The notes beneath the pieces were generated by a model that saw only the letters and a list, made by a program, of their open reading frames with translations, did no database searches and was not told where the DNA came from. From positions 1-57,108 of the forward strand of contig CAINRS010000124.1 in assembly GCA_903852755.1 (NCBI GenBank): a stretch of DNA of 57,108 nt. Direction: 5' to 3'. The DNA is from an uncultured Actinomycetes bacterium (GTDB taxonomy: Bacteria; Actinomycetota; Acidimicrobiia; Acidimicrobiales; Microtrichaceae). The position numbers and the translations under genes were made by a program. The stretch's first letter is position 1; every line of letters starts with the position of its first letter. This document shows, in pieces, positions 1 through 57,108 of this stretch.

Positions 1-145
1 AGCCATGAGCCCACCTCCTGAGTTGGTCCAGCGCCCTGTGGCTGCCGGCCGACACCAGAACGGTACGACGACGGGGGAGCCGGTGGCAACTACCGGTCGG
101 GGACCGGACCGGGCGCCGCGGCGCCGTCTCAGGAAACGGAGCCGG

Positions 146-2410
146 TCACCCGCCCGGAGCGGCACTCGCCGCACGCGGGGCCGTGGTGGTGGAGCGCGGG
201 ACGGTGGTCGTCGACCGGGGCACGGTCGTGGTGGAGCGGGGCACCGTCGTCGTCGAACGCGGCGTGCTCGTCGTCGTCGTCGAACGCGGCGTGCTCGTCG
301 TCGTGGACGACGAACCGCCCGACGTCCCGGAGGACCCCGTCGACGAACCCGACGAGGAGCCCGAACCGGAGCGGCTGGGCGAGGACCCACCGTTCAGGAC
401 CTTCTCCCCGTAGTCGACGTCGGCGAACTCGCAGTCGTCGTCCCCACTCGTCGCCTGCGACATGAAGGACCGCCAGATCCGGGCGGGCGTGGCGCCACCG
501 GAGACCTGACCACCACTCGGGAGCGTCATCTCCCGGGGCTCCTCGTAGCCCATCCACACCACCGAGGTGAGCCGGCAGGTGTACCCCGCGAACCAGGCGT
601 CCGTCGCGTCGTCGGTCGTCCCCGTCTTGCCGGCGGCCGGTGAGCCGAACGAGGCGTTCCGACCCGTCCCCCGCCGGATCACCCCGGTCAGCACGGCGGT
701 GACCGTGTCGGCGACGTCCGGAGCGACCACCTGCTGGCGGGGGACGTCGACGGCGGCGTCGAACACGACGTTGCCGTCGGAGTCCTCGATGCGTTCGATG
801 ATGTACGGATCGATCCGCACCCCGTGGCGCGCGAACGTCGAGTACGCGGAGGTCATGTCGAGGACGGACACCCCGACGGCACCGAGCACCAGCGAGTAGA
901 CCGGGTCGAGTTCGGACCGCACGCCCAGTCGGTTGGCCATGTTCACGAGTCGTTCCGGGGTGACCTCGTCGACCATCCCGGCGTAGACGGTGTTGGTCGA
1001 CCCCCACGTGGCCTGCTCGACGGTCTCCACACCGTGGTCGGCCCGGTCGTAGTTGGCCGGCCGCCAGGGCGACCCGTCCGACTCCGTCACCCCCGGGAAC
1101 TGCGTCGTCGGCGGCGCGTCGAACCTGGACTCGACCGAGAAGCCGTCCTCGACGAACGCCGCCAGGGCGATCGGCTTGAACGTCGATCCCGGGGCTCGGC
1201 CGGATCCGCCCCCTTCGGCCCCGAGCGCGAGGTTCACCTGACTCGAGCTGTAGTCCCGACCGGCGACCATGGCGACGACCCTGCCCTCCTCGTCGACCGA
1301 CACCAGCGATCCGAGCGGTCCGCCCGGCTGGTTGACGTAACCGTTCACCGCCTCGACGGCCTGGGACTGCACCTCTGGTCGGAACGTCGTGTAGACGCGG
1401 AACCCGCGGGTCTCGGCCCCGGGCCCGAACCGCTCACGCAGCTGCCGCCGGACGAGCTCCACCCAGTACTCCGAACCGAGGTCGGAGTATCGCACCGGCC
1501 CGAAGTCCGAGGTGTCCTCGGTGCGCTCCAGGATGTTCGGCGGGAGCACCCGGCCGTCGGGTTCGATCCGGGCCTCGGTGAGCCAGGGTTGGGCCGCCAC
1601 GGCGTCAGCCGTCGCCCGGTCGATGTAGCCCTCCTCGACCATGGCCCCGAGCACGCTCGCCCGACGCCGGGTGGCGACGTCGGGGGCCAGGGTGGCGTCC
1701 GCTGTCTCCGGCGACCGGATCAAGCCCGCCAGGTAGGCCGCCTGGGCCAGGTCCAACTGCTCGACGTCGACGCCGAAGTACACCTGCGAGGCCGCCTCGA
1801 CACCGTAGGCCCCCCGGCCGAAGTAGACCTCGTTGAGGTACCGGGTCAGGATCTCCCGCTTGTCGAGTTCGCGCTCGAGCTTCACCGCCAGGATGGCCTC
1901 CCGCACCTTGCGGTCGAGCGTCCGCTCCGAGGTCAGGAACACGTTCTTGACGTACTGCTGGGTGATGGTCGACCCACCCTGCAGGTTGTCCCCCTCGCCG
2001 AAGACCGTCTGGTAGAAGGCCCGGCCGATGCCCATCGGATCCACACCGTTGTGGTCGAAGAACTTGCGGTCCTCGGCGGAGAGCACGGCCTGGACCAGGA
2101 CCTCGGGGAGCTGCTCGTAGTCGACGAGGACGCGCTCCTCCTCGGACTTGAGCTTGGCCATGGCGGTGTCGAAACCGCACTGGCCGTCGGGTACCTCGGA
2201 GTCGCAGACGAACGAGGTCTCGATCGGCCTGGCCTCGGGCGGCAGGTCCAGGGTGTTGAGCGCGGTCCACAGGCCTCCGACCGTCACCACCCCCAGGACC
2301 AGCGCACCGAAGGCCGCGAAGCGCAGGCGCCAGAGGAGTCCCCTGCGCACCGGCTGGTCGTCGGGAGACGCCGTGTTCCGGTCGCCGGTCTTGGTGGTTC
2401 GGGACGCCAC
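146..2410 (-). CDS. Class A penicillin-binding protein (bifunctional transglycosylase/transpeptidase)
   Basis: A 754-residue enzyme that polymerises and cross-links peptidoglycan outside the membrane. Residues 25-53 form one membrane anchor. The GT51 transglycosylase domain follows, with EDRKFFDH at 113-120 (E113 the likely catalytic Glu) and GGSTITQQYVKN near 145-156. The transpeptidase domain shows STFK at 409-412 (nucleophile S409), STN at 471-473 and KTGT at 595-598, so all three motifs are intact. Residues from about 672 on are a low-complexity Gly/Ser then Thr/Pro/Arg/Ser tail built on a seven-residue repeat (VPRSTTT), probably a cell-wall spacer. The start is GTG at 2410 with only a weak ribosome binding site. 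DUF5318 lies 97 bp upstream on the same strand, a pairing common in actinobacteria. Family assignment is firm. The exact class (PonA1/PonA2-like) is not resolved. Confidence 0.95.
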   Translation of the reverse strand: MASRTTKTGDRNTASPDDQPVRRGLLWRLRFAAFGALVLGVVTVGGLWTALNTLDLPPEARPIETSFVCDSEVPDGQCGFDTAMAKLKSEEERVLVDYEQLPEVLVQAVLSAEDRKFFDHNGVDPMGIGRAFYQTVFGEGDNLQGGSTITQQYVKNVFLTSERTLDRKVREAILAVKLERELDKREILTRYLNEVYFGRGAYGVEAASQVYFGVDVEQLDLAQAAYLAGLIRSPETADATLAPDVATRRRASVLGAMVEEGYIDRATADAVAAQPWLTEARIEPDGRVLPPNILERTEDTSDFGPVRYSDLGSEYWVELVRRQLRERFGPGAETRGFRVYTTFRPEVQSQAVEAVNGYVNQPGGPLGSLVSVDEEGRVVAMVAGRDYSSSQVNLALGAEGGGSGRAPGSTFKPIALAAFVEDGFSVESRFDAPPTTQFPGVTESDGSPWRPANYDRADHGVETVEQATWGSTNTVYAGMVDEVTPERLVNMANRLGVRSELDPVYSLVLGAVGVSVLDMTSAYSTFARHGVRIDPYIIERIEDSDGNVVFDAAVDVPRQQVVAPDVADTVTAVLTGVIRRGTGRNASFGSPAAGKTGTTDDATDAWFAGYTCRLTSVVWMGYEEPREMTLPSGGQVSGGATPARIWRSFMSQATSGDDDCEFADVDYGEKVLNGGSSPSRSGSGSSSGSSTGSSGTSGGSSSTTTSTPRSTTTTSTPRSTTTVPRSTTTVPRSTTTVPRSTTTAPRAASAAPGG

Positions 2411-2507
2411 GGCAGGTCTCAGGGAGTGCGCTGCGGCGGACCATCAGCCCGCCACCGGTCCGGTGGGACCTCAGGAGAGTCTGCCCGACGGAGCCGTCGG
2501 TGTCCGG

Positions 2508-2978
2508 TCAGGAGCGGCCGCCGGCCCGGGCAGATCCTCCCGGTCGGGTCGCTCCACCGGTCTCCGCCGAGGCCACTGCGGCCGAGCGGGACTCGACCGG
2601 CGCCACCTCGATGAGGTGGTTCCACCTGCAGCCCAGGCAGACCTCGACGACGTAGCACCGCAGCCCCGTCCGGTTGGCGGCCAGCTTGCGCAGCTCGGCC
2701 CGGCTCGTCACGACCCGCCCGCCGGCCGGCAGGCGGGGACCGAACACGTACCGGACGATGCGGAGCCGGGACTCGGCGCAGACCGGACAGGGGGCCGTCG
2801 CTCGCTGCGAGCAGTGCTCCGCGACCCGGAGCAGCTCACGCTGGGCGTCGCACACGTCTCCCCGGGGGATGCTGCCCGCCCGGACCCGGGCCAGCACCTG
2901 TCGGCGGGCGAACCGGTAGTCGACGCTGCCGGGGGCACGACCCGGGCGGCCCGATGCGTCCGGCTGGGTGAAGGGCAC
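2508..2978 (-). CDS. DUF5318 family protein
   Basis: A 156-residue protein of the actinobacterial DUF5318 family, which is usually found next to a class A PBP, as here. It has a CPVC pair near residue 84 and a CYVVEVCLGC motif near 130, suggesting a small metal- or disulfide-bound fold. It has no signal peptide or membrane segment. The last 25 residues are Ala/Gly/Ser/Arg-rich and probably disordered. The start is GTG at 2978, divergent from the methyltransferase at 3064. The function is unknown. The context suggests a role tied to the PBP, but that is inference. Confidence 0.75.
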   Translation of the reverse strand: MPFTQPDASGRPGRAPGSVDYRFARRQVLARVRAGSIPRGDVCDAQRELLRVAEHCSQRATAPCPVCAESRLRIVRYVFGPRLPAGGRVVTSRAELRKLAANRTGLRCYVVEVCLGCRWNHLIEVAPVESRSAAVASAETGGATRPGGSARAGGRS

Positions 2979-3063
2979 GGCGACACGCTACCCCTGCGGT
3001 CCGGGGGCGCCACCGCAACCGGTGGTCCACGTCCTCGAGGCGACCAGCGGCGACAATGGTCCC

Positions 3064-3864
3064 GTGGCCCAGCGCACCATCCGTCGCCACCCGTCGGCCG
3101 GGAACCTCAGCAGCCGACCGGTCCTGGTCGACGAGCACACCCGGCCCGAGCCGCTCCCGCCGGTGAGCTTCCCGCACGGTGTCGAACTGTCGGGTCGGGT
3201 GGTCGAGTTCGGGCCCGATCTGGACCACGACCAGATCAACCGGCTCATCGGGAACGTCGAGGGCCGCCGCGTGCTCGACCTGGGCTGCGGCACCGGGGCG
3301 GCCGCCATCGCCCTCGCCCGGCGTGGCGCCCGGGTGATCGCCGTGGAGACGTCGACCTCGCGCCTCGCCCAGGCCCGGCTGGCGGCGGAACGGGCCGAGG
3401 TCCGCATCGAGTTCCACCACAGCGACCTGGCCGACCTGGCGTTCCTGCGCGCGGACGCCGTGGACCTGGTCGTGTCGGTCTACGCGCTGACGGCCGTCGG
3501 GGACCTCAGTCGCGTCGTCCGGCAGGTCCACCGTGTGCTGACGCCGGAGTCGCCGTTCGTCCTGTCGCTCCCCCACCCCTTCGCCTCGATGCTCGAGGAC
3601 GACGAGGCCGAGGAGCAGCCCCCGTCGCTCACGCGCACGGCCTGGCAGCCCTCCCCCAGGGCGTGGCGGGCCGCTGCCGACGAGGGCGTCAGCCACCCGC
3701 ACTCGGTGAGCGAGGTGTTCACGACGCTGACCCGTGCGAGCTTCCGGGTCGACACCCTGCTCGAGCCCCGGGCCGACAGTGACGGGACGAGCCCGCACCG
3801 CTCGTCACTGAGCGACTGGGTGCCCGAGACGCTGCTCGTCCGCGCCCGCAAGCTCGGCATCTGA
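3064..3864 (+). CDS. Class I SAM-dependent methyltransferase
   Basis: A 266-residue protein with the SAM-binding motif I VLDLGCGTG at residues 70-78, an acidic motif II (AVET near 92) and a Rossmann-type arrangement through about residue 170. The substrate cannot be told from sequence. I chose GTG at 3064 because residues translated upstream of it are low complexity. An in-frame start at 2968 would overlap the divergent DUF5318 gene. It converges on the universal stress protein gene, with 21 bp between the stops. Confidence 0.8.
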   Translation: MAQRTIRRHPSAGNLSSRPVLVDEHTRPEPLPPVSFPHGVELSGRVVEFGPDLDHDQINRLIGNVEGRRVLDLGCGTGAAAIALARRGARVIAVETSTSRLAQARLAAERAEVRIEFHHSDLADLAFLRADAVDLVVSVYALTAVGDLSRVVRQVHRVLTPESPFVLSLPHPFASMLEDDEAEEQPPSLTRTAWQPSPRAWRAAADEGVSHPHSVSEVFTTLTRASFRVDTLLEPRADSDGTSPHRSSLSDWVPETLLVRARKLGI

Positions 3865-3885
3865 GCGGCCCCGGCGCCGGCACGT

Positions 3886-4317
3886 TCAGGTGCGGTGTCG
3901 AACCACGACCACGGGGCAGTGCGCGTGGTTCACGCAGTAGGTGGTCACCGACCCGAGGAGCAGTCCGACGAACCCACCGTGGCCGCGTGAGCCGACGACG
4001 AGGAGCTCGGCCGTCGCCGAACACTCGATGAGCCGCTCGCCCGGGTGGCCGTCGAGCACCTCGACGGCCACGTCGAGACCGTCGAGCAGACCCTCGTCCG
4101 CAGCGGACCCGACCGCAGCGTCGAGCAGGCCCCGACTCGCGGCCCGCAGGTCGTCCGGATCGGGTGCCGCCACCTCGTAGCCGGTCGTCATGACGGGCGT
4201 CGCGTAGGCCGAGACGACCCGCAGTCCCGTGGAGCGCAACCGGGCCTCGGCAGCGGCCCAGCGCAGCGCCGCCAACGAGTGCTCCGATCCGTCGAGCCCG
4301 ACGACGATCTCACCCAT
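3886..4317 (-). CDS. Universal stress protein (UspA family)
   Basis: A 143-residue single Usp domain. It starts MGEIVVGLDGSEHSLAAL and ends with the ATP-binding signature GSRGHGGFVGLLLGS followed by CPVVVVRH, matching the nucleotide-binding branch of the family. The start is ATG at 4317, which lies inside the last codons of cca (cca stops at 4310), an 8-bp overlap on the same strand. This suggests translational coupling. An upstream in-frame extension would read through the 15-bp repeats and is rejected. The role is presumably a stress-linked ATP or AMP sensor. Confidence 0.88.
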   Translation of the reverse strand: MGEIVVGLDGSEHSLAALRWAAAEARLRSTGLRVVSAYATPVMTTGYEVAAPDPDDLRAASRGLLDAAVGSAADEGLLDGLDVAVEVLDGHPGERLIECSATAELLVVGSRGHGGFVGLLLGSVTTYCVNHAHCPVVVVRHRT

Positions 4318-5851
4318 CCTGACCACCTCCGTCCTGTCCGGCCCCGTCCTGTCCGGCCCCGTCCTGTCCGGCCCCGTGCTGTCCGGCACCGTGCTGTCCG
4401 GCACCGTGCTGTCCGGCCCCGTCCTGCGGAGCACCGGCCCGGGCCGAGTGCCAACGATCCAGCTCCGCCAACGCCTCGTCCCGGTCGAGCGGGCCGCGGT
4501 CCAGCCGGACCTCGAGCAGGTGCGCCAACGCCGCCCCGACGAGCGGACCCGGGGGGATCCCCAGGTGCGCCATCACCTCGGCGCCGTCGAGGTCGGGACG
4601 GATCGCCCGCACGGCCTCGGCCTCCTGCAGCGCCGCGATCCGATCCTCGAGCTCGTCGATCCGTCGTGACAACGTCTCGGCCTTGCGGCGGTTGCGGGTC
4701 GTGCAGTCCGCCCGGGTCAGGGCGAGCAGGTCGTCGAGCTGCGGTCCCGCGTCCCGCACGAACCGTCGGACCGCGGCGTCGGTCCACCCCATCTGGTAGG
4801 TGTGGAACCGCAGGTGCAGGTACACGAGCTGCGTCACGTCGTCGACCAGCTGACGGGAGAACCGCAGTGCCCGCATCCGGTCCCGCGTCATGCGGGCCCC
4901 GACGACCTCGTGGTGGTGGAACGACACGCCCTTGGGACCGATCGACCGGGTCTTGGGCTTGCCGACGTCGTGGAACAGCGCGGCGAGCCGGACCTCGAGC
5001 CGGCACGCCGACTGCGCCACGACGGCGATCGTGTGGGTGAGGACGTCCTTGTGCCGGTGGATCGGGTCCTGCTCGACCCGCATCTCCGGCAGCTCGGGGA
5101 GGAACATGGCTGCGAGCCCGGTGTCGCACACGAACCACAGACCGGCGCTCGGGTCGTCGACGACGACGAGCTTGCAGAGCTCGTCCCGGATCCGTTCCGC
5201 GGACACGATCGACAGTCGCTCCGCACCGGACACCACGGCGTCGAGCACATCGGGCGTCGGCACCAGGCCGTACCGGGCGATGAACCGGGCAGCGCGGAGC
5301 ATCCGCAACGGGTCGTCGGAGAACGACTCCTCGGCGGTCATCGGGGTGCGCAGGACCCGGTCGTGGAGGTCGTTGATCCCGTCGAACGGGTCGATCAGCA
5401 CCGGGGCGTCCGTCGTCACCTCGAGCGCCATGGCGTTGACCGTGAAGTCCCGGCGAGCGAGGTCGTCGGTGACGTCGCGGCTGAACCGCACCGCCGGCTG
5501 ACGGCTCTCCGGACGGTAGGTGTCGGCCCGATGGGTGGTGATCTCGAACGTGTCGGCGCCGACCCGCACCCCGATGGTCCCGAACTGCTCCCCGGTGGTC
5601 CACACGGCGTCGGCGACCGGGGCCACGATCCGCTTCACCTCCTCCGGCTCGGCGTCGGTCGTGAGGTCGATGTCCTGCGGTTCCACCCCGCCCGAGGTCG
5701 CCGACCCGGTCCCGGTGGATCCCGCCGGGCCGGAGAGGAACAGGTCCCGGACACACCCACCGACGAGGTAGAGACGGGCGTCGGCCCGGCCGAACACCCC
5801 GGTCAGCGGCGCCGCGCGGTCGATCAGGCGGCGGGCGCGCTCCGGTGTCAC
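4310..5851 (-). CDS. cca: CCA tRNA nucleotidyltransferase
   Basis: A 513-residue class II enzyme that adds or repairs the 3' CCA of tRNAs. The N-terminal palm has the GG motif (LVGGCVRDLFLSG) and the DID metal-binding motif, separated by an unusual Gly/Ser/Thr-rich insert of about 15 residues (canonical spacing is short). ERA motifs (DFTVNAMAL, DDPLRMLRAARF) follow. A C-terminal HD domain contains LFHDVGKP. The start is GTG at 5851, since upstream residues are non-conserved and read through the divergent promoter region. The last 40 residues are a GAGQD/GAGQH repeat encoded by the 15-bp tandem repeat and overlap the usp start. It is the counterpart of pcnA/Rv3907c in the mycobacterial order. 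Confidence 0.93.
   Translation of the reverse strand: MTPERARRLIDRAAPLTGVFGRADARLYLVGGCVRDLFLSGPAGSTGTGSATSGGVEPQDIDLTTDAEPEEVKRIVAPVADAVWTTGEQFGTIGVRVGADTFEITTHRADTYRPESRQPAVRFSRDVTDDLARRDFTVNAMALEVTTDAPVLIDPFDGINDLHDRVLRTPMTAEESFSDDPLRMLRAARFIARYGLVPTPDVLDAVVSGAERLSIVSAERIRDELCKLVVVDDPSAGLWFVCDTGLAAMFLPELPEMRVEQDPIHRHKDVLTHTIAVVAQSACRLEVRLAALFHDVGKPKTRSIGPKGVSFHHHEVVGARMTRDRMRALRFSRQLVDDVTQLVYLHLRFHTYQMGWTDAAVRRFVRDAGPQLDDLLALTRADCTTRNRRKAETLSRRIDELEDRIAALQEAEAVRAIRPDLDGAEVMAHLGIPPGPLVGAALAHLLEVRLDRGPLDRDEALAELDRWHSARAGAPQDGAGQHGAGQHGAGQHGAGQDGAGQDGAGQDGGGQDG
4331..4435. repeat. 15-bp tandem repeat, six units plus one degenerate unit
   Basis: Six head-to-tail 15-bp units run from 4331 to 4420. 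Three read GTCCTGTCCGGCCCC on the plus strand, then three have G in place of C at position 3 and variable C/A at position 13. A diverged seventh unit lies at 4421-4435. On the minus strand the repeat encodes three GAGQH then three GAGQD pentapeptides at the C terminus of Cca. It sits immediately upstream of the universal stress protein start. Confidence 0.95.
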
Positions 5852-5943
5852 GATTCGAGCGTAGTTGGAGGATCCCACAGTCCGACCCGACCGGACGCTG
5901 CACCACCCCGCTCCGGCCCGTACGCTCTGCAGCGGATCCACCG

Positions 5944-6657
5944 ATGACCTCCCGAGCCACCCTCACCCTGGGACGCGACCGCTACCGAGTCGGACCGTGG
6001 CACGCCGACCCGGAGACCGCCTACCTGGCGCTGACGCCGGAGTCGCCGCGCGTGCGCGACGACACGCTCCTCGCCTGCCTGGACCGGCTCGGCGACGGCG
6101 GGTACCGGTCCGTCATCACCTCGGCGTTGCACACCGACGAGACCGGACCGTTCCTGCGCCTCGGTTTCGAGGAGTTCGACCGGCTCCGGGTCCTGGCGAT
6201 CGACCTGGACGAGCCGGTCCCGGCCCCGGAGGTCCCCCGCCCCTACCGGCTCCGGCGGGCCCGGCGATCGGACCGGGCCGCCGCCCTGGCCACCGACCGC
6301 CGGGCGTTCCCCGACTTCTGGCGCCTCGACGCCGAGTCCATGCACGACGCCGAGGCGGCCACCCCGTCGACCCGGTTCCGGGTGGTCGAACGCCCGTCCG
6401 GCGTGGTGGCCTACGCGATCACCGGTCGCAGCGGTGGACAGGCGTTCCTCCAGCGCCTGGCGGTCGACCCCGCCGACCAGGGCCGGGGTCTGGCGACGGC
6501 CCTGTGCCGGGACGCGATGCGCTGGGCCAGTCGGCGGTGCCACCGACTGCTGGTCAACACCCAGACCGACAACCAGCGGGCGCTCGACCTCTACCTCCGA
6601 CTCGGCTTCGAGCTGACCCCGAGCGACCTGGTGGTCCTCCGCCGCCCGCTGCCGTGA
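5944..6657 (+). CDS. GNAT-family N-acetyltransferase (tandem GNAT-like)
   Basis: A 237-residue protein. The C-terminal half is a clear GNAT domain with the acetyl-CoA motif RLAVDPADQGRGLATAL at 171-187 and a typical end (TQTDNQRALDLYLRLGFEL). The N-terminal 95 residues look like a degenerate GNAT half (FLRLGFEEFDRLRVLAIDL). The start is ATG at 5944, 92 bp from the divergent cca start. Its stop overlaps the next gene's GTG by 4 bp (GTGA at 6654-6657), so the two are probably co-translated. In mycobacteria this slot holds the Nudix gene mutT4. The substrate is unknown. Confidence 0.8.
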   Translation: MTSRATLTLGRDRYRVGPWHADPETAYLALTPESPRVRDDTLLACLDRLGDGGYRSVITSALHTDETGPFLRLGFEEFDRLRVLAIDLDEPVPAPEVPRPYRLRRARRSDRAAALATDRRAFPDFWRLDAESMHDAEAATPSTRFRVVERPSGVVAYAITGRSGGQAFLQRLAVDPADQGRGLATALCRDAMRWASRRCHRLLVNTQTDNQRALDLYLRLGFELTPSDLVVLRRPLP

Positions 6658-8852
6658 GCCGGCCGGGCCGCCGCCCTGCGCGGATCCTCCCCGGAGTGGT
6701 CGTGGCAGTGGTCGTGGCAACGGTCGTGGCAGTGGTCGTGACACCGGTCGACGGTCCCGCCCCGCACCCCGGGGGCGACGGAGCTCGGGCGGACGCCCCG
6801 GTGGCGCTCGGACTGCAGCGCACGGTCGCCCGTCAGTCCGGTGCACCCGGGGCGGTCGACCTGCGACTGGCCTTCGTCTCCCCGTCGGTTCCGCCCACGG
6901 GGACCTTCGAACTGCGATTCGAACCGACCGCTGACATCCCCCGGGGATCGGTGCTCGAGGTGCGCTTCCACCGACAGATCACCAACCGTTCGCAACTGCG
7001 CGAACGCGTCGCCGCCATCGCCGACGGCGGATCCCCGGGGGGGACGGTGCGCCCGCCGGTCCGGGTCCCCGACGGCCTGCTCGGCAATCCGCTCGCCGGC
7101 TGGCGCCTCGAGCTCCGGGTCACCGACGTCGACCAGGGCGGCGACGAGATCGTGCTCCCGGACGACGGTATCGTCCCGGTGTCCCTGGACCTCGTCGACG
7201 CCGCCGGCGCACCACTGTGGGAACAGACCGTGTTCATGGTCCGGCCCCCGGCGGACCGGCCGCTGGGACGTGACGGTCGGCCGGCCGAGTTCGCCGTCAC
7301 TGCGGCGCTCGCGCTCGACGCCGATCCGACCATCGACCTCGACGGGACGTCGACCCTGGACGAGGAGCTCCTCGGTCGGGTCGACCAGGTCGCCGACCTC
7401 CTGGCGGCCGTTCCCGAGTTCCCGTTCTCCCTGGCGCTCGAGCCCAACCTGCTCTCCGGGCTCGACCGGTCGGGCACCCGGTCCGCCACGGCGCTGTCCG
7501 AGGCCGTGCAGCAGCCGGGGCTCCGGGGCCGGAGCCTCCGGCGACCGGACGTACCGGTCGACACCGGCGGCATCATCCGGGCCAACGGCCTCGACGTGCT
7601 CGAGGAACTGCTCCAGACGGGCGAACAGGTCGTCGAGGAGGCGACCCTGCGTGCACCCGTCGACTCGACGTGGCTGCTCGACGAGACCGTGGACCCCGAG
7701 TCGCTCCCCGCCCTCGAGAGCCTGGGCGTGCGGCGGGTGGTGCTGCCCGCCGAGCGGATCGAGCGACCCGGTGACGTCGACGACGACGCCGCCCGGTGGC
7801 GGACGATGGCCCTGGCGGACAGCGCCACCGTCACCGGCGACGACCCGACGCTCACCCCGCTGACCGTCATCGCCGACGACCCGATCCTGTCCCTCCTGTC
7901 GCTCGATGCGTCGATCAGCCCCGGTGTGGCGGCCAACCGGATCTCCACCGAACTCGCCGCCGAGTGGTTCACCGCCGTGGACGCCGACACCGACGCGTTC
8001 CCCGGACCGCAGACGTTCATGTTCGTGCCACCACAGGTCGACCCGGCGCTCCTGCTGGCACTCGGTCCGGCACTCGACGGCACCGGGGTGCTCCGCGCCG
8101 ACCCGGCCGCCGATCCGCCCCCGGCGGCCCCCATCGACGGCGAGGTCGCCGTGGCGACCGTGGCGGACCGGGACCCCGCCCCGCAGGAGGCCGCGATCGC
8201 CGAGTACCGCTCGACGCAACGACTCATCGGTGGCGTGCGCAGCATCGTGGGGCTCGCCGAACCCGACGTCACCACCTGGTCGTTGCTCAACAGCCAGAGC
8301 ATGTCGGTCGCCGTCCCGGAACCCGAGCGGGCCGCCACCCACACCTCGATCGCCGAGCAGGCCCGGGCCCTGCTCGACGGGATCCAGGGCCCCGCCGACA
8401 GCTCGGTGGTCGTCGGCAACTCGCAGGCGACGATCCCGCTGCGCTTCACGAACTCGCTGCCGTACCCGGTCGACGTCGAGCTGCGGATCCGGAGCAACCG
8501 GGTCGAGGTCCGGGGCGGTGACCGACAACGGTTGCGACTCGAACCCGGCGACACACCGGTCGAACTCGCCGTCGAGGTCCGCGCCGGTGGTGTGTCGACC
8601 GTGCGGTACGACCTGACCTCTCCCGACGGCACCGTCGGGATCACCTCGTTCACGACCGAGGTCCGGGCCACCCGGTTCTCCGGGGTCGGGGCCGGACTGT
8701 CGATCCTCTCCCTCGTGGTGCTCGCCTGGTGGTGGATCTCGACGGCACTGCGCCGCCGGCGGCAGTCGGCCCGTGCGGCCGGACACCACCCGAGCGAATC
8801 GGTGACGAGTGCCGGGTCCGGCGTGGACGGTAGCGTCACCCCGCGTGGATGA
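6654..8852 (+). CDS. DUF6049 family membrane-anchored envelope protein
   Basis: A 732-residue protein of the DUF6049 family, the position of Rv3909 in mycobacteria between the cca region and murJ/sigM. An N-terminal Val/Ala-rich hydrophobic segment (about residues 12-29) follows an Arg-rich start and acts as signal or anchor. The long middle part is extracellular and acidic, with beta-rich segments. A second membrane helix near residues 680-705 (LSILSLVVLAWWWIS) is followed by an Arg-rich cytoplasmic tail. GTG at 6654 overlaps the GNAT stop. The GTG of the kinase gene at 8845 lies just before this gene's TGA, an 8-bp overlap. The function is unknown. Conserved context ties it to cell-envelope assembly. 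Confidence 0.8.
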   Translation: MSRPGRRPARILPGVVVAVVVATVVAVVVTPVDGPAPHPGGDGARADAPVALGLQRTVARQSGAPGAVDLRLAFVSPSVPPTGTFELRFEPTADIPRGSVLEVRFHRQITNRSQLRERVAAIADGGSPGGTVRPPVRVPDGLLGNPLAGWRLELRVTDVDQGGDEIVLPDDGIVPVSLDLVDAAGAPLWEQTVFMVRPPADRPLGRDGRPAEFAVTAALALDADPTIDLDGTSTLDEELLGRVDQVADLLAAVPEFPFSLALEPNLLSGLDRSGTRSATALSEAVQQPGLRGRSLRRPDVPVDTGGIIRANGLDVLEELLQTGEQVVEEATLRAPVDSTWLLDETVDPESLPALESLGVRRVVLPAERIERPGDVDDDAARWRTMALADSATVTGDDPTLTPLTVIADDPILSLLSLDASISPGVAANRISTELAAEWFTAVDADTDAFPGPQTFMFVPPQVDPALLLALGPALDGTGVLRADPAADPPPAAPIDGEVAVATVADRDPAPQEAAIAEYRSTQRLIGGVRSIVGLAEPDVTTWSLLNSQSMSVAVPEPERAATHTSIAEQARALLDGIQGPADSSVVVGNSQATIPLRFTNSLPYPVDVELRIRSNRVEVRGGDRQRLRLEPGDTPVELAVEVRAGGVSTVRYDLTSPDGTVGITSFTTEVRATRFSGVGAGLSILSLVVLAWWWISTALRRRRQSARAAGHHPSESVTSAGSGVDGSVTPRG

Positions 8853-10407
8853 GACGCAGGTCGGCGACAGCGGCAACGTGCCGATCGTGTCGTCCTCGGC
8901 CGGTCTGTCCGGTCTCGTCCTCGGCAGCCGGTACCGCCTGGACCGGCTCATCGGCTCCGGCGGAATGGCCCAGGTCTGGGAGGGCACCGACACGCTCCTG
9001 TCCCGCAAGGTGGCCGTGAAGCTCCTCCACCCGCACCTGGCGACGGACGAGCGGTTCGTGCAGCGGTTCCGCCAGGAGGCCCTGGCGACCGCCAGCATCA
9101 ACGACCCGGGAGTCGTGGGGATCTTCGACACCCACAGCGATCCCGAGCACGAGGCCATCATCATGGAGCTGCTCGAGGCCACGACCCTGCGCGACCTCCT
9201 CGACCAACGTCGGACGCTCGACGCTGCGACGACCGAACGGATCGGACTCCGGGTGCTCGACGCGCTCGAGGCCGCGCACCGGGTCCGGATCGTCCACCGG
9301 GACATCAAGCCGTCCAACATCCTCGTGTGCGACGACGGTCGCGTGAAGTTGATCGACTTCGGCATCGCGCGCGCCGAGGACCACACCGAGCTGACCCAGG
9401 AGGGGTCGCTCATCGGGACGGCGTCGTACCTCTCCCCCGAGCAGGTGCGCACCGGGAAGGCCGAGTCCCGGTCGGACCTCTACTCGCTGGGCGTGGTGCT
9501 GTACGAGTGCATCACCGGCCGGACCCCGTTCGCCGGGGACTCGGCGGCGACCGTGGCGCTGGCGCGACTGCACTCCGCCCCCCTCGATCCTCGTCAGGTC
9601 CGGGCCGACGTCCCACCACACCTGGCACAGGTGGTCATGACCGCGATGGCCGTGGAACCCGCCGCCAGGTTCGCCACCGCGGCGGACTTCCGGGCAGCGC
9701 TCATGGGCGGGAGCATCCACGTGCCCGGTCCGCCGACCGGGTTCGAGTCGGGGGACGTGCTCGGTGGTGCCGAGGAGGCCCCGGAGTCGTTCTCCCGCTC
9801 CGAACGAGGGTGGCTCCTCCCGGCCCTGCTCATCCTGATCGTCGCGGCAGCCGTGACCGTCGCCGGTCTCCTCGTCAACGAGACCCGGTCCGTCGAGGAC
9901 GGTTCCGTTCCTGCGACCGCCGCCCCCGCCGAGGAACCCGGAGCGCTCGCCGTCGCCCGGGTCGCCACGTTCGACCCCCAGGGCAGCGGTACCAAGGGGG
10001 AGAACGACGACGAGGCCGGACTCGCCGCCGACGGGGATCCTGGAACCGGCTGGAGGACCGAGCTCTACGACGAGCCCACGTTCTTCGGCTCCAAGACGGG
10101 TGTGGGTGTGGCGCTGGTCCTCGAGTCGCGATCCGAGGTGGACCGGGTGCGGATCGTCTCGAGCGACAACGGCTGGAGCGGCGCGGTCTACGTCATCGAC
10201 GCCGACGTCGACGACTCGGTCGACCTCGGGCAGATCGAACCAGCGGCCGTCGTGGACGACGTCCGCGGGACGGTCGAGGTCTCCACGGACGGGGCGACCG
10301 GTCGGGTCGTCCTGTTGTGGATCACCTCGCTCGGCGACGCCGATGGGAGCGGGCACCGGGTGGAGATCGACGAGCTGGGCGCCGCCGGCCGACCGGCCCA
10401 GGGCTGA
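8845..10407 (+). CDS. Membrane Ser/Thr protein kinase with extracellular discoidin-like domain
   Basis: A 520-residue PknB-type kinase. The glycine loop IGSGGMAQV is at 37-45, the ATP-binding Lys in VAVKLL (K59), HRDIKPSN at 151-158 (catalytic D153), DFG at 171-173 and the activation-segment end SPEQ at 197-200. All catalytic residues are present, so it should be active. One transmembrane helix lies at about 323-344. Outside is no PASTA repeat but a beta-rich domain at about 366-512 (GDPGTGWRTE, LESRSEVDRVRIVSS, RVEIDELG) resembling discoidin/carbohydrate-binding folds. This architecture equals the C-terminal half of mycobacterial MviN/Rv3910 without its MurJ part. An alternative GTG lies at 8809. 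Likely it senses envelope or muropeptide ligands. Confidence 0.88.
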   Translation: MDETQVGDSGNVPIVSSSAGLSGLVLGSRYRLDRLIGSGGMAQVWEGTDTLLSRKVAVKLLHPHLATDERFVQRFRQEALATASINDPGVVGIFDTHSDPEHEAIIMELLEATTLRDLLDQRRTLDAATTERIGLRVLDALEAAHRVRIVHRDIKPSNILVCDDGRVKLIDFGIARAEDHTELTQEGSLIGTASYLSPEQVRTGKAESRSDLYSLGVVLYECITGRTPFAGDSAATVALARLHSAPLDPRQVRADVPPHLAQVVMTAMAVEPAARFATAADFRAALMGGSIHVPGPPTGFESGDVLGGAEEAPESFSRSERGWLLPALLILIVAAAVTVAGLLVNETRSVEDGSVPATAAPAEEPGALAVARVATFDPQGSGTKGENDDEAGLAADGDPGTGWRTELYDEPTFFGSKTGVGVALVLESRSEVDRVRIVSSDNGWSGAVYVIDADVDDSVDLGQIEPAAVVDDVRGTVEVSTDGATGRVVLLWITSLGDADGSGHRVEIDELGAAGRPAQG

Positions 10408-10417
10408 GGATCGCACG

Positions 10418-11101
10418 GTGGGCCGAACGCGACGTTCCACGCTGCGTCGACTCGACGAGGCCACGCTGATCGAACGGGCCCGATCGGGGGACGGTTGGGC
10501 GGCGGACGAACTCCTCCGCCGGTACGAACCGCAGGTCCGCAGCGTGTGTCGCCGCATCTGTCGGTCCCACCACGACGCCGAGGACGCCGCCCAGGACACG
10601 CTGGCCTCCATCAACGTGGGACTGCGCTCGTTCGACGGCCGTTCCGCGCTCGGCACCTGGGTCAACCGCATCGCCACCAACCGGGCGCTCGACGAACTCC
10701 GACGGCGCCACCGCCGCCCCGAGCCGGTGGGCGGCGACGAGCACGTGGTGAGCGACCAGCACCGGTCCGACGGGCCGTCCCCCGACGAGCCCGAACCGGC
10801 GGTCATCGGCGGTGAGACCCGGTCCGAACTCGCCACGGCACTCGCAGCGCTGCCCGACCTGCTCGCCGAGGCGGTCGCCCTCCGCGACGTCGCCGACCTG
10901 GACTACGCGACGATCGCCGAGGAGCTCGGCGTCCCGGTCGGCACCGTCAGGTCCCGCATCTCCCGGGGCCGGGCACAGCTCGCCGACCACCTCCGGGCCA
11001 CCCCCGGATGGAACCGGTCGCCCGGGACGGACGTCCAAGCATCGGGCCGGTCCGGCGCCGACCACCACACACCCGAGACCAGGATGCACCCGACCCCATG
11101 A
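10418..11101 (+). CDS. ECF-type RNA polymerase sigma factor (SigM position)
   Basis: A 227-residue sigma-70 family factor of ECF type. Region 2 spans about residues 25-90 (ELLRRYEPQVRSV, DAEDAAQDTL, ALGTWVNRIATNRALDELR). Region 4 lies at about 140-190 (DYATIAEELGVPVGTVRSRI). A Gly/Pro/Asp-rich linker joins them, and the C-terminal 35 residues are a non-conserved tail. The start is GTG at 10418, 10 bp after the kinase stop. The stop overlaps the ATG of the anti-sigma gene (ATGA at 11098-11101). Its position between the kinase/MurJ slot and trxB matches sigM of mycobacteria, which regulates thiol or envelope stress genes. Specific regulon membership is inference. Confidence 0.88.
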   Translation: MGRTRRSTLRRLDEATLIERARSGDGWAADELLRRYEPQVRSVCRRICRSHHDAEDAAQDTLASINVGLRSFDGRSALGTWVNRIATNRALDELRRRHRRPEPVGGDEHVVSDQHRSDGPSPDEPEPAVIGGETRSELATALAALPDLLAEAVALRDVADLDYATIAEELGVPVGTVRSRISRGRAQLADHLRATPGWNRSPGTDVQASGRSGADHHTPETRMHPTP

Positions 11102-11961
11102 GCGCTCCTCCCCCGGACCGGGGGACCCCCGATCCGGACGCCCGGGGTGCCGAGGGTGCCAGGCCGGCCGACGACGAGGTCGTGTCGGCCGTGCTCGACG
11201 GGGTGGCGACCCCGGACGAGGAGGCCGCCGTCGCCGCCGATCCGGAGCTTCGACGTCGACTCGACGAGTTCACCGAGATCCGGACCGCCCTGCTGAGGGA
11301 CCCGGCTGGAGGGGCGCACCTCACCGGGGGTGCGTCGACCGGGGACGAACTCGCCCACCGCCGGAGCACGATCCGCCGGGTCGCCGGCGCTGTTGGCGTC
11401 GCCGCCGCGGCGACCCTGCTGGTCGTCGGGTTGCTGGCATCGTTCCGCAGCACGGACCCGCCGGACGTCGTGGCCACAGGAGGCCGCGACGAGGCGATCG
11501 AGCCGATCCCGTCGACGACGGCGCCCGCCACGGCCTCCGCCGACTCGGCGCTCGAGGAGGCGCCGGCCTCGACGGCCCCAGAGGTCCCCGGTGCGACGAT
11601 CGCCGAGTTCCAGGGAACCGCCGCAGCTCCCGGACCCGACTGCGCCCGGGCGGTCCAGACACCGGATGGCGGGTGGGTCGTCGCCGGCACCGTGGCGTGC
11701 GGCGCCCTCCAGCTCCCGATCGTCACCTCGAACGAGCTCGCGTCGATCATCGAGTCCCTGCTCGTCTCGAACCGATCGACCCTGATCGAGGTGGGCGTGG
11801 GGACCGGTCCGGCCGGTACCTCGTGTCCCTCCCGCGACCCGCTCGGTTCCGTGCCCCTCGGTGCCGTGGCGGTCACCGACGGGACCGGGCCCCTGGCCCT
11901 CGTCCTCGACGAGTCCGACCGACTGTTCCTGCTCGACGCCTCCACCTGCTCCCCGCGGTGA
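11098..11961 (+). CDS. Membrane anti-sigma factor, cognate to the upstream ECF sigma
   Basis: A 287-residue single-pass protein. The cytoplasmic N terminus carries a short helical anti-sigma-like segment (DEVVSAVLDGVATPDEEAAV, about 26-45) without the zinc-binding HxxxCxxC motif. One transmembrane helix lies at about 95-116. A roughly 170-residue extracellular part has four cysteines, two bracketing the first conserved beta segment (DCARAVQTPDGGW) and two near the end. The ATGA overlap with the sigma gene makes it the likely partner. The recognition domain is weak at sequence level, so the call rests largely on context. Confidence 0.72.
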   Translation: MSAPPPDRGTPDPDARGAEGARPADDEVVSAVLDGVATPDEEAAVAADPELRRRLDEFTEIRTALLRDPAGGAHLTGGASTGDELAHRRSTIRRVAGAVGVAAAATLLVVGLLASFRSTDPPDVVATGGRDEAIEPIPSTTAPATASADSALEEAPASTAPEVPGATIAEFQGTAAAPGPDCARAVQTPDGGWVVAGTVACGALQLPIVTSNELASIIESLLVSNRSTLIEVGVGTGPAGTSCPSRDPLGSVPLGAVAVTDGTGPLALVLDESDRLFLLDASTCSPR

Positions 11962-12040
11962 GCTCCCGCCCTCGGGACACCGCCGCACCCGGCGGCGTGG
12001 TGGACCGCACCACCCTCCGCACGCTCTAGTCTCTGCGGCG

Positions 12041-12358
12041 ATGTCCAACACCGGCGCAGACAGGGTCCCACCAGCGGCCGATGAGTCGGACTGGACCGAC
12101 CAGGTCACCGACCTGATCGTCGACACGGTCGACAAGGTCCGCTCCCGGACCACGGGGCCCCTCCTCGAGGCGAGTCGGGCCGGGGTGCTGGCACTCGTCG
12201 CCGTGATCGTCCTGCTGCCCGTCCTGGCCATCGTCACCGTGGGCACGACCCGGTTCCTCCACTGGCTCCTCCCCGGGGGGATCTGGGTCTCCTACACGGT
12301 CATGGCCATCCTGTTCCTGGTCGCCGGGGCCCTGCTCTGGCGACAGCGTCGGGACTGA
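12041..12358 (+). CDS. Small two-helix membrane protein
   Basis: A 105-residue protein with a soluble acidic N terminus of about 40 residues and two hydrophobic helices (about 47-70 and 80-100), ending in Arg/Asp residues. It looks like the phage-holin-like or DUF-type small membrane proteins sometimes found near trxB in actinobacteria, but I do not recognise a specific family. ATG at 12041 is chosen, as residues upstream are frame noise. It lies 79 bp after the anti-sigma gene and 73 bp before trxB. Confidence 0.65.
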   Translation: MSNTGADRVPPAADESDWTDQVTDLIVDTVDKVRSRTTGPLLEASRAGVLALVAVIVLLPVLAIVTVGTTRFLHWLLPGGIWVSYTVMAILFLVAGALLWRQRRD

Positions 12359-12431
12359 GATCGCCCGGGGATTCCCAACATCCCGGTACGTCAGGCGGAC
12401 GGTTCCGGGTCGAAGTGCAACGAGGTGAGCG

Positions 12432-13400
12432 ATGAGCACATCCGACGACGTCCGCAACGTCACCATCATCGGATCGGGTCCGGGCGGCCTGACCGCTGCC
12501 ATCTACACGGCGAGGGCGACGCTCGAACCCCTCGTCATCGAGGGGGAGCCCTCGTCGACGAGCGACCAGCCCGGTGGTCAGCTGATGCTGACCACCGACG
12601 TCGAGAACTTCCCCGGGTTCCCCGACGGCATCACGGGTCCCGAACTGATGGCAGGGTTCCGGGCCCAGGCCGTCCGGTTCGGGGCCGAGATCCTGACGGC
12701 CAAGGTCAGCAGGGTCGACCTCACGACCTGGCCGTTCGAGCTGTGGGTCGGGACGACCGACGGTGACCCCACCTACCGGTCACGGTCCGTGATCGTGGCG
12801 ACCGGTGCCTCGTCGCTCATGCTGGGCCTCCCGGCGGAACAACGGCTGCTCGGCCACGGTCTGTCGACGTGCGCGACCTGCGACGGGTTCTTCTTCCGGG
12901 ACCAGGACATCTGCGTCGTCGGCGGCGGCGACTCGGCGCTCGAGGAGGCCCTCTTCCTCTCCCGGTTCGCCCGCACCGTCACGGTGATCCACCGCCGGGA
13001 CACGCTCCGTGCGTCCAAGATCATGCAGGCCCGGGCCTTCGACAACCCGAAGATCGAGTTCCTGTGGAACACCGTGGTGGCCGACCTTCTCGGCGAGGAG
13101 CGGCTCACCGCCGTCATCACCGCCGACGTCGCGACCGGGGAACAGACCACCCGGCCGTTCACGGGGATCTTCGTGGCCATTGGTCACCGCCCCAACACGG
13201 GGCTGTTCGCCGGTCAGCTGGAGCTCCACGACAACGGGTACCTGCGGACCTTCGACGACCGGTCGCACACCAGTGTCGAAGGTGTCTTCGCATGCGGGGA
13301 CGTCCAGGACGACTGGTACCGGCAGGCGATCACCGCGGCCGGCAGCGGGTGCATGGCTGCGATCGACGCCGAACGGTGGCTCGAGGCCAAGGGACACTGA
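12432..13400 (+). CDS. trxB: Thioredoxin-disulfide reductase
   Basis: A 322-residue FAD enzyme that passes electrons from NADPH to thioredoxin. The FAD-binding GSGPGGLTAA motif is near 14-23. The redox pair CATC is at 147-150 followed by DGFFF, the NADPH motif GGGDSALEEA at 164-173, and the second FAD motif (VEGVFACGDV) near 285. The length is normal. ATG at 12432 is preceded by GAGGTGAGCG, a good ribosome binding site. The gene is followed 106 bp later by thioredoxin, so the pair forms the complete cytosolic thiol-reducing system downstream of the sigma/anti-sigma pair. Confidence 0.97.
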   Translation: MSTSDDVRNVTIIGSGPGGLTAAIYTARATLEPLVIEGEPSSTSDQPGGQLMLTTDVENFPGFPDGITGPELMAGFRAQAVRFGAEILTAKVSRVDLTTWPFELWVGTTDGDPTYRSRSVIVATGASSLMLGLPAEQRLLGHGLSTCATCDGFFFRDQDICVVGGGDSALEEALFLSRFARTVTVIHRRDTLRASKIMQARAFDNPKIEFLWNTVVADLLGEERLTAVITADVATGEQTTRPFTGIFVAIGHRPNTGLFAGQLELHDNGYLRTFDDRSHTSVEGVFACGDVQDDWYRQAITAAGSGCMAAIDAERWLEAKGH

Positions 13401-13506
13401 GGACCGCAGACGGCGACGGAATGGGCCGCCGCCCCGAGGCGTTGACCCGTCTGGCCCCGTGGACGAAGGTGTCCTCGGCAGGATCCGAGCGAGAGAGAGG
13501 CTGACG

Positions 13507-13827
13507 ATGGGTGTGATCGAACTCACGGATGCGACCTGGGACGAAGAGGTGAAGGGCTCCGACGTGCCCGTGCTGATCGACTTCTGGGCGCCGTGGTGCG
13601 GGCCGTGCCGGATGATCGCCCCGATCCTCGAGGACCTCGCCGAGGAACACGGTGACGCCCTCAAGGTGGGCAAGCTCAACGTCGACGAGCACTCGGAACG
13701 AGCACGATCGTTCAATGTGACCAGTATCCCTTTCTGCATCGTTGTGAAAGATGGGGAGGTCGTCGCCGAGATGACGGGCGCCCACCCCAGGAGCAAGTTC
13801 GACGAGGTGCTCGCCCAGATCCTCTGA
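13507..13827 (+). CDS. trxA: Thioredoxin
   Basis: A 106-residue canonical thioredoxin. The active site is WCGPC at residues 30-34, with the cis-proline loop SIPF near 76-79. The length equals the family norm. ATG at 13507 follows a GAGAGAGG ribosome binding site. Unusually the residue after the cis-Pro loop is cysteine (IPFCIVV), giving a third Cys near the active site. It is the partner of the adjacent trxB, and the order trxB-trxA-cwlM is as in mycobacteria. Confidence 0.97.
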   Translation: MGVIELTDATWDEEVKGSDVPVLIDFWAPWCGPCRMIAPILEDLAEEHGDALKVGKLNVDEHSERARSFNVTSIPFCIVVKDGEVVAEMTGAHPRSKFDEVLAQIL

Positions 13828-13876
13828 CGGCCCGGACCACCCGGGCGCGACGGAACGGGCTGCCCCCTCGATCGAC

Positions 13877-14905
13877 GTGGACCTCTCCCACCTCCCGCTG
13901 CGACACGGTGCGACCGGGCAACCGGTCGAGGATCTCCAGCGCATGCTCCGAGCCCAGGGCTGCTACGACGGGGCGATTGACGGCGTGCTCGGTGACGAGA
14001 CCCGTTCGGCCGTCACAGCGTTCCAGTACCGGCACCCGGACCTCGAGGTCACCGGATCGTGCGACCGGGCGACGTGGATCCGACTCGCGGACACGGACCG
14101 ACCCTTCGTCGACGAGCAGGACCGGTCCCGGGAACGGCTGCTGTACCTGCAGTGGCCGATGCTCCAGGGCGTCGACGTCGAGGAGCTCCAGCTGCGTCTG
14201 AGTGTGCTCGGCTTCCACCCGGGGAGGATCGACGGGATCTTCGGGCCCGGCACCGCAGACGCCGTCGGCAGGTTCCAGCGCAACACCGGCATCATCGAGG
14301 ACTCCGTCTGCGGACCCGACACCCGGAGCATGCTCGTCGACCTGTCGCACCGCCAGTCCCGGGCTCCCGACTCCGGGGACCACCAGCTGACGGTGAGCGC
14401 CGTGATCGAAGGTGAACTCCTGCGCTGCGCGCCTCCGGCCGACCAGGTGTTCGCGCTCGGCGCTGACCCCGACGACCGGGTCCTCGGCACCTCGGTTCAC
14501 CGGGCGCTCGAGGAGCTCGGCCGAACGGTGCACCTGATCGCCGGACCCGCCGAGGAGCAGGCAACCCGCTGCAACGACCTGGGAGTCCGGGCGTTCGTCC
14601 ACCTCGCGACGACCGACTCGGCCGAAGTCACGATCGCCTTCTACGGCCGGCCGGACGGCTCCCACCACTCGCTCGGTGGACGCCTCCTCGCCACCTCGCT
14701 CTCGGAGCGCATCGGATCAGCCGTCGACGACGTCACGGTGACGACGCTGGCCCGGCAGTCGGTGCGACTGACGCAGACCCGGTGCCCGGCGGTCGAGGTC
14801 GAGCTCCCCCGCGCGGTGCACGACCGGATCGACGGCAGCCACCTCGCAGCGGGGATCGAGGAGTGGCTGACGTCGACCGAGGTCGACGAACCGCAATCCT
14901 CCTGA
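13877..14905 (+). CDS. CwlM-like peptidoglycan-binding protein with degenerate amidase domain
   Basis: A 342-residue cytoplasmic protein (no signal peptide) in the cwlM slot. Two PG_binding_1 repeats lie at about 8-75 (GATGQPVEDLQRMLRAQGCY, DETRSAVTAFQ) and 95-155 (DVEELQLRLSVLGF, GTADAVGRFQ). The remaining 170 residues resemble Amidase_3 (LARQSVRLTQTRCPAVEVEL aligns with the usual TRMPAVLVELGF segment). However, the first zinc motif (DPGHGG) is absent and the usual IHAN segment reads FVHLATT. Catalysis is therefore doubtful, consistent with the regulatory role known for mycobacterial CwlM, which is phosphorylated by PknB and stimulates MurA. The start is GTG at 13877. Confidence 0.75.
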   Translation: MDLSHLPLRHGATGQPVEDLQRMLRAQGCYDGAIDGVLGDETRSAVTAFQYRHPDLEVTGSCDRATWIRLADTDRPFVDEQDRSRERLLYLQWPMLQGVDVEELQLRLSVLGFHPGRIDGIFGPGTADAVGRFQRNTGIIEDSVCGPDTRSMLVDLSHRQSRAPDSGDHQLTVSAVIEGELLRCAPPADQVFALGADPDDRVLGTSVHRALEELGRTVHLIAGPAEEQATRCNDLGVRAFVHLATTDSAEVTIAFYGRPDGSHHSLGGRLLATSLSERIGSAVDDVTVTTLARQSVRLTQTRCPAVEVELPRAVHDRIDGSHLAAGIEEWLTSTEVDEPQSS

Positions 14906-14947
14906 CCGCTCGCACCTCAACCTCTGGTCGAACTCCTACCCACAGGC

Positions 14948-14967
14948 TTGTCCACACTTGGGGACAA
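14948..14967. promoter_or_regulatory. DnaA-box-like TTGTCCACA within an inverted repeat, between convergent genes
   Basis: TTGTCCACA at 14948-14956 differs from the DnaA box TTATCCACA at one base. With GGACAA at 14962-14967 it forms 6-bp arms TTGTCC/GGACAA around an 8-base loop. It sits in the 131-bp gap between the convergent cwlM-like and parB genes, so it may be a weak bidirectional terminator, a DnaA-binding site, or chance. Confidence 0.35.
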
Positions 14968-15036
14968 ACCATCGAGTGACGCTCGAGACGCAGCTGGGAC
15001 GCCGACTGCAGGTCGATTCGGGTCCGGAACCTCCGG

Positions 15037-15939
15037 TCACTCGGCGATGATCAGCCGGTAGATCCGCTCCAGGTCCTCGAGGTTGGCGAAGTCCACCACG
15101 ACCTTGCCCCGACGAGCGGACATCGTGATCGACACCTTGGTGTCCAGCCGATCAGCGAGGAGTTGCTCGAGTTCGAGCAGACCGGGGGGCCGGAGCTTCG
15201 GACGCTCCGGTCCCGGAGTGTCGTCCCCGGGGCCCGACTCACCAGAGTCACCAGCCGGAGCCCCGCGCTCCAGATCGAGCCGTTCCCGAACCAGTTGTTC
15301 GAGCTCGCGCACGCTCAGACCCTCGTTCACCGCCCGTCGTGCGAGTGCTTCCTGGTAGGCGCGATCCGGGTGCCCGAGCAGGGCCTTGGCATGGCCGGCC
15401 GAGATCAACTCGTCTCCGACCAGCCGTTGAACGGCAGGCGTGAGCTGGAAGAGTCGCAGCAGGTTGGCGACGGAGGCCCGGCTCCGGCCGACGCGCTGGG
15501 CCACCTGCTCCTGGGTGTATCCGAAGTCCTCGATGAGCTGCTGGTAGGCCGCCGCCTCGTCGAGGGGGTTGAGGTCCTGCCGGTGGAGGTTCTCGACGAG
15601 CGCCTGCTCGAGGGAGGCCACGTCGTCCGCCGTGCGGACGACCACCGGCACCTCGGTGAGTCCCGCCCGCCTGGCTGCTCGGAGTCGCCGTTCACCAGCG
15701 ATCAGCTCGTACCCGTCGTCAGCGCTCCGGACCAGGAGCGGCTGCAGGACCCCGACCTCACGGATCGAGTCCGCCAGACCGACCAGCGTCTCCTCGTCGA
15801 AGCTCCGACGCGGCTGGTACGGGTTGGGGCGGACCTGGTCGATCGGTACGACGGTGTAGCCGATCCCCGGCTCCGCCGTATCGGTCCCCTGGGGAATGAG
15901 CGAGCTGATCCCCCGCCCGAGTCCTGACTTACGAGACAC
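15037..15939 (-). CDS. parB: Chromosome-partitioning protein ParB
   Basis: A 300-residue CTP-dependent clamp that loads at parS and spreads. It starts with the typical VSRKSGLGRGISSLIP. The CTPase motif GERR is at 82-85, ENLHRQDL at 116-123, and the parS-reading helix-turn-helix at about 142-162 (TQEQVAQRVGRSRASVANLL). A basic/acidic linker and a dimerisation domain end in LIIAE. GTG at 15939 lies upstream of the parA stop (11-bp overlap), so parA and parB are translationally coupled. The cognate parS array is only 1 kb away. Confidence 0.97.
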   Translation of the reverse strand: MSRKSGLGRGISSLIPQGTDTAEPGIGYTVVPIDQVRPNPYQPRRSFDEETLVGLADSIREVGVLQPLLVRSADDGYELIAGERRLRAARRAGLTEVPVVVRTADDVASLEQALVENLHRQDLNPLDEAAAYQQLIEDFGYTQEQVAQRVGRSRASVANLLRLFQLTPAVQRLVGDELISAGHAKALLGHPDRAYQEALARRAVNEGLSVRELEQLVRERLDLERGAPAGDSGESGPGDDTPGPERPKLRPPGLLELEQLLADRLDTKVSITMSARRGKVVVDFANLEDLERIYRLIIAE

Positions 15940-16825
15940 CAGCGACCTCCCTGGCCAGTTCCCGGTAGGCCACGGCCCCCCGGGAGCTCGAGTCGAAGAC
16001 GGTGATCGGCTGACCGTGCGACGGCGCCTCCGATAGTCGGACATTCCTCGGGATCTTGTTCCGGAAGACCTTCGAACCGAAGTAGCCCTGAATCTCGTCG
16101 GCCACCTGGTCAGCCAGCTTCGTCCGCCCGTCGTACATCACCAGCAGGACCCCGGTGATCTCGAGTTGGGGGTTGAGGTTGGTCCTGACGAGCTCGATGT
16201 TGTTGGACAGGAGCGCCACGCCCTCGAGTGCGAAGTACTCGCACTGCACGGGGACGATCACCTCGGTGACCGCCGCCAGTCCGTTGAGCGTGAGTAGACC
16301 GAGCGACGGCGGACAGTCCACGAGGATGTAGTCGTAGTCCTCCCGAACCGCGTCGACCGCACGCTTCAGGCGGGTCTCACGGCTCATCATCGGGACCAGC
16401 TCCACCTCGGCACCTGCCAGGTCACGGCTCGCCGGTGCCAGGAAGAGGTTCCGGACCTCGGTCGGCTCGACACAGTCCTCCAGACCCAGACCGTCGATCA
16501 GCACCTCGTAGGTGGTGCCCTCGAGCGAGGTCGGATTGATCCCCAACCCGGTGGTCGCGTTGCCCTGCGGGTCAAGGTCGACCACCAGGGTCCGGAACCC
16601 GAGTTCGGCCAACGCCGCTCCCAAGTTGATCGCAGTGGTCGTCTTGCCGACACCACCCTTCTGGTTGGCGATGGCGATCACCCGGGGGGTTGGCGGCACC
16701 GGCTGCGCAGCCGGCGTGGACTCGGTCGCTGGCGTCGGATCCGAAGCCGGGTCCGAGGGGGCGGGTGTCTGCGACGTCTGGTCGTGCTCCGCCGGCCCGA
16801 CGTCGGTGACGGGTAGATCACTCAC
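15929..16825 (-). CDS. parA: Chromosome-partitioning ATPase ParA
   Basis: A 298-residue deviant-Walker ATPase that moves ParB-parS complexes. NQKGGVGKTT is at about 54-63. Other motifs are DLDPQGNATTG, VDCPPSLG and the C-terminal RLSEAPSHG segment. An N-terminal Pro/Thr/Ser-rich extension of about 45 residues precedes the ATPase fold. I chose GTG at 16825 because a strong GAGGAGG site lies 6-8 bp upstream. An in-frame ATG at 16888 lacks such a site. The parS array sits in the upstream gap. Confidence 0.96.
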   Translation of the reverse strand: MSDLPVTDVGPAEHDQTSQTPAPSDPASDPTPATESTPAAQPVPPTPRVIAIANQKGGVGKTTTAINLGAALAELGFRTLVVDLDPQGNATTGLGINPTSLEGTTYEVLIDGLGLEDCVEPTEVRNLFLAPASRDLAGAEVELVPMMSRETRLKRAVDAVREDYDYILVDCPPSLGLLTLNGLAAVTEVIVPVQCEYFALEGVALLSNNIELVRTNLNPQLEITGVLLVMYDGRTKLADQVADEIQGYFGSKVFRNKIPRNVRLSEAPSHGQPITVFDSSSRGAVAYRELAREVAGVS

Positions 16826-17151
16826 ACCACAGCCTCCTCGTTGATCTCCGAGCGGGTCGACCCAGATCGCCCCTGACGAGTGCTCCACCGAAGATCCCTC
16901 AGGGGTGTGACCGCTCGGCGTGCGTTCGCTCAGCCCGGTGGCGAGCAGATCGCTCCGCCATCCTCGCCGGGACTCGGGCCGAGGTCAAGGCTTTCGCCGT
17001 GTTCCACGTGGAACAGGGACCACCCCAACCGGGCTGTTCCACGTGGAACAGGAATCACCCCAACCGGGCTGTTCCACGTGGAACAGGAATCACCCCAACC
17101 GGGCTGTTCCACGTGGAACAGCCCGCTGCCCCCTGTCCCCGGGGGCCCTGC
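16826..17151. other. parA-rsmG intergenic region carrying the parS array
   Basis: This 326-bp gap between parA and rsmG (both on the minus strand) contains the four parS sites at 17000-17120. I see no gene in it. The 16826-16999 part is presumably the parAB promoter and leader and holds the parA ribosome binding site at about 16832-16838. Confidence 0.85.
17000..17120. repeat. parS: Array of four parS centromere sites, 35-bp period
   Basis: The perfect 16-bp palindrome TGTTCCACGTGGAACA occurs four times, at 17000-17015, 17035-17050, 17070-17085 and 17105-17120, each start exactly 35 bp after the last. The 19-bp spacers are also near-identical (ending CACCCCAACCGGGC), so this is a direct-repeat array. 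The palindrome matches the ParB-site consensus TGTTTCACGTGAAACA except for symmetric C/G changes in the arms. Its place beside parAB and near dnaA makes it the chromosomal centromere. Confidence 0.95.
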
Positions 17152-17778
17152 TCAGAAGACCGGGCGCTGGGCGGGTACGCCGTCGGGGCGGGGGTAGCCC
17201 CCCACCGCCTCGGTGCGCTCGATCACCTGGACCGTGGCACCGTCGGCCGAGATCCGTCCGCTGGCCCGCAGTCCGAGGCGACGGAGTCCAGCCTCGGGCC
17301 AGCGGGACCCATCGGTGTCAGGGGGTTCACTGACGACGAGGACCCCACCGAGCGTCAGGAACCCGACGCCGCACTCGGCGGTGACGGCAGGCGGACCGAA
17401 CGACCGGGCGACCACGGCCGCGCACGTCCCGGCGAACTCAGCGGTCCGGGCCACCACCTCGGCTCTCCCCTGGACGACCCGGGTCCGCGGGGCGAGACGG
17501 ATCGCCCACTGTTCGAGGAACCGGCACCTACGGGCACTCGCCTCGAGCAGCACGAACTCCCGATCGGGGAGACGGTGGGCCAGGAGCAGACCGGGGAGAC
17601 CGGCCCCGGAACCCAGGTCGAGCGTCCGGCCGTCTGGGGGCAGCGCGGCCTCGAACGCGGCTGCGTTCGCGAGGTGACCCGCCAGATCAGGGTCTCCGAC
17701 CAGTCCGGTCCGGACTGCGGCCGCCACGTACTCCTCGAGCGCCGCGACGTCTCCCGTCGGCGGGTCCTCCACCGGCAA
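17152..17778 (-). CDS. rsmG: 16S rRNA (guanine-527-N7)-methyltransferase
   Basis: A 208-residue RsmG/GidB enzyme that methylates G527 of 16S rRNA. The SAM-binding motif LDLGSGAGLPGLLLA lies near 53-67 and VLLEASARRCRFLEQW near 76-91. The length is normal. The start is TTG at 17778, 4 bp after the jag stop. A GTG at 17772 is also possible, and neither has a good ribosome binding site, so coupling with jag is likely. No gidA/mnmG neighbour is present, as usual in actinobacteria. Confidence 0.93.
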   Translation of the reverse strand: MPVEDPPTGDVAALEEYVAAAVRTGLVGDPDLAGHLANAAAFEAALPPDGRTLDLGSGAGLPGLLLAHRLPDREFVLLEASARRCRFLEQWAIRLAPRTRVVQGRAEVVARTAEFAGTCAAVVARSFGPPAVTAECGVGFLTLGGVLVVSEPPDTDGSRWPEAGLRRLGLRASGRISADGATVQVIERTEAVGGYPRPDGVPAQRPVF

Positions 17779-17782
17779 CGCT

Positions 17783-18646
17783 TCAGGCCGGACGAACCAC
17801 CACGCGGCGATTCGGCTCCTCGCCCTCCGAGGTCGACGTCACACCGTCGATCGACGCAATGGTGTCGTGGACGACCTTGCGGTCCGGGCTCGACATCGGC
17901 TCGAAGGGGATCGACGAGCCTGACTCGACCGCGCGCTCTGCGGTCGCCCGGACGAACGCCTCGAGCGCTGTCCGGCGTGTGGCCCGCACTCCCGCCACGT
18001 CCACGACGACGCGGCCGTACTCACGGTCTCCGGCTTCACGCTGGACCACGTGCCGGGTGATCTCCTGGAGGGCGTCGAGGGTTCGCATGCCCGGACCGAT
18101 GAACAGTCCGACCTCGCTGCCGTCGATGTCGACCCGCAGGTCGTTGTCGTCTGTCAGCTCGGCGCTCACGCTGGTCTCGAGACCGATGGCCTCGGACAGT
18201 CCGGCGATGAACCGCTCTGCGACGTCCTGCTGCTCTGCTGCTTCCATCATCTCTCGCTCCTGTCGTCGTGCACCCGGCTCACTGCGGCTCGACCGCCGCT
18301 CGGACTCGCGCTCGGCACTCCCATCGCCCGATTCCGAACCCGTCGGACCGGCCGCCTCGTGCTCCTCCACCTGGTCCGGAGCCGGAGTCGCGGTCCCACC
18401 GGACCGGGTACGACGCTTGGCTCCGCCCCCCGTCGAACGCTTCCGGGGGCGCTCCTGCTTGGGCCGAGGCGCTCTGGGGAGCACTCTGGCACGCACCCTC
18501 GCCACGCCGCGGGTGCGACCGAACAGCCCCGCACGCGGCTCCTCGAGGACCTCGAACTCGGCATCGGCCTCGTCGACACCGAGTTCGTCGAGCGCTCGGT
18601 CCCTGGCCTCTGCCACTGTCCCGGCACTGAATTCAACCCACTCCAC
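17783..18646 (-). CDS. jag: Jag/KhpB RNA-binding protein (KH and R3H domains)
   Basis: A 287-residue protein. An N-terminal Jag_N domain (about 1-52, MEWVEFSAGTVAEARDRAL and GLFGRTRG) is followed by a charged, disordered linker of about 90 residues. A KH domain comes next (ELTDDNDLRVDIDGSEVGLFIG), then an R3H domain near the end (PFEPMSSPDRKVVHDTI, NRRVVV). The family binds RNA and is linked to cell-wall and division control. GTG at 18646 has a GAGGT site upstream. It is 9 bp from the yidC stop and in the conserved rpmH-to-rsmG operon. Confidence 0.93.
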   Translation of the reverse strand: MEWVEFSAGTVAEARDRALDELGVDEADAEFEVLEEPRAGLFGRTRGVARVRARVLPRAPRPKQERPRKRSTGGGAKRRTRSGGTATPAPDQVEEHEAAGPTGSESGDGSAERESERRSSRSEPGARRQEREMMEAAEQQDVAERFIAGLSEAIGLETSVSAELTDDNDLRVDIDGSEVGLFIGPGMRTLDALQEITRHVVQREAGDREYGRVVVDVAGVRATRRTALEAFVRATAERAVESGSSIPFEPMSSPDRKVVHDTIASIDGVTSTSEGEEPNRRVVVRPA

Positions 18647-18655
18647 GCTGCAACC

Positions 18656-19792
18656 TCACCTCTGATCACGACCTGGAGCGCCGCTCTGCCTGGGTTCTCC
18701 CGAGCGTCGTCGACTCCCCGAACCGGACTTCCGTCCGGCGGTCTGCTGCTTCGATCCCGTCTTCTTGGGCGACTTCCCGCCCGACGAAACACCGGTCGTT
18801 CCGTTCCCACCGTTCGCCTTCCCCGCCGACCTGCTCCCTCCCTGACTCTTCCCGCTGGTGCCCTCCTCACCTCCGGACGCCTCGCTCGTGCGACCATCCT
18901 TCCCACCGGCACCCTTCCCACTGCCATCCTTCCCGCCCCCGTCCTTCCCACCGCCGTCCTTCACAGCGGGGGAGGAGTCCTTGGAGTAGATCGACCGGGT
19001 GATGTAGGCATTCGTGCCGATCCGACAGAGGTTCTGGGTGCACCAGTACACCGACAGCCCTGCGGGGAACCCGAACGAGAAGATCGGCAGGAAGAACGGC
19101 ATGATCCGCATGATCATCTGCTGCTGCGGATTGACTGCGGCATCCTTGTTGCGGGCCCGAAGCTGGCGGTTCTGGTACAGGCCGGTCGCGAGCATGATCC
19201 CGAGGAGGATGAAGAACGGGATGGCGGTCACCAACCCGATCCGGAGCGCCTCGCTCGGGGTGAGCGCCAGATCCATCCCCAGGAACTCCATGCTGTTGGT
19301 GTTCGACAACGACTGGTAGAGGTTCGTGTCCGGGTTCAGGTGGAGCGGCCGGAAGTTCTGCTGCTCGAACACCCACGGAGTGAGTTCCACGCCCTTCTGG
19401 AACTCGCCGGCGAGCTGACCGACGCCACTGCCCGTTCCGCCGACGCGGTTCGTGAGCCCCCGGAGCAGCTGGTACATGATGATGAACACCGGCATCTGGG
19501 CCAGGAGCGGCAGACACCCCCCGAGGGGGTTGATCTGGTTCTCCCGGTAGAACTTCATCATCTCCTCGTTCTGCTTCTCCCGGTCGTTCTTGAACTTGGT
19601 CTGGATCCGCTTCATCTCCGGTTGCAGTCGCTGCATCTGGAGCATCGACTTGGTGCTCTTCACCGTCAACGGAGTGATGAGCACCATCACGAGGATCGTC
19701 AGGAGGATGATCGACACCCCGTAGCTGGGGATCAACGTGTAGAAGAAGTTGAGGACGGAACCGACCAGATCGAAGAACCCTTCGAACATCAC
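18656..19792 (-). CDS. yidC: Membrane protein insertase YidC
   Basis: A 378-residue Oxa1-type insertase. The first helix at about 23-43 is followed by the cytoplasmic hairpin ([14 protein letters not shown]), then [17 protein letters not shown] and two to three further helices to about residue 245. The groove arginine expected in the first helix (LTxxVR in most homologues) reads LTILVM, with Met at 36. The C-terminal 120 residues are a long Gly/Lys/Ser-rich positively charged tail (repeats of KDGGG) that could dock on ribosomes. GTG at 19792 overlaps the yidD stop; ATG at 19789 is an equal alternative. Confidence 0.95.
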
Positions 19793-20103
19793 GCACGCTC
19801 CTGCATCGACGGTTCCTCACCCCGGCCCGGCACCGGGTCGTACCCCTGGGTCCCCCAGGGGTGGCAGCGACCGAGCCGACGGACGGCCAGACCGGTCCCC
19901 TTGAACGCTCCGTGGGTCTCGACTGCTTCGATCGCGTAGGTCGAACAGGACGGCACGTGTCGGCAGGGAGACGGCCTCCCGGCACTGACGTACTGATAAC
20001 CCTTGACCACACCGATGGCGAGCCTCGCCGCGATCGATGACGTCGATGCATCACCGTCGGTTCTACCGTCGGTTGTGATCGATTCACCGGGTCGTGCGGT
20101 CAC
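19789..20103 (-). CDS. yidD: Membrane protein insertion efficiency factor YidD
   Basis: A 104-residue YidD with the diagnostic core [20 protein letters not shown] followed by [14 protein letters not shown] and [10 protein letters not shown]. It has an N-terminal extension of about 25 residues before the amphipathic helix. GTG at 20103 lies 18 bp after the rnpA stop and is the longest supported start; a shorter form starting near residue 26 cannot be excluded. Its stop overlaps the yidC start (GTGA). It assists YidC in inserting membrane proteins. Confidence 0.93.
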
Positions 20104-20121
20104 GGATCCGACCTCCGGGAC

Positions 20122-20466
20122 TCACGCTGCCCCGAGGAGGTCGTCGAACGCCTCGAGAAGTTCAGCCCGTAGTTCGACGAAACCCAATCCGGCCGCCCCG
20201 GGCCGGACCACGACCAGGAACCAGCCCTGATGATCGACCTGCGCGTCGGACCACTCGGACACGACCACCCGGACACGCCGTCGGATGCGGTTGCGCACGA
20301 CAGCGGAACCCACACGTCGGGAGATCGCACAGGCGAGACCCACACCCGGAGCGGGCCTGTCGGGTGGACCGCCCGACCGCACCACCGTGAAGTTGGGCGT
20401 CGACACCCGGTGCCGGGAGCGACTGAGCGAACGGAAGATCGCACGCGACGAGATCCGGTGGATCAA
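20122..20466 (-). CDS. rnpA: Ribonuclease P protein component
   Basis: A 114-residue protein subunit that helps RNase P RNA trim tRNA 5' leaders. The family signature [12 protein letters not shown] lies near 58-69, with [10 protein letters not shown] near 8-17. The start is TTG at 20466, whose bases overlap the rpmH stop TGA (TTGA at 20463-20466). No other start keeps the conserved N-terminal segment, so translation should depend on rpmH. Confidence 0.92.
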
Positions 20467-20597
20467 GCCGCCAGGCGCTGCCGGCCCTTGCGCCGGCGGT
20501 TCTTGAGGATCGACCGACCCGCACGGGTCGACATCCGGTGACGGAACCCGTGCTTGCGGGCCCGACGGCGCTTCTTGGGCTGGTACGTACGCTTCAC
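20463..20597 (-). CDS. rpmH: 50S ribosomal protein L34
   Basis: A 44-residue L34 protein: it begins [18 protein letters not shown], continues [11 protein letters not shown] and ends RQRLAA, as the family requires. GTG at 20597 has a GGAGGAT site 5 bp upstream. It is the first gene of the leftward operon rpmH-rnpA-yidD-yidC-jag-rsmG and starts on the edge of the presumed origin region. Confidence 0.97.
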
Positions 20598-21045
20598 GAC
20601 ATCCTCCGGCGAACCCGTCGACTGGTGGGAGCAGTCATTCCGGACGGCGATCTCCGTGCCGGTCCGGTGGCCCTGAGTCGGGACAGGGCCGAATCTGGAG
20701 CCTAGGTCACCCGGTTCGATGTCGCCATTCCGTTCTCCGAGCGCCGACGGTGGCAGTACACGAGCTCGCTCACCCGGCCCTGTGGATGATCGAGGAAATC
20801 ACACTCTCAGCGCTCGGATTCAGTCACTCTGAGTGGTGTGACCATCGTCTCCTGTCCGCTTGCCGCTGTGGATGCCGACCGGTAGCGTCGCCGATCACTG
20901 CAACGACGCCGTTCTGGAGATCCGAGTGATCACTCCGTCCCTCCAGATGCTGTCCACACCTGTGGACAGCACTGTGGACCGCATTCCCGTGGTTCCACAC
21001 ACCCCATACGACACCGCTCACCCCTGAGATCGAGGTCCCCACACC
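20598..21045. other. oriC: Putative oriC: rpmH-dnaA intergenic region with DnaA-box-like sites
   Basis: This 448-bp gap separates divergent rpmH and dnaA, the usual actinobacterial origin or origin-adjacent site. DnaA-box-like nonamers (consensus TTATCCACA or complement TGTGGATAA) are TGTGGATGA at 20781-20789, TGTGGATGC at 20867-20875, CTGTCCACA at 20950-20958, TGTGGACAG at 20961-20969 and TGTGGACCG at 20973-20981, differing from consensus by one to three bases. A slightly AT-richer stretch lies at about 20786-20830. The promoters of rpmH and dnaA must also lie here. Confidence 0.7.
20949..20970. promoter_or_regulatory. 22-bp inverted repeat of two DnaA-like boxes
   Basis: Arms GCTGTCCACA and TGTGGACAGC are exact complements around a 2-base CC centre. 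A third copy of the core (CTGTGGACC) follows at 20972-20980. It is about 75 bp upstream of the dnaA start, so it could be an origin element, an autoregulatory DnaA site, or both. Confidence 0.65.
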
Positions 21046-22419
21046 GTGCCGAACGACGAGGCCGACTCCATCTGGAACACCGTCTCGAGTGTCCTCAGTT
21101 CACAACTGCAACCGGGGACCTGGCGGTCCCTGTTCGAGGACGCCCGGGTGGTGGACCTCACCGATGACACCCTGACGATCGCCGTCCCGAGTCAAGTGGC
21201 TCGCAGTCGAATCGAGCGCAAGTTCGGCGGCATGATCGACGACGCACTCGAGATGAGCGGGTACAGCGACATCAAGGTCATCGTCGAGGTGGAGATCGAC
21301 CGGACCGAGCCCACTCCACCAGTCGAGACGACCACGGTCGACCCCGCGGCCGAGGGCCGTTCGGCCACCACGTCACCGCAGGAACCAACCGACCCGACAT
21401 CAGGCGTGACGCTGTCGTTCGACAGCTTCGTCACCGGGCCGTCCAACCGATTCGCACACGCTGCGGCACTGTCGGTGGCCGAGACACCGGGCCGGAGCTA
21501 CAACCCCCTGTTCATCTACGGACAGGCCGGGCTGGGCAAGACCCACCTGCTCCAGGCGATCGCCAGCTACGTGCGCCAGAACTACTCGGGTTACGTGGTC
21601 CGGTACCTCTCGACCGAGACCCTCCTGAACGAGCTCATCAGTGCCATCCGGAACAACACACAACAGGAGTTCAAGCGCCGCTACCGGGAGATCGACGTCC
21701 TGCTCGTGGACGACATCCAGTTCATCGAGGGGAAGGAACAGCTCCAGGAGGAGTTCTTCCACACGTTCAACACCCTCCACGGCGACCAACGACAGATCGT
21801 GCTGTCCTCCGACCGGTCCCCCGACAACATCGCCACCCTCGAGGACCGCCTGCGGAGCCGGTTCAAGTGGGGTCTCATCACCGACATCCAGCCTCCGGAC
21901 TTCGAGACACGGCTGGCCATCCTCCAGAAGAAGAGTGAACAGGCCGGCTCGGAGGTACCCCCGGAGGTCCTCGAGTTCATCGCATCGAACATCGCGGACA
22001 ACATCCGTGAACTCGAGGGAGCCCTGATCCGTGTGAACGCCTACGCCACCCTCAGTCGGACACCACTGACCATCGACGTGGCCCGGGAGGTGCTGGCGGA
22101 CACGATCGCATCGGCCAAGCCCAAGACCATCACCCCGCGGCTGATCCTCGAACAGACAGCGGCGATGTTCGGACTGGAGGTGGACCAACTCATCTCGCGG
22201 AGCCGGACCCGGGACCTGGTCCACGCCCGCCAGGTGGGGATGTACGTGTGCCGGGAGCTGACCGACCTGTCGTACCCGCAGATCGCCAAGCAGTTCGGAG
22301 GCCGGGATCACACGACCGTCATCCACGCCTACGAGAAGGTGTCGACCCGCATGGCGGACAAGCAGAAGACCTACGACGACGTGACGGCGCTCATCCAACA
22401 GATCCTGAACAGTGACTGA
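21046..22419 (+). CDS. dnaA: Chromosomal replication initiator protein DnaA
   Basis: A 457-residue initiator ATPase. Domain I spans about 1-85 and a Thr/Pro-rich domain II about 86-120. Domain III has Walker A GQAGLGKT at 159-166 and Walker B VLLVDD at 218-223. Domain IV carries the box-reading signature (FGGRDHTTVIHAYEKV) near 420-435. Domain II is short compared with Streptomyces. The start is GTG at 21046. Its upstream region holds DnaA-box-like sites, so autoregulation is plausible. Confidence 0.98.
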   Translation: MPNDEADSIWNTVSSVLSSQLQPGTWRSLFEDARVVDLTDDTLTIAVPSQVARSRIERKFGGMIDDALEMSGYSDIKVIVEVEIDRTEPTPPVETTTVDPAAEGRSATTSPQEPTDPTSGVTLSFDSFVTGPSNRFAHAAALSVAETPGRSYNPLFIYGQAGLGKTHLLQAIASYVRQNYSGYVVRYLSTETLLNELISAIRNNTQQEFKRRYREIDVLLVDDIQFIEGKEQLQEEFFHTFNTLHGDQRQIVLSSDRSPDNIATLEDRLRSRFKWGLITDIQPPDFETRLAILQKKSEQAGSEVPPEVLEFIASNIADNIRELEGALIRVNAYATLSRTPLTIDVAREVLADTIASAKPKTITPRLILEQTAAMFGLEVDQLISRSRTRDLVHARQVGMYVCRELTDLSYPQIAKQFGGRDHTTVIHAYEKVSTRMADKQKTYDDVTALIQQILNSD

Positions 22420-22734
22420 ACACGAACCCGGTGGTGAGCACCGACTCGATGGTCGATCCGGTGGCCGCCCCGGTGGAAGGGGAGTTGGATCGCGACCGGA
22501 AGGGAACCCGGTCGCGACCGGGACGAGGAGTGGACGACTGCCCATCAGGACGGTGCTGGTCCACAGGCACCGATGGGCGACGACCGCACCCCTGGGGATC
22601 GAGGACCGGGGCTGTGGACGCCCGGGTCGCGCCGTGACAGGCCTGCGCTAGGTTTCCCCCAATCCACAGCGCCTACTACTTCTGCTGCCGGAGATACACC
22701 AGATGAGTTCCAGTAGTGGGGAAAGCGAGACACG
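22420..22734. other. dnaA-dnaN intergenic region, possible second part of oriC
   Basis: A 315-bp gap with no gene. DnaA-box-like sites here are weaker: TGGTCCACA at 22557-22565, TGTGGACGC at 22613-22621 and CAATCCACA at 22660-22668 (two to three mismatches). The stretch 22660-22720 is the least GC-rich part of the gap and could act as an unwinding element or dnaN leader. A possible -10 (TAGGTT, 22649-22654) for dnaN has no convincing -35. In several actinobacteria the origin lies in this gap, so I cannot say which of the two gaps is the functional oriC. Confidence 0.45.
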
Positions 22735-23826
22735 GTGAAGTTCCGCTGTGAACGAGACGTCCTGACCGAGGCCCTGAGTGCAGCGAGTCGCGCTGCGAGC
22801 CCGAAGGCGCAGCTGCGGGTGCTCTCGGGGTTGCGATTCGATCTCCGAGGTGACCAGCTGATCGTGACGGGGTCGGATCTCGAACTGACGATCAGCTGCA
22901 CACTCGAGGTCGCCGGGACCGAGGACGGCACGGCCGTGCTGCCGGCCAAGCTCGTGACCGAGATCGTGCGTCACCTTGAGCCCGGTGCGGTGGAGGTGGA
23001 GACCAGCGCCGAGCGTTCACGGGTGTCGAGTGGCCGATCGGAGTTCACGCTCCTGCCCATCCCGCCGGACGAGTTCCCGAATCCTCCTGAGCTCGAGGGG
23101 GAGCAGGTCACGATCCAGGCCGGGGAGTTCGCCGAGGGGCTCCGTCAGGTCGTCGGGGCTGCGTCGACCGACGAGTCGCGCAAGGTCCTCACGGGCGTCC
23201 TCCTCGCTGCGGAGGCGGACGGGTTGCGCATGGTCGCGACGGACTCCTACCGGCTCTCCTTCCGTGAGTTCCCGGGGTCCTCGGTGCTCCAGGCCGGCCA
23301 ACGGGTGAACGTTCCGTCCCGGGCGCTGCAGGAGCTCACCCGGTCGCTCGATCCCGAGGCCGAACTCGAGATCACCCTGGCCGACACCATGGTGTCGTTC
23401 CGCTTCGGTGGATTCGTGTTGTCGTCGTGGCTCATTCGCGACGAGTTCCCCGACTACGCCAAGCTGATCCCGACCGACATGCCCAACGAACTGACCGTCG
23501 ATCGTCAGGTCTTCCTCGACGCCATTCGTCGGGTCAAGCTCATGGCTCGCAACAACAGTCCGATCCGGCTGGAGATGCAGGACCAGGTCGTTCGGTTGAG
23601 CGCCCAGAACCCGGAGGACGGAGAGGCGGTCGAGGATGTCGACGCCAAGTTCGTCGGTTCCGAACTGACCGTGGCGTTCAACCCGGAGTACCTGATCGAC
23701 GGTCTCGAGGTCGTTCCGGGCGACGAGGTGGTCCTGCAGACCCGCGATCCCCAGAAACCCGCTGTCATCCGCCCCACCGAGTCACAGGATCTGCTCTACC
23801 TGCTCATGCCGGTGCGGGTGTCCTGA
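22735..23826 (+). CDS. dnaN: DNA polymerase III beta subunit (sliding clamp)
   Basis: A 363-residue clamp with three repeated domains that keeps the polymerase on DNA. It starts VKFRCERDVLTEALSAASRA and shows the family segments GRSEFTLLPIPPDEFP and, at the C terminus, YLLMPVRVS. The length is normal. GTG at 22735 is about 315 bp after dnaA. It is followed 6 bp later by recF. Confidence 0.97.
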   Translation: MKFRCERDVLTEALSAASRAASPKAQLRVLSGLRFDLRGDQLIVTGSDLELTISCTLEVAGTEDGTAVLPAKLVTEIVRHLEPGAVEVETSAERSRVSSGRSEFTLLPIPPDEFPNPPELEGEQVTIQAGEFAEGLRQVVGAASTDESRKVLTGVLLAAEADGLRMVATDSYRLSFREFPGSSVLQAGQRVNVPSRALQELTRSLDPEAELEITLADTMVSFRFGGFVLSSWLIRDEFPDYAKLIPTDMPNELTVDRQVFLDAIRRVKLMARNNSPIRLEMQDQVVRLSAQNPEDGEAVEDVDAKFVGSELTVAFNPEYLIDGLEVVPGDEVVLQTRDPQKPAVIRPTESQDLLYLLMPVRVS

Positions 23827-23832
23827 TCCTCG

Positions 23833-24933
23833 GTGTTCGTCAGGCACCTGTGGCTCCGGCACGTCCGGTCCCACGGTGAGGTCGACCTCGAACTCAGTCC
23901 GGGGGTCAACCTGTTCGAGGGTCCGAACGGGGCGGGCAAGACCAATCTGGTCGAGGCGATCGCCTTCATCGGTTCGTTGCGATCGTTCCGGGGGGCACCG
24001 ACCGAGGCGTTGGTCCAGGCGGGGGCGGATGCCGCGACCATCCGGGCCGAGATCGTCGTCGCCGGGCGGGAGCACCTGTTCGAGAGCGAGATCCCGCTGC
24101 GCGGTCGGATGCGGGTGCAGGTCAATCGGAACCGACTCCAACGGCGTCGGGACCTGCTCGAGATCGTCCAGACGACGGTGTTCGGTCCCGACGACCTCGA
24201 ACTCATCAAAGGAGGCCCGGGTGTGCGCCGTGACCTGCTCGACGACGCCGTGGTCCAGGTGCGGCCCGCCGATGAACTCGTCGTCACGGACTGGGAACGG
24301 AGCCTCCGACAACGCAACTCGTTCCTGAAGCAGGCCGGCCCCGCCGCCGCCCGGGCGGGGCTCGATGAAGCCGGGAGGACGACCCTGGAGGTGTGGGACT
24401 CGAAGTTCGTCGAACTCGGCGGAGCGGTCCATCGGCTGCGACAGGGGATGGTCCAACGGCTCGAACCCTTCGTCCAGCAGGCCTACACCAGGGTCGCCGG
24501 CCGGCCGAGCGATGTGCGACTCCGGCTCGCACCGGGTTGGTCGGGTGAGGATCTCCCCGCAGCGCTCGCCGCAGCCCGGGTCGACGACCTCCGTCGCGGT
24601 GTGAGCATGGTCGGGCCCCACCGTGACGAGCTCGTCGTCGAGCTCGACGGGCTGGCTGCCCGGACACACGCCTCCCAGGGCGAGCAACGCTGTCTGGCAC
24701 TGGCCCTCCGGCTCGGCGTCCACGACTTCGTCACCGTTGCCCGGGACCGACCACCGGTGTTGATCCTGGACGACGTGTTCTCGGAACTCGATCCCGACCG
24801 CTCCCGGGCACTGGTCGGCGCGCTCCCCACCGGGCAGATCTTCGTGACGTCGGCGATCGGTGCGCCCCCGGGTGTCGTGCCGGATGCGGTGTTCGAGGTG
24901 GCGCCGGCGGGCACCGTCGTGCGCGCCGGGTAG
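23833..24933 (+). CDS. recF: DNA replication and repair protein RecF
   Basis: A 366-residue SMC-like ATPase that loads RecA at single-strand gaps. Walker A GPNGAGKT is at 30-37, the ABC signature SQGEQRCLALALRL near 280 and Walker B PVLILDDVFSELDPDR near 304-319. GTG at 23833 is 6 bp after dnaN and the DUF721 gene starts 9 bp after its stop, so the three form a tight unit. Confidence 0.96.
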   Translation: MFVRHLWLRHVRSHGEVDLELSPGVNLFEGPNGAGKTNLVEAIAFIGSLRSFRGAPTEALVQAGADAATIRAEIVVAGREHLFESEIPLRGRMRVQVNRNRLQRRRDLLEIVQTTVFGPDDLELIKGGPGVRRDLLDDAVVQVRPADELVVTDWERSLRQRNSFLKQAGPAAARAGLDEAGRTTLEVWDSKFVELGGAVHRLRQGMVQRLEPFVQQAYTRVAGRPSDVRLRLAPGWSGEDLPAALAAARVDDLRRGVSMVGPHRDELVVELDGLAARTHASQGEQRCLALALRLGVHDFVTVARDRPPVLILDDVFSELDPDRSRALVGALPTGQIFVTSAIGAPPGVVPDAVFEVAPAGTVVRAG

Positions 24934-24942
24934 CGTCGGGTC

Positions 24943-25287
24943 GTGGGTGTGGAGCCACTACCGACCGATCGGACTCCCGTGCGTCGACTGGGGCAGTCGC
25001 TCGAGCAGTGGGCCCGCATCGCCGGACTGGGCCGCCTGGATCTCGACGGGATGATCCGGGAGCACTGGACCCAGCTCGTCGGCCCTCGGCTCGCCCGCCT
25101 GACCGCACCCGTGCGGGTTCGCGACGGCCGGCTGGTGGTGAGTGCGTCGGTCCCCGCGGCCGCCGAGCAGATCCGCTGGTCGGCGGCGGACCTGATCCGG
25201 GCCATCGGTGAGGTGAGCGGTGACGCGGACGCCGTCCGGGTGGTGGACGTCCGGGTCGAGGGGACCCCGCCCGGACCCGGTTCCTGA
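24943..25287 (+). CDS. DUF721 / DciA-like protein
   Basis: A 114-residue protein with the DUF721 core (WTQLVGPRLARLTAPVRVRD, VSASVPAAAEQIRW). In bacteria lacking DnaC/DnaI this family (DciA) loads the replicative helicase, and in actinobacteria it lies between recF and gyrB (Rv0004 position), exactly as here. The start is GTG at 24943. No zinc motif or extension is seen. Confidence 0.85.
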   Translation: MGVEPLPTDRTPVRRLGQSLEQWARIAGLGRLDLDGMIREHWTQLVGPRLARLTAPVRVRDGRLVVSASVPAAAEQIRWSAADLIRAIGEVSGDADAVRVVDVRVEGTPPGPGS

Positions 25288-25295
25288 GAGCGGAT

Positions 25296-25322
25296 CCTCG
25301 GACCCTCCTGGGTGGTCCGAGG
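25296..25322 (+). terminator. Strong hairpin between DUF721 and gyrB
   Basis: Perfect 9-bp arms CCTCGGACC and GGTCCGAGG surround a 9-base loop, starting 8 bp after the DUF721 stop. No T-run follows, so it is either a GC-type terminator or an attenuator ahead of gyrB. Confidence 0.5.
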
Positions 25323-25342
25323 TACCCCTTCGGAAGTGCTAG

Positions 25343-27370
<2,028 letters not shown>

Positions 27371-27403
27371 CCGACCGGCCGATCCACCGCACCGAGGTAC
27401 TCC

Positions 27404-30058
27404 GTGACCGATGAACCGACAGACGTGCCCGACGATGCAGCGGGCGACCGACCGGGGGATGTGACGCCCGCCGACGACGCGGGATCCGCCGTCGATGCCG
27501 GATCCGCCGACGACCCCGGAATCGGGGGAGCCATCGAGCCGATCGAGATCCAACAGGAGATGGAGCAGTCCTTCCTGGACTACGCCATGTCGGTCATCGT
27601 GTCCCGGGCGCTGCCCGATGTCCGGGATGGTCTCAAGCCCGTGCACCGCAGGATCCTCTGGGCGATGCACGAGGGCGGACTCCGCCCGGACCGGAACCAC
27701 CGGAAGTGCGCCACGGTCGTCGGCGACGTGATCGGCAAGTACCACCCGCACGGTGACTCCGCCGTCTACGACGCGCTGGTCCGCATGGGCCAGGACTTCT
27801 CGCTCCGGCACCCGCTGATTGATCCGCACGGGAACTTCGGTTCACCCTCGGACCCGCCGGCGGCCTACCGGTACACCGAGTGCAGGCTCACGTCCCTGGC
27901 CCAGCAGATGCTCGCCGACATCGACGAGGAGACGGTCGACTTCGTCGCCAACTTCGACGGCTCGACCGAGGAACCGACGGTGCTCCCGGCCCGGTTCCCG
28001 AACCTGCTGGTCAACGGGTCACAGGGCATCGCCGTCGGCATGGCGACGAGCATTCCGCCCCACAACCTCGGTGAGGTGATCGACGCCGCCGTCCACCTGA
28101 TCGAGCACCCCGACGCGACCACGGACGAACTGATGGCGTTCGTACAGGGCCCGGACTTCCCGACGGGTGCCCAGATCATGGGTCGGGCCGGTCTGGTCTC
28201 CGCCTTCCGGACCGGCCGGGGGTCGATCAAGCTCCGCGCCCGGGCGGAGATCGAGGAGGGTCCCCGCAACGAGCGGATCGTCGTGACGGAGATCCCGTAC
28301 CAGACGTCGGTGGAGCAGATCGAGGAGAAGATAGCGGAGCTGGTCAACAGCAAGGTGCTCGAGGGGATCCGTGAGCTCCGCAACGAGAGTGCTCGGGGCC
28401 GCACCAGGTTCATCATCGAGCTCAAGCGGGACGCGCCTGCCAACGTGGTGCTGAACAACCTCTACAAGCACACGCCGATGCAGACGTCGTTCCCGGTGAA
28501 CATGGTGGCGCTCGTCGACGGCGTACCTCACACACTCACGCTGCGCGACGCCCTGGTGCACTACGTCGAGCACCAGGTCGAGGTGATTCGACGTCGGTCG
28601 GAGTTCCGTCTGGCGAAGGCTCGACGCCGGGAGCACATCGTCGAGGGGTTCCTCCGGGCGCTGGACCTGATCGAGGAGATCATCGTTGCGATCCGGGCAT
28701 CCGAGGACCGTGCCGCAGCGATCGCAGCCCTCCAGGCCGATGCGTTCGGCTTCTCCGAGATCCAGGCGACGGAGATCGTCGACATGCGGCTGTCGACGCT
28801 GACCCGTCTGGGGCGCGAGCGGCTCGAGGAGGAGCTGTCCCAGCTCCGGGCGACCATCGCCGAGCTCGAGTCGATCCTCTCCGACGAAGGGGTGCTCCGT
28901 CGGGTCATCGTCACCGAGCTCGGCGAGGTGCGCGAGGAGTTCGCGACCGAGCGGCGGTCCACCCTCGAGGTCGACGAGGGTGACCTCGACATCGAGGACC
29001 TGATCGACGACGAGGAGGTCGTCGTCGTGATGACCGCCCGGGGGTACATCAAGACGGTGGCCACCGACGCGTTCCGGGCCCAGGGCCGAGGTGGGGTGGG
29101 TGTGGCCGGGGCCCGCCTCAAGGATGAGGACTACGTCACCGAGCTGATCCACACCTCGGCCCACGCCTACCTGCTGTTCTTCTCGAACCTGGGACGGGTC
29201 TACCGGCTCAAGGCGCACCGGATCCCGATGAAGGACCGGACGGCCCAGGGGATCGCGCTCGTGAACCTGTTGAACCTGGCACCGGAGGAGCGGATCCAGA
29301 CGATCATCGACACGCGGGACTACGAGACGAATCGGTTCCTGTTCTTCGTGACACGGTCCGGGACGGTCAAGAAGACGCGTTTCACCGCCTACGACTCGTC
29401 GCTCAAGACCGGACTGATCGCGATCGCGCTGCGCGACGGTGACGAACTGGTCCGGGTGATCCCGACCTCGGGCGAGGACGACATCGTGGTGGTGTCGGAG
29501 TCCGGGAAGGGCATCCGGTTCGCCGAGGACGACGTCCGGGAGATGGGCCGGGCGACGACGGGCGTCCGAGGCATGCGGCTCACCGGTGACGACCGCGTGG
29601 TCGGCGCCGACGCCGTGAGGCCGGGACAGGTCGTGCTGACCGTGACCGCCACCGGATTCGGGAAGCGGACCGTCGTCGACGCCCTGAGTCGGCAGGGCCG
29701 GGGTGGACAGGGCATGCGGATCCACCGGATCAAGGATGACCGTGGCCGCCTCGTGACCGGGCTCCTGGTCGACGACGAGGACCACCTGCTCCTGGTCAGT
29801 GACGGCGGTGTCGTCATCCGGACCTCGGCAGCGGAGATCTCGATGCAGGGCCGGGACGCCACTGGGGTGAGGGTCATGAACGTCGGTGACGATGGTCGCG
29901 TGGCAGCCGTGGCGCGGGTACCCGCCGGCGAGGCCGACGATGAGGCCGACGACGAGGACGGGTCCGGGTCCGCAGAGGCGGTCATCGGGGCCGATGCCGG
30001 TGGTGCGTCTCCGACGGACGTCGCAGAGCAGGGTGGACCGACGCCCGATCCCGGTTGA
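27404..30058 (+). CDS. gyrA: DNA gyrase subunit A
   Basis: An 884-residue breakage-reunion subunit. An acidic N-terminal extension of about 45 residues comes first. The quinolone-region segment GKYHPHGDSAVYDALVRMGQ keeps Ser and Asp at the E. coli 83 and 87 positions. The catalytic Tyr lies in AAYRYTECRL. The C-terminal pinwheel domain contains GRGGVGVAG (GyrA-box-like, near 562-570) and ends in an acidic tail. No intein is present. The TGA stop overlaps a TTG start of the next gene. Confidence 0.97.
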   Translation: MTDEPTDVPDDAAGDRPGDVTPADDAGSAVDAGSADDPGIGGAIEPIEIQQEMEQSFLDYAMSVIVSRALPDVRDGLKPVHRRILWAMHEGGLRPDRNHRKCATVVGDVIGKYHPHGDSAVYDALVRMGQDFSLRHPLIDPHGNFGSPSDPPAAYRYTECRLTSLAQQMLADIDEETVDFVANFDGSTEEPTVLPARFPNLLVNGSQGIAVGMATSIPPHNLGEVIDAAVHLIEHPDATTDELMAFVQGPDFPTGAQIMGRAGLVSAFRTGRGSIKLRARAEIEEGPRNERIVVTEIPYQTSVEQIEEKIAELVNSKVLEGIRELRNESARGRTRFIIELKRDAPANVVLNNLYKHTPMQTSFPVNMVALVDGVPHTLTLRDALVHYVEHQVEVIRRRSEFRLAKARRREHIVEGFLRALDLIEEIIVAIRASEDRAAAIAALQADAFGFSEIQATEIVDMRLSTLTRLGRERLEEELSQLRATIAELESILSDEGVLRRVIVTELGEVREEFATERRSTLEVDEGDLDIEDLIDDEEVVVVMTARGYIKTVATDAFRAQGRGGVGVAGARLKDEDYVTELIHTSAHAYLLFFSNLGRVYRLKAHRIPMKDRTAQGIALVNLLNLAPEERIQTIIDTRDYETNRFLFFVTRSGTVKKTRFTAYDSSLKTGLIAIALRDGDELVRVIPTSGEDDIVVVSESGKGIRFAEDDVREMGRATTGVRGMRLTGDDRVVGADAVRPGQVVLTVTATGFGKRTVVDALSRQGRGGQGMRIHRIKDDRGRLVTGLLVDDEDHLLLVSDGGVVIRTSAAEISMQGRDATGVRVMNVGDDGRVAAVARVPAGEADDEADDEDGSGSAEAVIGADAGGASPTDVAEQGGPTPDPG

Positions 30059-30474
30059 CGTCGGTGGCGGAGGTCCTCCGGTTGGTTCTGCAGAGGTCGG
30101 CTCGGTCCGACCTCGGTCGACGGCCGTGGTGTCGCCACTGGACGGAGCGGGGAGCCGCCACCGTCCCGGTGCTCGTCGGAGCAGTGGCGCTGTCACTGGT
30201 GGGTGCGGCCGGCCTGGGCAGGGCGGCGGCGGTGACCGCCTCGGTGGCCCGGGTGCAGTCGATCGCCGACCTGACGGCGTGTGCCGGTGTGGTTGGGGGT
30301 GCACCTGCGGCGGGCCGCATCGCTGCGGCCAACGGCGCAGTGGTGGAGTCCTTCCACGTCGACGGAGCGGTGGTGTCCGTCGACGTCGCCCGGGTCGGGG
30401 TGGTCCGCTCCGCGACGGCGCGTCCAGCACGGGGCGACCGCGGGAGCGCAGCGGTGCCGGACGGTGCCGGGTGA
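30055..30474 (+). CDS. TadE-like / Rv3654c-type small secreted protein
   Basis: A 139-residue protein with a basic N terminus, a RGAATVPVLVG motif and one hydrophobic helix (about 36-60) resembling TadE/pilin-like class III leaders, followed by a small domain (AAGRIAAANGAVVESFHVDG) matching the TadE-like helicase/secretion neighbourhood family. It starts with TTG at 30055, overlapping the gyrA stop (TTGA). No pilus genes are in this window, so its partners are elsewhere or it acts alone. The family call is moderately sure and the function unknown. Confidence 0.6.
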   Translation: MTSVAEVLRLVLQRSARSDLGRRPWCRHWTERGAATVPVLVGAVALSLVGAAGLGRAAAVTASVARVQSIADLTACAGVVGGAPAAGRIAAANGAVVESFHVDGAVVSVDVARVGVVRSATARPARGDRGSAAVPDGAG

Positions 30475-30525
30475 TGCTCCGACCGGGTCCTGTTCCCTCG
30501 CGACGGGTTCACTAGGCTCGCCACC

Positions 30526-31308
30526 GTGAGCAACCCGTCGTCATCGGACCAGCCGGAACCGACCGGTACACGAGGCCAGGGGTCCGGTGGGCGGCGCCCG
30601 GGAGCCACCGGGTCGGGCGGATCCACCGGTCGGCCGGTGCCGTCGACCGGTGGCTCGGCCGGTGGCTCGTCCGGCAGGCCGGGCGGCGGTTCGGGGGGCG
30701 GTTCGAGGGGCGGGAAGGTCCCTCCCTCGGGTCAACGGTCCACCGGGACGACCTCGACGAGGCCGGCTCCCTCGGGTGGGCCCTCGGCTGCTCCGACGGC
30801 GCCCCCTGCAGCATCCGGTCCGCGGTCGGGCGACGCGACCACCGTCGGCACCCGGACCGGGACGGTCGCACCGGCGTCGGTCGCTGCGGGCACCGAGGAG
30901 GAGACCAGCCGCCGCATCATGGGCTACCGCCGCCAGCGGTTCGAGGCCCGCAAGGTCCGGCGGCTCATCCGGCACATCGACCCGTGGTCCGCGCTCAAGC
31001 TCGCTGTGCTCGTGTCGCTCTCGCTCTGGCTCATCACCATGATCTCGGCGGTCATCCTCTGGACCGTCGCCCGGAACGCCGGGACGATCGGCAGCCTCGA
31101 GGAGTTCGTCAACTCGACGTTCTCGCTGCAGGACTGGAAGCTCGACGGCGACTTCCTGTTCCGCCAGTTCGCGCTCGTGAGCCTGCTCGGGTACCTGGGC
31201 CTGGCGGTCGCGACGGTGGTGGCGACGCTGGTGTTCAACCTCATCAGCGACATCATCGGCGGCGTCTGGGTCTCGGTCATCGAGGAGGAGACCGCCCGGC
31301 CGATGTGA
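30526..31308 (+). CDS. DUF3566 family membrane protein
   Basis: A 260-residue protein in the Rv0007 position after gyrA. The N-terminal 125 residues are Gly/Ser/Thr/Pro-rich and disordered. The C-terminal 135 are the DUF3566 core, with an Arg-rich stretch (YRRQRFEARKVRRLIRHID) and two membrane helices (about 163-188 and 225-250). GTG at 30526 lies after the tad-like gene. The tRNA-Ile gene follows about 100 bp later, as in mycobacteria. The function is not known; it is conserved across actinobacteria next to gyrase. Confidence 0.85.
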   Translation: MSNPSSSDQPEPTGTRGQGSGGRRPGATGSGGSTGRPVPSTGGSAGGSSGRPGGGSGGGSRGGKVPPSGQRSTGTTSTRPAPSGGPSAAPTAPPAASGPRSGDATTVGTRTGTVAPASVAAGTEEETSRRIMGYRRQRFEARKVRRLIRHIDPWSALKLAVLVSLSLWLITMISAVILWTVARNAGTIGSLEEFVNSTFSLQDWKLDGDFLFRQFALVSLLGYLGLAVATVVATLVFNLISDIIGGVWVSVIEEETARPM

Positions 31309-31405
31309 TGGCCACGACGGCCTCGGTCCCGTCCCGGGACCGGGGCGGCTTGCGGGCGTTCCGCGGTGGTCGGTTACGCTGGCGCTCCGCTGCGGTCGCA
31401 GCCCC

Positions 31406-31479
<74 letters not shown>

Positions 31480-31566
31480 CTGCACCCGGTGACCACCTCG
31501 GCGCCGGGTCCACCGGGGTCCGGCCTCGCCGGTCGGACGACCCGGTCACGGGCAGGAGGATCAGCC

Positions 31567-31704
31567 GTGCGTGGAGTCCGACGGGCCGTGCTCGCCCTGT
31601 GCTTCGGTGTCGCCGGAGCGGTGCTGCTGCGGCTGGTCGGGGGCTCCGCGACCGTGCCCGAGCGGGGCGGGTGGCGTGAGCTCGAGGGTCCGGAGCTGCG
31701 GTGA
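31567..31704 (+). CDS. Small membrane-anchored protein (hypothetical)
   Basis: A 45-residue reading frame from GTG 31567 with an Arg-rich start, a hydrophobic stretch at about 7-24 (AVLALCFGVAGAVLLRLV) and a polar tail. Its stop overlaps the start of the next gene (GTGA at 31701-31704), which favours it being translated. I do not recognise a family. Confidence 0.4.
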   Translation: MRGVRRAVLALCFGVAGAVLLRLVGGSATVPERGGWRELEGPELR

Positions 31705-32759
31705 GCACCGCCCCCCGTGTGGTCGTGGTCGGTGCCGGTGTGGTCGGTGCCCGGGTGACCAGGGAGCTCCTGGGACCGCTCGCGGATGGCGGGCCGGCGG
31801 TGTCCTCGGTCCGACTCGTCGGTCGGCGTCCGGCCCGACTCTCGGCGCTCGCCGGTGCGTTCGGTTCCCGGGTGGAGTTGGTCGAGCGTGACCGGATGGA
31901 CCGGGCGAGCCTCGCCGGTGCCGACGTCGTCGTGGTCGCCCGGGCTGCCGGGGACCAGTTCGACGTGGCTGATCAGGCAGTGGCCGCCGGCGCCCACGTG
32001 GTCACCACGTCCGACGACCTCGAGGAGTGCCGGGCGCTGCTCGCCCTGGACGACCGGGCGTCCGCAGCGGGTCGGTCCGTGTCGATCGGGGCGGTCATGG
32101 CCCCCGGCCTCAGCTGCCTGCTGACCCGTCACGCTGCGGGACTGCTCGACGGCATCGACGAGGTGCACGTCGCCCGACTCGGAGCCGGTGGTCCGTCCTG
32201 CGCGCGCCAGCGCCGCCGGGCCCTGCGCGGCACGGCGACGGAGCTCCGGGACCGGTCCTGGTCCGACCGACCGGGGTTCAGCGGTCGGGAGCTCGTCTGG
32301 TTCCCGGATCCGATCGGAGGTGCGGACTGCTACCGGGCTGAGCTGCCCGATCCGCTGCTCCTGGTCGACGCCGTACCGGGCGTGCGCCGGGCCACCGCTC
32401 GGCTCGCCGCCTCACGTGTCGACCGGTGCACGTTCTGGTTGCCGATGTTCGTCGGCCCACCCGACGAGGGGGCCCCGGGCGCGGTTCGGGTGGAGGTCCG
32501 GGGACACCGTGCCGGCCAGCGACACGACGTCGTCTACGGAGTGTTCGACCGGCCGGCGGTGGCAGCGGCGGCGACCGCTGCGGTCGTGACGCTCCAGCTC
32601 GCCGCCGGGAGAGGTCCGGTGGGAGCGCACGGCCTCGCTGCGTGGACCGACCCGCTCCCGATCCTGCTGGAACTGGCTCGTCGAGGGGTCCGGGCGGCGG
32701 TGTTCGAGGGGAGTCGGGAGTTCGGGGTACGCGGGGATGACACCACGCTGAGTGGTTGA
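31701..32759 (+). CDS. Saccharopine-dehydrogenase-like NAD(P)-binding protein
   Basis: A 352-residue protein with an N-terminal Rossmann fold (RVVVVGAGVVGARVTRELL, residues 6-24) and the family's helix-strand pattern (GADVVVVARAAG, AGAHVVTTSDD). The catalytic C-terminal part is diverged, so the substrate is unknown. GTG at 31701 overlaps the small upstream frame. It is followed by a GC-rich hairpin and the sigma-factor gene. Confidence 0.72.
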   Translation: MSTAPRVVVVGAGVVGARVTRELLGPLADGGPAVSSVRLVGRRPARLSALAGAFGSRVELVERDRMDRASLAGADVVVVARAAGDQFDVADQAVAAGAHVVTTSDDLEECRALLALDDRASAAGRSVSIGAVMAPGLSCLLTRHAAGLLDGIDEVHVARLGAGGPSCARQRRRALRGTATELRDRSWSDRPGFSGRELVWFPDPIGGADCYRAELPDPLLLVDAVPGVRRATARLAASRVDRCTFWLPMFVGPPDEGAPGAVRVEVRGHRAGQRHDVVYGVFDRPAVAAAATAAVVTLQLAAGRGPVGAHGLAAWTDPLPILLELARRGVRAAVFEGSREFGVRGDDTTLSG

Positions 32760-32775
32760 CCGGACGGAGGTACCC

Positions 32776-32790
32776 CGCCCCGACGGGGCG
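32776..32790 (+). terminator. Short GC hairpin after the saccharopine-dehydrogenase-like gene
   Basis: CGCCCC and GGGGCG are complementary around GAC. It begins 17 bp after the stop. A T5 run follows only 25 bp later, so terminator function is uncertain. Confidence 0.3.
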
Positions 32791-32834
32791 TCTCGACCGC
32801 TCTGGGTGGCGAGCACTTTTTCCGGGAATTTCCC

Positions 32835-32863
32835 TCAAGTCCGAGGGGGGAAGTTGCCGATGA
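32835..32863 (+). promoter_or_regulatory. Possible sigma-28-type promoter at the start of the FliA-like gene
   Basis: TCAAGTCC (32835-32842) and GCCGATGA (32856-32863) resemble the FliA/WhiG promoter halves TAAAGTTT and GCCGATAA, with a 13-base gap (11 in E. coli). The second half overlaps the ATG at 32860. If used, the true start codon would be further downstream. Confidence 0.4.
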
Positions 32864-33840
32864 ACTCCCGTCGTGTCGCTGGGCCGCGGCGGGAACCGAC
32901 CCCACCCAGGGGGTCGGCCGGGCGAACAGGGGTGGGCGTGGACGATCCAGGTGGGCGACCCTCGAGGACCCGTCGTGTGGGGAACGACGGTCGCGCGGTC
33001 GCAGGCGACGATCTGGTCGAGGAGCACCTCGACCTGGTCGGTCAGATCGTGCACCAGGTGGCCGCCCGCTTCCCATCGCACGTCGACCGCGACGAGCTGC
33101 TCCGTGCCGGGATGCTCGGGCTCGTCGAGGCGGCCCGACGGTACGACGGTGATCGTTCGATCCCTTTCGCCCGGTACGCCGCCCGCCGCATCCACGGTGC
33201 CGTGCTCGACGCGGTGCGGGCCGTGGACTGGGCCCCCCGGTCGATCCGTCGCCGGGCCCGGGAGGTCGAGCGCACCGAGGCCGAGCTCGCCATCCGGCTC
33301 CGTCGGTCGCCGACGATCGAGGAGACCGCGGCGCACCTCGGTGTCGACCGGTCAGAACTCCGCCGTGTCCGGGACGGCGTCGTCCGGGCGGCGGTCCTCG
33401 GCCTGGAGGTGCCCTCGGCCGACCCGGACCGCGGTCCCGTCACCGACTACCTGGTCGACGACCACGGGGTGGACCCGTGCGAGGACCTCGAGCGTCGCGA
33501 GCTGTACTCCTACGTTCGGTCCGCCGTGGCTCGCCTCTCGGATCGTCACCGGGCCGTCGTGGTCGGGTACTTCATCGAGCACCGGAGCTCCGAGGAGCTC
33601 GCCCGGTCACTCGGCGTGACGGTCTCGCGGGTGTCGCAGCTCCGGAGCGAGGCGCTCGCCACCATGCGGCGGGGGATCGAGGCGCAGTACGACCCTGCAC
33701 CGTCGGCCACCGAACGGCGCGGCGTGGTCGCCCGCCGCCGGGCCGCCTACGCCGAGTCGATCCGGACCTCGGCAGCGGACGGTCTGCTCACCGACGACCT
33801 CACCGAGGAGGAGTTCCTCTCGATCGTCGCCTCGATCTGA
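32860..33840 (+). CDS. FliA/WhiG-type RNA polymerase sigma factor
   Basis: A 326-residue sigma-70 family factor lacking region 1. Region 2 begins near residue 50 (LVEEHLDLVGQIVHQVAARF, ELLRAGMLGLVEAARRYD) and continues with PFARYAARRIHGAVLDAVR. Region 3 follows (APRSIRRRAREVERTEAEL). Region 4 is LSDRHRAVVVGYFIEHRSSE then LARSLGVTVSRVSQLRSEAL. A C-terminal extension of about 55 residues is uncommon. The first 45 residues are low complexity, so GTG at 32932 or 32938 could be the real start. No flagellar gene is in this window, so targets are unknown. It converges on the HisN-type gene. Confidence 0.88.
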   Translation: MNSRRVAGPRREPTPPRGSAGRTGVGVDDPGGRPSRTRRVGNDGRAVAGDDLVEEHLDLVGQIVHQVAARFPSHVDRDELLRAGMLGLVEAARRYDGDRSIPFARYAARRIHGAVLDAVRAVDWAPRSIRRRAREVERTEAELAIRLRRSPTIEETAAHLGVDRSELRRVRDGVVRAAVLGLEVPSADPDRGPVTDYLVDDHGVDPCEDLERRELYSYVRSAVARLSDRHRAVVVGYFIEHRSSEELARSLGVTVSRVSQLRSEALATMRRGIEAQYDPAPSATERRGVVARRRAAYAESIRTSAADGLLTDDLTEEEFLSIVASI

Positions 33841-33847
33841 CCCGGGT

Positions 33848-33897
33848 CGGGTCGACCCGTGGCGACCTGACTCGCTTCGGTCCGGCTCACGCGGACC
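33848..33897. terminator. Palindromes between convergent genes (possible bidirectional terminator)
   Basis: A 12-bp perfect palindrome CGGGTCGACCCG (33848-33859) and a second hairpin (GGTCCG 33879-33884 / CGGACC 33892-33897) occupy the 100-bp gap between the convergent sigma and phosphatase genes. Confidence 0.35.
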
Positions 33898-33940
33898 CGA
33901 GGTGGGTGCGGGACCGCCGGACGCGTGGCCGCAGGGTGCG

Positions 33941-34750
33941 TCAGTCGGCGAGCAGCCCGAGCAGCGAGTCGTGCAGTCGTCCGTTGGTGGCGACGGCGGA
34001 GAACTCGTACTCCGGATGGTCGATGTTCGGAGTCGCAGCATCCCCGCCCGTCCACGAGGTGATCCGGCCCCCGGCCTCGGGGACGATCACGAGCAGGGGA
34101 GCGATGTCCCACCACGCGAGTGCCGGGTCGCACATGGCGTCGATGCGACCCGATGCCACCAGGGCGTAGCCGTAGGCATCGCCCCAGGTCCGGACCTCGA
34201 CGCCGGCCTGCAGGAGTCGGCCGAGTCGGTCACCGGTCCAGTCGTCGAAACTCGTGCACGACAGGTAGGCACCACGCAGGTCCGTCGTGTCCGACACGGT
34301 GCAGGACACGCCGTTCGTGAAGCACCCGAGTCCCCGGCCGGCAGCGACGGTCTCGCCGAGCGCCGGCAGGTTGACCACACCGACCGCCGGTCCGTGCGCG
34401 TCGGCGGCGAACAGCAGGTTGGAGTACGTCCCGACGCCGCGGCTGAACGCCTTCGTGCCGTCGATGGGATCGATGACCCAGGTCCGGTCGGACCGTCCGA
34501 CCACGTCGTCGTGCTCCTCGCCCCGGATGGAGTCCTCGGGATGCGCCGTCGTGATGAGCTCACGGAGCAGGGCCTCCGCCGCCCGGTCGGCCTCGGTCAC
34601 CGGCGAGCCGTCGTGCTTGTGGTCGACGTCGAGTTCGGGGTGGTTGAACCAGCGGAGCGTCAGGTCACCGGCCGCCCTAGCCCACTCGATGGCCTGGTCG
34701 AGCAGCTCCTGTTCGACGGGAGGTGTGCTGGGATCCCGGGGTGTCGGCAT
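33941..34750 (-). CDS. Inositol-monophosphatase-family enzyme, likely histidinol-phosphatase HisN
   Basis: A 269-residue Mg-dependent phosphatase. The metal-binding set is complete: TEAD (D54), GEE (E78), WVIDPIDGT (D94, D97) and WWDIAPL near 208. The N-terminal segment VDHKHDGSPVTEADRAAE is the HisN/SuhB signature. Substrate choice between histidinol phosphate, inositol phosphate and similar sugars cannot be fixed from sequence, though the HisN-like branch looks closest. The start is ATG at 34750. No other his genes are nearby. Confidence 0.85.
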   Translation of the reverse strand: MPTPRDPSTPPVEQELLDQAIEWARAAGDLTLRWFNHPELDVDHKHDGSPVTEADRAAEALLRELITTAHPEDSIRGEEHDDVVGRSDRTWVIDPIDGTKAFSRGVGTYSNLLFAADAHGPAVGVVNLPALGETVAAGRGLGCFTNGVSCTVSDTTDLRGAYLSCTSFDDWTGDRLGRLLQAGVEVRTWGDAYGYALVASGRIDAMCDPALAWWDIAPLLVIVPEAGGRITSWTGGDAATPNIDHPEYEFSAVATNGRLHDSLLGLLAD

Positions 34751-34790
34751 GGCCTGAGTCTGACGACTGCCGGACCGGCCCGCCACCCGG

Positions 34791-35399
34791 TCACCAGACG
34801 GTGTCGACGGCGCGGACGCGCCGGCCGGCGATCCACTCGTCGTCCACCCCGAGCGCCGGGCTCACCTCCACGATGGACGGCCAGGGGGGCGACTCGGAGA
34901 ATCCGAACCCGCACGCCGGCCGCAGGTCGCGCCGTTCGCCCAGGTCGACGCCGTCGACGCTCGCCCGGGCCGACGTGATGAACGAGCACCGACGGGCCTG
35001 GTACCACTCCTCGACCCCGGTCGGACTGACGCCCCAGGTGCGCACACCCATCAGGGCGTACGCGACGGGCCGCTCGAGGTACTTGGTGGCCCACCTCGGC
35101 CGGGGCGGCAGCGGGAACGACCAACCATCGGCTGCGAATCGAAGTTCGATCGGCTCGCCCTGCAGGTGGAGGTGACGGCCCGAGGCGGACACCTCGAGCG
35201 GGGTACGGCGCACCTCGTCGAACCGGTACACCGAGGTCACGAACTCCGCCGTCTCGTCGTCGGGTGCGAGCAGCACCCGGGTGCCGTCCGGCCGGGCCCA
35301 CATGACGTCGGCCGTCGGTCCGACGGGTGACTGCCGCCACACGCCCACGACGAACCGGTCGCCCGAGGCGAATCCACACGACGAGATGGTCCCGTGCAT
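34791..35399 (-). CDS. Conserved hypothetical protein
   Basis: A 202-residue protein without signal peptide or membrane helix. It is beta-rich, with many Trp/Arg residues (WSFPLPPRPRWATKYLERPV). I do not recognise the family. ATG at 35399 is chosen because the sequence upstream overlaps the divergent thioesterase region and is of low quality. It shares the strand with the HisN-type gene 40 bp downstream, so they may be cotranscribed. Confidence 0.6.
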   Translation of the reverse strand: MHGTISSCGFASGDRFVVGVWRQSPVGPTADVMWARPDGTRVLLAPDDETAEFVTSVYRFDEVRRTPLEVSASGRHLHLQGEPIELRFAADGWSFPLPPRPRWATKYLERPVAYALMGVRTWGVSPTGVEEWYQARRCSFITSARASVDGVDLGERRDLRPACGFGFSESPPWPSIVEVSPALGVDDEWIAGRRVRAVDTVW

Positions 35400-35514
35400 C
35401 TGCACGATCCGGCGGCCCACGGGGGAGAGAACCCCCGTCGCCGGGTGTCTTGTTCCCCCGGATCTTCGTGGCGCGGTCGTCCGTGGTCCGGATGGGGTTC
35501 CTGCGGCTGCGAGG

Positions 35515-36471
35515 ATGGCCCGATGCGACCACTCGGACCGCTCACGCGCCGTGTCCCCGGTGTCCGTCACGACGAAGCCGCAGGTGGCGCAGGTGGGTGA
35601 GTTCGCCGAGGTCGGACAGGTCCTCGGGCTCGAGCCCGGCGACCACGGCACCTGGATCGGCCGGGGTCCGCAGTACCCGTGGGGCGGGCTCTACGGAGGC
35701 CAGATCGTGGCGCAGGCGCTCGAGGCCGCGGGTGCCACCGTACCCGAGGGGTTCGACGTGCACTCACTGCGGGCGTACTTCATCCGTCGGGGTGACCACG
35801 AGCACGCCGTGCTGTACGAGGTCGACCCGATCCGGGACGGCCGGTCGTTCGCGACCCGCCGGGTCGTCGCCCACCAGGTGAGCGGCGCGATCCTGAACCT
35901 CGAGGCGAGCTTCCAGCGACCCGAGGCGTCCGAGGACATCGAGACCGTCCGGGCCCCACGGACGGTCCCGGGCCCCGGCGACCTCGAGCAGTCGTCGTGG
36001 AGTCCGCTGTTCGAACGGGCGATGGTGCCCGACGAGGTCGTGGCCTCACTGCCGCCCCGGGACGGGCAGGGCCGGGCCCTCGGCTGGTTCCGGACCGTCG
36101 GCCCGCCCGGCCCCCGGTCGGTCGACCACGCCGCCGCACTCGCCTACATCTCGGACGACCTGCCGACCGACGCGGTGTTCCGGGCCCGGATCGCGCACCG
36201 GCTCCAACGCGCCGGTGCCGACGGGGTGGGGACGATCCGGCCCGGTTCCGACTGGCCCGACGAGGACGACGCGAGTGTCTTCACCGCCAGCCTGGACCAC
36301 ACGATGTGGTTCCACCGTCCGGCCCGGGCCGACGAGTGGCACCTGCACGACGTCAGCTGCCACTCCTTCGCGGGCGGTCGCGGCCTGGCGATCGGCCACG
36401 TGTTCTCGACCGACGGTCTGCACGTGGCCACGCTCGCCCAGGAGGTCCTCCTGCGCCACGCCCGGGCCTGA
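35515..36471 (+). CDS. Acyl-CoA thioesterase (TesB-like double hotdog)
   Basis: An approximately 318-residue protein with two hotdog repeats. The first contains GLYGGQIVAQALEAAGATV and VHSLRAYFIRRGD; the second has FTASLDHTMWFHRPARADEW and GGRGLAIGHVFSTDG. TesB enzymes cleave acyl-CoA to free acid and CoA. The N terminus is uncertain. ATG at 35515 is the longest reasonable start, but the conserved part begins near residue 30, and GTG codons up to 35599 are possible. It converges on the hydroxylase-family gene. Confidence 0.82.
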   Translation: MARCDHSDRSRAVSPVSVTTKPQVAQVGEFAEVGQVLGLEPGDHGTWIGRGPQYPWGGLYGGQIVAQALEAAGATVPEGFDVHSLRAYFIRRGDHEHAVLYEVDPIRDGRSFATRRVVAHQVSGAILNLEASFQRPEASEDIETVRAPRTVPGPGDLEQSSWSPLFERAMVPDEVVASLPPRDGQGRALGWFRTVGPPGPRSVDHAAALAYISDDLPTDAVFRARIAHRLQRAGADGVGTIRPGSDWPDEDDASVFTASLDHTMWFHRPARADEWHLHDVSCHSFAGGRGLAIGHVFSTDGLHVATLAQEVLLRHARA

Positions 36472-36515
36472 ACGTCACGGAACCCCGGGCGATCCGGGAC
36501 GGGTCGACGCCCCGG

Positions 36516-37175
36516 TCACTCGGTGGGCGGCAGCGACGCGAACGCCCGGGCCCGGTCGATCCCGGCCTGGCGCTCGTCGAGGACCTCCCTGCCCACGAGC
36601 TCGTAGTCATCGGTGAACTCGGGGAGGAGCTCACCGTCGGCGCCGACCATCCACGGCAGCGCCAGCCGCCGGGGAACCCGGATCCGGTCCGGCACCCGGC
36701 GGGTGCGGAACACGATGTCCCACAGGGGCATGGACACGCCGTGGTTGGACATCGGGGCCCCGAAGTGGTGCTGGAAGTGGTGTCGACGGACCCACCGCCC
36801 GTACCGGCCCCGGGGCGGTGCCAGGTGGCAGCGGGCGTGGTGGAACTCGTAGAACGCGTACCCGAGGGCCCAGCCGACGGCGAGCAGGACACCCGTCGTG
36901 GCGGACACGAGCAGCCAGCCGACCGGGAACCAGAGGATCGCACCCACCACGGCGACGCCGGTCCACGACAGCAGGTGGGTCACGTCGAAGGACCAGCTCG
37001 AGTGGACGTGGTGCTCGAGGTGCTCGCGGCTCATGATCCCCCGGCCGTCGAGGTGGTGCATGGCGAAACGGTGCAGCAGGTACTCGGCGAGGAACCACAG
37101 CATCATGCCGACCCCGATGGTGAGGGCGGACACGGCGATGAACGAGAGGGCATCGAGCGGCGACACCGACGGCAC
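36516..37175 (-). CDS. Fatty acid hydroxylase / sterol desaturase superfamily membrane protein
   Basis: A 219-residue di-iron membrane enzyme with the eight-His pattern: HRFAMHH, HLEHH, YEFHHARCH and HHFQHH. At least three to four hydrophobic helices lie at about 8-30, 62-82 and 84-105. The substrate (fatty acid or isoprenoid) is unknown. GTG at 37175 is chosen; GTG at 37193 is equally possible. It is divergent from the secreted muramidase gene with about 106 bp between starts. Confidence 0.82.
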   Translation of the reverse strand: MPSVSPLDALSFIAVSALTIGVGMMLWFLAEYLLHRFAMHHLDGRGIMSREHLEHHVHSSWSFDVTHLLSWTGVAVVGAILWFPVGWLLVSATTGVLLAVGWALGYAFYEFHHARCHLAPPRGRYGRWVRRHHFQHHFGAPMSNHGVSMPLWDIVFRTRRVPDRIRVPRRLALPWMVGADGELLPEFTDDYELVGREVLDERQAGIDRARAFASLPPTE

Positions 37176-37281
37176 GCCGGAAACGGTAGCCACGCCTCGG
37201 GCGCGCGACAACGGAGGTGCCGGATCCGCCTCTAGCGTGTTGGCGGCCGGACCGGTAGAACATGTGGTCCCGCCCAGGATC

Positions 37282-38799
37282 ATGGCTGACTCCACCCCCC
37301 TCTCCACCCCCGACCTCGGCGGCGCACCACGCCTCGGCTCCATCGTCCGCCGACGCGGCGGCCGGCACGTCGCCGCGCTGGTCGTGACGGCGGTGGCGCT
37401 GGTCACTGCGACACTTCCGGCGGGCACCGCTGCTGCACAGGGCCCCTCGGGACCGCCGCAGAACCCGTCGACCAGCGTGCCGTCGACCGTCCCACCGTCG
37501 GTGCCGTCGACCACGATCCCATCGACCCCGGCCCCCTCGACCCCGTCGCCGCCGTCCCCCTCGACCCCGGCGTCGACGTCGGTTCCCTCGTCCACTCCGT
37601 CGGGCAGTGGTCCGTCGGGCACGTCCACTCCGGGAGCGACCGTCCCGCCGCGACGACCCGGCCCGCTCCCGGTCTCGCCCGTCGTGCTCGACGCCGCATC
37701 GATCGACCGGCTCACCGCCGAGGCCCGCACCCTCGCCGAGCAGGCCCGTGCTGCCGAGCTCGCGGAGGCCGCAGGACGGACCGCCGAGGCCCGCGCCGTG
37801 CTCGCGACCGCGCAGGCGGACCTCGACACCGCGGTCGCCCTCGAGCAGACCGCTTCGGTCATCACCGTCGAGCGGCAGCGCGAGGTCGACGCCGCCCGCC
37901 GCCGGATCGCAGGGATCGCCGCCGACGCCTACATGCGGGTCGGGACCGATCGAGACGATGTGCTGTCCCGGTTGCGGGTCGGCTCCGGAGGCACCGACCC
38001 CGGGTACGTCGACGCACAGCAGACGCGGATCTTCGCCGACCAGGCGCTCGTGGCCACCCGGGTCGACCTCGCCCGGGCCGAGAGGCAGCTCGGCGTGGCG
38101 CAGCAGGAGGAGCGGACGGCCGAACGGAGCGTCGAGGACCGGAGGGCGGTCGTCGAGGACCGCAACCGGGTCGTGGGCGAGCTCACCGCCGCCGAGGCGG
38201 CCATCAGGGACCGGCCGATCGAGGCCGAGGTCAGCGCCAACGTGGCCTCGTTGCTCGCAGTGACCGGGCCGACGATCCTGGGAGACCCGCTCGTCGGCGC
38301 CGAGGACATGGCGGCGTTCGTCCGGGCCCGGGGCCGGCCCCACCCCACCGTGGACGTGGAGGAGCTGGCCCGGATCTTCGTCGACGAGGGCGCAGCCGAG
38401 GGTGTGCGCTCCGATCTGGCGTGGGTGCAGTCGATCCTCGAGACCGGCTGGTTCGGCTACGACAACTCGATGGTGTACCCCGGGGACCACAACTACGCAG
38501 GCGTGGGAGCGTGCGACTCGTGCAGCCGCGGGTTCGTCTTCGACACGCCGCAGCTCGGGGCCCGGGCGCAGATGCAGCTGCTCAAGGCCTACGCCGACCC
38601 GACGACCACGGCGGCCTCGTTGGCCCGGCCGTCGGTGCTGCGGCCGCCCGAGCGGCTCTCGGTCCGCGGCTGCTGCTCGACGTGGATGGCGCTCGCCGGG
38701 GTGTGGGCGACCAACCGGGAGTACGGGGTGAAGATCCTCACGCTCTACGACGACCTGCTGCGCTTCAGCGCCCAGCGGCGGCCTGCTCCACCGGCCTGA
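37282..38799 (+). CDS. Secreted GH73-type peptidoglycan hydrolase with coiled-coil
   Basis: A 505-residue exported protein. A signal peptide with hydrophobic core lies at about 30-52. A Thr/Ser/Pro repeat linker follows (about 55-125), then a long Glu/Arg/Ala-rich coiled coil (about 135-310), and a C-terminal glucosaminidase domain (SDLAWVQSILETGWFGYDNS with the likely catalytic Glu in ILET, then HNYAGVGACDSC). The cysteines of CDSC and of GCCSTW could form disulfides. ATG at 37282 has a GG-rich site upstream. It probably cleaves wall glycan during growth or division. Confidence 0.88.
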   Translation: MADSTPLSTPDLGGAPRLGSIVRRRGGRHVAALVVTAVALVTATLPAGTAAAQGPSGPPQNPSTSVPSTVPPSVPSTTIPSTPAPSTPSPPSPSTPASTSVPSSTPSGSGPSGTSTPGATVPPRRPGPLPVSPVVLDAASIDRLTAEARTLAEQARAAELAEAAGRTAEARAVLATAQADLDTAVALEQTASVITVERQREVDAARRRIAGIAADAYMRVGTDRDDVLSRLRVGSGGTDPGYVDAQQTRIFADQALVATRVDLARAERQLGVAQQEERTAERSVEDRRAVVEDRNRVVGELTAAEAAIRDRPIEAEVSANVASLLAVTGPTILGDPLVGAEDMAAFVRARGRPHPTVDVEELARIFVDEGAAEGVRSDLAWVQSILETGWFGYDNSMVYPGDHNYAGVGACDSCSRGFVFDTPQLGARAQMQLLKAYADPTTTAASLARPSVLRPPERLSVRGCCSTWMALAGVWATNREYGVKILTLYDDLLRFSAQRRPAPPA

Positions 38800-38805
38800 C
38801 CCCGG

Positions 38806-38827
38806 GCCGGCCGACCGTCCGGCCGGC
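38806..38827 (+). terminator. Hairpin after the muramidase gene
   Basis: GCCGGCC and GGCCGGC are complementary around an 8-base loop, beginning 7 bp after the stop. No T-run follows. Confidence 0.35.
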
Positions 38828-38920
38828 GGGTTGGCCGATGCGGTGGTCGTGGGGGAGCATGTGGGGGCCAGCGTGCCGGCAGCACCGCCGGTGCCGGGGA
38901 GGGCATCCGAGGAGGCCGAC

Positions 38921-40237
38921 GTGACCGACACGGTGGAGAGCGCAGCGACCGGCGACGTGGTCGCCGAGGTGACGTCGTGGCTGGACCAGCACTGGGATCC
39001 GGACCTGACCGTCGGCGAGTGGTGGGAGCTGCTGGGGCTGGCCGGGTGGGCCGCACCGGGGCTGCCCGAGCACGCCTACGGCCGGGGTCTCGCCCGCAAC
39101 GACGTGGTGGCGGTGCAGGCGGCCATCGCCGAGCACGGCGCGCTGGGGGCTCCGGGGGGACTGGGGTTGCTGCTCGCCGCCCCGACCATCGCCACCCACG
39201 GCACGCAGGAGCAGATCGACCACTACGTCCGGCGGATCGTGACCGGCGTGGACGCCTGGTGCCAGTTGTTCAGCGAGCCGGGTGCCGGCTCGGACCTGGC
39301 CAGCCTGGGTGCCCGCGCCGAGCGTGACGGCGACGAGTGGATCGTGAACGGGCAGAAGGTCTGGACCTCGTTGGGGCACGTCGCGGACATGGGGATGCTG
39401 ATCGCCCGCACCGACGTCGACGTCCCCAAGCACCAGGGCATCACGTGGTTCGCCATGCCGATGCAGCAGCCGGGCCTCGAGGTGCGGCCACTGGTCGAGA
39501 TGACTGGCCACGCCATGTTCAACGAGGTCTTCATGACCGACGCCCGGGTCGCCGACGACGCCGTGATCGGCGGGCTCAACCAGGGCTGGGCCGTCGCCAA
39601 CACCACGCTGGCGTTCGAGCGCGCCGGGCTGGGTTCTGGGGGCGGGAGTGCCGCTGCCGCCTCGGCCATGCCCGGGACGGTCGCCGGCCAGCTCGAGCGT
39701 CGGGCCGGGGACTTCGTGAGCGACCGCCCGCAACGACGCAGCGGCGGGGCGGTCCCGTCGCTCGGCGGGGCGAAGCTCCTCATCGACCTCGCCAGGAGCA
39801 ACGGGGCGATCGAGGACCCGACGATCCGACAGGACCTGGTCCGGCTCTACACCCTGGGCGAGCTCGGTCGCTTCACGAACCTGCGGGCCAAGGCCCTCAA
39901 GGCCATCGGCGGCGAGGTCCCCGGGCTCGGCAACCTGGCCAAGCTCGGCATGAGCGACCAGATGCGGCTGTCCCGGGACCTGAGCCTGCGGATCGTCGGG
40001 GCGGCGGGGATGCTCCACGCCTACCGCAACGAGGATCAGGCTGTGATCGAGGAGGCGACGGGCAACCCGTTCCTCCCGATGGTGACCGGCATGGCGCTGT
40101 GGGCGCAGGCCCCGCCGATCTACGGCGGCACCGACCAGATCCAGAAGAACATCATCGGGGAACGGGTGCTCGGGCTCCCCAAGGAGCCGAACAACGACAA
40201 GACGCTCCCGTTCTCGGAACTGCCGAAGAACGCCTGA
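38921..40237 (+). CDS. Acyl-CoA dehydrogenase
   Basis: A 438-residue FAD flavoenzyme that oxidises acyl-CoA to enoyl-CoA. Motifs: FSEPGAGSDLASL, GQKVWTSLGHVADMG, and YGGTDQIQKNIIGERVLG before the C terminus, as in FadE proteins. GTG at 38921 has GGAGG 6-10 bp upstream, which is why I rejected the longer in-frame start at 38831. The gene stands alone on its strand, with no cognate ETF or second subunit here, so its acyl substrate is unknown. Confidence 0.92.
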   Translation: MTDTVESAATGDVVAEVTSWLDQHWDPDLTVGEWWELLGLAGWAAPGLPEHAYGRGLARNDVVAVQAAIAEHGALGAPGGLGLLLAAPTIATHGTQEQIDHYVRRIVTGVDAWCQLFSEPGAGSDLASLGARAERDGDEWIVNGQKVWTSLGHVADMGMLIARTDVDVPKHQGITWFAMPMQQPGLEVRPLVEMTGHAMFNEVFMTDARVADDAVIGGLNQGWAVANTTLAFERAGLGSGGGSAAAASAMPGTVAGQLERRAGDFVSDRPQRRSGGAVPSLGGAKLLIDLARSNGAIEDPTIRQDLVRLYTLGELGRFTNLRAKALKAIGGEVPGLGNLAKLGMSDQMRLSRDLSLRIVGAAGMLHAYRNEDQAVIEEATGNPFLPMVTGMALWAQAPPIYGGTDQIQKNIIGERVLGLPKEPNNDKTLPFSELPKNA

Positions 40238-40248
40238 CCGGAGGGAGT

Positions 40249-40277
40249 CCGGGCGGATCCGGACCGGGTCCGCCCGG
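40249..40277. terminator. Bidirectional hairpin between convergent genes
   Basis: CCGGGCGGA (40249-40257) and TCCGCCCGG (40269-40277) are perfect 9-bp complements around an 11-base loop, between the acyl-CoA dehydrogenase and the SHOCT protein gene, which converge. Confidence 0.55.
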
Positions 40278-40283
40278 GCCCGC

Positions 40284-40685
40284 TCAGGCGAGCAGCTTGG
40301 CCTTCTGGGCGTCGAACTCGTCTGCCGAGATCACCCCGCGGTCGCGCAGGTCGGCGAGCTGGGTGAGCTGCGACGCAACGTCGCCGGTGCCGGCGGTCTG
40401 CCGGACGTAGTCGTCGAACGCCGCCTTCTGGGCGGCGGCGTCGCTGGCCTGGCGTTCGTGCATCTTCCCGCCCCGGGCGATCAGGTAGATGAACACCCCC
40501 AGGTACGGGACGACGATCACGAACAGGAACCAGAGGGCCTTGGCGAAGCCACCCAGGTCCCGGCTCCGGAAGATGTCGACGACCACCATGATCGCGATCC
40601 AGATCCAGATCACGAACAGGAAGAAGTACAGCATCGACAGGAAGACCTGCAGCAGCGGGTAGTTGGTCTCGGCGGCGAACAGCAC
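40284..40685 (-). CDS. PLDc_N and SHOCT domain membrane protein
   Basis: A 133-residue protein with two membrane helices (about 14-38 and 47-70, LWFLFVIVVPYLGVFIYL) of the PLDc_N type and a C-terminal SHOCT motif (LADLRDRGVISADEFDAQKA). SHOCT domains occur in many membrane proteins with unknown function. ATG at 40685 is 24 bp after the protease stop, so it may be the last gene of that operon. Confidence 0.85.
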   Translation of the reverse strand: MLFAAETNYPLLQVFLSMLYFFLFVIWIWIAIMVVVDIFRSRDLGGFAKALWFLFVIVVPYLGVFIYLIARGGKMHERQASDAAAQKAAFDDYVRQTAGTGDVASQLTQLADLRDRGVISADEFDAQKAKLLA

Positions 40686-40709
40686 ACGGCCTCCTCGGTT
40701 GGCTCCGGG

Positions 40710-41651
40710 TCAACCTAGCGACCCGTCGCAGGGACGCGTCGGATCAGGTCGACCCGGGGCACCACCGGCGGCCGGGAGGAGGTCGGCCAGTTCGCCGCAG
40801 CGCAGCGCCCGGGCGACCGATTCGGGTGTGCTGCCGGGTCTCGCCGCCACCAACCCGGCCGCCGACCGGGCCACGAGCGGCACGGCGTACGAGGTGCCCG
40901 ACACCCGGATGCTCCGACCGGAGGGGTCGACGGTCGCCAGGTCGACGCCCGGGGCGGCCACGTCGACGGACACCGCACCCCGGTTGGACGAGGCGCTCAG
41001 CCGCCCGGTGCCGTCGGTCGCGGCCACGCACAGGACGTTCGGGGCGGTGTCGACGCAGGGGTGGACCGGGACCGATCGCTCGTCGACGTCGAATCCGTCG
41101 TTGCCGGCCGGGACGACGAACAGGGTGTCCGGTGCGGAACGGATCGCCGCTGCCACGCCGGGGTCCCCGCCGCCGAGGACCAGGGGGAGCGCCACCACTG
41201 GGACGCCCTCGCTGGCGGCCCAGCGGATGCCGGCGGCGACGCCCCGGAGCGACAGGACGCCGCGTTCGTCGGTGACCTGGACCGGGACGACGTCGACGTC
41301 GGGTGGCGTGGCCGCCTCCGTGGGGTCCGCTCCGGCCCCGGTGACCACCAGGTTGGCCACGGCCGTCCCGTGGCCGTCGACGTCGGGTCCGTCGCCCGCC
41401 CGACAGACCGGATCGCAGCGCACGCCGGGCGAGCGGTGCTCCCGCACGGCGCCCACGGGGGACACCCCGGTGTCGATCACGGCGACGGTGATCGGGATCG
41501 TGCCACCCGACGGTGTGCCGTTGGCCGGTAGTCCTGCCGTCTCACCGGAGGGAGCGCCGCAGCCACCCGTCAGGATCACGACGACCGCCGCAGCGACGGA
41601 CACTGCGCCGTTCAGCCCGGCCGTCCGGCTCCGGGAACGCTCGGAGTTCAC
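40710..41651 (-). CDS. Subtilisin-like serine protease lipoprotein
   Basis: A 313-residue S8 peptidase. A lipobox ends at C31 (LTGGC). The triad is D60 (AVIDTG), H94 (DGHGTAVANL) and S254 (SGTSYA), with oxyanion N184 (PAGNDG). The active-site block reads GTSYA rather than the common GTSMA, still compatible with activity. GTG at 41651 places the signal helix correctly. It is 32 bp after the unknown lipoprotein gene and shares its strand. It resembles actinobacterial mycosin-like surface proteases but I see no ESX genes nearby. Confidence 0.85.
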   Translation of the reverse strand: MNSERSRSRTAGLNGAVSVAAAVVVILTGGCGAPSGETAGLPANGTPSGGTIPITVAVIDTGVSPVGAVREHRSPGVRCDPVCRAGDGPDVDGHGTAVANLVVTGAGADPTEAATPPDVDVVPVQVTDERGVLSLRGVAAGIRWAASEGVPVVALPLVLGGGDPGVAAAIRSAPDTLFVVPAGNDGFDVDERSVPVHPCVDTAPNVLCVAATDGTGRLSASSNRGAVSVDVAAPGVDLATVDPSGRSIRVSGTSYAVPLVARSAAGLVAARPGSTPESVARALRCGELADLLPAAGGAPGRPDPTRPCDGSLG

Positions 41652-41683
41652 GGATGTCGCAGGTCCGGTCCGGCCGGCACGAC

Positions 41684-42976
41684 TCAGCAGCCCCGGTCGT
41701 CGCAGCCGTTCGGGATCGAGCTCGTTCCGCCCTGCTGGATGGTGAAGGTCCACGCGCTCGACGTGGTGAGCGTCCCGACCGACTGGTTGGTCGCGGCGAT
41801 CGACAGGCCTTGGTCCGCACTCGACTGGGCCGCCTGGGCCAGGTACTGGTTGCTGACGGTCTCCTGCCAGACGGTGCCGCCCTCTTCCTGGCTGTTCTCC
41901 TGCCAGGCGAGGGCGGTGGCGGCGCTGAGCAGTCCGTTGGAGGTCTGCTCGCTCGCCACGTACGCCTGCGAGGTCGTCTGGGACTGCCCCTGAGCGTCGG
42001 CGGCCTGGGCGGCGGCGAGCACGCTGAACACCGAGGCCTGCGTGTCGCAGTCGTCGATGCCGAGCGAGATGACGTCCACGATCGCCTGGATGGCGATGTT
42101 GACGGGACTGAGGGCACCCAGGATCAACCGGGCGACGTCCACGGCGGCATCCGCGGTGAGCGAGCTCTCGATCTGGGCCCACGGCGGCCCGCCGTAGGTG
42201 GGGCTGTCGAAGATCGACCCGTCCGCCTCGATGGAACTGCTCACGTAGTCGCCGGCGTCGACGAGCGTCGTGGTGAGCGGAGCGAAGTTCGAGTCGCTGT
42301 CCTGGTACATGCAGACGATCGGGACGGTGGTGACGTTGACGCCGGCCACGTCGGTGGCGATGGTCAGCGCGACGGTCTCGCCAGCAGCGCGCACCTGGGC
42401 GTCGTGGTAGCTCGAGCGGGCGTGCAGCGACCCCTCGGGGTTGCCGTCGGCGTCACCGTCGACGACGTGGGCGACGCTCACGACCACCAGTTGGTCGGCG
42501 ACGCTCTGCTCCACACCGTCGAGCACAGCGAGGGCCTCCGGCGGGATCGGGAGGACGACCTCCTGGTTCTCGCCGGCGGTCACCGGACGGGTCTCGACGG
42601 CGATCGGCGTCGGGGGCCGCTGGCGGGAGTCCAGACTGGGGAACACCTCGAGGGTCGCCGTCACCCGATCCCGGGGTCCGCCCGGCGCGGCCGTCACGTT
42701 GGCGACCACCGAGGTGCCACCCGCATCGGTTCGGTAGGCCATGCGTGTCAGGATGGGGTTGGCCGGCCGGTTGGTGGCGGTCGAGCGGGTCCCCGGCTCG
42801 TAGGCGACCGTGGCGACGGGCGTCGAGGAGCCGGTCGACTGCCCGGCGCCGCCGGGCGCTGCGCTGTCGTCGGTGCAGGCGGACAGACCCACGGTGGCCA
42901 GGGCGATGACGACGACGATCCCGGACGAGCGCCGGAACGAGCGTTGGAGACCGAGTGGACGGTTGGATCGGTCCAC
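41684..42976 (-). CDS. Hypothetical lipoprotein
   Basis: A 430-residue exported lipoprotein: basic start, hydrophobic helix, lipobox ending at C34 (VGLSAC). The mature part is Ser/Thr/Ala-rich. The N-terminal 180 residues look beta-rich, the middle contains a hydrophobic helix (LGALSPVNIAIQAIVDVISL), and the C terminus is Gln/Ser-rich. I do not recognise a family. GTG at 42976 has a strong AGGAGGT site 8 bp upstream. It precedes the protease, so the two may act together. Confidence 0.72.
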   Translation of the reverse strand: MDRSNRPLGLQRSFRRSSGIVVVIALATVGLSACTDDSAAPGGAGQSTGSSTPVATVAYEPGTRSTATNRPANPILTRMAYRTDAGGTSVVANVTAAPGGPRDRVTATLEVFPSLDSRQRPPTPIAVETRPVTAGENQEVVLPIPPEALAVLDGVEQSVADQLVVVSVAHVVDGDADGNPEGSLHARSSYHDAQVRAAGETVALTIATDVAGVNVTTVPIVCMYQDSDSNFAPLTTTLVDAGDYVSSSIEADGSIFDSPTYGGPPWAQIESSLTADAAVDVARLILGALSPVNIAIQAIVDVISLGIDDCDTQASVFSVLAAAQAADAQGQSQTTSQAYVASEQTSNGLLSAATALAWQENSQEEGGTVWQETVSNQYLAQAAQSSADQGLSIAATNQSVGTLTTSSAWTFTIQQGGTSSIPNGCDDRGC

Positions 42977-43158
42977 CGCTCGGTACCTCCTGGGTCGAGT
43001 GGCCGTGGAACATGGTGGGCTGGGCGCAGTCACCGAACCATACTCACCGGGAGGCGGAGCGCCCGACGGCCTGACGGGGCGCGTCGAGCCGGTTCCGGGA
43101 CGGGCGGATCCAGATTCGGTGGCCCTCGCGTCAGGCAACGCTCGGATCGAACGGTCCC

Positions 43159-45195
43159 TCAGACGACCGTCACCGGGGCGGTGCTGAGGATGAGTCTCGT
43201 CAGGCCGAGCTGGCCGACGAAGTTGGATCCCCAGCATCGGGCCTGGCCACCGGCGACGAGCGCGCACGTGTGTGCTGCGCCCGGGGCGATCCGGGTGGCG
43301 CCGGAGAGTCCGGTGACGCCGACGGGCGTGGCGCTGGAGCCGCCGGTCGTTCCGTTCCCGAGCCCCCCGGCGTCGTTCTTCCCCCAGCAGCGGGCCTGGC
43401 CGCCGGTGACGAGGGCGCACGTGTGGGAATCGCCGCTGCTGATCTGGGTGGCGCCGGAGAGCCCGGTGACGGCCACCAGCGTGGCGCTGGAACCTCCTAC
43501 GACGCCCGCTCCGAGCTGACCGAAGTTGTTGATGCCCCAGCAGCGGACCTGGCCGCCGGTGACGAGGACGCACGTGTGGCTGTTGCCGACTGTGATCTGG
43601 GTGGCGCCGGAGAGCCCGGTGACGGCGACCGGCGTGGCGCTGTCGACGAACGTGCCGTTCCCGAGTTGACCGGAGGCGTTGATGCCCCAGCAGCGGACCT
43701 GGCCGCCGGTGACGAGGGCGCACGTGTGCCGGGAACCGGCGGAGATCTGGGTGGCGCCGGAGAGCCCGGTGACGGCGACGGGCGTGGCGCTGTCGACGGA
43801 CGTGCCGTTCCCGAGTTGACCGGCGCTGTTGCTTCCCCAGCAGCGGACCTGGCCGCCGGTGACGAGGACGCACGCGTGGCTGGCGCCGACCGAGATCTGG
43901 GTGGCGCCGGAGAGCCCGGTCACGGCGACCGGTGTGGCGCTGACGCCGCCGGACAGGCCGTTCCCGAGCTGACCACGGGTGTTCGTTCCCCAGCAGCGCG
44001 CCTGGCCGCCGGTGACGAGGGCGCACGTGTGGAAGTCACCTCCATCGATGTGGGAGGCGCCCGAGACCCCACTGACCGCAACGGGTGCCGAACTGATCAC
44101 GAGCAGTGTTCCGGCCAACGGCTCACCGTTGCCGAGCTGGCCGTAGGTGTTGTCGCCCCAGCAGCGCACCTGGCCGCCGGTGACGATGGCGCACGTGTGG
44201 CTGCTGCCGGCCTCGAGTTGGGCGGCGCTGGAGATCCCGGGAACGGCGGCGACTGTTGCGCTGGTGATGGTGTCGCCGACTCCGAGGGTTGCGAAGAAGT
44301 TCAGTCCCCAGCAGCGGGCCTGGCCGCCAGTGACGAGGACGCAGGAGTGGGAGGCCCTGGCGGTGATCTGGGTGGCGCCGGAGAGGCCGGTGACGCCGAC
44401 CGGAAGCGGAGAGGCCTGGAGGCCGCCCCCCGTCCCGGATCCGAGCTGCCCGAGGTTGTTGAGGCCCCAGCAGCGGGCCTGGCCGCCGGTGACGAGGACG
44501 CACGTGTGGTCGCTGCCGCCGCCGCTGATCTGGGTGGCGCCGGAGAGTCCGGTGACAGCGACCGGCGTGGCGCTGTCGACGAACGTGCCGTTCCCGAGTT
44601 GACCGGAGCTGTTGGTTCCCCAGCAGCGGACCTGGCCGCCGGCGACGAGGACGCACGTGTGGTTGTCGCCGCTGCTGATCTGGGTGGCGCCGGAGAGCCC
44701 GGTGACGGCCACTGGTGCCGCGCTGGAGCCGCCGGTCGTCCCGTTCCCGAGTTCCCCGGAGCTGTTGGTTCCCCAGCAGCGGGCCTGACCGCCGGCCACG
44801 AGCGCGCACGTGTGGTTGCCGCCACCGCTGATCCGCGTGGCGCCGGACAGGCCCGTGACGGCCACTGGTGTCGATGAGAATCCGACAACGCTGGCGTTGC
44901 CGAGCTGCCCTGCGTAGTTGGCGCCCCAGCACCGGGCCTGTCCGCCGGTGACGAGCGCGCACGTGTGGTTACCGCCAGCGGCGATCCGGGTACCGTCGGA
45001 GAACAACGTCGGGGACACCGCCGGGCCCGCTGGCGTCGTCATCCCGCTCGTCGTCGGGGAGGAGGTGCTCGAGGCCGGTGAGGCAGCGGCGCTGCCGATC
45101 GATGCGGCGACGCCCGTGGCGGTGACCGGAACCGCACAGACCACAGCCGCCGCGAGCACTCGGAGCGCCCTCGCCCCGACCGGGTTCGTCGCCAT
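43159..45195 (-). CDS. Secreted RCC1-repeat protein (12 repeats)
   Basis: A 678-residue exported protein. A signal segment lies at about 10-33. Twelve RCC1 units of about 50 residues follow, each with a core like HTCALVTGGQARCWG then GQLGNG and PVAVTGLSGA. Each unit has two Cys about 9 residues apart, so 24 in all, likely disulfides in a beta-propeller. The repeats are near-identical at DNA level (about 150-bp period). No cell-wall anchor is evident. ATG at 45195 has a GGGAGG site. The ligand is unknown. Confidence 0.88.
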   Translation of the reverse strand: MATNPVGARALRVLAAAVVCAVPVTATGVAASIGSAAASPASSTSSPTTSGMTTPAGPAVSPTLFSDGTRIAAGGNHTCALVTGGQARCWGANYAGQLGNASVVGFSSTPVAVTGLSGATRISGGGNHTCALVAGGQARCWGTNSSGELGNGTTGGSSAAPVAVTGLSGATQISSGDNHTCVLVAGGQVRCWGTNSSGQLGNGTFVDSATPVAVTGLSGATQISGGGSDHTCVLVTGGQARCWGLNNLGQLGSGTGGGLQASPLPVGVTGLSGATQITARASHSCVLVTGGQARCWGLNFFATLGVGDTITSATVAAVPGISSAAQLEAGSSHTCAIVTGGQVRCWGDNTYGQLGNGEPLAGTLLVISSAPVAVSGVSGASHIDGGDFHTCALVTGGQARCWGTNTRGQLGNGLSGGVSATPVAVTGLSGATQISVGASHACVLVTGGQVRCWGSNSAGQLGNGTSVDSATPVAVTGLSGATQISAGSRHTCALVTGGQVRCWGINASGQLGNGTFVDSATPVAVTGLSGATQITVGNSHTCVLVTGGQVRCWGINNFGQLGAGVVGGSSATLVAVTGLSGATQISSGDSHTCALVTGGQARCWGKNDAGGLGNGTTGGSSATPVGVTGLSGATRIAPGAAHTCALVAGGQARCWGSNFVGQLGLTRLILSTAPVTVV
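43190..44990. repeat. Tandem DNA repeats of about 150 bp within the RCC1 gene
   Basis: About twelve copies of a 144-165-bp unit, the closest pairs (for example near 43540-43690 and 43700-43850) almost identical over their length. They encode the RCC1 units. Such homology can recombine to change copy number. Confidence 0.85.
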
Positions 45196-45467
45196 GTCAT
45201 CCTCCCGCAGGGTCGGTCGCCGCGTCGGTCGACCTGATGCCGACCACCGCAGCGAGTACCGAGACTCCCCTCAGCTTCCCACACCCCGTGATCGGCCGAG
45301 CGTCGCCGGTTCGGCGACGGATCCCATTCGCCGGGTCCGGTGGTACGTCACGCTCCGATCCCGACCCGGGGACCCGGTTCCGGTGGCCCCGCCCGGACGT
45401 GTCCGGACAGGGAACGGGGCGCCGATCGCTCGACGCCTCGCACTCCGGGTTGGGCCTGTTCGGCCAG

Positions 45468-45541
45468 CGCGCTCGGAGGGACTCGAACCCCCAACCTTCT
45501 GATCCGTAGTCAGATGCTCTATCCAATTGAGCTACGAGCGC
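45468..45541 (-). tRNA. tRNA-Arg (ACG)
   Basis: A 74-nt cloverleaf on the minus strand: acceptor GCGCTCG/CGAGCGC with discriminator G, D arm GCTCAATTGGATAGAGC, anticodon stem TCTGA/TCAGA with loop CTACGGA (anticodon ACG), T arm GGGGG TTCGAGT CCCTC. It lies between the RCC1 and Rpf-like genes. Confidence 0.96.
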
Positions 45542-45693
45542 TGGTGGACCGCCGATCCTAGAGCCGCCCGCCCCCGGCGACCAACGGCGCCGGGGCGAAC
45601 CTCGCCCGGACGCGACCCGGCCGGACCACGGGGGTCCGGCCGAGGCGGGGGGTCGCCGGTCGGAGGTCCGACACAGCGGCGAGGTGGACGGGC

Positions 45694-46095
45694 TCAGACC
45701 CGCTTGGAGCACACCGGCCAGTGCTGCGGACCACCGGTGGCCCACAGCGCCCGGGTCATCTTGTCCTGGTGCATCGGGATCGCCCGGGCCGGGTCGACGC
45801 CGACGAGTTCCGGGTAGTGGTCGCGGGCCACGTAGTTCCAGGTGGACTGCGAGAACTGGTAGGCGCCCCGGTAGAGGCCGCTCGAGCTCACGATGTCGTA
45901 GCGGCCGTTGGACTCGCACGCCCGGAGCCGGGCGAGGCCGGCGTCGCTGATGGCGTTCGGGAACTTGTCGGACGCCTTCTCGGCCTCGTACCACTGGACG
46001 AAGGCTGCCTGCTCCTCCGGTGTGCAGGCTCCGAGCAGGAAGGCGGCGCCCAGGCCGAGCGCCACGCACGCGGCGGTGATCCGTCGAAACGACAT
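45694..46095 (-). CDS. Rpf-like / transglycosylase-like lipoprotein
   Basis: A 133-residue lipoprotein. The lipobox ends at C24 (LLGAC). The small domain at about 54-130 (LARLRACESNGRYDIVSSSG, YRGAYQFSQSTWNYVA) is the resuscitation-promoting/transglycosylase-like fold, with E61 the likely catalytic Glu. It lacks LysM or G5 domains, so it is a minimal form. ATG at 46095. Likely peptidoglycan cleavage at the surface; a resuscitation role is inference. Confidence 0.85.
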   Translation of the reverse strand: MSFRRITAACVALGLGAAFLLGACTPEEQAAFVQWYEAEKASDKFPNAISDAGLARLRACESNGRYDIVSSSGLYRGAYQFSQSTWNYVARDHYPELVGVDPARAIPMHQDKMTRALWATGGPQHWPVCSKRV

Positions 46096-46179
46096 GGTGT
46101 CCTCCGGCCGGTCCGACCCACGGCGCTCGGGTGGGTGGGCTCCGGCGGTGTGGGGTTGCTCCCGAACGCCTCCGTGACA

Positions 46180-46200
46180 GTTCTAGAACATTTCGTCACA
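46180..46200. promoter_or_regulatory. GTTCTAGAAC palindrome upstream of the Rpf-like gene
   Basis: A perfect 10-bp palindrome (46180-46189), 85 bp upstream of the Rpf-like start, lies in an AT-richer patch. On the minus strand TTGCAT and TAGAAC 18 bp apart could be a -35/-10 pair. This is position-based inference. Confidence 0.3.
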
Positions 46201-46379
46201 CAAATGCAACAGAAGCGGCGAGTCGTGGGTCACAACGGGCGGAGCACCCTGTGAACACGGGGATCCACGGGCCCCGTTCCGTTCCGGCCCGACGGCGGAC
46301 ACCGTCGTCCGGAGAGCACGAGGGGGCGGCCGCCGGGGGCCTGCCGCCTGCGGGCACGGCCCCCGACGTCACCTCGGAG

Positions 46380-46468
46380 CGGAGAGGGTGGGATTCGAAC
46401 CCACGGTGAGGTTGCCCCCACACCTCCTTAGCAGGGAGGCCCGTTCGACCTGACTCCGGCACCTCTCC
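46380..46468 (-). tRNA. tRNA-Ser (GCT)
   Basis: An 89-nt type II tRNA on the minus strand: acceptor GGAGAGG/CCTCTCC with discriminator G, anticodon stem CCTCC/GGAGG with loop CTGCTAA (anticodon GCT), a long variable arm, and T arm GTGGG TTCGAAT CCCAC. Confidence 0.96.
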
Positions 46469-46632
46469 GGGTCCGATCACTGTAGTGGGCGACTCCCGGC
46501 ACGACACCAGTGACGGCGGCCGTGACGGCCCGCCGGCCGCCGCTGCGACGTCCGGGGGACTCCCGTCACACCCCCGAGGGGTCGGAGGAGGCCGTCGGTA
46601 CGTTGGACGAGGGACGAGACGGAGGTACCGAC

Positions 46633-47070
46633 GTGGACAGGACGTTCGACCGATCGGGGCTCGAGGTGCTCTCGACCGAGGAGTGCTGGCGGTTCCTCGA
46701 GTCGCACCACATCGGCCGTCTCGCCGTGTCCATCGCAGGGGAGCCCGAGGTGTTCCCCATCAACTACCTCGTCGACGACCACACGATCGTCTACCTGACC
46801 TCCGAGGGCACCAAGCTCGCCGCCACGCTGCTCGGGACGGCCGTCGCCCTGGAGATCGACTCGGTCGACCCGATGTTCCACACCGGCTGGTCGGTCGTGG
46901 TTCGGGCGCACGCCGAGGAGATCGACCACCTCGACGACCTGATGGCCGTGCAGGAACTGCCGCTGCGGCCGTGGGGCCCGGGGGACAAGCGTCGCTACGT
47001 GCGGCTGGTCCCGACCGAGGTCAGCGGGCGGCGCATCGTGTCACCCGCCGACGGGGTCGTGGCGGGCTGA
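46633..47070 (+). CDS. Pyridoxamine-5'-phosphate-oxidase-like flavin protein
   Basis: A 145-residue split-barrel protein of the PNPOx-like family, with ECWRFLESHHIGRLAVSIAG, VFPINYLVDDHTIVYLTSEG and GWSVVVRAHAEEI. Such proteins bind FMN or F420 and reduce diverse substrates. GTG at 46633 follows a clean GGAGGT site 7 bp upstream. Its role is unknown. It is about 50 bp upstream of the OYE gene. Confidence 0.82.
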   Translation: MDRTFDRSGLEVLSTEECWRFLESHHIGRLAVSIAGEPEVFPINYLVDDHTIVYLTSEGTKLAATLLGTAVALEIDSVDPMFHTGWSVVVRAHAEEIDHLDDLMAVQELPLRPWGPGDKRRYVRLVPTEVSGRRIVSPADGVVAG

Positions 47071-47119
47071 TCCTCCGCCAGGTCGGGCACCACCTCGTCC
47101 CATCGGACAGACTGCCCCC

Positions 47120-48316
47120 GTGGCGACCCTGTTCGAAACGGTCTCGCTCGGCCCGCTGCGGCTCCGCAACCGCACCGTCAAGGCCGCCACGTTCGAGGGC
47201 CGATCGCCCGGTGGTGTGGTCACCGACGACCTGGTCGAGTTCCACCGCCGGATCGCCGCCGGCGGCGTGGCGATGACGACCGTCGCCTACCTGGCCGTCG
47301 CACCCGAGGGCCGCACCGACGCCGGGTGTCTGGTCCTCGACGACCGCACCGCCGCGGACCTGCGTCGCCTCACCGACGCCGTCCACGCCGAGGGTGCGCT
47401 CGCCGCTGCGCAGCTGGGACACGCCGGGCCGGTGGCCAACGCCGCGTCCAACGGCGTGCAGGCGATCGCTCCGGGCCGCATGTTCAACCCGCTCGGCCTC
47501 CGTCGGACCCGCGCCGCCACCACCGCCGATCTGGAACGGATCGTCGGCGACTTCCGGTCCGCTGCGGCCCGGGCGACCGAGGCCGGGTTCGACTCGCTCG
47601 AGGTGCACCTGGGCCACAACTACCTCCCGAGCGCGTTCCTCTCCCCGGCGCTCAACCGACGCAGCGACGAGTGGGGCGGCACGCTCGAGGGCCGGGCCCG
47701 CCTGTCCCGGCGGATCGTCGAGGCGGTTCGCTCCGGCGCGGGCGACCACGTGGCGGTCACCGCCAAGGTGAACATGGTCGACGGGGTCCGCACGGGCCTC
47801 CAGCTCGACGACAGCCTGCAGGTGGCCCGCTGGCTCCAGGACGACGGCCACCTCGACGCGCTCGAGCTCACCGGGGGCAGCTCGCTCGCCAACCCCATGT
47901 ACCTGTTCAAGGGGGCGGCCCCGTTGCGGGAGTTCCGACAGACCCTCCCGTGGTACCTGCGGGGAGGGTTCCGACTGGTCGGCTCCCGGTTCCTGCGCAG
48001 CTACCCCTACTCCGAGGCCTACTTCCTGCCCATGGCCCGCAGGTTCCGGGAGGAGCTCACGCTGCCGCTCGTCCTCCTCGGGGGGATCAGCCGGCGGAGC
48101 ACCGCCGAGGAGGCGATCGCCGAGGGGTTCGACCTCGTGGCGCTCGGCCGGGCGCTGCTGCACGATCCCGACCTGATCCGCGGGTGGTCCGACGGGACCG
48201 CCGAGGCGTCCGGCTGCGTCCACTGCAACCGCTGCATGCCCACCATCTACACCGGCACCCGCTGTCCGCTCGTCGACCCCCGGCCCGGTGACCGCCCCGT
48301 GGTGGTGGGCTCGTGA
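47120..48316 (+). CDS. Old-yellow-enzyme family NADH:flavin oxidoreductase
   Basis: A 398-residue TIM-barrel FMN enzyme. It begins LFETVSLGPLRLRNRTVKA; the substrate-binding HLGHNYLPSAFLSPALNRRS segment contains the HN-type pair; then LGGISRRSTAEEAIAEGFDL. The C terminus has a Cys-rich stretch (CVHCNRCMPTIYTGTRC), as in OYE members that carry an iron-sulfur site, but no C-terminal dehydrogenase domain. GTG at 47120. The stop overlaps the PhyH gene start (GTGA at 48313-48316). Confidence 0.9.
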   Translation: MATLFETVSLGPLRLRNRTVKAATFEGRSPGGVVTDDLVEFHRRIAAGGVAMTTVAYLAVAPEGRTDAGCLVLDDRTAADLRRLTDAVHAEGALAAAQLGHAGPVANAASNGVQAIAPGRMFNPLGLRRTRAATTADLERIVGDFRSAAARATEAGFDSLEVHLGHNYLPSAFLSPALNRRSDEWGGTLEGRARLSRRIVEAVRSGAGDHVAVTAKVNMVDGVRTGLQLDDSLQVARWLQDDGHLDALELTGGSSLANPMYLFKGAAPLREFRQTLPWYLRGGFRLVGSRFLRSYPYSEAYFLPMARRFREELTLPLVLLGGISRRSTAEEAIAEGFDLVALGRALLHDPDLIRGWSDGTAEASGCVHCNRCMPTIYTGTRCPLVDPRPGDRPVVVGS

Positions 48317-49152
48317 CCCGCCCCGAACTCCCGCGGGTCGACGGGACCACCGCGACGGTCGAGGACGTCTCGGCAGCGGTGAGCGACCACGGCGTGTGCG
48401 TGGTCGAGCGGCTCGTCGACGAGGCCACCTGCGACGCCGTGCTGGCCGAACTCCGGCCGCACCTCGACGCCGTCCGGCCCGGCGCCGACGACTTCGAGGG
48501 CCGCAACACCCGGCGCGTCGGGGCCATCCTCGGCCGGTCGCCGTCGTCGGTCGGCCTGGTCGCCCACGACCTCGTCCTCGACGTGGTCGACCGGGTCCTC
48601 GGTCCGGACAAGTCGACGTTCCAGCTGCACCTCACCCAGGCCATCGCGATCGGACCCGACTCGCCGGCCCAGGGACTCCACCGGGACCAGTGGTGCTTCG
48701 ACTTCCACCCGTTCCCGCCCGAACTGGTCGTGGAGGTCTCGACCATCTGGGCGCTCACCGACTTCACCGAGGCCACCGGGGCCACCCGGGTGGTACCCGG
48801 GAGCCACCGCCTCGCCGAGGTCACGGCCACCGATGACGACGCGGTGTCCGCTGAGATGCCGCGCGGGTCGGTCGTGATCTACACCGGCTCGACCGTCCAC
48901 GGCGGTGGCGCCAACCGGAGCGACGAGACCCGTGTGGGTCTGAACGTGGACTACACCCTCGGCTGGCTGCGCCAGGAGGAGAACCAGTACCTGTCGGTGC
49001 CGCTCGAGGTGGCGCGGAACCTGCCCGAGCGGGTCCAGCGACTCATGGGCTACTCGCTGGGGAGCTACGCGCTCGGCTACGTCGGCGACCTGCGCGACCC
49101 GATCTCGGTCCTCCGTTCCGATCGCGGAGGAACCGGTTTCGGGGGCGGGTGA
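48313..49152 (+). CDS. Phytanoyl-CoA dioxygenase (PhyH) family protein
   Basis: A 279-residue Fe(II)/2-oxoglutarate oxygenase. The facial triad is H123, D125 (LHRDQWC) and H196 (STVHGGG), with R207 to hold 2-oxoglutarate. The length is usual for the family. GTG at 48313 overlaps the OYE stop by 4 bp, so they are probably co-translated. The substrate is unknown; similar pairs occur in degradation or modification of lipophilic compounds (inference). Confidence 0.88.
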   Translation: MTRPELPRVDGTTATVEDVSAAVSDHGVCVVERLVDEATCDAVLAELRPHLDAVRPGADDFEGRNTRRVGAILGRSPSSVGLVAHDLVLDVVDRVLGPDKSTFQLHLTQAIAIGPDSPAQGLHRDQWCFDFHPFPPELVVEVSTIWALTDFTEATGATRVVPGSHRLAEVTATDDDAVSAEMPRGSVVIYTGSTVHGGGANRSDETRVGLNVDYTLGWLRQEENQYLSVPLEVARNLPERVQRLMGYSLGSYALGYVGDLRDPISVLRSDRGGTGFGGG

Positions 49153-49167
49153 CGGCGCCGCCCACGC

Positions 49168-50427
49168 TCAGGGGAGCGCGTCGATCTCGAGCGTGATCAG
49201 GTCCGAGCCCGGGACGACGCCGACGCTCCTCGGCACCACCAGGACGGAGTGCACGCCCGACTCGGTGGCGGTGAAGGTCACCCACGGGTCCGGATCGAAG
49301 GGAGGCCCCTCGTCCACCACCCCCTCCAGGATCGAACCGTTCGGCGAGCGGACCGTCACGCCGGGCTTGACGCCGGGCGGGTCGAACGTGCGGATCCGGA
49401 ACCGTCCGCCGGCGTCGGCGACCACGCCAGCGGCGGCGGCCTGCCCGGGGAGCCGACCCGGCGTCGGGTAGGACCCCTCCTCGAGCACACCGAGGTCGAG
49501 GGTCTCGCTGAGCCAGACGAACGCGCCGCTGCTGTTGTTGGAGCCCCTGACCACCACCTGGTACGTGCCGGCGTCGGTGAAGGTGTAGCGAGTCCGGGGG
49601 AGGATCTCGGTCGGGTCGAACACGGTCTCGTCGGCGTTGCGGAGCTGCACGCCGACGTTGAACGTCGAGCTGAGCCCGATGGTCTCGCCGGCGGTCGCCG
49701 TGTACAGCAGCGACACGTGCTGGCCGGGGAGCAGGGTCGGCACGCTGGTGGGTCCCAGGTCCACGGGCACGGCCGGGAGGTCGTTGCTCAGGGTGGCCCC
49801 GGTCTGGGTCACCTCGATCCGGTAGTTCCCGGTGACGGGGAGCGTCACCTGACTGGTCCGCCGACCGTTCGGAGGGACGCTGGTGCCGTCGGGTGCGACG
49901 ACGTCGTCGACCAGGAACCGGTTCAGGTGCTCACCGGCGGTTCCGGCGTAGGTGTAGGTGACCGCCTGACCGGGGATGAGCGAGCCGATGGGCGCGATCG
50001 GTCCGAGCCCCGTCGCACCGCGGTCCTGGTCCTGGCTCACCGCCAGGGTGTAGGTCAGGACACCCAGGTCGGCCGACGGGTACCGGAGCGCGACCGAGTA
50101 GCGGCCGGTCACGGGGAGTTCGTAGATCCGGGTCGTGCCGCGTGTGGACGCCACCGGGACGACCGCACCGCCCGGTGCGATCAGGTCGAGCCTCGGCGGG
50201 TCCAGGTTCGGGTTGAAGAACGGTCGGTTGTCGTAGAGCAGCAGGTTGACGGTCTGGCCGGCGACGCCGTCGTAGCCGTAGGTGACGGGCGAGTTCAGGA
50301 CGGAGTACTCGCCCGAGTACGAGCCCTGCGTGACGGTGGTTCCGCCGGAGGGTGCGGCGCAGCCGGTCAGGACGGCGGCGGCGGTCGCGAGGACGACGAT
50401 GGCGGCTGCGGTCAGTCGGGTCTGCAC
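49168..50427 (-). CDS. Multi-domain lipoprotein with four beta-sandwich modules (paralogue A)
   Basis: A 419-residue lipoprotein with lipobox C23 (VLTGC). The mature part is four tandem beta modules of about 95 residues, opening with NSPVTYGYDGVAGQ, IPGQAVTYTYAGTAGE, LPGQHVSLLYTATAGE and LPGQAAAAGVVADAGG, resembling the bacterial pre-peptidase C-terminal (PPC) fold. GTG at 50427. It is paralogous to the next gene upstream, with a shared N terminus (CAAPSGGTTVTQG), and lies 25 bp after it. The role is unknown, likely adhesion or carbohydrate binding. Confidence 0.72.
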   Translation of the reverse strand: MQTRLTAAAIVVLATAAAVLTGCAAPSGGTTVTQGSYSGEYSVLNSPVTYGYDGVAGQTVNLLLYDNRPFFNPNLDPPRLDLIAPGGAVVPVASTRGTTRIYELPVTGRYSVALRYPSADLGVLTYTLAVSQDQDRGATGLGPIAPIGSLIPGQAVTYTYAGTAGEHLNRFLVDDVVAPDGTSVPPNGRRTSQVTLPVTGNYRIEVTQTGATLSNDLPAVPVDLGPTSVPTLLPGQHVSLLYTATAGETIGLSSTFNVGVQLRNADETVFDPTEILPRTRYTFTDAGTYQVVVRGSNNSSGAFVWLSETLDLGVLEEGSYPTPGRLPGQAAAAGVVADAGGRFRIRTFDPPGVKPGVTVRSPNGSILEGVVDEGPPFDPDPWVTFTATESGVHSVLVVPRSVGVVPGSDLITLEIDALP

Positions 50428-50452
50428 GTCTCGGGGCTCCTCTCGGGTGCGC

Positions 50453-51700
50453 TCAGGGGAGGTCGTCGAGTTCGACGGTGATCGGTCCGTCCCCGGGGCT
50501 CTCGGTGGGGACGACCAGGACGGTGTGCTCACCGGATTCGGCGGGGGAGTAGGTGGTCCACGGGTCGCTCGGACCCGACTCCGTGACACCCGTCAGGGTC
50601 AGACCGGTCGGCCCGGTCACGAAGATCCGGGGCTTGACGCCCGGGGGGTCGAAGGTGCGGACGCGGAACGCCCCGCCGGAGGGCCTCGCGTGGCGCAGGA
50701 CGACGGACTGGCCGGGCACCCGGGACGGCGTGGCGAACGACCCCTCGCCGACTGCGCCCAGCTCCAGGTCGTGGCTGAACCACAGCGCCGAGGCGGCCGG
50801 CGTCCCGAACGTCTGGCCGGTGGCGACCACCCGGTAGGTGGCGGTCGCCGGGAGCACGAACCGGCTCCCCCGACTCGACGGCGTGGGCGACAGTGGCGTC
50901 CAGTCCGCCCGGCCGACGGCCAGCTCGAGGTCGTAGGCGGTCGTGCCGACCCCGAGCGCCTCACCGACGGTGCCGGCGTACAGCACGTCGACGTGCTGGC
51001 CCCGCTGCAGGGGTGGCAGGTCCACTCGGCCGAGCGACGCTGCGATCGGCGGGAGGTCGTTGCTCAGGACGGCGACGCTGTTGGTGGCCACGATCCGGTA
51101 GTCCCCGGTGACCGGCAGCGTCACCTGCGCCGATCGCAGCCCGTTGTCGCCGAGGCGGGTCCCGTCGGGAGCCACGACCCGGGCGACCTGGTAGCGGTTG
51201 AGCTGCTCGCCGGCGGTCCCGGCGTAGTGGTAGGTCACCTCCTGGCCGATGAACACCGACCCGAGCGGTCCGAGGTCGGTGGGCCCCCGGTCCTCGTCAC
51301 GACTGACCACCAGCGAGAACCGCTGCACCTTGGTGTCGGCGTTCGGGTACAGGAGGCGGATCGAGTAGCGGCCCGTCGTCGGCAGGATGAACCGATCGGT
51401 GGCGCCGTCGCGCTGCTCGATCGGTGCCACCACGCCGCCGCCGGGAGCGACGAGCTCCAGTCGTCGCTGCGTCTCGGCGAAGGAGAGTCCGTAGAAGAGG
51501 TTGAGGTCCTGTCCGGCCACACCGTCGTAGCCGTAGGTCACGGGCGAGTTCAGGACCGAGATCTCGCCGCCGTAGTAGCCCTGGGTGACGGTCGTGCCGC
51601 CCGATGGTGCGGCGCACGCGGTCAGGAGGGCGGCGAGCATCGACGCGACGGCCAGGACCGCTGTGCTGCGGGCGATCGCCCGTCGACCGGCGTGTGCCAC
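50453..51700 (-). CDS. Multi-domain lipoprotein with four beta-sandwich modules (paralogue B)
   Basis: A 415-residue lipoprotein with lipobox C29 (LLTAC). It has the same four-module plan as its neighbour (VNSPVTYGYDGVAG-like start, FIGQEVTYHYAGTAGE, LQRGQHVDVLYAGTVGE, VPGQSVVLRHARPSGG). GTG at 51700 has AGGAGG 6 bp upstream. Sequence identity with paralogue A is moderate, so the duplication is old. It precedes paralogue A by 25 bp and they are probably one operon. Confidence 0.72.
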   Translation of the reverse strand: MAHAGRRAIARSTAVLAVASMLAALLTACAAPSGGTTVTQGYYGGEISVLNSPVTYGYDGVAGQDLNLFYGLSFAETQRRLELVAPGGGVVAPIEQRDGATDRFILPTTGRYSIRLLYPNADTKVQRFSLVVSRDEDRGPTDLGPLGSVFIGQEVTYHYAGTAGEQLNRYQVARVVAPDGTRLGDNGLRSAQVTLPVTGDYRIVATNSVAVLSNDLPPIAASLGRVDLPPLQRGQHVDVLYAGTVGEALGVGTTAYDLELAVGRADWTPLSPTPSSRGSRFVLPATATYRVVATGQTFGTPAASALWFSHDLELGAVGEGSFATPSRVPGQSVVLRHARPSGGAFRVRTFDPPGVKPRIFVTGPTGLTLTGVTESGPSDPWTTYSPAESGEHTVLVVPTESPGDGPITVELDDLP

Positions 51701-51801
51701 GTCGCCTCCTCTCCACTCCACATCGCCCGGAACGGTCACGGCTGTAGCCGCACCGGGGACGTCACCACGGTACCGGTCGACCGGGGTCGCCGTCACGGGG
51801 C

Positions 51802-53397
51802 TCAGTCCGTCCCGGACGTGCGCCCGAACACCTCGCGGCCCCCGATCCACGTGGCGTCGACCCGGAACGAGGACGGACCGGTCGTGGTGGGCGCCAGCAC
51901 CGCCAGGTCGGCCCGGAGACCGGCCTGCAGCGAGCCACGTTCGCCCTCCTGGCCACCGGCCAGTGCCGCGCCGGAGGTGTAGGCGCGGAGCCAGTCGGCC
52001 ACGGGGACCGACTCCGAGGGTGTCACCGGGATCCCGCCGGAGGTGTGGCGACGCTCGCCCAGCAGTGCGCAGTGGAGGGGGTCGATCGGACCGCACGGGT
52101 CGTCCGAGGAGCCGGCGACCGGCACGCCCGCCTCGATCAGCGTGGCGAACGGCAGCCAGGTGGCGTCGTCCGGGGCGAACCCGGCGGTGCTCCGGCCGAC
52201 GTGCTCCACGAACCCTGGCTGGACCACTCCGACGGCACCGAGCCCGGCTGCCCGGCGTGCCTGTGCTGCGGAGGCGAGCCCGGCGTGCTCCAGCCGGAAA
52301 CGGTGGTCGCTGCCCGGACGTCTCCTGGCGGCCGCGGTGAAGGCGTCCAGTGCCGCGGCCACCCCGGCGTTGCCCATGGCGTGCACCGCCACCCGGAAGC
52401 CTCGATCGGTCGCTGTGAGCACGGCGTCGGCGAGGTCGTCGAAGCGCTGGCCGAACGCGACGTGGTGTCCGTGGTGGTGGACGTCGATCGCCGGCGCCAC
52501 GCCACCGTCGGCGAAGCACTTCACGGGCCCGACGCGCAGCCACTCGTCGCCCTCGCCGGTGACCGGGCCGTCGAGTCGCTCGCCCAGGTCGTTGGACAGG
52601 AACGGCGTGGCGGCCGGCATCACCAGGACCGACACGGGCAGTGCCCCGCTGCTCGCGAGTGCCCGGTAGCGGGCCTCGGCGGTGGCGTCGACGGCAGCGT
52701 CGTGGACGGCGGTGATCCCGTGCTCGTGGAGCGCCCGGGCCCGGGCGACGAGCAACTCGTCGTAGCGGTCGGGGTCAGTGAACGCCCGCACCGACTCGGC
52801 GTGCGCCCGGCCGAAGGCGCGTTCGGTCAGGAGCCCCGTCGCCAGGCCGTCCGGGCCGCGTTCCACGTCCTCGTCCACCGCGGCGGACCTGCGCCCGATC
52901 CCGAGCCGGTCGAGCGCCGACGAGTTCACCACCGCCTGGTGGAAGGTGTGGTGCACCACGATCGCCGGACGGTCACCGGTGGCCTCGTCGAGCACCCTCA
53001 GCGTGGGTCGCAGTCCGGTGGACTCGTCCCAGCGACACCCGCGGATCCACTCGACGTGTGGTCGGGCGTCCGCCAGCGCCCGCATTCCTGCGGCCAGGGT
53101 GGACTCGTCGGTCAGGTCACGGCAGTCGAGCCACTCGGCCTCGAGCGCTGTGACCGACAGGTGGCAGTGGGCGTCGACGAACCCCGGTACCAGCGTGCGG
53201 CCGGCCAACTCCACGACGGCGGCCCCGTCCGCGACCGCAGCGTCACCGAGCGACCGTTCGCCCACTGCCTCCACACGGTCGCCCCTGACGACGATCGACT
53301 CGACGGTGCCGCGTGGTCCCATCGTGAGGATCGGCCCGCCCCGGAACACCGTGCGCCGAGCAGCGCTGGTCCCCGGCGAGCTGGAGAGCTCGTTCAC
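51802..53397 (-). CDS. Amidohydrolase family 3 protein (YtcJ-like)
   Basis: A 531-residue metal-dependent hydrolase. The first His motif is FVDAHCHLSV near residue 79. A conserved His and Lys follow (GPVKCFADGG near 279) and later VAGSSDDPCG. The N-terminal beta-part and C-terminal ADLAVLAP strand are typical. The substrate may be an N-formyl or N-acyl compound. GTG at 53397 overlaps the upstream dehydrogenase stop by 4 bp, so it is the last gene of the TetR operon. Confidence 0.85.
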   Translation of the reverse strand: MNELSSSPGTSAARRTVFRGGPILTMGPRGTVESIVVRGDRVEAVGERSLGDAAVADGAAVVELAGRTLVPGFVDAHCHLSVTALEAEWLDCRDLTDESTLAAGMRALADARPHVEWIRGCRWDESTGLRPTLRVLDEATGDRPAIVVHHTFHQAVVNSSALDRLGIGRRSAAVDEDVERGPDGLATGLLTERAFGRAHAESVRAFTDPDRYDELLVARARALHEHGITAVHDAAVDATAEARYRALASSGALPVSVLVMPAATPFLSNDLGERLDGPVTGEGDEWLRVGPVKCFADGGVAPAIDVHHHGHHVAFGQRFDDLADAVLTATDRGFRVAVHAMGNAGVAAALDAFTAAARRRPGSDHRFRLEHAGLASAAQARRAAGLGAVGVVQPGFVEHVGRSTAGFAPDDATWLPFATLIEAGVPVAGSSDDPCGPIDPLHCALLGERRHTSGGIPVTPSESVPVADWLRAYTSGAALAGGQEGERGSLQAGLRADLAVLAPTTTGPSSFRVDATWIGGREVFGRTSGTD

Positions 53398-54620
53398 CGG
53401 AAGTCGAACGCGACCTTGACGGCGTCCCGGTCGCCCTGGTCGATGATCGTGCGGAACGCGTCGCGCCAGTCCTCGAGGCGGAAGGTGTGGGTGAGCATGC
53501 CGCTCAGGTCGATCCGTCCGTCGCGCACCAGGTCGAGGTAGTGCTCGATCGCGTGCTGTCGCACGCCGTCGACCTCCTCGACCCCGAAGGCGTTGGAGCC
53601 GATCAGCCGGAGTTCCTTGAAGTACCACGGCGTCCACTCGAACCGAGCGGGCGACGCCACCCCGAGCTGCACGAGCTGTCCACCGTGTCCCAGGATCCGG
53701 AGGCCGACCTCGACGGTCTCGGGGTAGCCGACCGTGTCGTAGACGCAGTCGACGTGGCTCGGGTACGCGACGGGGAGTCCCTCCCACGGCGACCGCAGGG
53801 TCGCCCCGCACCACTCGGCGACCTCCTCGATCAGCGCCTCGCGCGGCTCGGGCTGGAACACGGTGGCGCCGAGCCGTCGGGCGAGGGCCGCCTGCGCGGG
53901 CCAGCGTGCGATCGTCGCCACCTCCACGTCGGGGTGCAGCGCCCGGAGGATGGCCGTGGCGGTCGTGCCGAGCGCGCCGGCGCCGTACACGACCGCACGT
54001 CCGCCCGGAGGCGGCGGGTTGCGGGTGATGGCGTGCAGCGACACGGAGAAGGGGTCCGCCAGGACGGCCACCTCGTCGGGGACGTCGTCGGGAACGGGGA
54101 ACGACATGAGCCGGTGGGCGGGGAGCAGGTCGGCGAACCCACCGGTGGCGTCCGAGGAGTTCCCGGTGTGGATGCCCGGGGCGAGTCGTCCGTCGAGGAA
54201 CCCCCAGCAGGCGCTGTAGTTGCCGACCGCACACTCCGGGCACGGCGGCTCGATGCCCCTGGGCGCGCACGAGAGCCACGGGTTGAGCACGACCCGCTGG
54301 CCGACGGGGAGGTCGAACGCCGGACCTGCGTCGACCACGTCGGCGACGACCTCGTGGCCCAGCACCTGCGGGAACGAGATGAACGCGGTCATGGGGTTGT
54401 CGCCGGCGTCGTCGAAGTCCATGAGCACCTGCTTGGAGTCCGACCCGCAGATGCCGCACATGCGGGTCCGCAGGACCGCCCAGTCGTCGCCGAGCACCGT
54501 CGGATCCGGGAGGTCCTCGATCGCCATCGGCGTCGTCGCCAGGTGCTGGACGAGCCGTGGCGCGTCCGGTGGAGGTGCCGGGACCTCGCCCGGGTCGGTC
54601 ATGAACACGAGCGCACGCAC
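53394..54620 (-). CDS. Zinc-dependent medium-chain alcohol dehydrogenase
   Basis: A 408-residue MDR enzyme. The catalytic zinc site is CGICGSDS and LGHEVVADV. The structural zinc cysteines lie in CPECAVGNYSACW. The Rossmann motif is VVYGAGALGTTA. An insert of about 20 residues after the catalytic Cys is unusual (MDFDDAGDNPMTAFIS). GTG at 54620 has GGGAGG upstream. It follows the aminotransferase by 28 bp. Confidence 0.88.
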   Translation of the reverse strand: MRALVFMTDPGEVPAPPPDAPRLVQHLATTPMAIEDLPDPTVLGDDWAVLRTRMCGICGSDSKQVLMDFDDAGDNPMTAFISFPQVLGHEVVADVVDAGPAFDLPVGQRVVLNPWLSCAPRGIEPPCPECAVGNYSACWGFLDGRLAPGIHTGNSSDATGGFADLLPAHRLMSFPVPDDVPDEVAVLADPFSVSLHAITRNPPPPGGRAVVYGAGALGTTATAILRALHPDVEVATIARWPAQAALARRLGATVFQPEPREALIEEVAEWCGATLRSPWEGLPVAYPSHVDCVYDTVGYPETVEVGLRILGHGGQLVQLGVASPARFEWTPWYFKELRLIGSNAFGVEEVDGVRQHAIEHYLDLVRDGRIDLSGMLTHTFRLEDWRDAFRTIIDQGDRDAVKVAFDFR

Positions 54621-54648
54621 GGTGCCTCCCTCCCGGTGGTCGTCCTGC

Positions 54649-56412
54649 TCACATGAGGCCGAGCTGCGAGAGCAGCACGGCTGCGGTCAGGTCACCGTCG
54701 ATCGACAGGCGTTGGGTCGAGAACGCCTCGGCGCCGTCGAGCTCGCCGTTGGCCATCCGGACGTAGTCCTCGGCGCTGGCGTTGATGGTGACGGTCGGTG
54801 ACGTGGCCGGAGCGTCGGCTGGACCGCTCAGGTCCATGGCGCCGTCACGGATGGTCACCGTCCAGGTGCCGCCCTCGTCGCCGGTCAGGGCGAACGCGAC
54901 GACCAGGTCGGCGTCGCCGGCCCGTTCGGCGTCGAAGCGGTCGGTCATCCGGTCGAAGATCTCCTGGGCCGAGCCGTACCGGTGGCTGAATCGCTCCGCC
55001 CGGGTGCGCTCGCCGGGCAGCAGCTGACGCTCCATCTCCTCGACCGACTCCACCAGGATCGAGACCATCTGGTCCACGCACTCGCGGTCGATGCTGAGCG
55101 GCGGCGCCAGCCCGACCGTCTCGATGCCCATGGCCCGGCAGTAGAGCCCGCGCTCCCACGCCTCGAGTTCCACGGTCGTGCAGGCGGTGTGGGGGTGGGT
55201 GAACCCCCGCTTGGTGTCGCGGTCGGCGACGAACTCGATGCCGGCCATCAGGCCCATGCCGCGGATCTCGCCGACGGTGTCGAACCCGCCGAGTCGTTCG
55301 TGGAGCTGCTCGTGCAGGTAGGCCCCGACCTGCGCGGCGTTGTCGACCAGTCCGTCCCGCTCGATGATGTCCAGGTTGGCGAGCCCCGCTGCGCACGCGG
55401 CCGGGTGGCCGCTGTAGGTGAAGCCGTGGCTGAAGGGCATCTGGTTGGGCAGCCCGTCCGAGATCGTGTCCCACACGTGGTCCGCCACCACCGAGCCCCC
55501 CAGCGGCTGGTAGCCGCTGGTGAGCCCCTTGGCGAGCGTCACCAGGTCCGGCCGGATCCCGCCCCAGTGCTCGTGGCCGAACATCCTCCCGGTCCGCCCG
55601 AACCCGGTGACGACCTCGTCGACGATCAGCAGGATCCCGTGACGGTCGCAGATCTCGCGGATCCTCGGGAAGTAGTCGTCGGGCGGCGGGATGATGCCAC
55701 CGGCCCCGATCACCGGCTCGGCGATGAACGCACCGATCGACTCGGCCCCGACCTGTTCGACGAGCTGCTCCAGGGAGTTCGCGCACGCCAGTCCGCAGTC
55801 GGGGTAGGTGAGACCGAGCTCGCACTTGTAGCAGTAGGGGGCGGCGACGTGCTGGAAGCCCTCGGCGTTGGGTCCGAAGTTCCAGTGCATCGGCAGGATG
55901 CCCGTCGCCGACATCGTGGCGATCGTCAGCCCGTGGTAGCCGTGGTGGCGGGCGACGATGGTCCGGCGGTCCTCGCCGCGCAGCGCCCAGTAGAGCCGGA
56001 CGAGCTTGAAGTTCGTCTCGTTGGCCTCGGAGCCTCCCGAGGAGAACATCACGTGCTCCAGCCCGTAGGCGGGATCGAACATGCCGGCGAGCCGTTCGGC
56101 GAGCTCGATGGCGCGAGGGTGGGACTGTCCGTGGAAGGTCGTGAAGTAGTCGAGCTCCTCGAGCTGGCGGGTGACGGCCTCGATGATCTCCGGGCGGCCG
56201 TGTCCGACGGCGACGCACCAGAGGCCGGCGAAGCCGTCGATGATCCGCCGCCCCCGGTCGTCGGTGACCCACCAGCCGTCGCCGGCGGTGACGATGCGCG
56301 GGCCGCGCTCGGCCATCTCACGCGGCTCGGTCACCGGGTGGATCAGGTGGGCCGCATCGCGGGCGGCCAGACCCTGCAGCTGGACGGGTGTTCCGGTCGT
56401 TGGTGGGTTCAC
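54649..56412 (-). CDS. Class III aminotransferase fused to an SCP2 sterol-binding domain
   Basis: A 587-residue fusion. Residues 1-455 are a class III PLP aminotransferase: GGSEANETNFKLVR near 126-139, VDEVVTGFGR with D265, and PLP-lysine K295 in TLAKGLTSGY, plus a Cys-rich CYKCELG insert near 194-200. Residues about 475-587 are an SCP2 domain (ASAEDYVRMANGELDGAEAF, RLSIDGDL) normally binding lipids. GTG at 56412 overlaps the TetR stop by 4 bp. The substrate may be a hydrophobic amine or amino acid (inference). Confidence 0.9.
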   Translation of the reverse strand: MNPPTTGTPVQLQGLAARDAAHLIHPVTEPREMAERGPRIVTAGDGWWVTDDRGRRIIDGFAGLWCVAVGHGRPEIIEAVTRQLEELDYFTTFHGQSHPRAIELAERLAGMFDPAYGLEHVMFSSGGSEANETNFKLVRLYWALRGEDRRTIVARHHGYHGLTIATMSATGILPMHWNFGPNAEGFQHVAAPYCYKCELGLTYPDCGLACANSLEQLVEQVGAESIGAFIAEPVIGAGGIIPPPDDYFPRIREICDRHGILLIVDEVVTGFGRTGRMFGHEHWGGIRPDLVTLAKGLTSGYQPLGGSVVADHVWDTISDGLPNQMPFSHGFTYSGHPAACAAGLANLDIIERDGLVDNAAQVGAYLHEQLHERLGGFDTVGEIRGMGLMAGIEFVADRDTKRGFTHPHTACTTVELEAWERGLYCRAMGIETVGLAPPLSIDRECVDQMVSILVESVEEMERQLLPGERTRAERFSHRYGSAQEIFDRMTDRFDAERAGDADLVVAFALTGDEGGTWTVTIRDGAMDLSGPADAPATSPTVTINASAEDYVRMANGELDGAEAFSTQRLSIDGDLTAAVLLSQLGLM

Positions 56413-57017
56413 GCTCGAGCCTCCTGGGTGGTCCGGTCGGGAGTGTCGGTCGGACGCAGCGCGCCGACGAGTCGTTCGATGACGGCCACGGCCTCGGCGC
56501 GGCGGCCCGTGCGCAGCACGTAGAGCGTCGCCTCGGCCCAGGCGCCCATCAGGATCCGGGCCGTGGCCTCGGGGTCGACCTCGACGAGCTCGCCCCGGTC
56601 GACAGCGCGTGACAGGACGTCTCGGACGAGTTCGACGGCGGCTTCGTGGTCCGCCCGTCCCCCCTCGTCGAGCGCCGGGATCACCCAGGCGTCACGGAGG
56701 AAGAACCGGGCCTCGCCCAGGTCGCCCACGGTCGTGAGCCAGACCTGGAAGGCGCGCGTCATGTCCGACAGCAGGTCGCCGTCGGGGTGGTACGTGGCCG
56801 CCGTCGTGGCGCGCATGCGGTCGTACAGCTGGTGCTGCAGCTCCCGGCCCAGATCGTCCTTGTCGGTGAACCAGTGGTAGACGGCCCCCTTCGTGACGCC
56901 CGCAGCGGCCGCGATCTCCTCCACGGTGACCGCCTGGTAGCCGCGGGCAGCGAACTCCCGGAGAGCGGCGGCCAGGATCTCGTCCCGGGTCTGTTGTCCC
57001 CTCGGCACGCGTGCCAC
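56409..57017 (-). CDS. TetR-family transcriptional regulator
   Basis: A 202-residue regulator. The N-terminal HTH at about 12-56 includes FAARGYQAVTVEEIAAAAGV and TKGAVYHWFTDKDDL. The C-terminal ligand-binding domain is not informative on effector. GTG at 57017. It heads the four-gene operon and may repress it. Confidence 0.9.
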   Translation of the reverse strand: MARVPRGQQTRDEILAAALREFAARGYQAVTVEEIAAAAGVTKGAVYHWFTDKDDLGRELQHQLYDRMRATTAATYHPDGDLLSDMTRAFQVWLTTVGDLGEARFFLRDAWVIPALDEGGRADHEAAVELVRDVLSRAVDRGELVEVDPEATARILMGAWAEATLYVLRTGRRAEAVAVIERLVGALRPTDTPDRTTQEARA

Positions 57018-57108
57018 TCGCTCGCCCCCTGTTCGACGGCGTGCGACCGCCCCCGTGCGTCCGACGCGCGAGGACCGACGCCCTGACGCTCGAGCATACG
57101 CAGCGTAG

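Follow-up and report, generated by a model that had tools for sequence, protein, structure and literature searches.

A catalytically complete receptor-type kinase in an Acidimicrobiia locus as the likely live relative of the mycobacterial MviN pseudokinase

Introduction

The pseudokinase of mycobacterial MviN (Rv3910) is known to regulate peptidoglycan synthesis, and MviN itself is a PknB substrate to which FhaA binds. The group to which this pseudokinase belongs, ActPs3, is described in the accessible part of a 2025 review (PMC12599244) as consisting wholly of pseudokinases, and the same part describes the other ActPs3 members as being without the carbohydrate-binding domain of M. tuberculosis MviN. 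According to the available portion of a second paper (PMC10166564), the extended MviN pseudokinase domain seems to be confined to arabinogalactan-bearing organisms, and the legend of its S6 Fig notes a 'protein kinase family protein' frequently downstream of mviN orthologues that have no such extension. That portion deals with neither the catalytic state of the separate kinase nor a relocated MurJ. Going by that legend, this 'protein kinase family protein' of Actinobacteria is very probably the same gene as the kinase described here. Our literature searches, beyond whose reach most subscription papers lie, turned up no account of MviN-type kinases that are catalytically complete.

Here we describe a kinase encoded in the window, by which we mean the whole 57,108-nucleotide stretch of DNA that was analyzed. 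The kinase shares with MviN/Rv3910 (ActPs3; PDB 3OUN, 3UQC, and 3OTV) the slot between a DUF6049 gene and a sigma factor gene, a kinase fold, a transmembrane (TM) helix, an extracellular domain of carbohydrate-binding type, and the conserved positions R29, L52, and D95. Unlike MviN, it is encoded by a separate ORF and not as a MurJ fusion, it has complete catalytic motifs where ActPs3 has degraded VAIK, HRD, and DFG motifs, it carries an activation-loop Thr, and MurJ lies elsewhere in its genome. It resembles the PknB-type PASTA receptor kinases in its receptor layout and in having a Thr at the equivalent activation-loop position, and its kinase domain scores best in the PDB against PknA and PknB; it differs from them in having a CBM32-like sandwich in place of PASTA, and the genome's own PASTA kinase resides in a RodA-PBP-type cluster. 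The window protein is most likely a live cousin of the known pseudokinase.

Results and Discussion

The slot kinase gene (8845..10407, + strand) encodes a protein of 520 amino acids, as judged by the ORF call, Pfam, motifs, and a structure model. It lies downstream of the DUF6049 gene (6708..8852, + strand, start uncertain; PF19516, E=2.5e-12) and upstream of a gene for an ECF sigma factor (10427..11101, + strand, start uncertain; Sigma70_r2 and Sigma70_r4_2). Two locus markers follow, a thioredoxin reductase gene (12432..13400, + strand; Pyr_redox_2), called TrxB because it resembles the syntenic gene in relatives, and a thioredoxin gene (13507..13827, + strand; Pfam scan), and then a gene for a CwlM-like protein (13877..14905, + strand) that has two PG_binding_1 stretches and no Amidase_3 match in Pfam. 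This gene order confirms that the kinase is flanked by DUF6049 (or MurJ/DegV) on one side and by the SigM-TrxB-TrxA-CwlM genes on the other. A sequence-only reading of this DNA had put a kinase, and no MurJ, in the interval from DUF6049 to the sigma gene, and the ORF and its Pfam neighbors agree with that placement.

The Pfam Pkinase profile matches residues 30-242 (E=1.2e-44) of a kinase domain that spans approximately residues 29-290, and the motifs VAVK, HRDIKPSN, DFG, and SPE are all intact, as the same reading had stated. An AlphaFold2 model of the full-length protein (mean pLDDT 86.2, pTM 0.62) places a TM helix at residues 321-348 after the kinase domain, followed by an extracellular beta-sandwich at approximately residues 370-517. 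By sequence, this outer domain gives a weak match to PF24607 (E=0.0022, below its cut-off). Modeled separately (pLDDT 91.7), the sandwich aligns with 4zy9 with a Z score of 15.2 and an rmsd of 2.3 A over 128 residues, and its structure matches are chitosan-binding modules and other CBM32 modules at Z scores of about 15. The models predict a fold of the CBM32/F5-8C type. Since the sandwich matches CBM32/discoidin-type modules, the earlier description of this domain as 'discoidin-like' was right. A Pfam scan of the window kinase finds no PASTA repeats, and we rejected the possibility that it is the genome's PASTA PknB: the PASTA kinase is a separate gene, located in one cluster of the same genome with genes for an FhaA_N+FHA protein, a second FHA protein, a PP2C, an FtsW/RodA-type protein, and a PBP transpeptidase.

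For comparison with other slot proteins, we built an HMM of the extracellular domain from sequences of the class (presumably Acidimicrobiia) only. This HMM matches 65 of 74 slot kinases; the mycobacterial-type row L106 (family f59, labelled from its PDB match) is found at 9e-26 and the Streptomyces-like rows (f54, an inferred label) at 1e-32 to 6e-16. Among 37 non-slot kinase rows, two of which (L011 and L014) are pieces of one gene, there are 0 matches. The nine slot kinases without a detected extracellular domain comprise three that are cut by contig ends and six that are not. Row L106, whose match to the solved structures of the MviN pseudokinase (3oun/3uqc/3otv) has E ~1e-127, is the sole fused MurJ-kinase frame among all labelled loci. 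Because the slot, the domain order, and the extracellular domain are the same, we regard the slot kinase as the ortholog of the (pseudo)kinase-TM-carbohydrate-binding part of mycobacterial MviN/Rv3910, and thus as the counterpart of the Rv3910 sensor part that had been proposed from the sequence.

Gene order was compared in 60 complete class loci and in 27 complete loci from elsewhere in the phylum. The fullest order in the class is DUF6049-MurJ-DegV-kinase-sigma-TrxB-TrxA-CwlM. A kinase is found in 38 of the 60 class loci, with none detected in the other 22, and it is a separate gene in every kinase-bearing slot locus examined except the mycobacterial-type fusion. MurJ is still in the slot in 19 of those 38 loci, so the presence of the kinase is independent of MurJ's absence. 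In the window's lineage (families f1, f2, f4, f7, and f9), the slot has no MurJ and a MurJ adjoins proB-obg; these families fall together in one starred clade of a quick marker tree (LG+G4; 87 loci with >=250 filled positions). DegV has also been lost from the locus in the window's own family, and gene order in relatives identifies the 8-base overlap between the end of DUF6049 and the predicted kinase start (8845..8852, + strand) as the putative closed former MurJ-DegV slot.

In a quick MurJ tree, 19 of 20 proB-linked MurJ sequences nest inside the class operon-MurJ clade, and the proB-linked copies are not one clade (4 label changes). A second MurJ tree was made of 61 rows, 18 of them proB-linked, with five phylum rows added and with L123, L055, L057, and seven near-duplicates (one proB-linked) removed. 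There the proB-linked copies show 2 label changes and form one clade in 0% of bootstraps, and a single clade is not rejected (AU p=0.097). These comparisons identify the proB-obg MurJ of f1, f2, f4, and f9 as a descendant of the operon MurJ. Synteny and the marker tree are in favor of MurJ having moved only once, but neither MurJ tree unites the proB-linked copies. Row L123, from f7, has a different, divergent MurJ beside proB-obg.

The sequence-only reading had the kinase taking the place of MurJ. Gene order rejects such a replacement: the kinase is the ancestral neighbor, which remained in place after MurJ (and here DegV) had gone. That reading had also proposed that either the MurJ fusion is derived or this lineage lost or moved MurJ; a derived fusion and a moved MurJ both find support, and loss was rejected, the search for MurJ having turned up two genes in the same genome (C163 and C165), outside the slot. 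Neither predicted MurJ protein shows a kinase domain in Pfam, a MurJ with its own pseudokinase having been looked for.

A different origin for the likeness to Rv3910 would be the recruitment of an unrelated PknA/PknB-like kinase to the slot after MurJ left, in which case the likeness would be positional only. The PDB scores against PknA and PknB and the weak tree support for one slot clade would fit such a history, but the shared extracellular domain is, in the searched set, confined to slot proteins, half of the kinase-bearing complete class loci keep their slot MurJ, and in the kinase tree the five rows closest to the window kinase are all slot kinases from its own order. We therefore consider recruitment highly improbable and retain orthology. 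In this tree, the window kinase belongs to a starred group whose 17 rows are all slot kinases, and does not fall with unrelated Ser/Thr kinases. The full set of slot kinases is not strictly monophyletic (2 label changes), and monophyly is not rejected (AU p=0.467). Several pseudokinase branches of this tree are very long, and its outgroup is partial, made up of the kinases of the window's own genome and of loci covering 30 of the 79 kinase matches from six genomes.

The kinase might instead serve the neighboring ECF sigma factor, phosphorylating it or its anti-sigma factor and so switching a regulon for envelope stress, quite apart from MurJ. The two genes are adjacent and co-directional in the window, both are present in 25 of the 27 complete other phylum loci, and they co-occur above expectation in the 60 complete class loci (28 with both, 10 with the kinase only, 9 with sigma only, and 13 with neither; Fisher p=0.015, not corrected for relatedness). 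However, one of the two stands alone in 19 of these 60 loci (the profile may have missed some sigma genes), and the mycobacterial orthologue is still beside sigma despite having no catalytic motifs. We judge this explanation unlikely. The suggestion in the sequence-only reading that the kinase could regulate the CwlM-like protein or lipid II flux gains no support from co-occurrence. Co-occurrence of the kinase with CwlM is not above expectation in the complete class loci, CwlM being detected in 34 of 38 with the kinase and 22 of 22 without it.

The catalytic residues are complete in 55 of the 74 slot kinases and degenerate in 19, and on the marker tree catalytic state changes approximately six times. 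We infer that catalysis was lost several times elsewhere in the phylum, leaving dimerizing scaffolds. R29, L52, and D95 are invariant in 55 of 55 aligned rows (45 complete and 10 degenerate) and map, in our own mapping on a PDB alignment, to R10, L33, and D76 of PknB, which we take to have a role in the PknB back-to-back dimer; the three are thus putative N-lobe dimer residues. The activation-loop Thr (Thr184) is kept in 45 of 45 complete rows, for which completeness was a selection criterion for the catalytic residues and not for this Thr, vs 1 of 10 degenerate rows (L099). In none of the 45 complete rows of the alignment (A1) do the catalytic residues or this Thr vary, a pattern that suggests selection for catalysis.

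The same data bear on the idea that the kinase gene is intact but redundant, with PknB doing the signaling and this kinase acting mainly as a dimerizing scaffold even with complete motifs. A scaffold would fit the pattern in which catalytic residues are lost again and again and R29, L52, and D95 never vary, and the 22 complete class loci in which no kinase is detected point the same way, but the joint fixation of the catalytic residues and Thr184 speaks against it, and we give this idea little credence, less than the sigma factor explanation. Degenerate kinases occur in 0 of 25 MurJ-less slots vs 18 of 40 slots with MurJ, a difference for which a plain Fisher test gives p=3e-5 and which is not significant when relatedness is allowed for; we make no claim that loss of catalysis is tied to having MurJ next door, there being too few informative independent pairs on the tree.

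We think it probable, from the sequence comparisons above, that the slot gene of the window encodes a Ser/Thr kinase of receptor type that is an ortholog of the MviN sensor part and acts as a wall-glycan receptor. Its outer CBM32-like domain would bind cell-wall glycan or a lipid-linked sugar, as the fold suggests, and its kinase domains would pair via the conserved face of the N-lobe. The activation-loop residue Thr184 would be autophosphorylated, and the active kinase may signal to wall-synthesis partners, for which FhaA-type FHA proteins, the CwlM-like protein, and MurJ in trans are candidates. In mycobacteria, the scaffold would have become fused to MurJ; this scaffold is itself a substrate of PknB, as published for MviN. 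Far more tentatively, slot kinases could be unrecognized, phylum-wide wall-glycan receptor kinases that stand beside the PASTA kinases and control MurJ directly; the MviN pseudokinase would then be one of several independent deaths, kept for the dimerization and ligand sensing that MurJ needed and not for catalysis.

Live orthologues with the same outer domain offer a natural comparison for the dead kinase and suggest its former role. They also suggest that long-term selection acts on the dimer face and the sugar-binding-type domain. A live orthologue is also an enzyme whose substrates could be mapped to find pathway partners. Relatives like the window kinase hint at the ancestor of the mycobacterial dead kinase. 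A contig search with the window kinase returned two loci: a near relative with 83% identity in the MAG LaPlata-5m-b_bin-394, and a short partial match in an unrelated phylum.

The slot kinase and its neighbours

The slot kinase gene (8845-10407, forward strand) is a single ORF encoding 520 aa, and its predicted start falls within the final codons of the DUF6049 gene. After it come, in order, the ECF sigma gene, one ORF lacking any Pfam match, a small ORF whose holin match is below threshold, and genes for thioredoxin reductase, thioredoxin and a CwlM-like protein; ParB/ParA-type genes lie beyond on the opposite strand. The protein consists of a Ser/Thr kinase domain (Pfam E=1.2e-44), a TM helix at residues 321-348 and an outer beta-sandwich. 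Mean pLDDT is 86.2 for the full-length model and 91.7 for the outer domain modelled alone, and in a fold comparison CBM32/discoidin-type modules score Z about 15 against the outer domain model. The sequence-only reading had placed a kinase-TM-discoidin-like protein in this slot, and the ORF, kinase match, TM helix and fold match bear this out.

Gene order across relatives

DUF6049 searches returned a match in 68 of 148 class genomes (the window's own included) and in 95 of 198 genomes of the phylum. Regions were obtained for 60 of the 67 matching class genomes besides the window's own and for 40 phylum genomes outside the class, and their genes were labelled using iterated profiles. The class set comprises 68 loci, counting seven later additions and the window, and 60 of them span the whole stretch between DUF6049 and TrxB. 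Among these 60, the slot contains MurJ at 40 loci, DegV at 53 and a kinase at 38, and the fullest gene order is DUF6049-MurJ-DegV-kinase-sigma-TrxB. The 278-aa slot neighbour is identified as DegV by Pfam (E=2.1e-76). Slots of families f2, f4 and f9 are without MurJ and keep DegV and the kinase; that of f1, the window's family, is without MurJ and DegV; and that of f7 is without MurJ and the kinase. No DegV was found anywhere in the window's own genome, which is 96.5% complete. Given that 80 of the 148 class genomes have no DUF6049 match, and that no other early slot genes were labelled at 18 MurJ loci from such genomes, the slot order does not hold throughout the class. At two loci (L058:6278-10108, 1277 aa; L088:8242-13005, 1588 aa), DUF6049 and MurJ share a single open frame that looks like a fusion of both genes.

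Orthology with the Rv3910 sensor

Sequence comparison identifies the window kinase as a probable orthologue of the sensor part of Rv3910. An outer-domain profile built from this class's sequences only also finds slot proteins from other classes, among them that of the mycobacterial-type locus L106 (E=9e-26) and those of four Streptomyces-like loci (1e-32 to 6e-16), with no match in 37 kinase rows from other loci of the same set. Among the labelled loci, L106 alone has MurJ and kinase fused in one frame, of 1243 aa; the kinase region of this frame matches the solved structure of the MviN pseudokinase, 3oun, with E=1.3e-127. Grouping with unrelated Ser/Thr kinases, raised earlier as the contrary outcome, was not seen: in a 109-row kinase-domain tree, the five rows closest to the window's kinase all belong to slot kinases from the window's order. 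Taken together, the slot kinases require two label changes on this tree, and a test does not reject a single clade (AU p=0.467). The outer domain was not detected in 9 of 74 slot kinases, three of them cut by contig ends (L018, L041, L053) and six uncut (L019, L021, L029, L034, L055, L057). A figure legend (S6 Fig, PMC10166564) already mentions, for Actinobacteria, a "protein kinase family protein" that is encoded downstream of mviN and not fused to it. Our literature searches found no report of an outer domain common to most of the family.

Relocation of MurJ

It had been proposed that this lineage lost or moved MurJ. Loss does not hold, since the genome has two MurJ genes; a move agrees with the main copy lying beside proB-obg. 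This copy, on contig C163, adjoins proB-, obg- and PspA-type genes and encodes a predicted 598-aa protein whose sole Pfam match is MurJ. The other, on C165, is preceded by SteA-like and MctB/SteB-type genes and belongs to a distinct paralogue clade in a quick MurJ tree (128 rows). At L004:7228-12036, SteA-like and MctB/SteB-type genes are followed by a second MurJ paralogue and then by a glycosyltransferase-like gene, a call made from sequence only; SteA-SteB-MurJ order also occurs at L168, L169, L170, L174, L175 and L177.

The slot is without MurJ in 19 genomes of the window's order (own included), and the main MurJ lies beside proB-obg in 18 of the 18 inspected (G019 was left out). MurJ lies there too in two f2 genomes (G071 and G091), as known from the MurJ locus and not the slot. 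In the quick tree, 19 of 20 proB-linked MurJs nest with 45 class operon MurJs in a starred 64-row clade, separate from the SteB-linked paralogue and from MurJ of other classes; the exception is that of f7. A marker-protein tree from the same loci groups f1, f2, f4, f7 and f9 as a single clade (starred 97). We infer that MurJ moved from the slot to proB-obg in one lineage. MurJ trees do not recover the moved copies as one clade, which counts against a single move of MurJ, though a test does not reject such a clade (AU p=0.097). Slot MurJ is also missing outside the window's order, in f15, f18, f45, f74 and f69 (L097), and four changes between its presence and absence are counted on the marker tree. 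Literature searches found no report of a MurJ move to proB-obg in one lineage. At the f7 locus L123, the proB-obg-side MurJ is divergent, unlike the operon type, and the same genome's slot is without a kinase.

Live and dead kinases

Slot kinases were scored for the catalytic Lys, HRD Asp, Asn and DFG Asp; 55 of 74 are complete and 19 degenerate. Degenerate kinases occur at Streptomyces-like, mycobacterial-type, f63, f66, f49, f46, f43, f42, f17 and f33 loci and in single members of f60 and f72. The degree of decay differs among them: in five (L083, L085, L088, L099, L113) the HRD Asp is the sole residue replaced. The badly degraded kinases of L055, L057 and L067 (f17, f33) lie inside the window's own class. 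Catalytic state changes six times on the marker tree, with four independent pairs on supported branches. The tree gives no direction; we read the changes as losses of catalysis because most of the other kinases compared from these genomes are live.

R29, L52 and D95 are invariant in the 55-row slot-kinase alignment (45 live and 10 dead rows) and align with PknB residues in a PDB alignment, which we take to be R10, L33 and D76 of the back-to-back dimer. Every live row (45 of 45) has the activation-loop Thr184, against one of the 10 dead rows (L099). Passages of PMC12599244 describe a back-to-back dimer for MviN with family constraints at that face, name the family ActPs3 and state that it is made up of pseudokinases; PMC3601408 attributes stabilisation of PknB's active form to N-lobe dimerisation. 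Literature searches found no report of full catalytic motifs in this class's MviN-type orthologues.

Proposed mode of action and partners

Alongside the domain layout, motifs, orthology and gene order demonstrated for the window kinase, we propose that its outer module would bind wall sugar, that the receptor would pair via its N-lobe face, that Thr184 would be autophosphorylated and that the kinase would phosphorylate wall-synthesis partners. By Pfam, the same genome encodes the partners usual for such a system: a PASTA kinase, an FhaA_N+FHA protein, a second FHA protein, a PP2C, an FtsW/RodA-type protein and a PBP transpeptidase. For M. tuberculosis, passages of PMC6180346 report phosphorylation of MviN by PknB followed by FhaA binding, and binding of the MurJ linker by unphosphorylated CwlM. 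The CwlM-like proteins of the window (13877-14905) and of a class relative (L020:11113-12417) each have two PG_binding_1 stretches and no Pfam match to Amidase_3, unlike the mycobacterial-type CwlM orthologue (L106:10841-12145), in which Amidase_3 is present.

Elsewhere in the window, two adjacent same-strand genes (49168-50427 and 50453-51640) have very similar starts, with a lipoprotein-like signal and a common following motif, and are perhaps a tandem duplicate.
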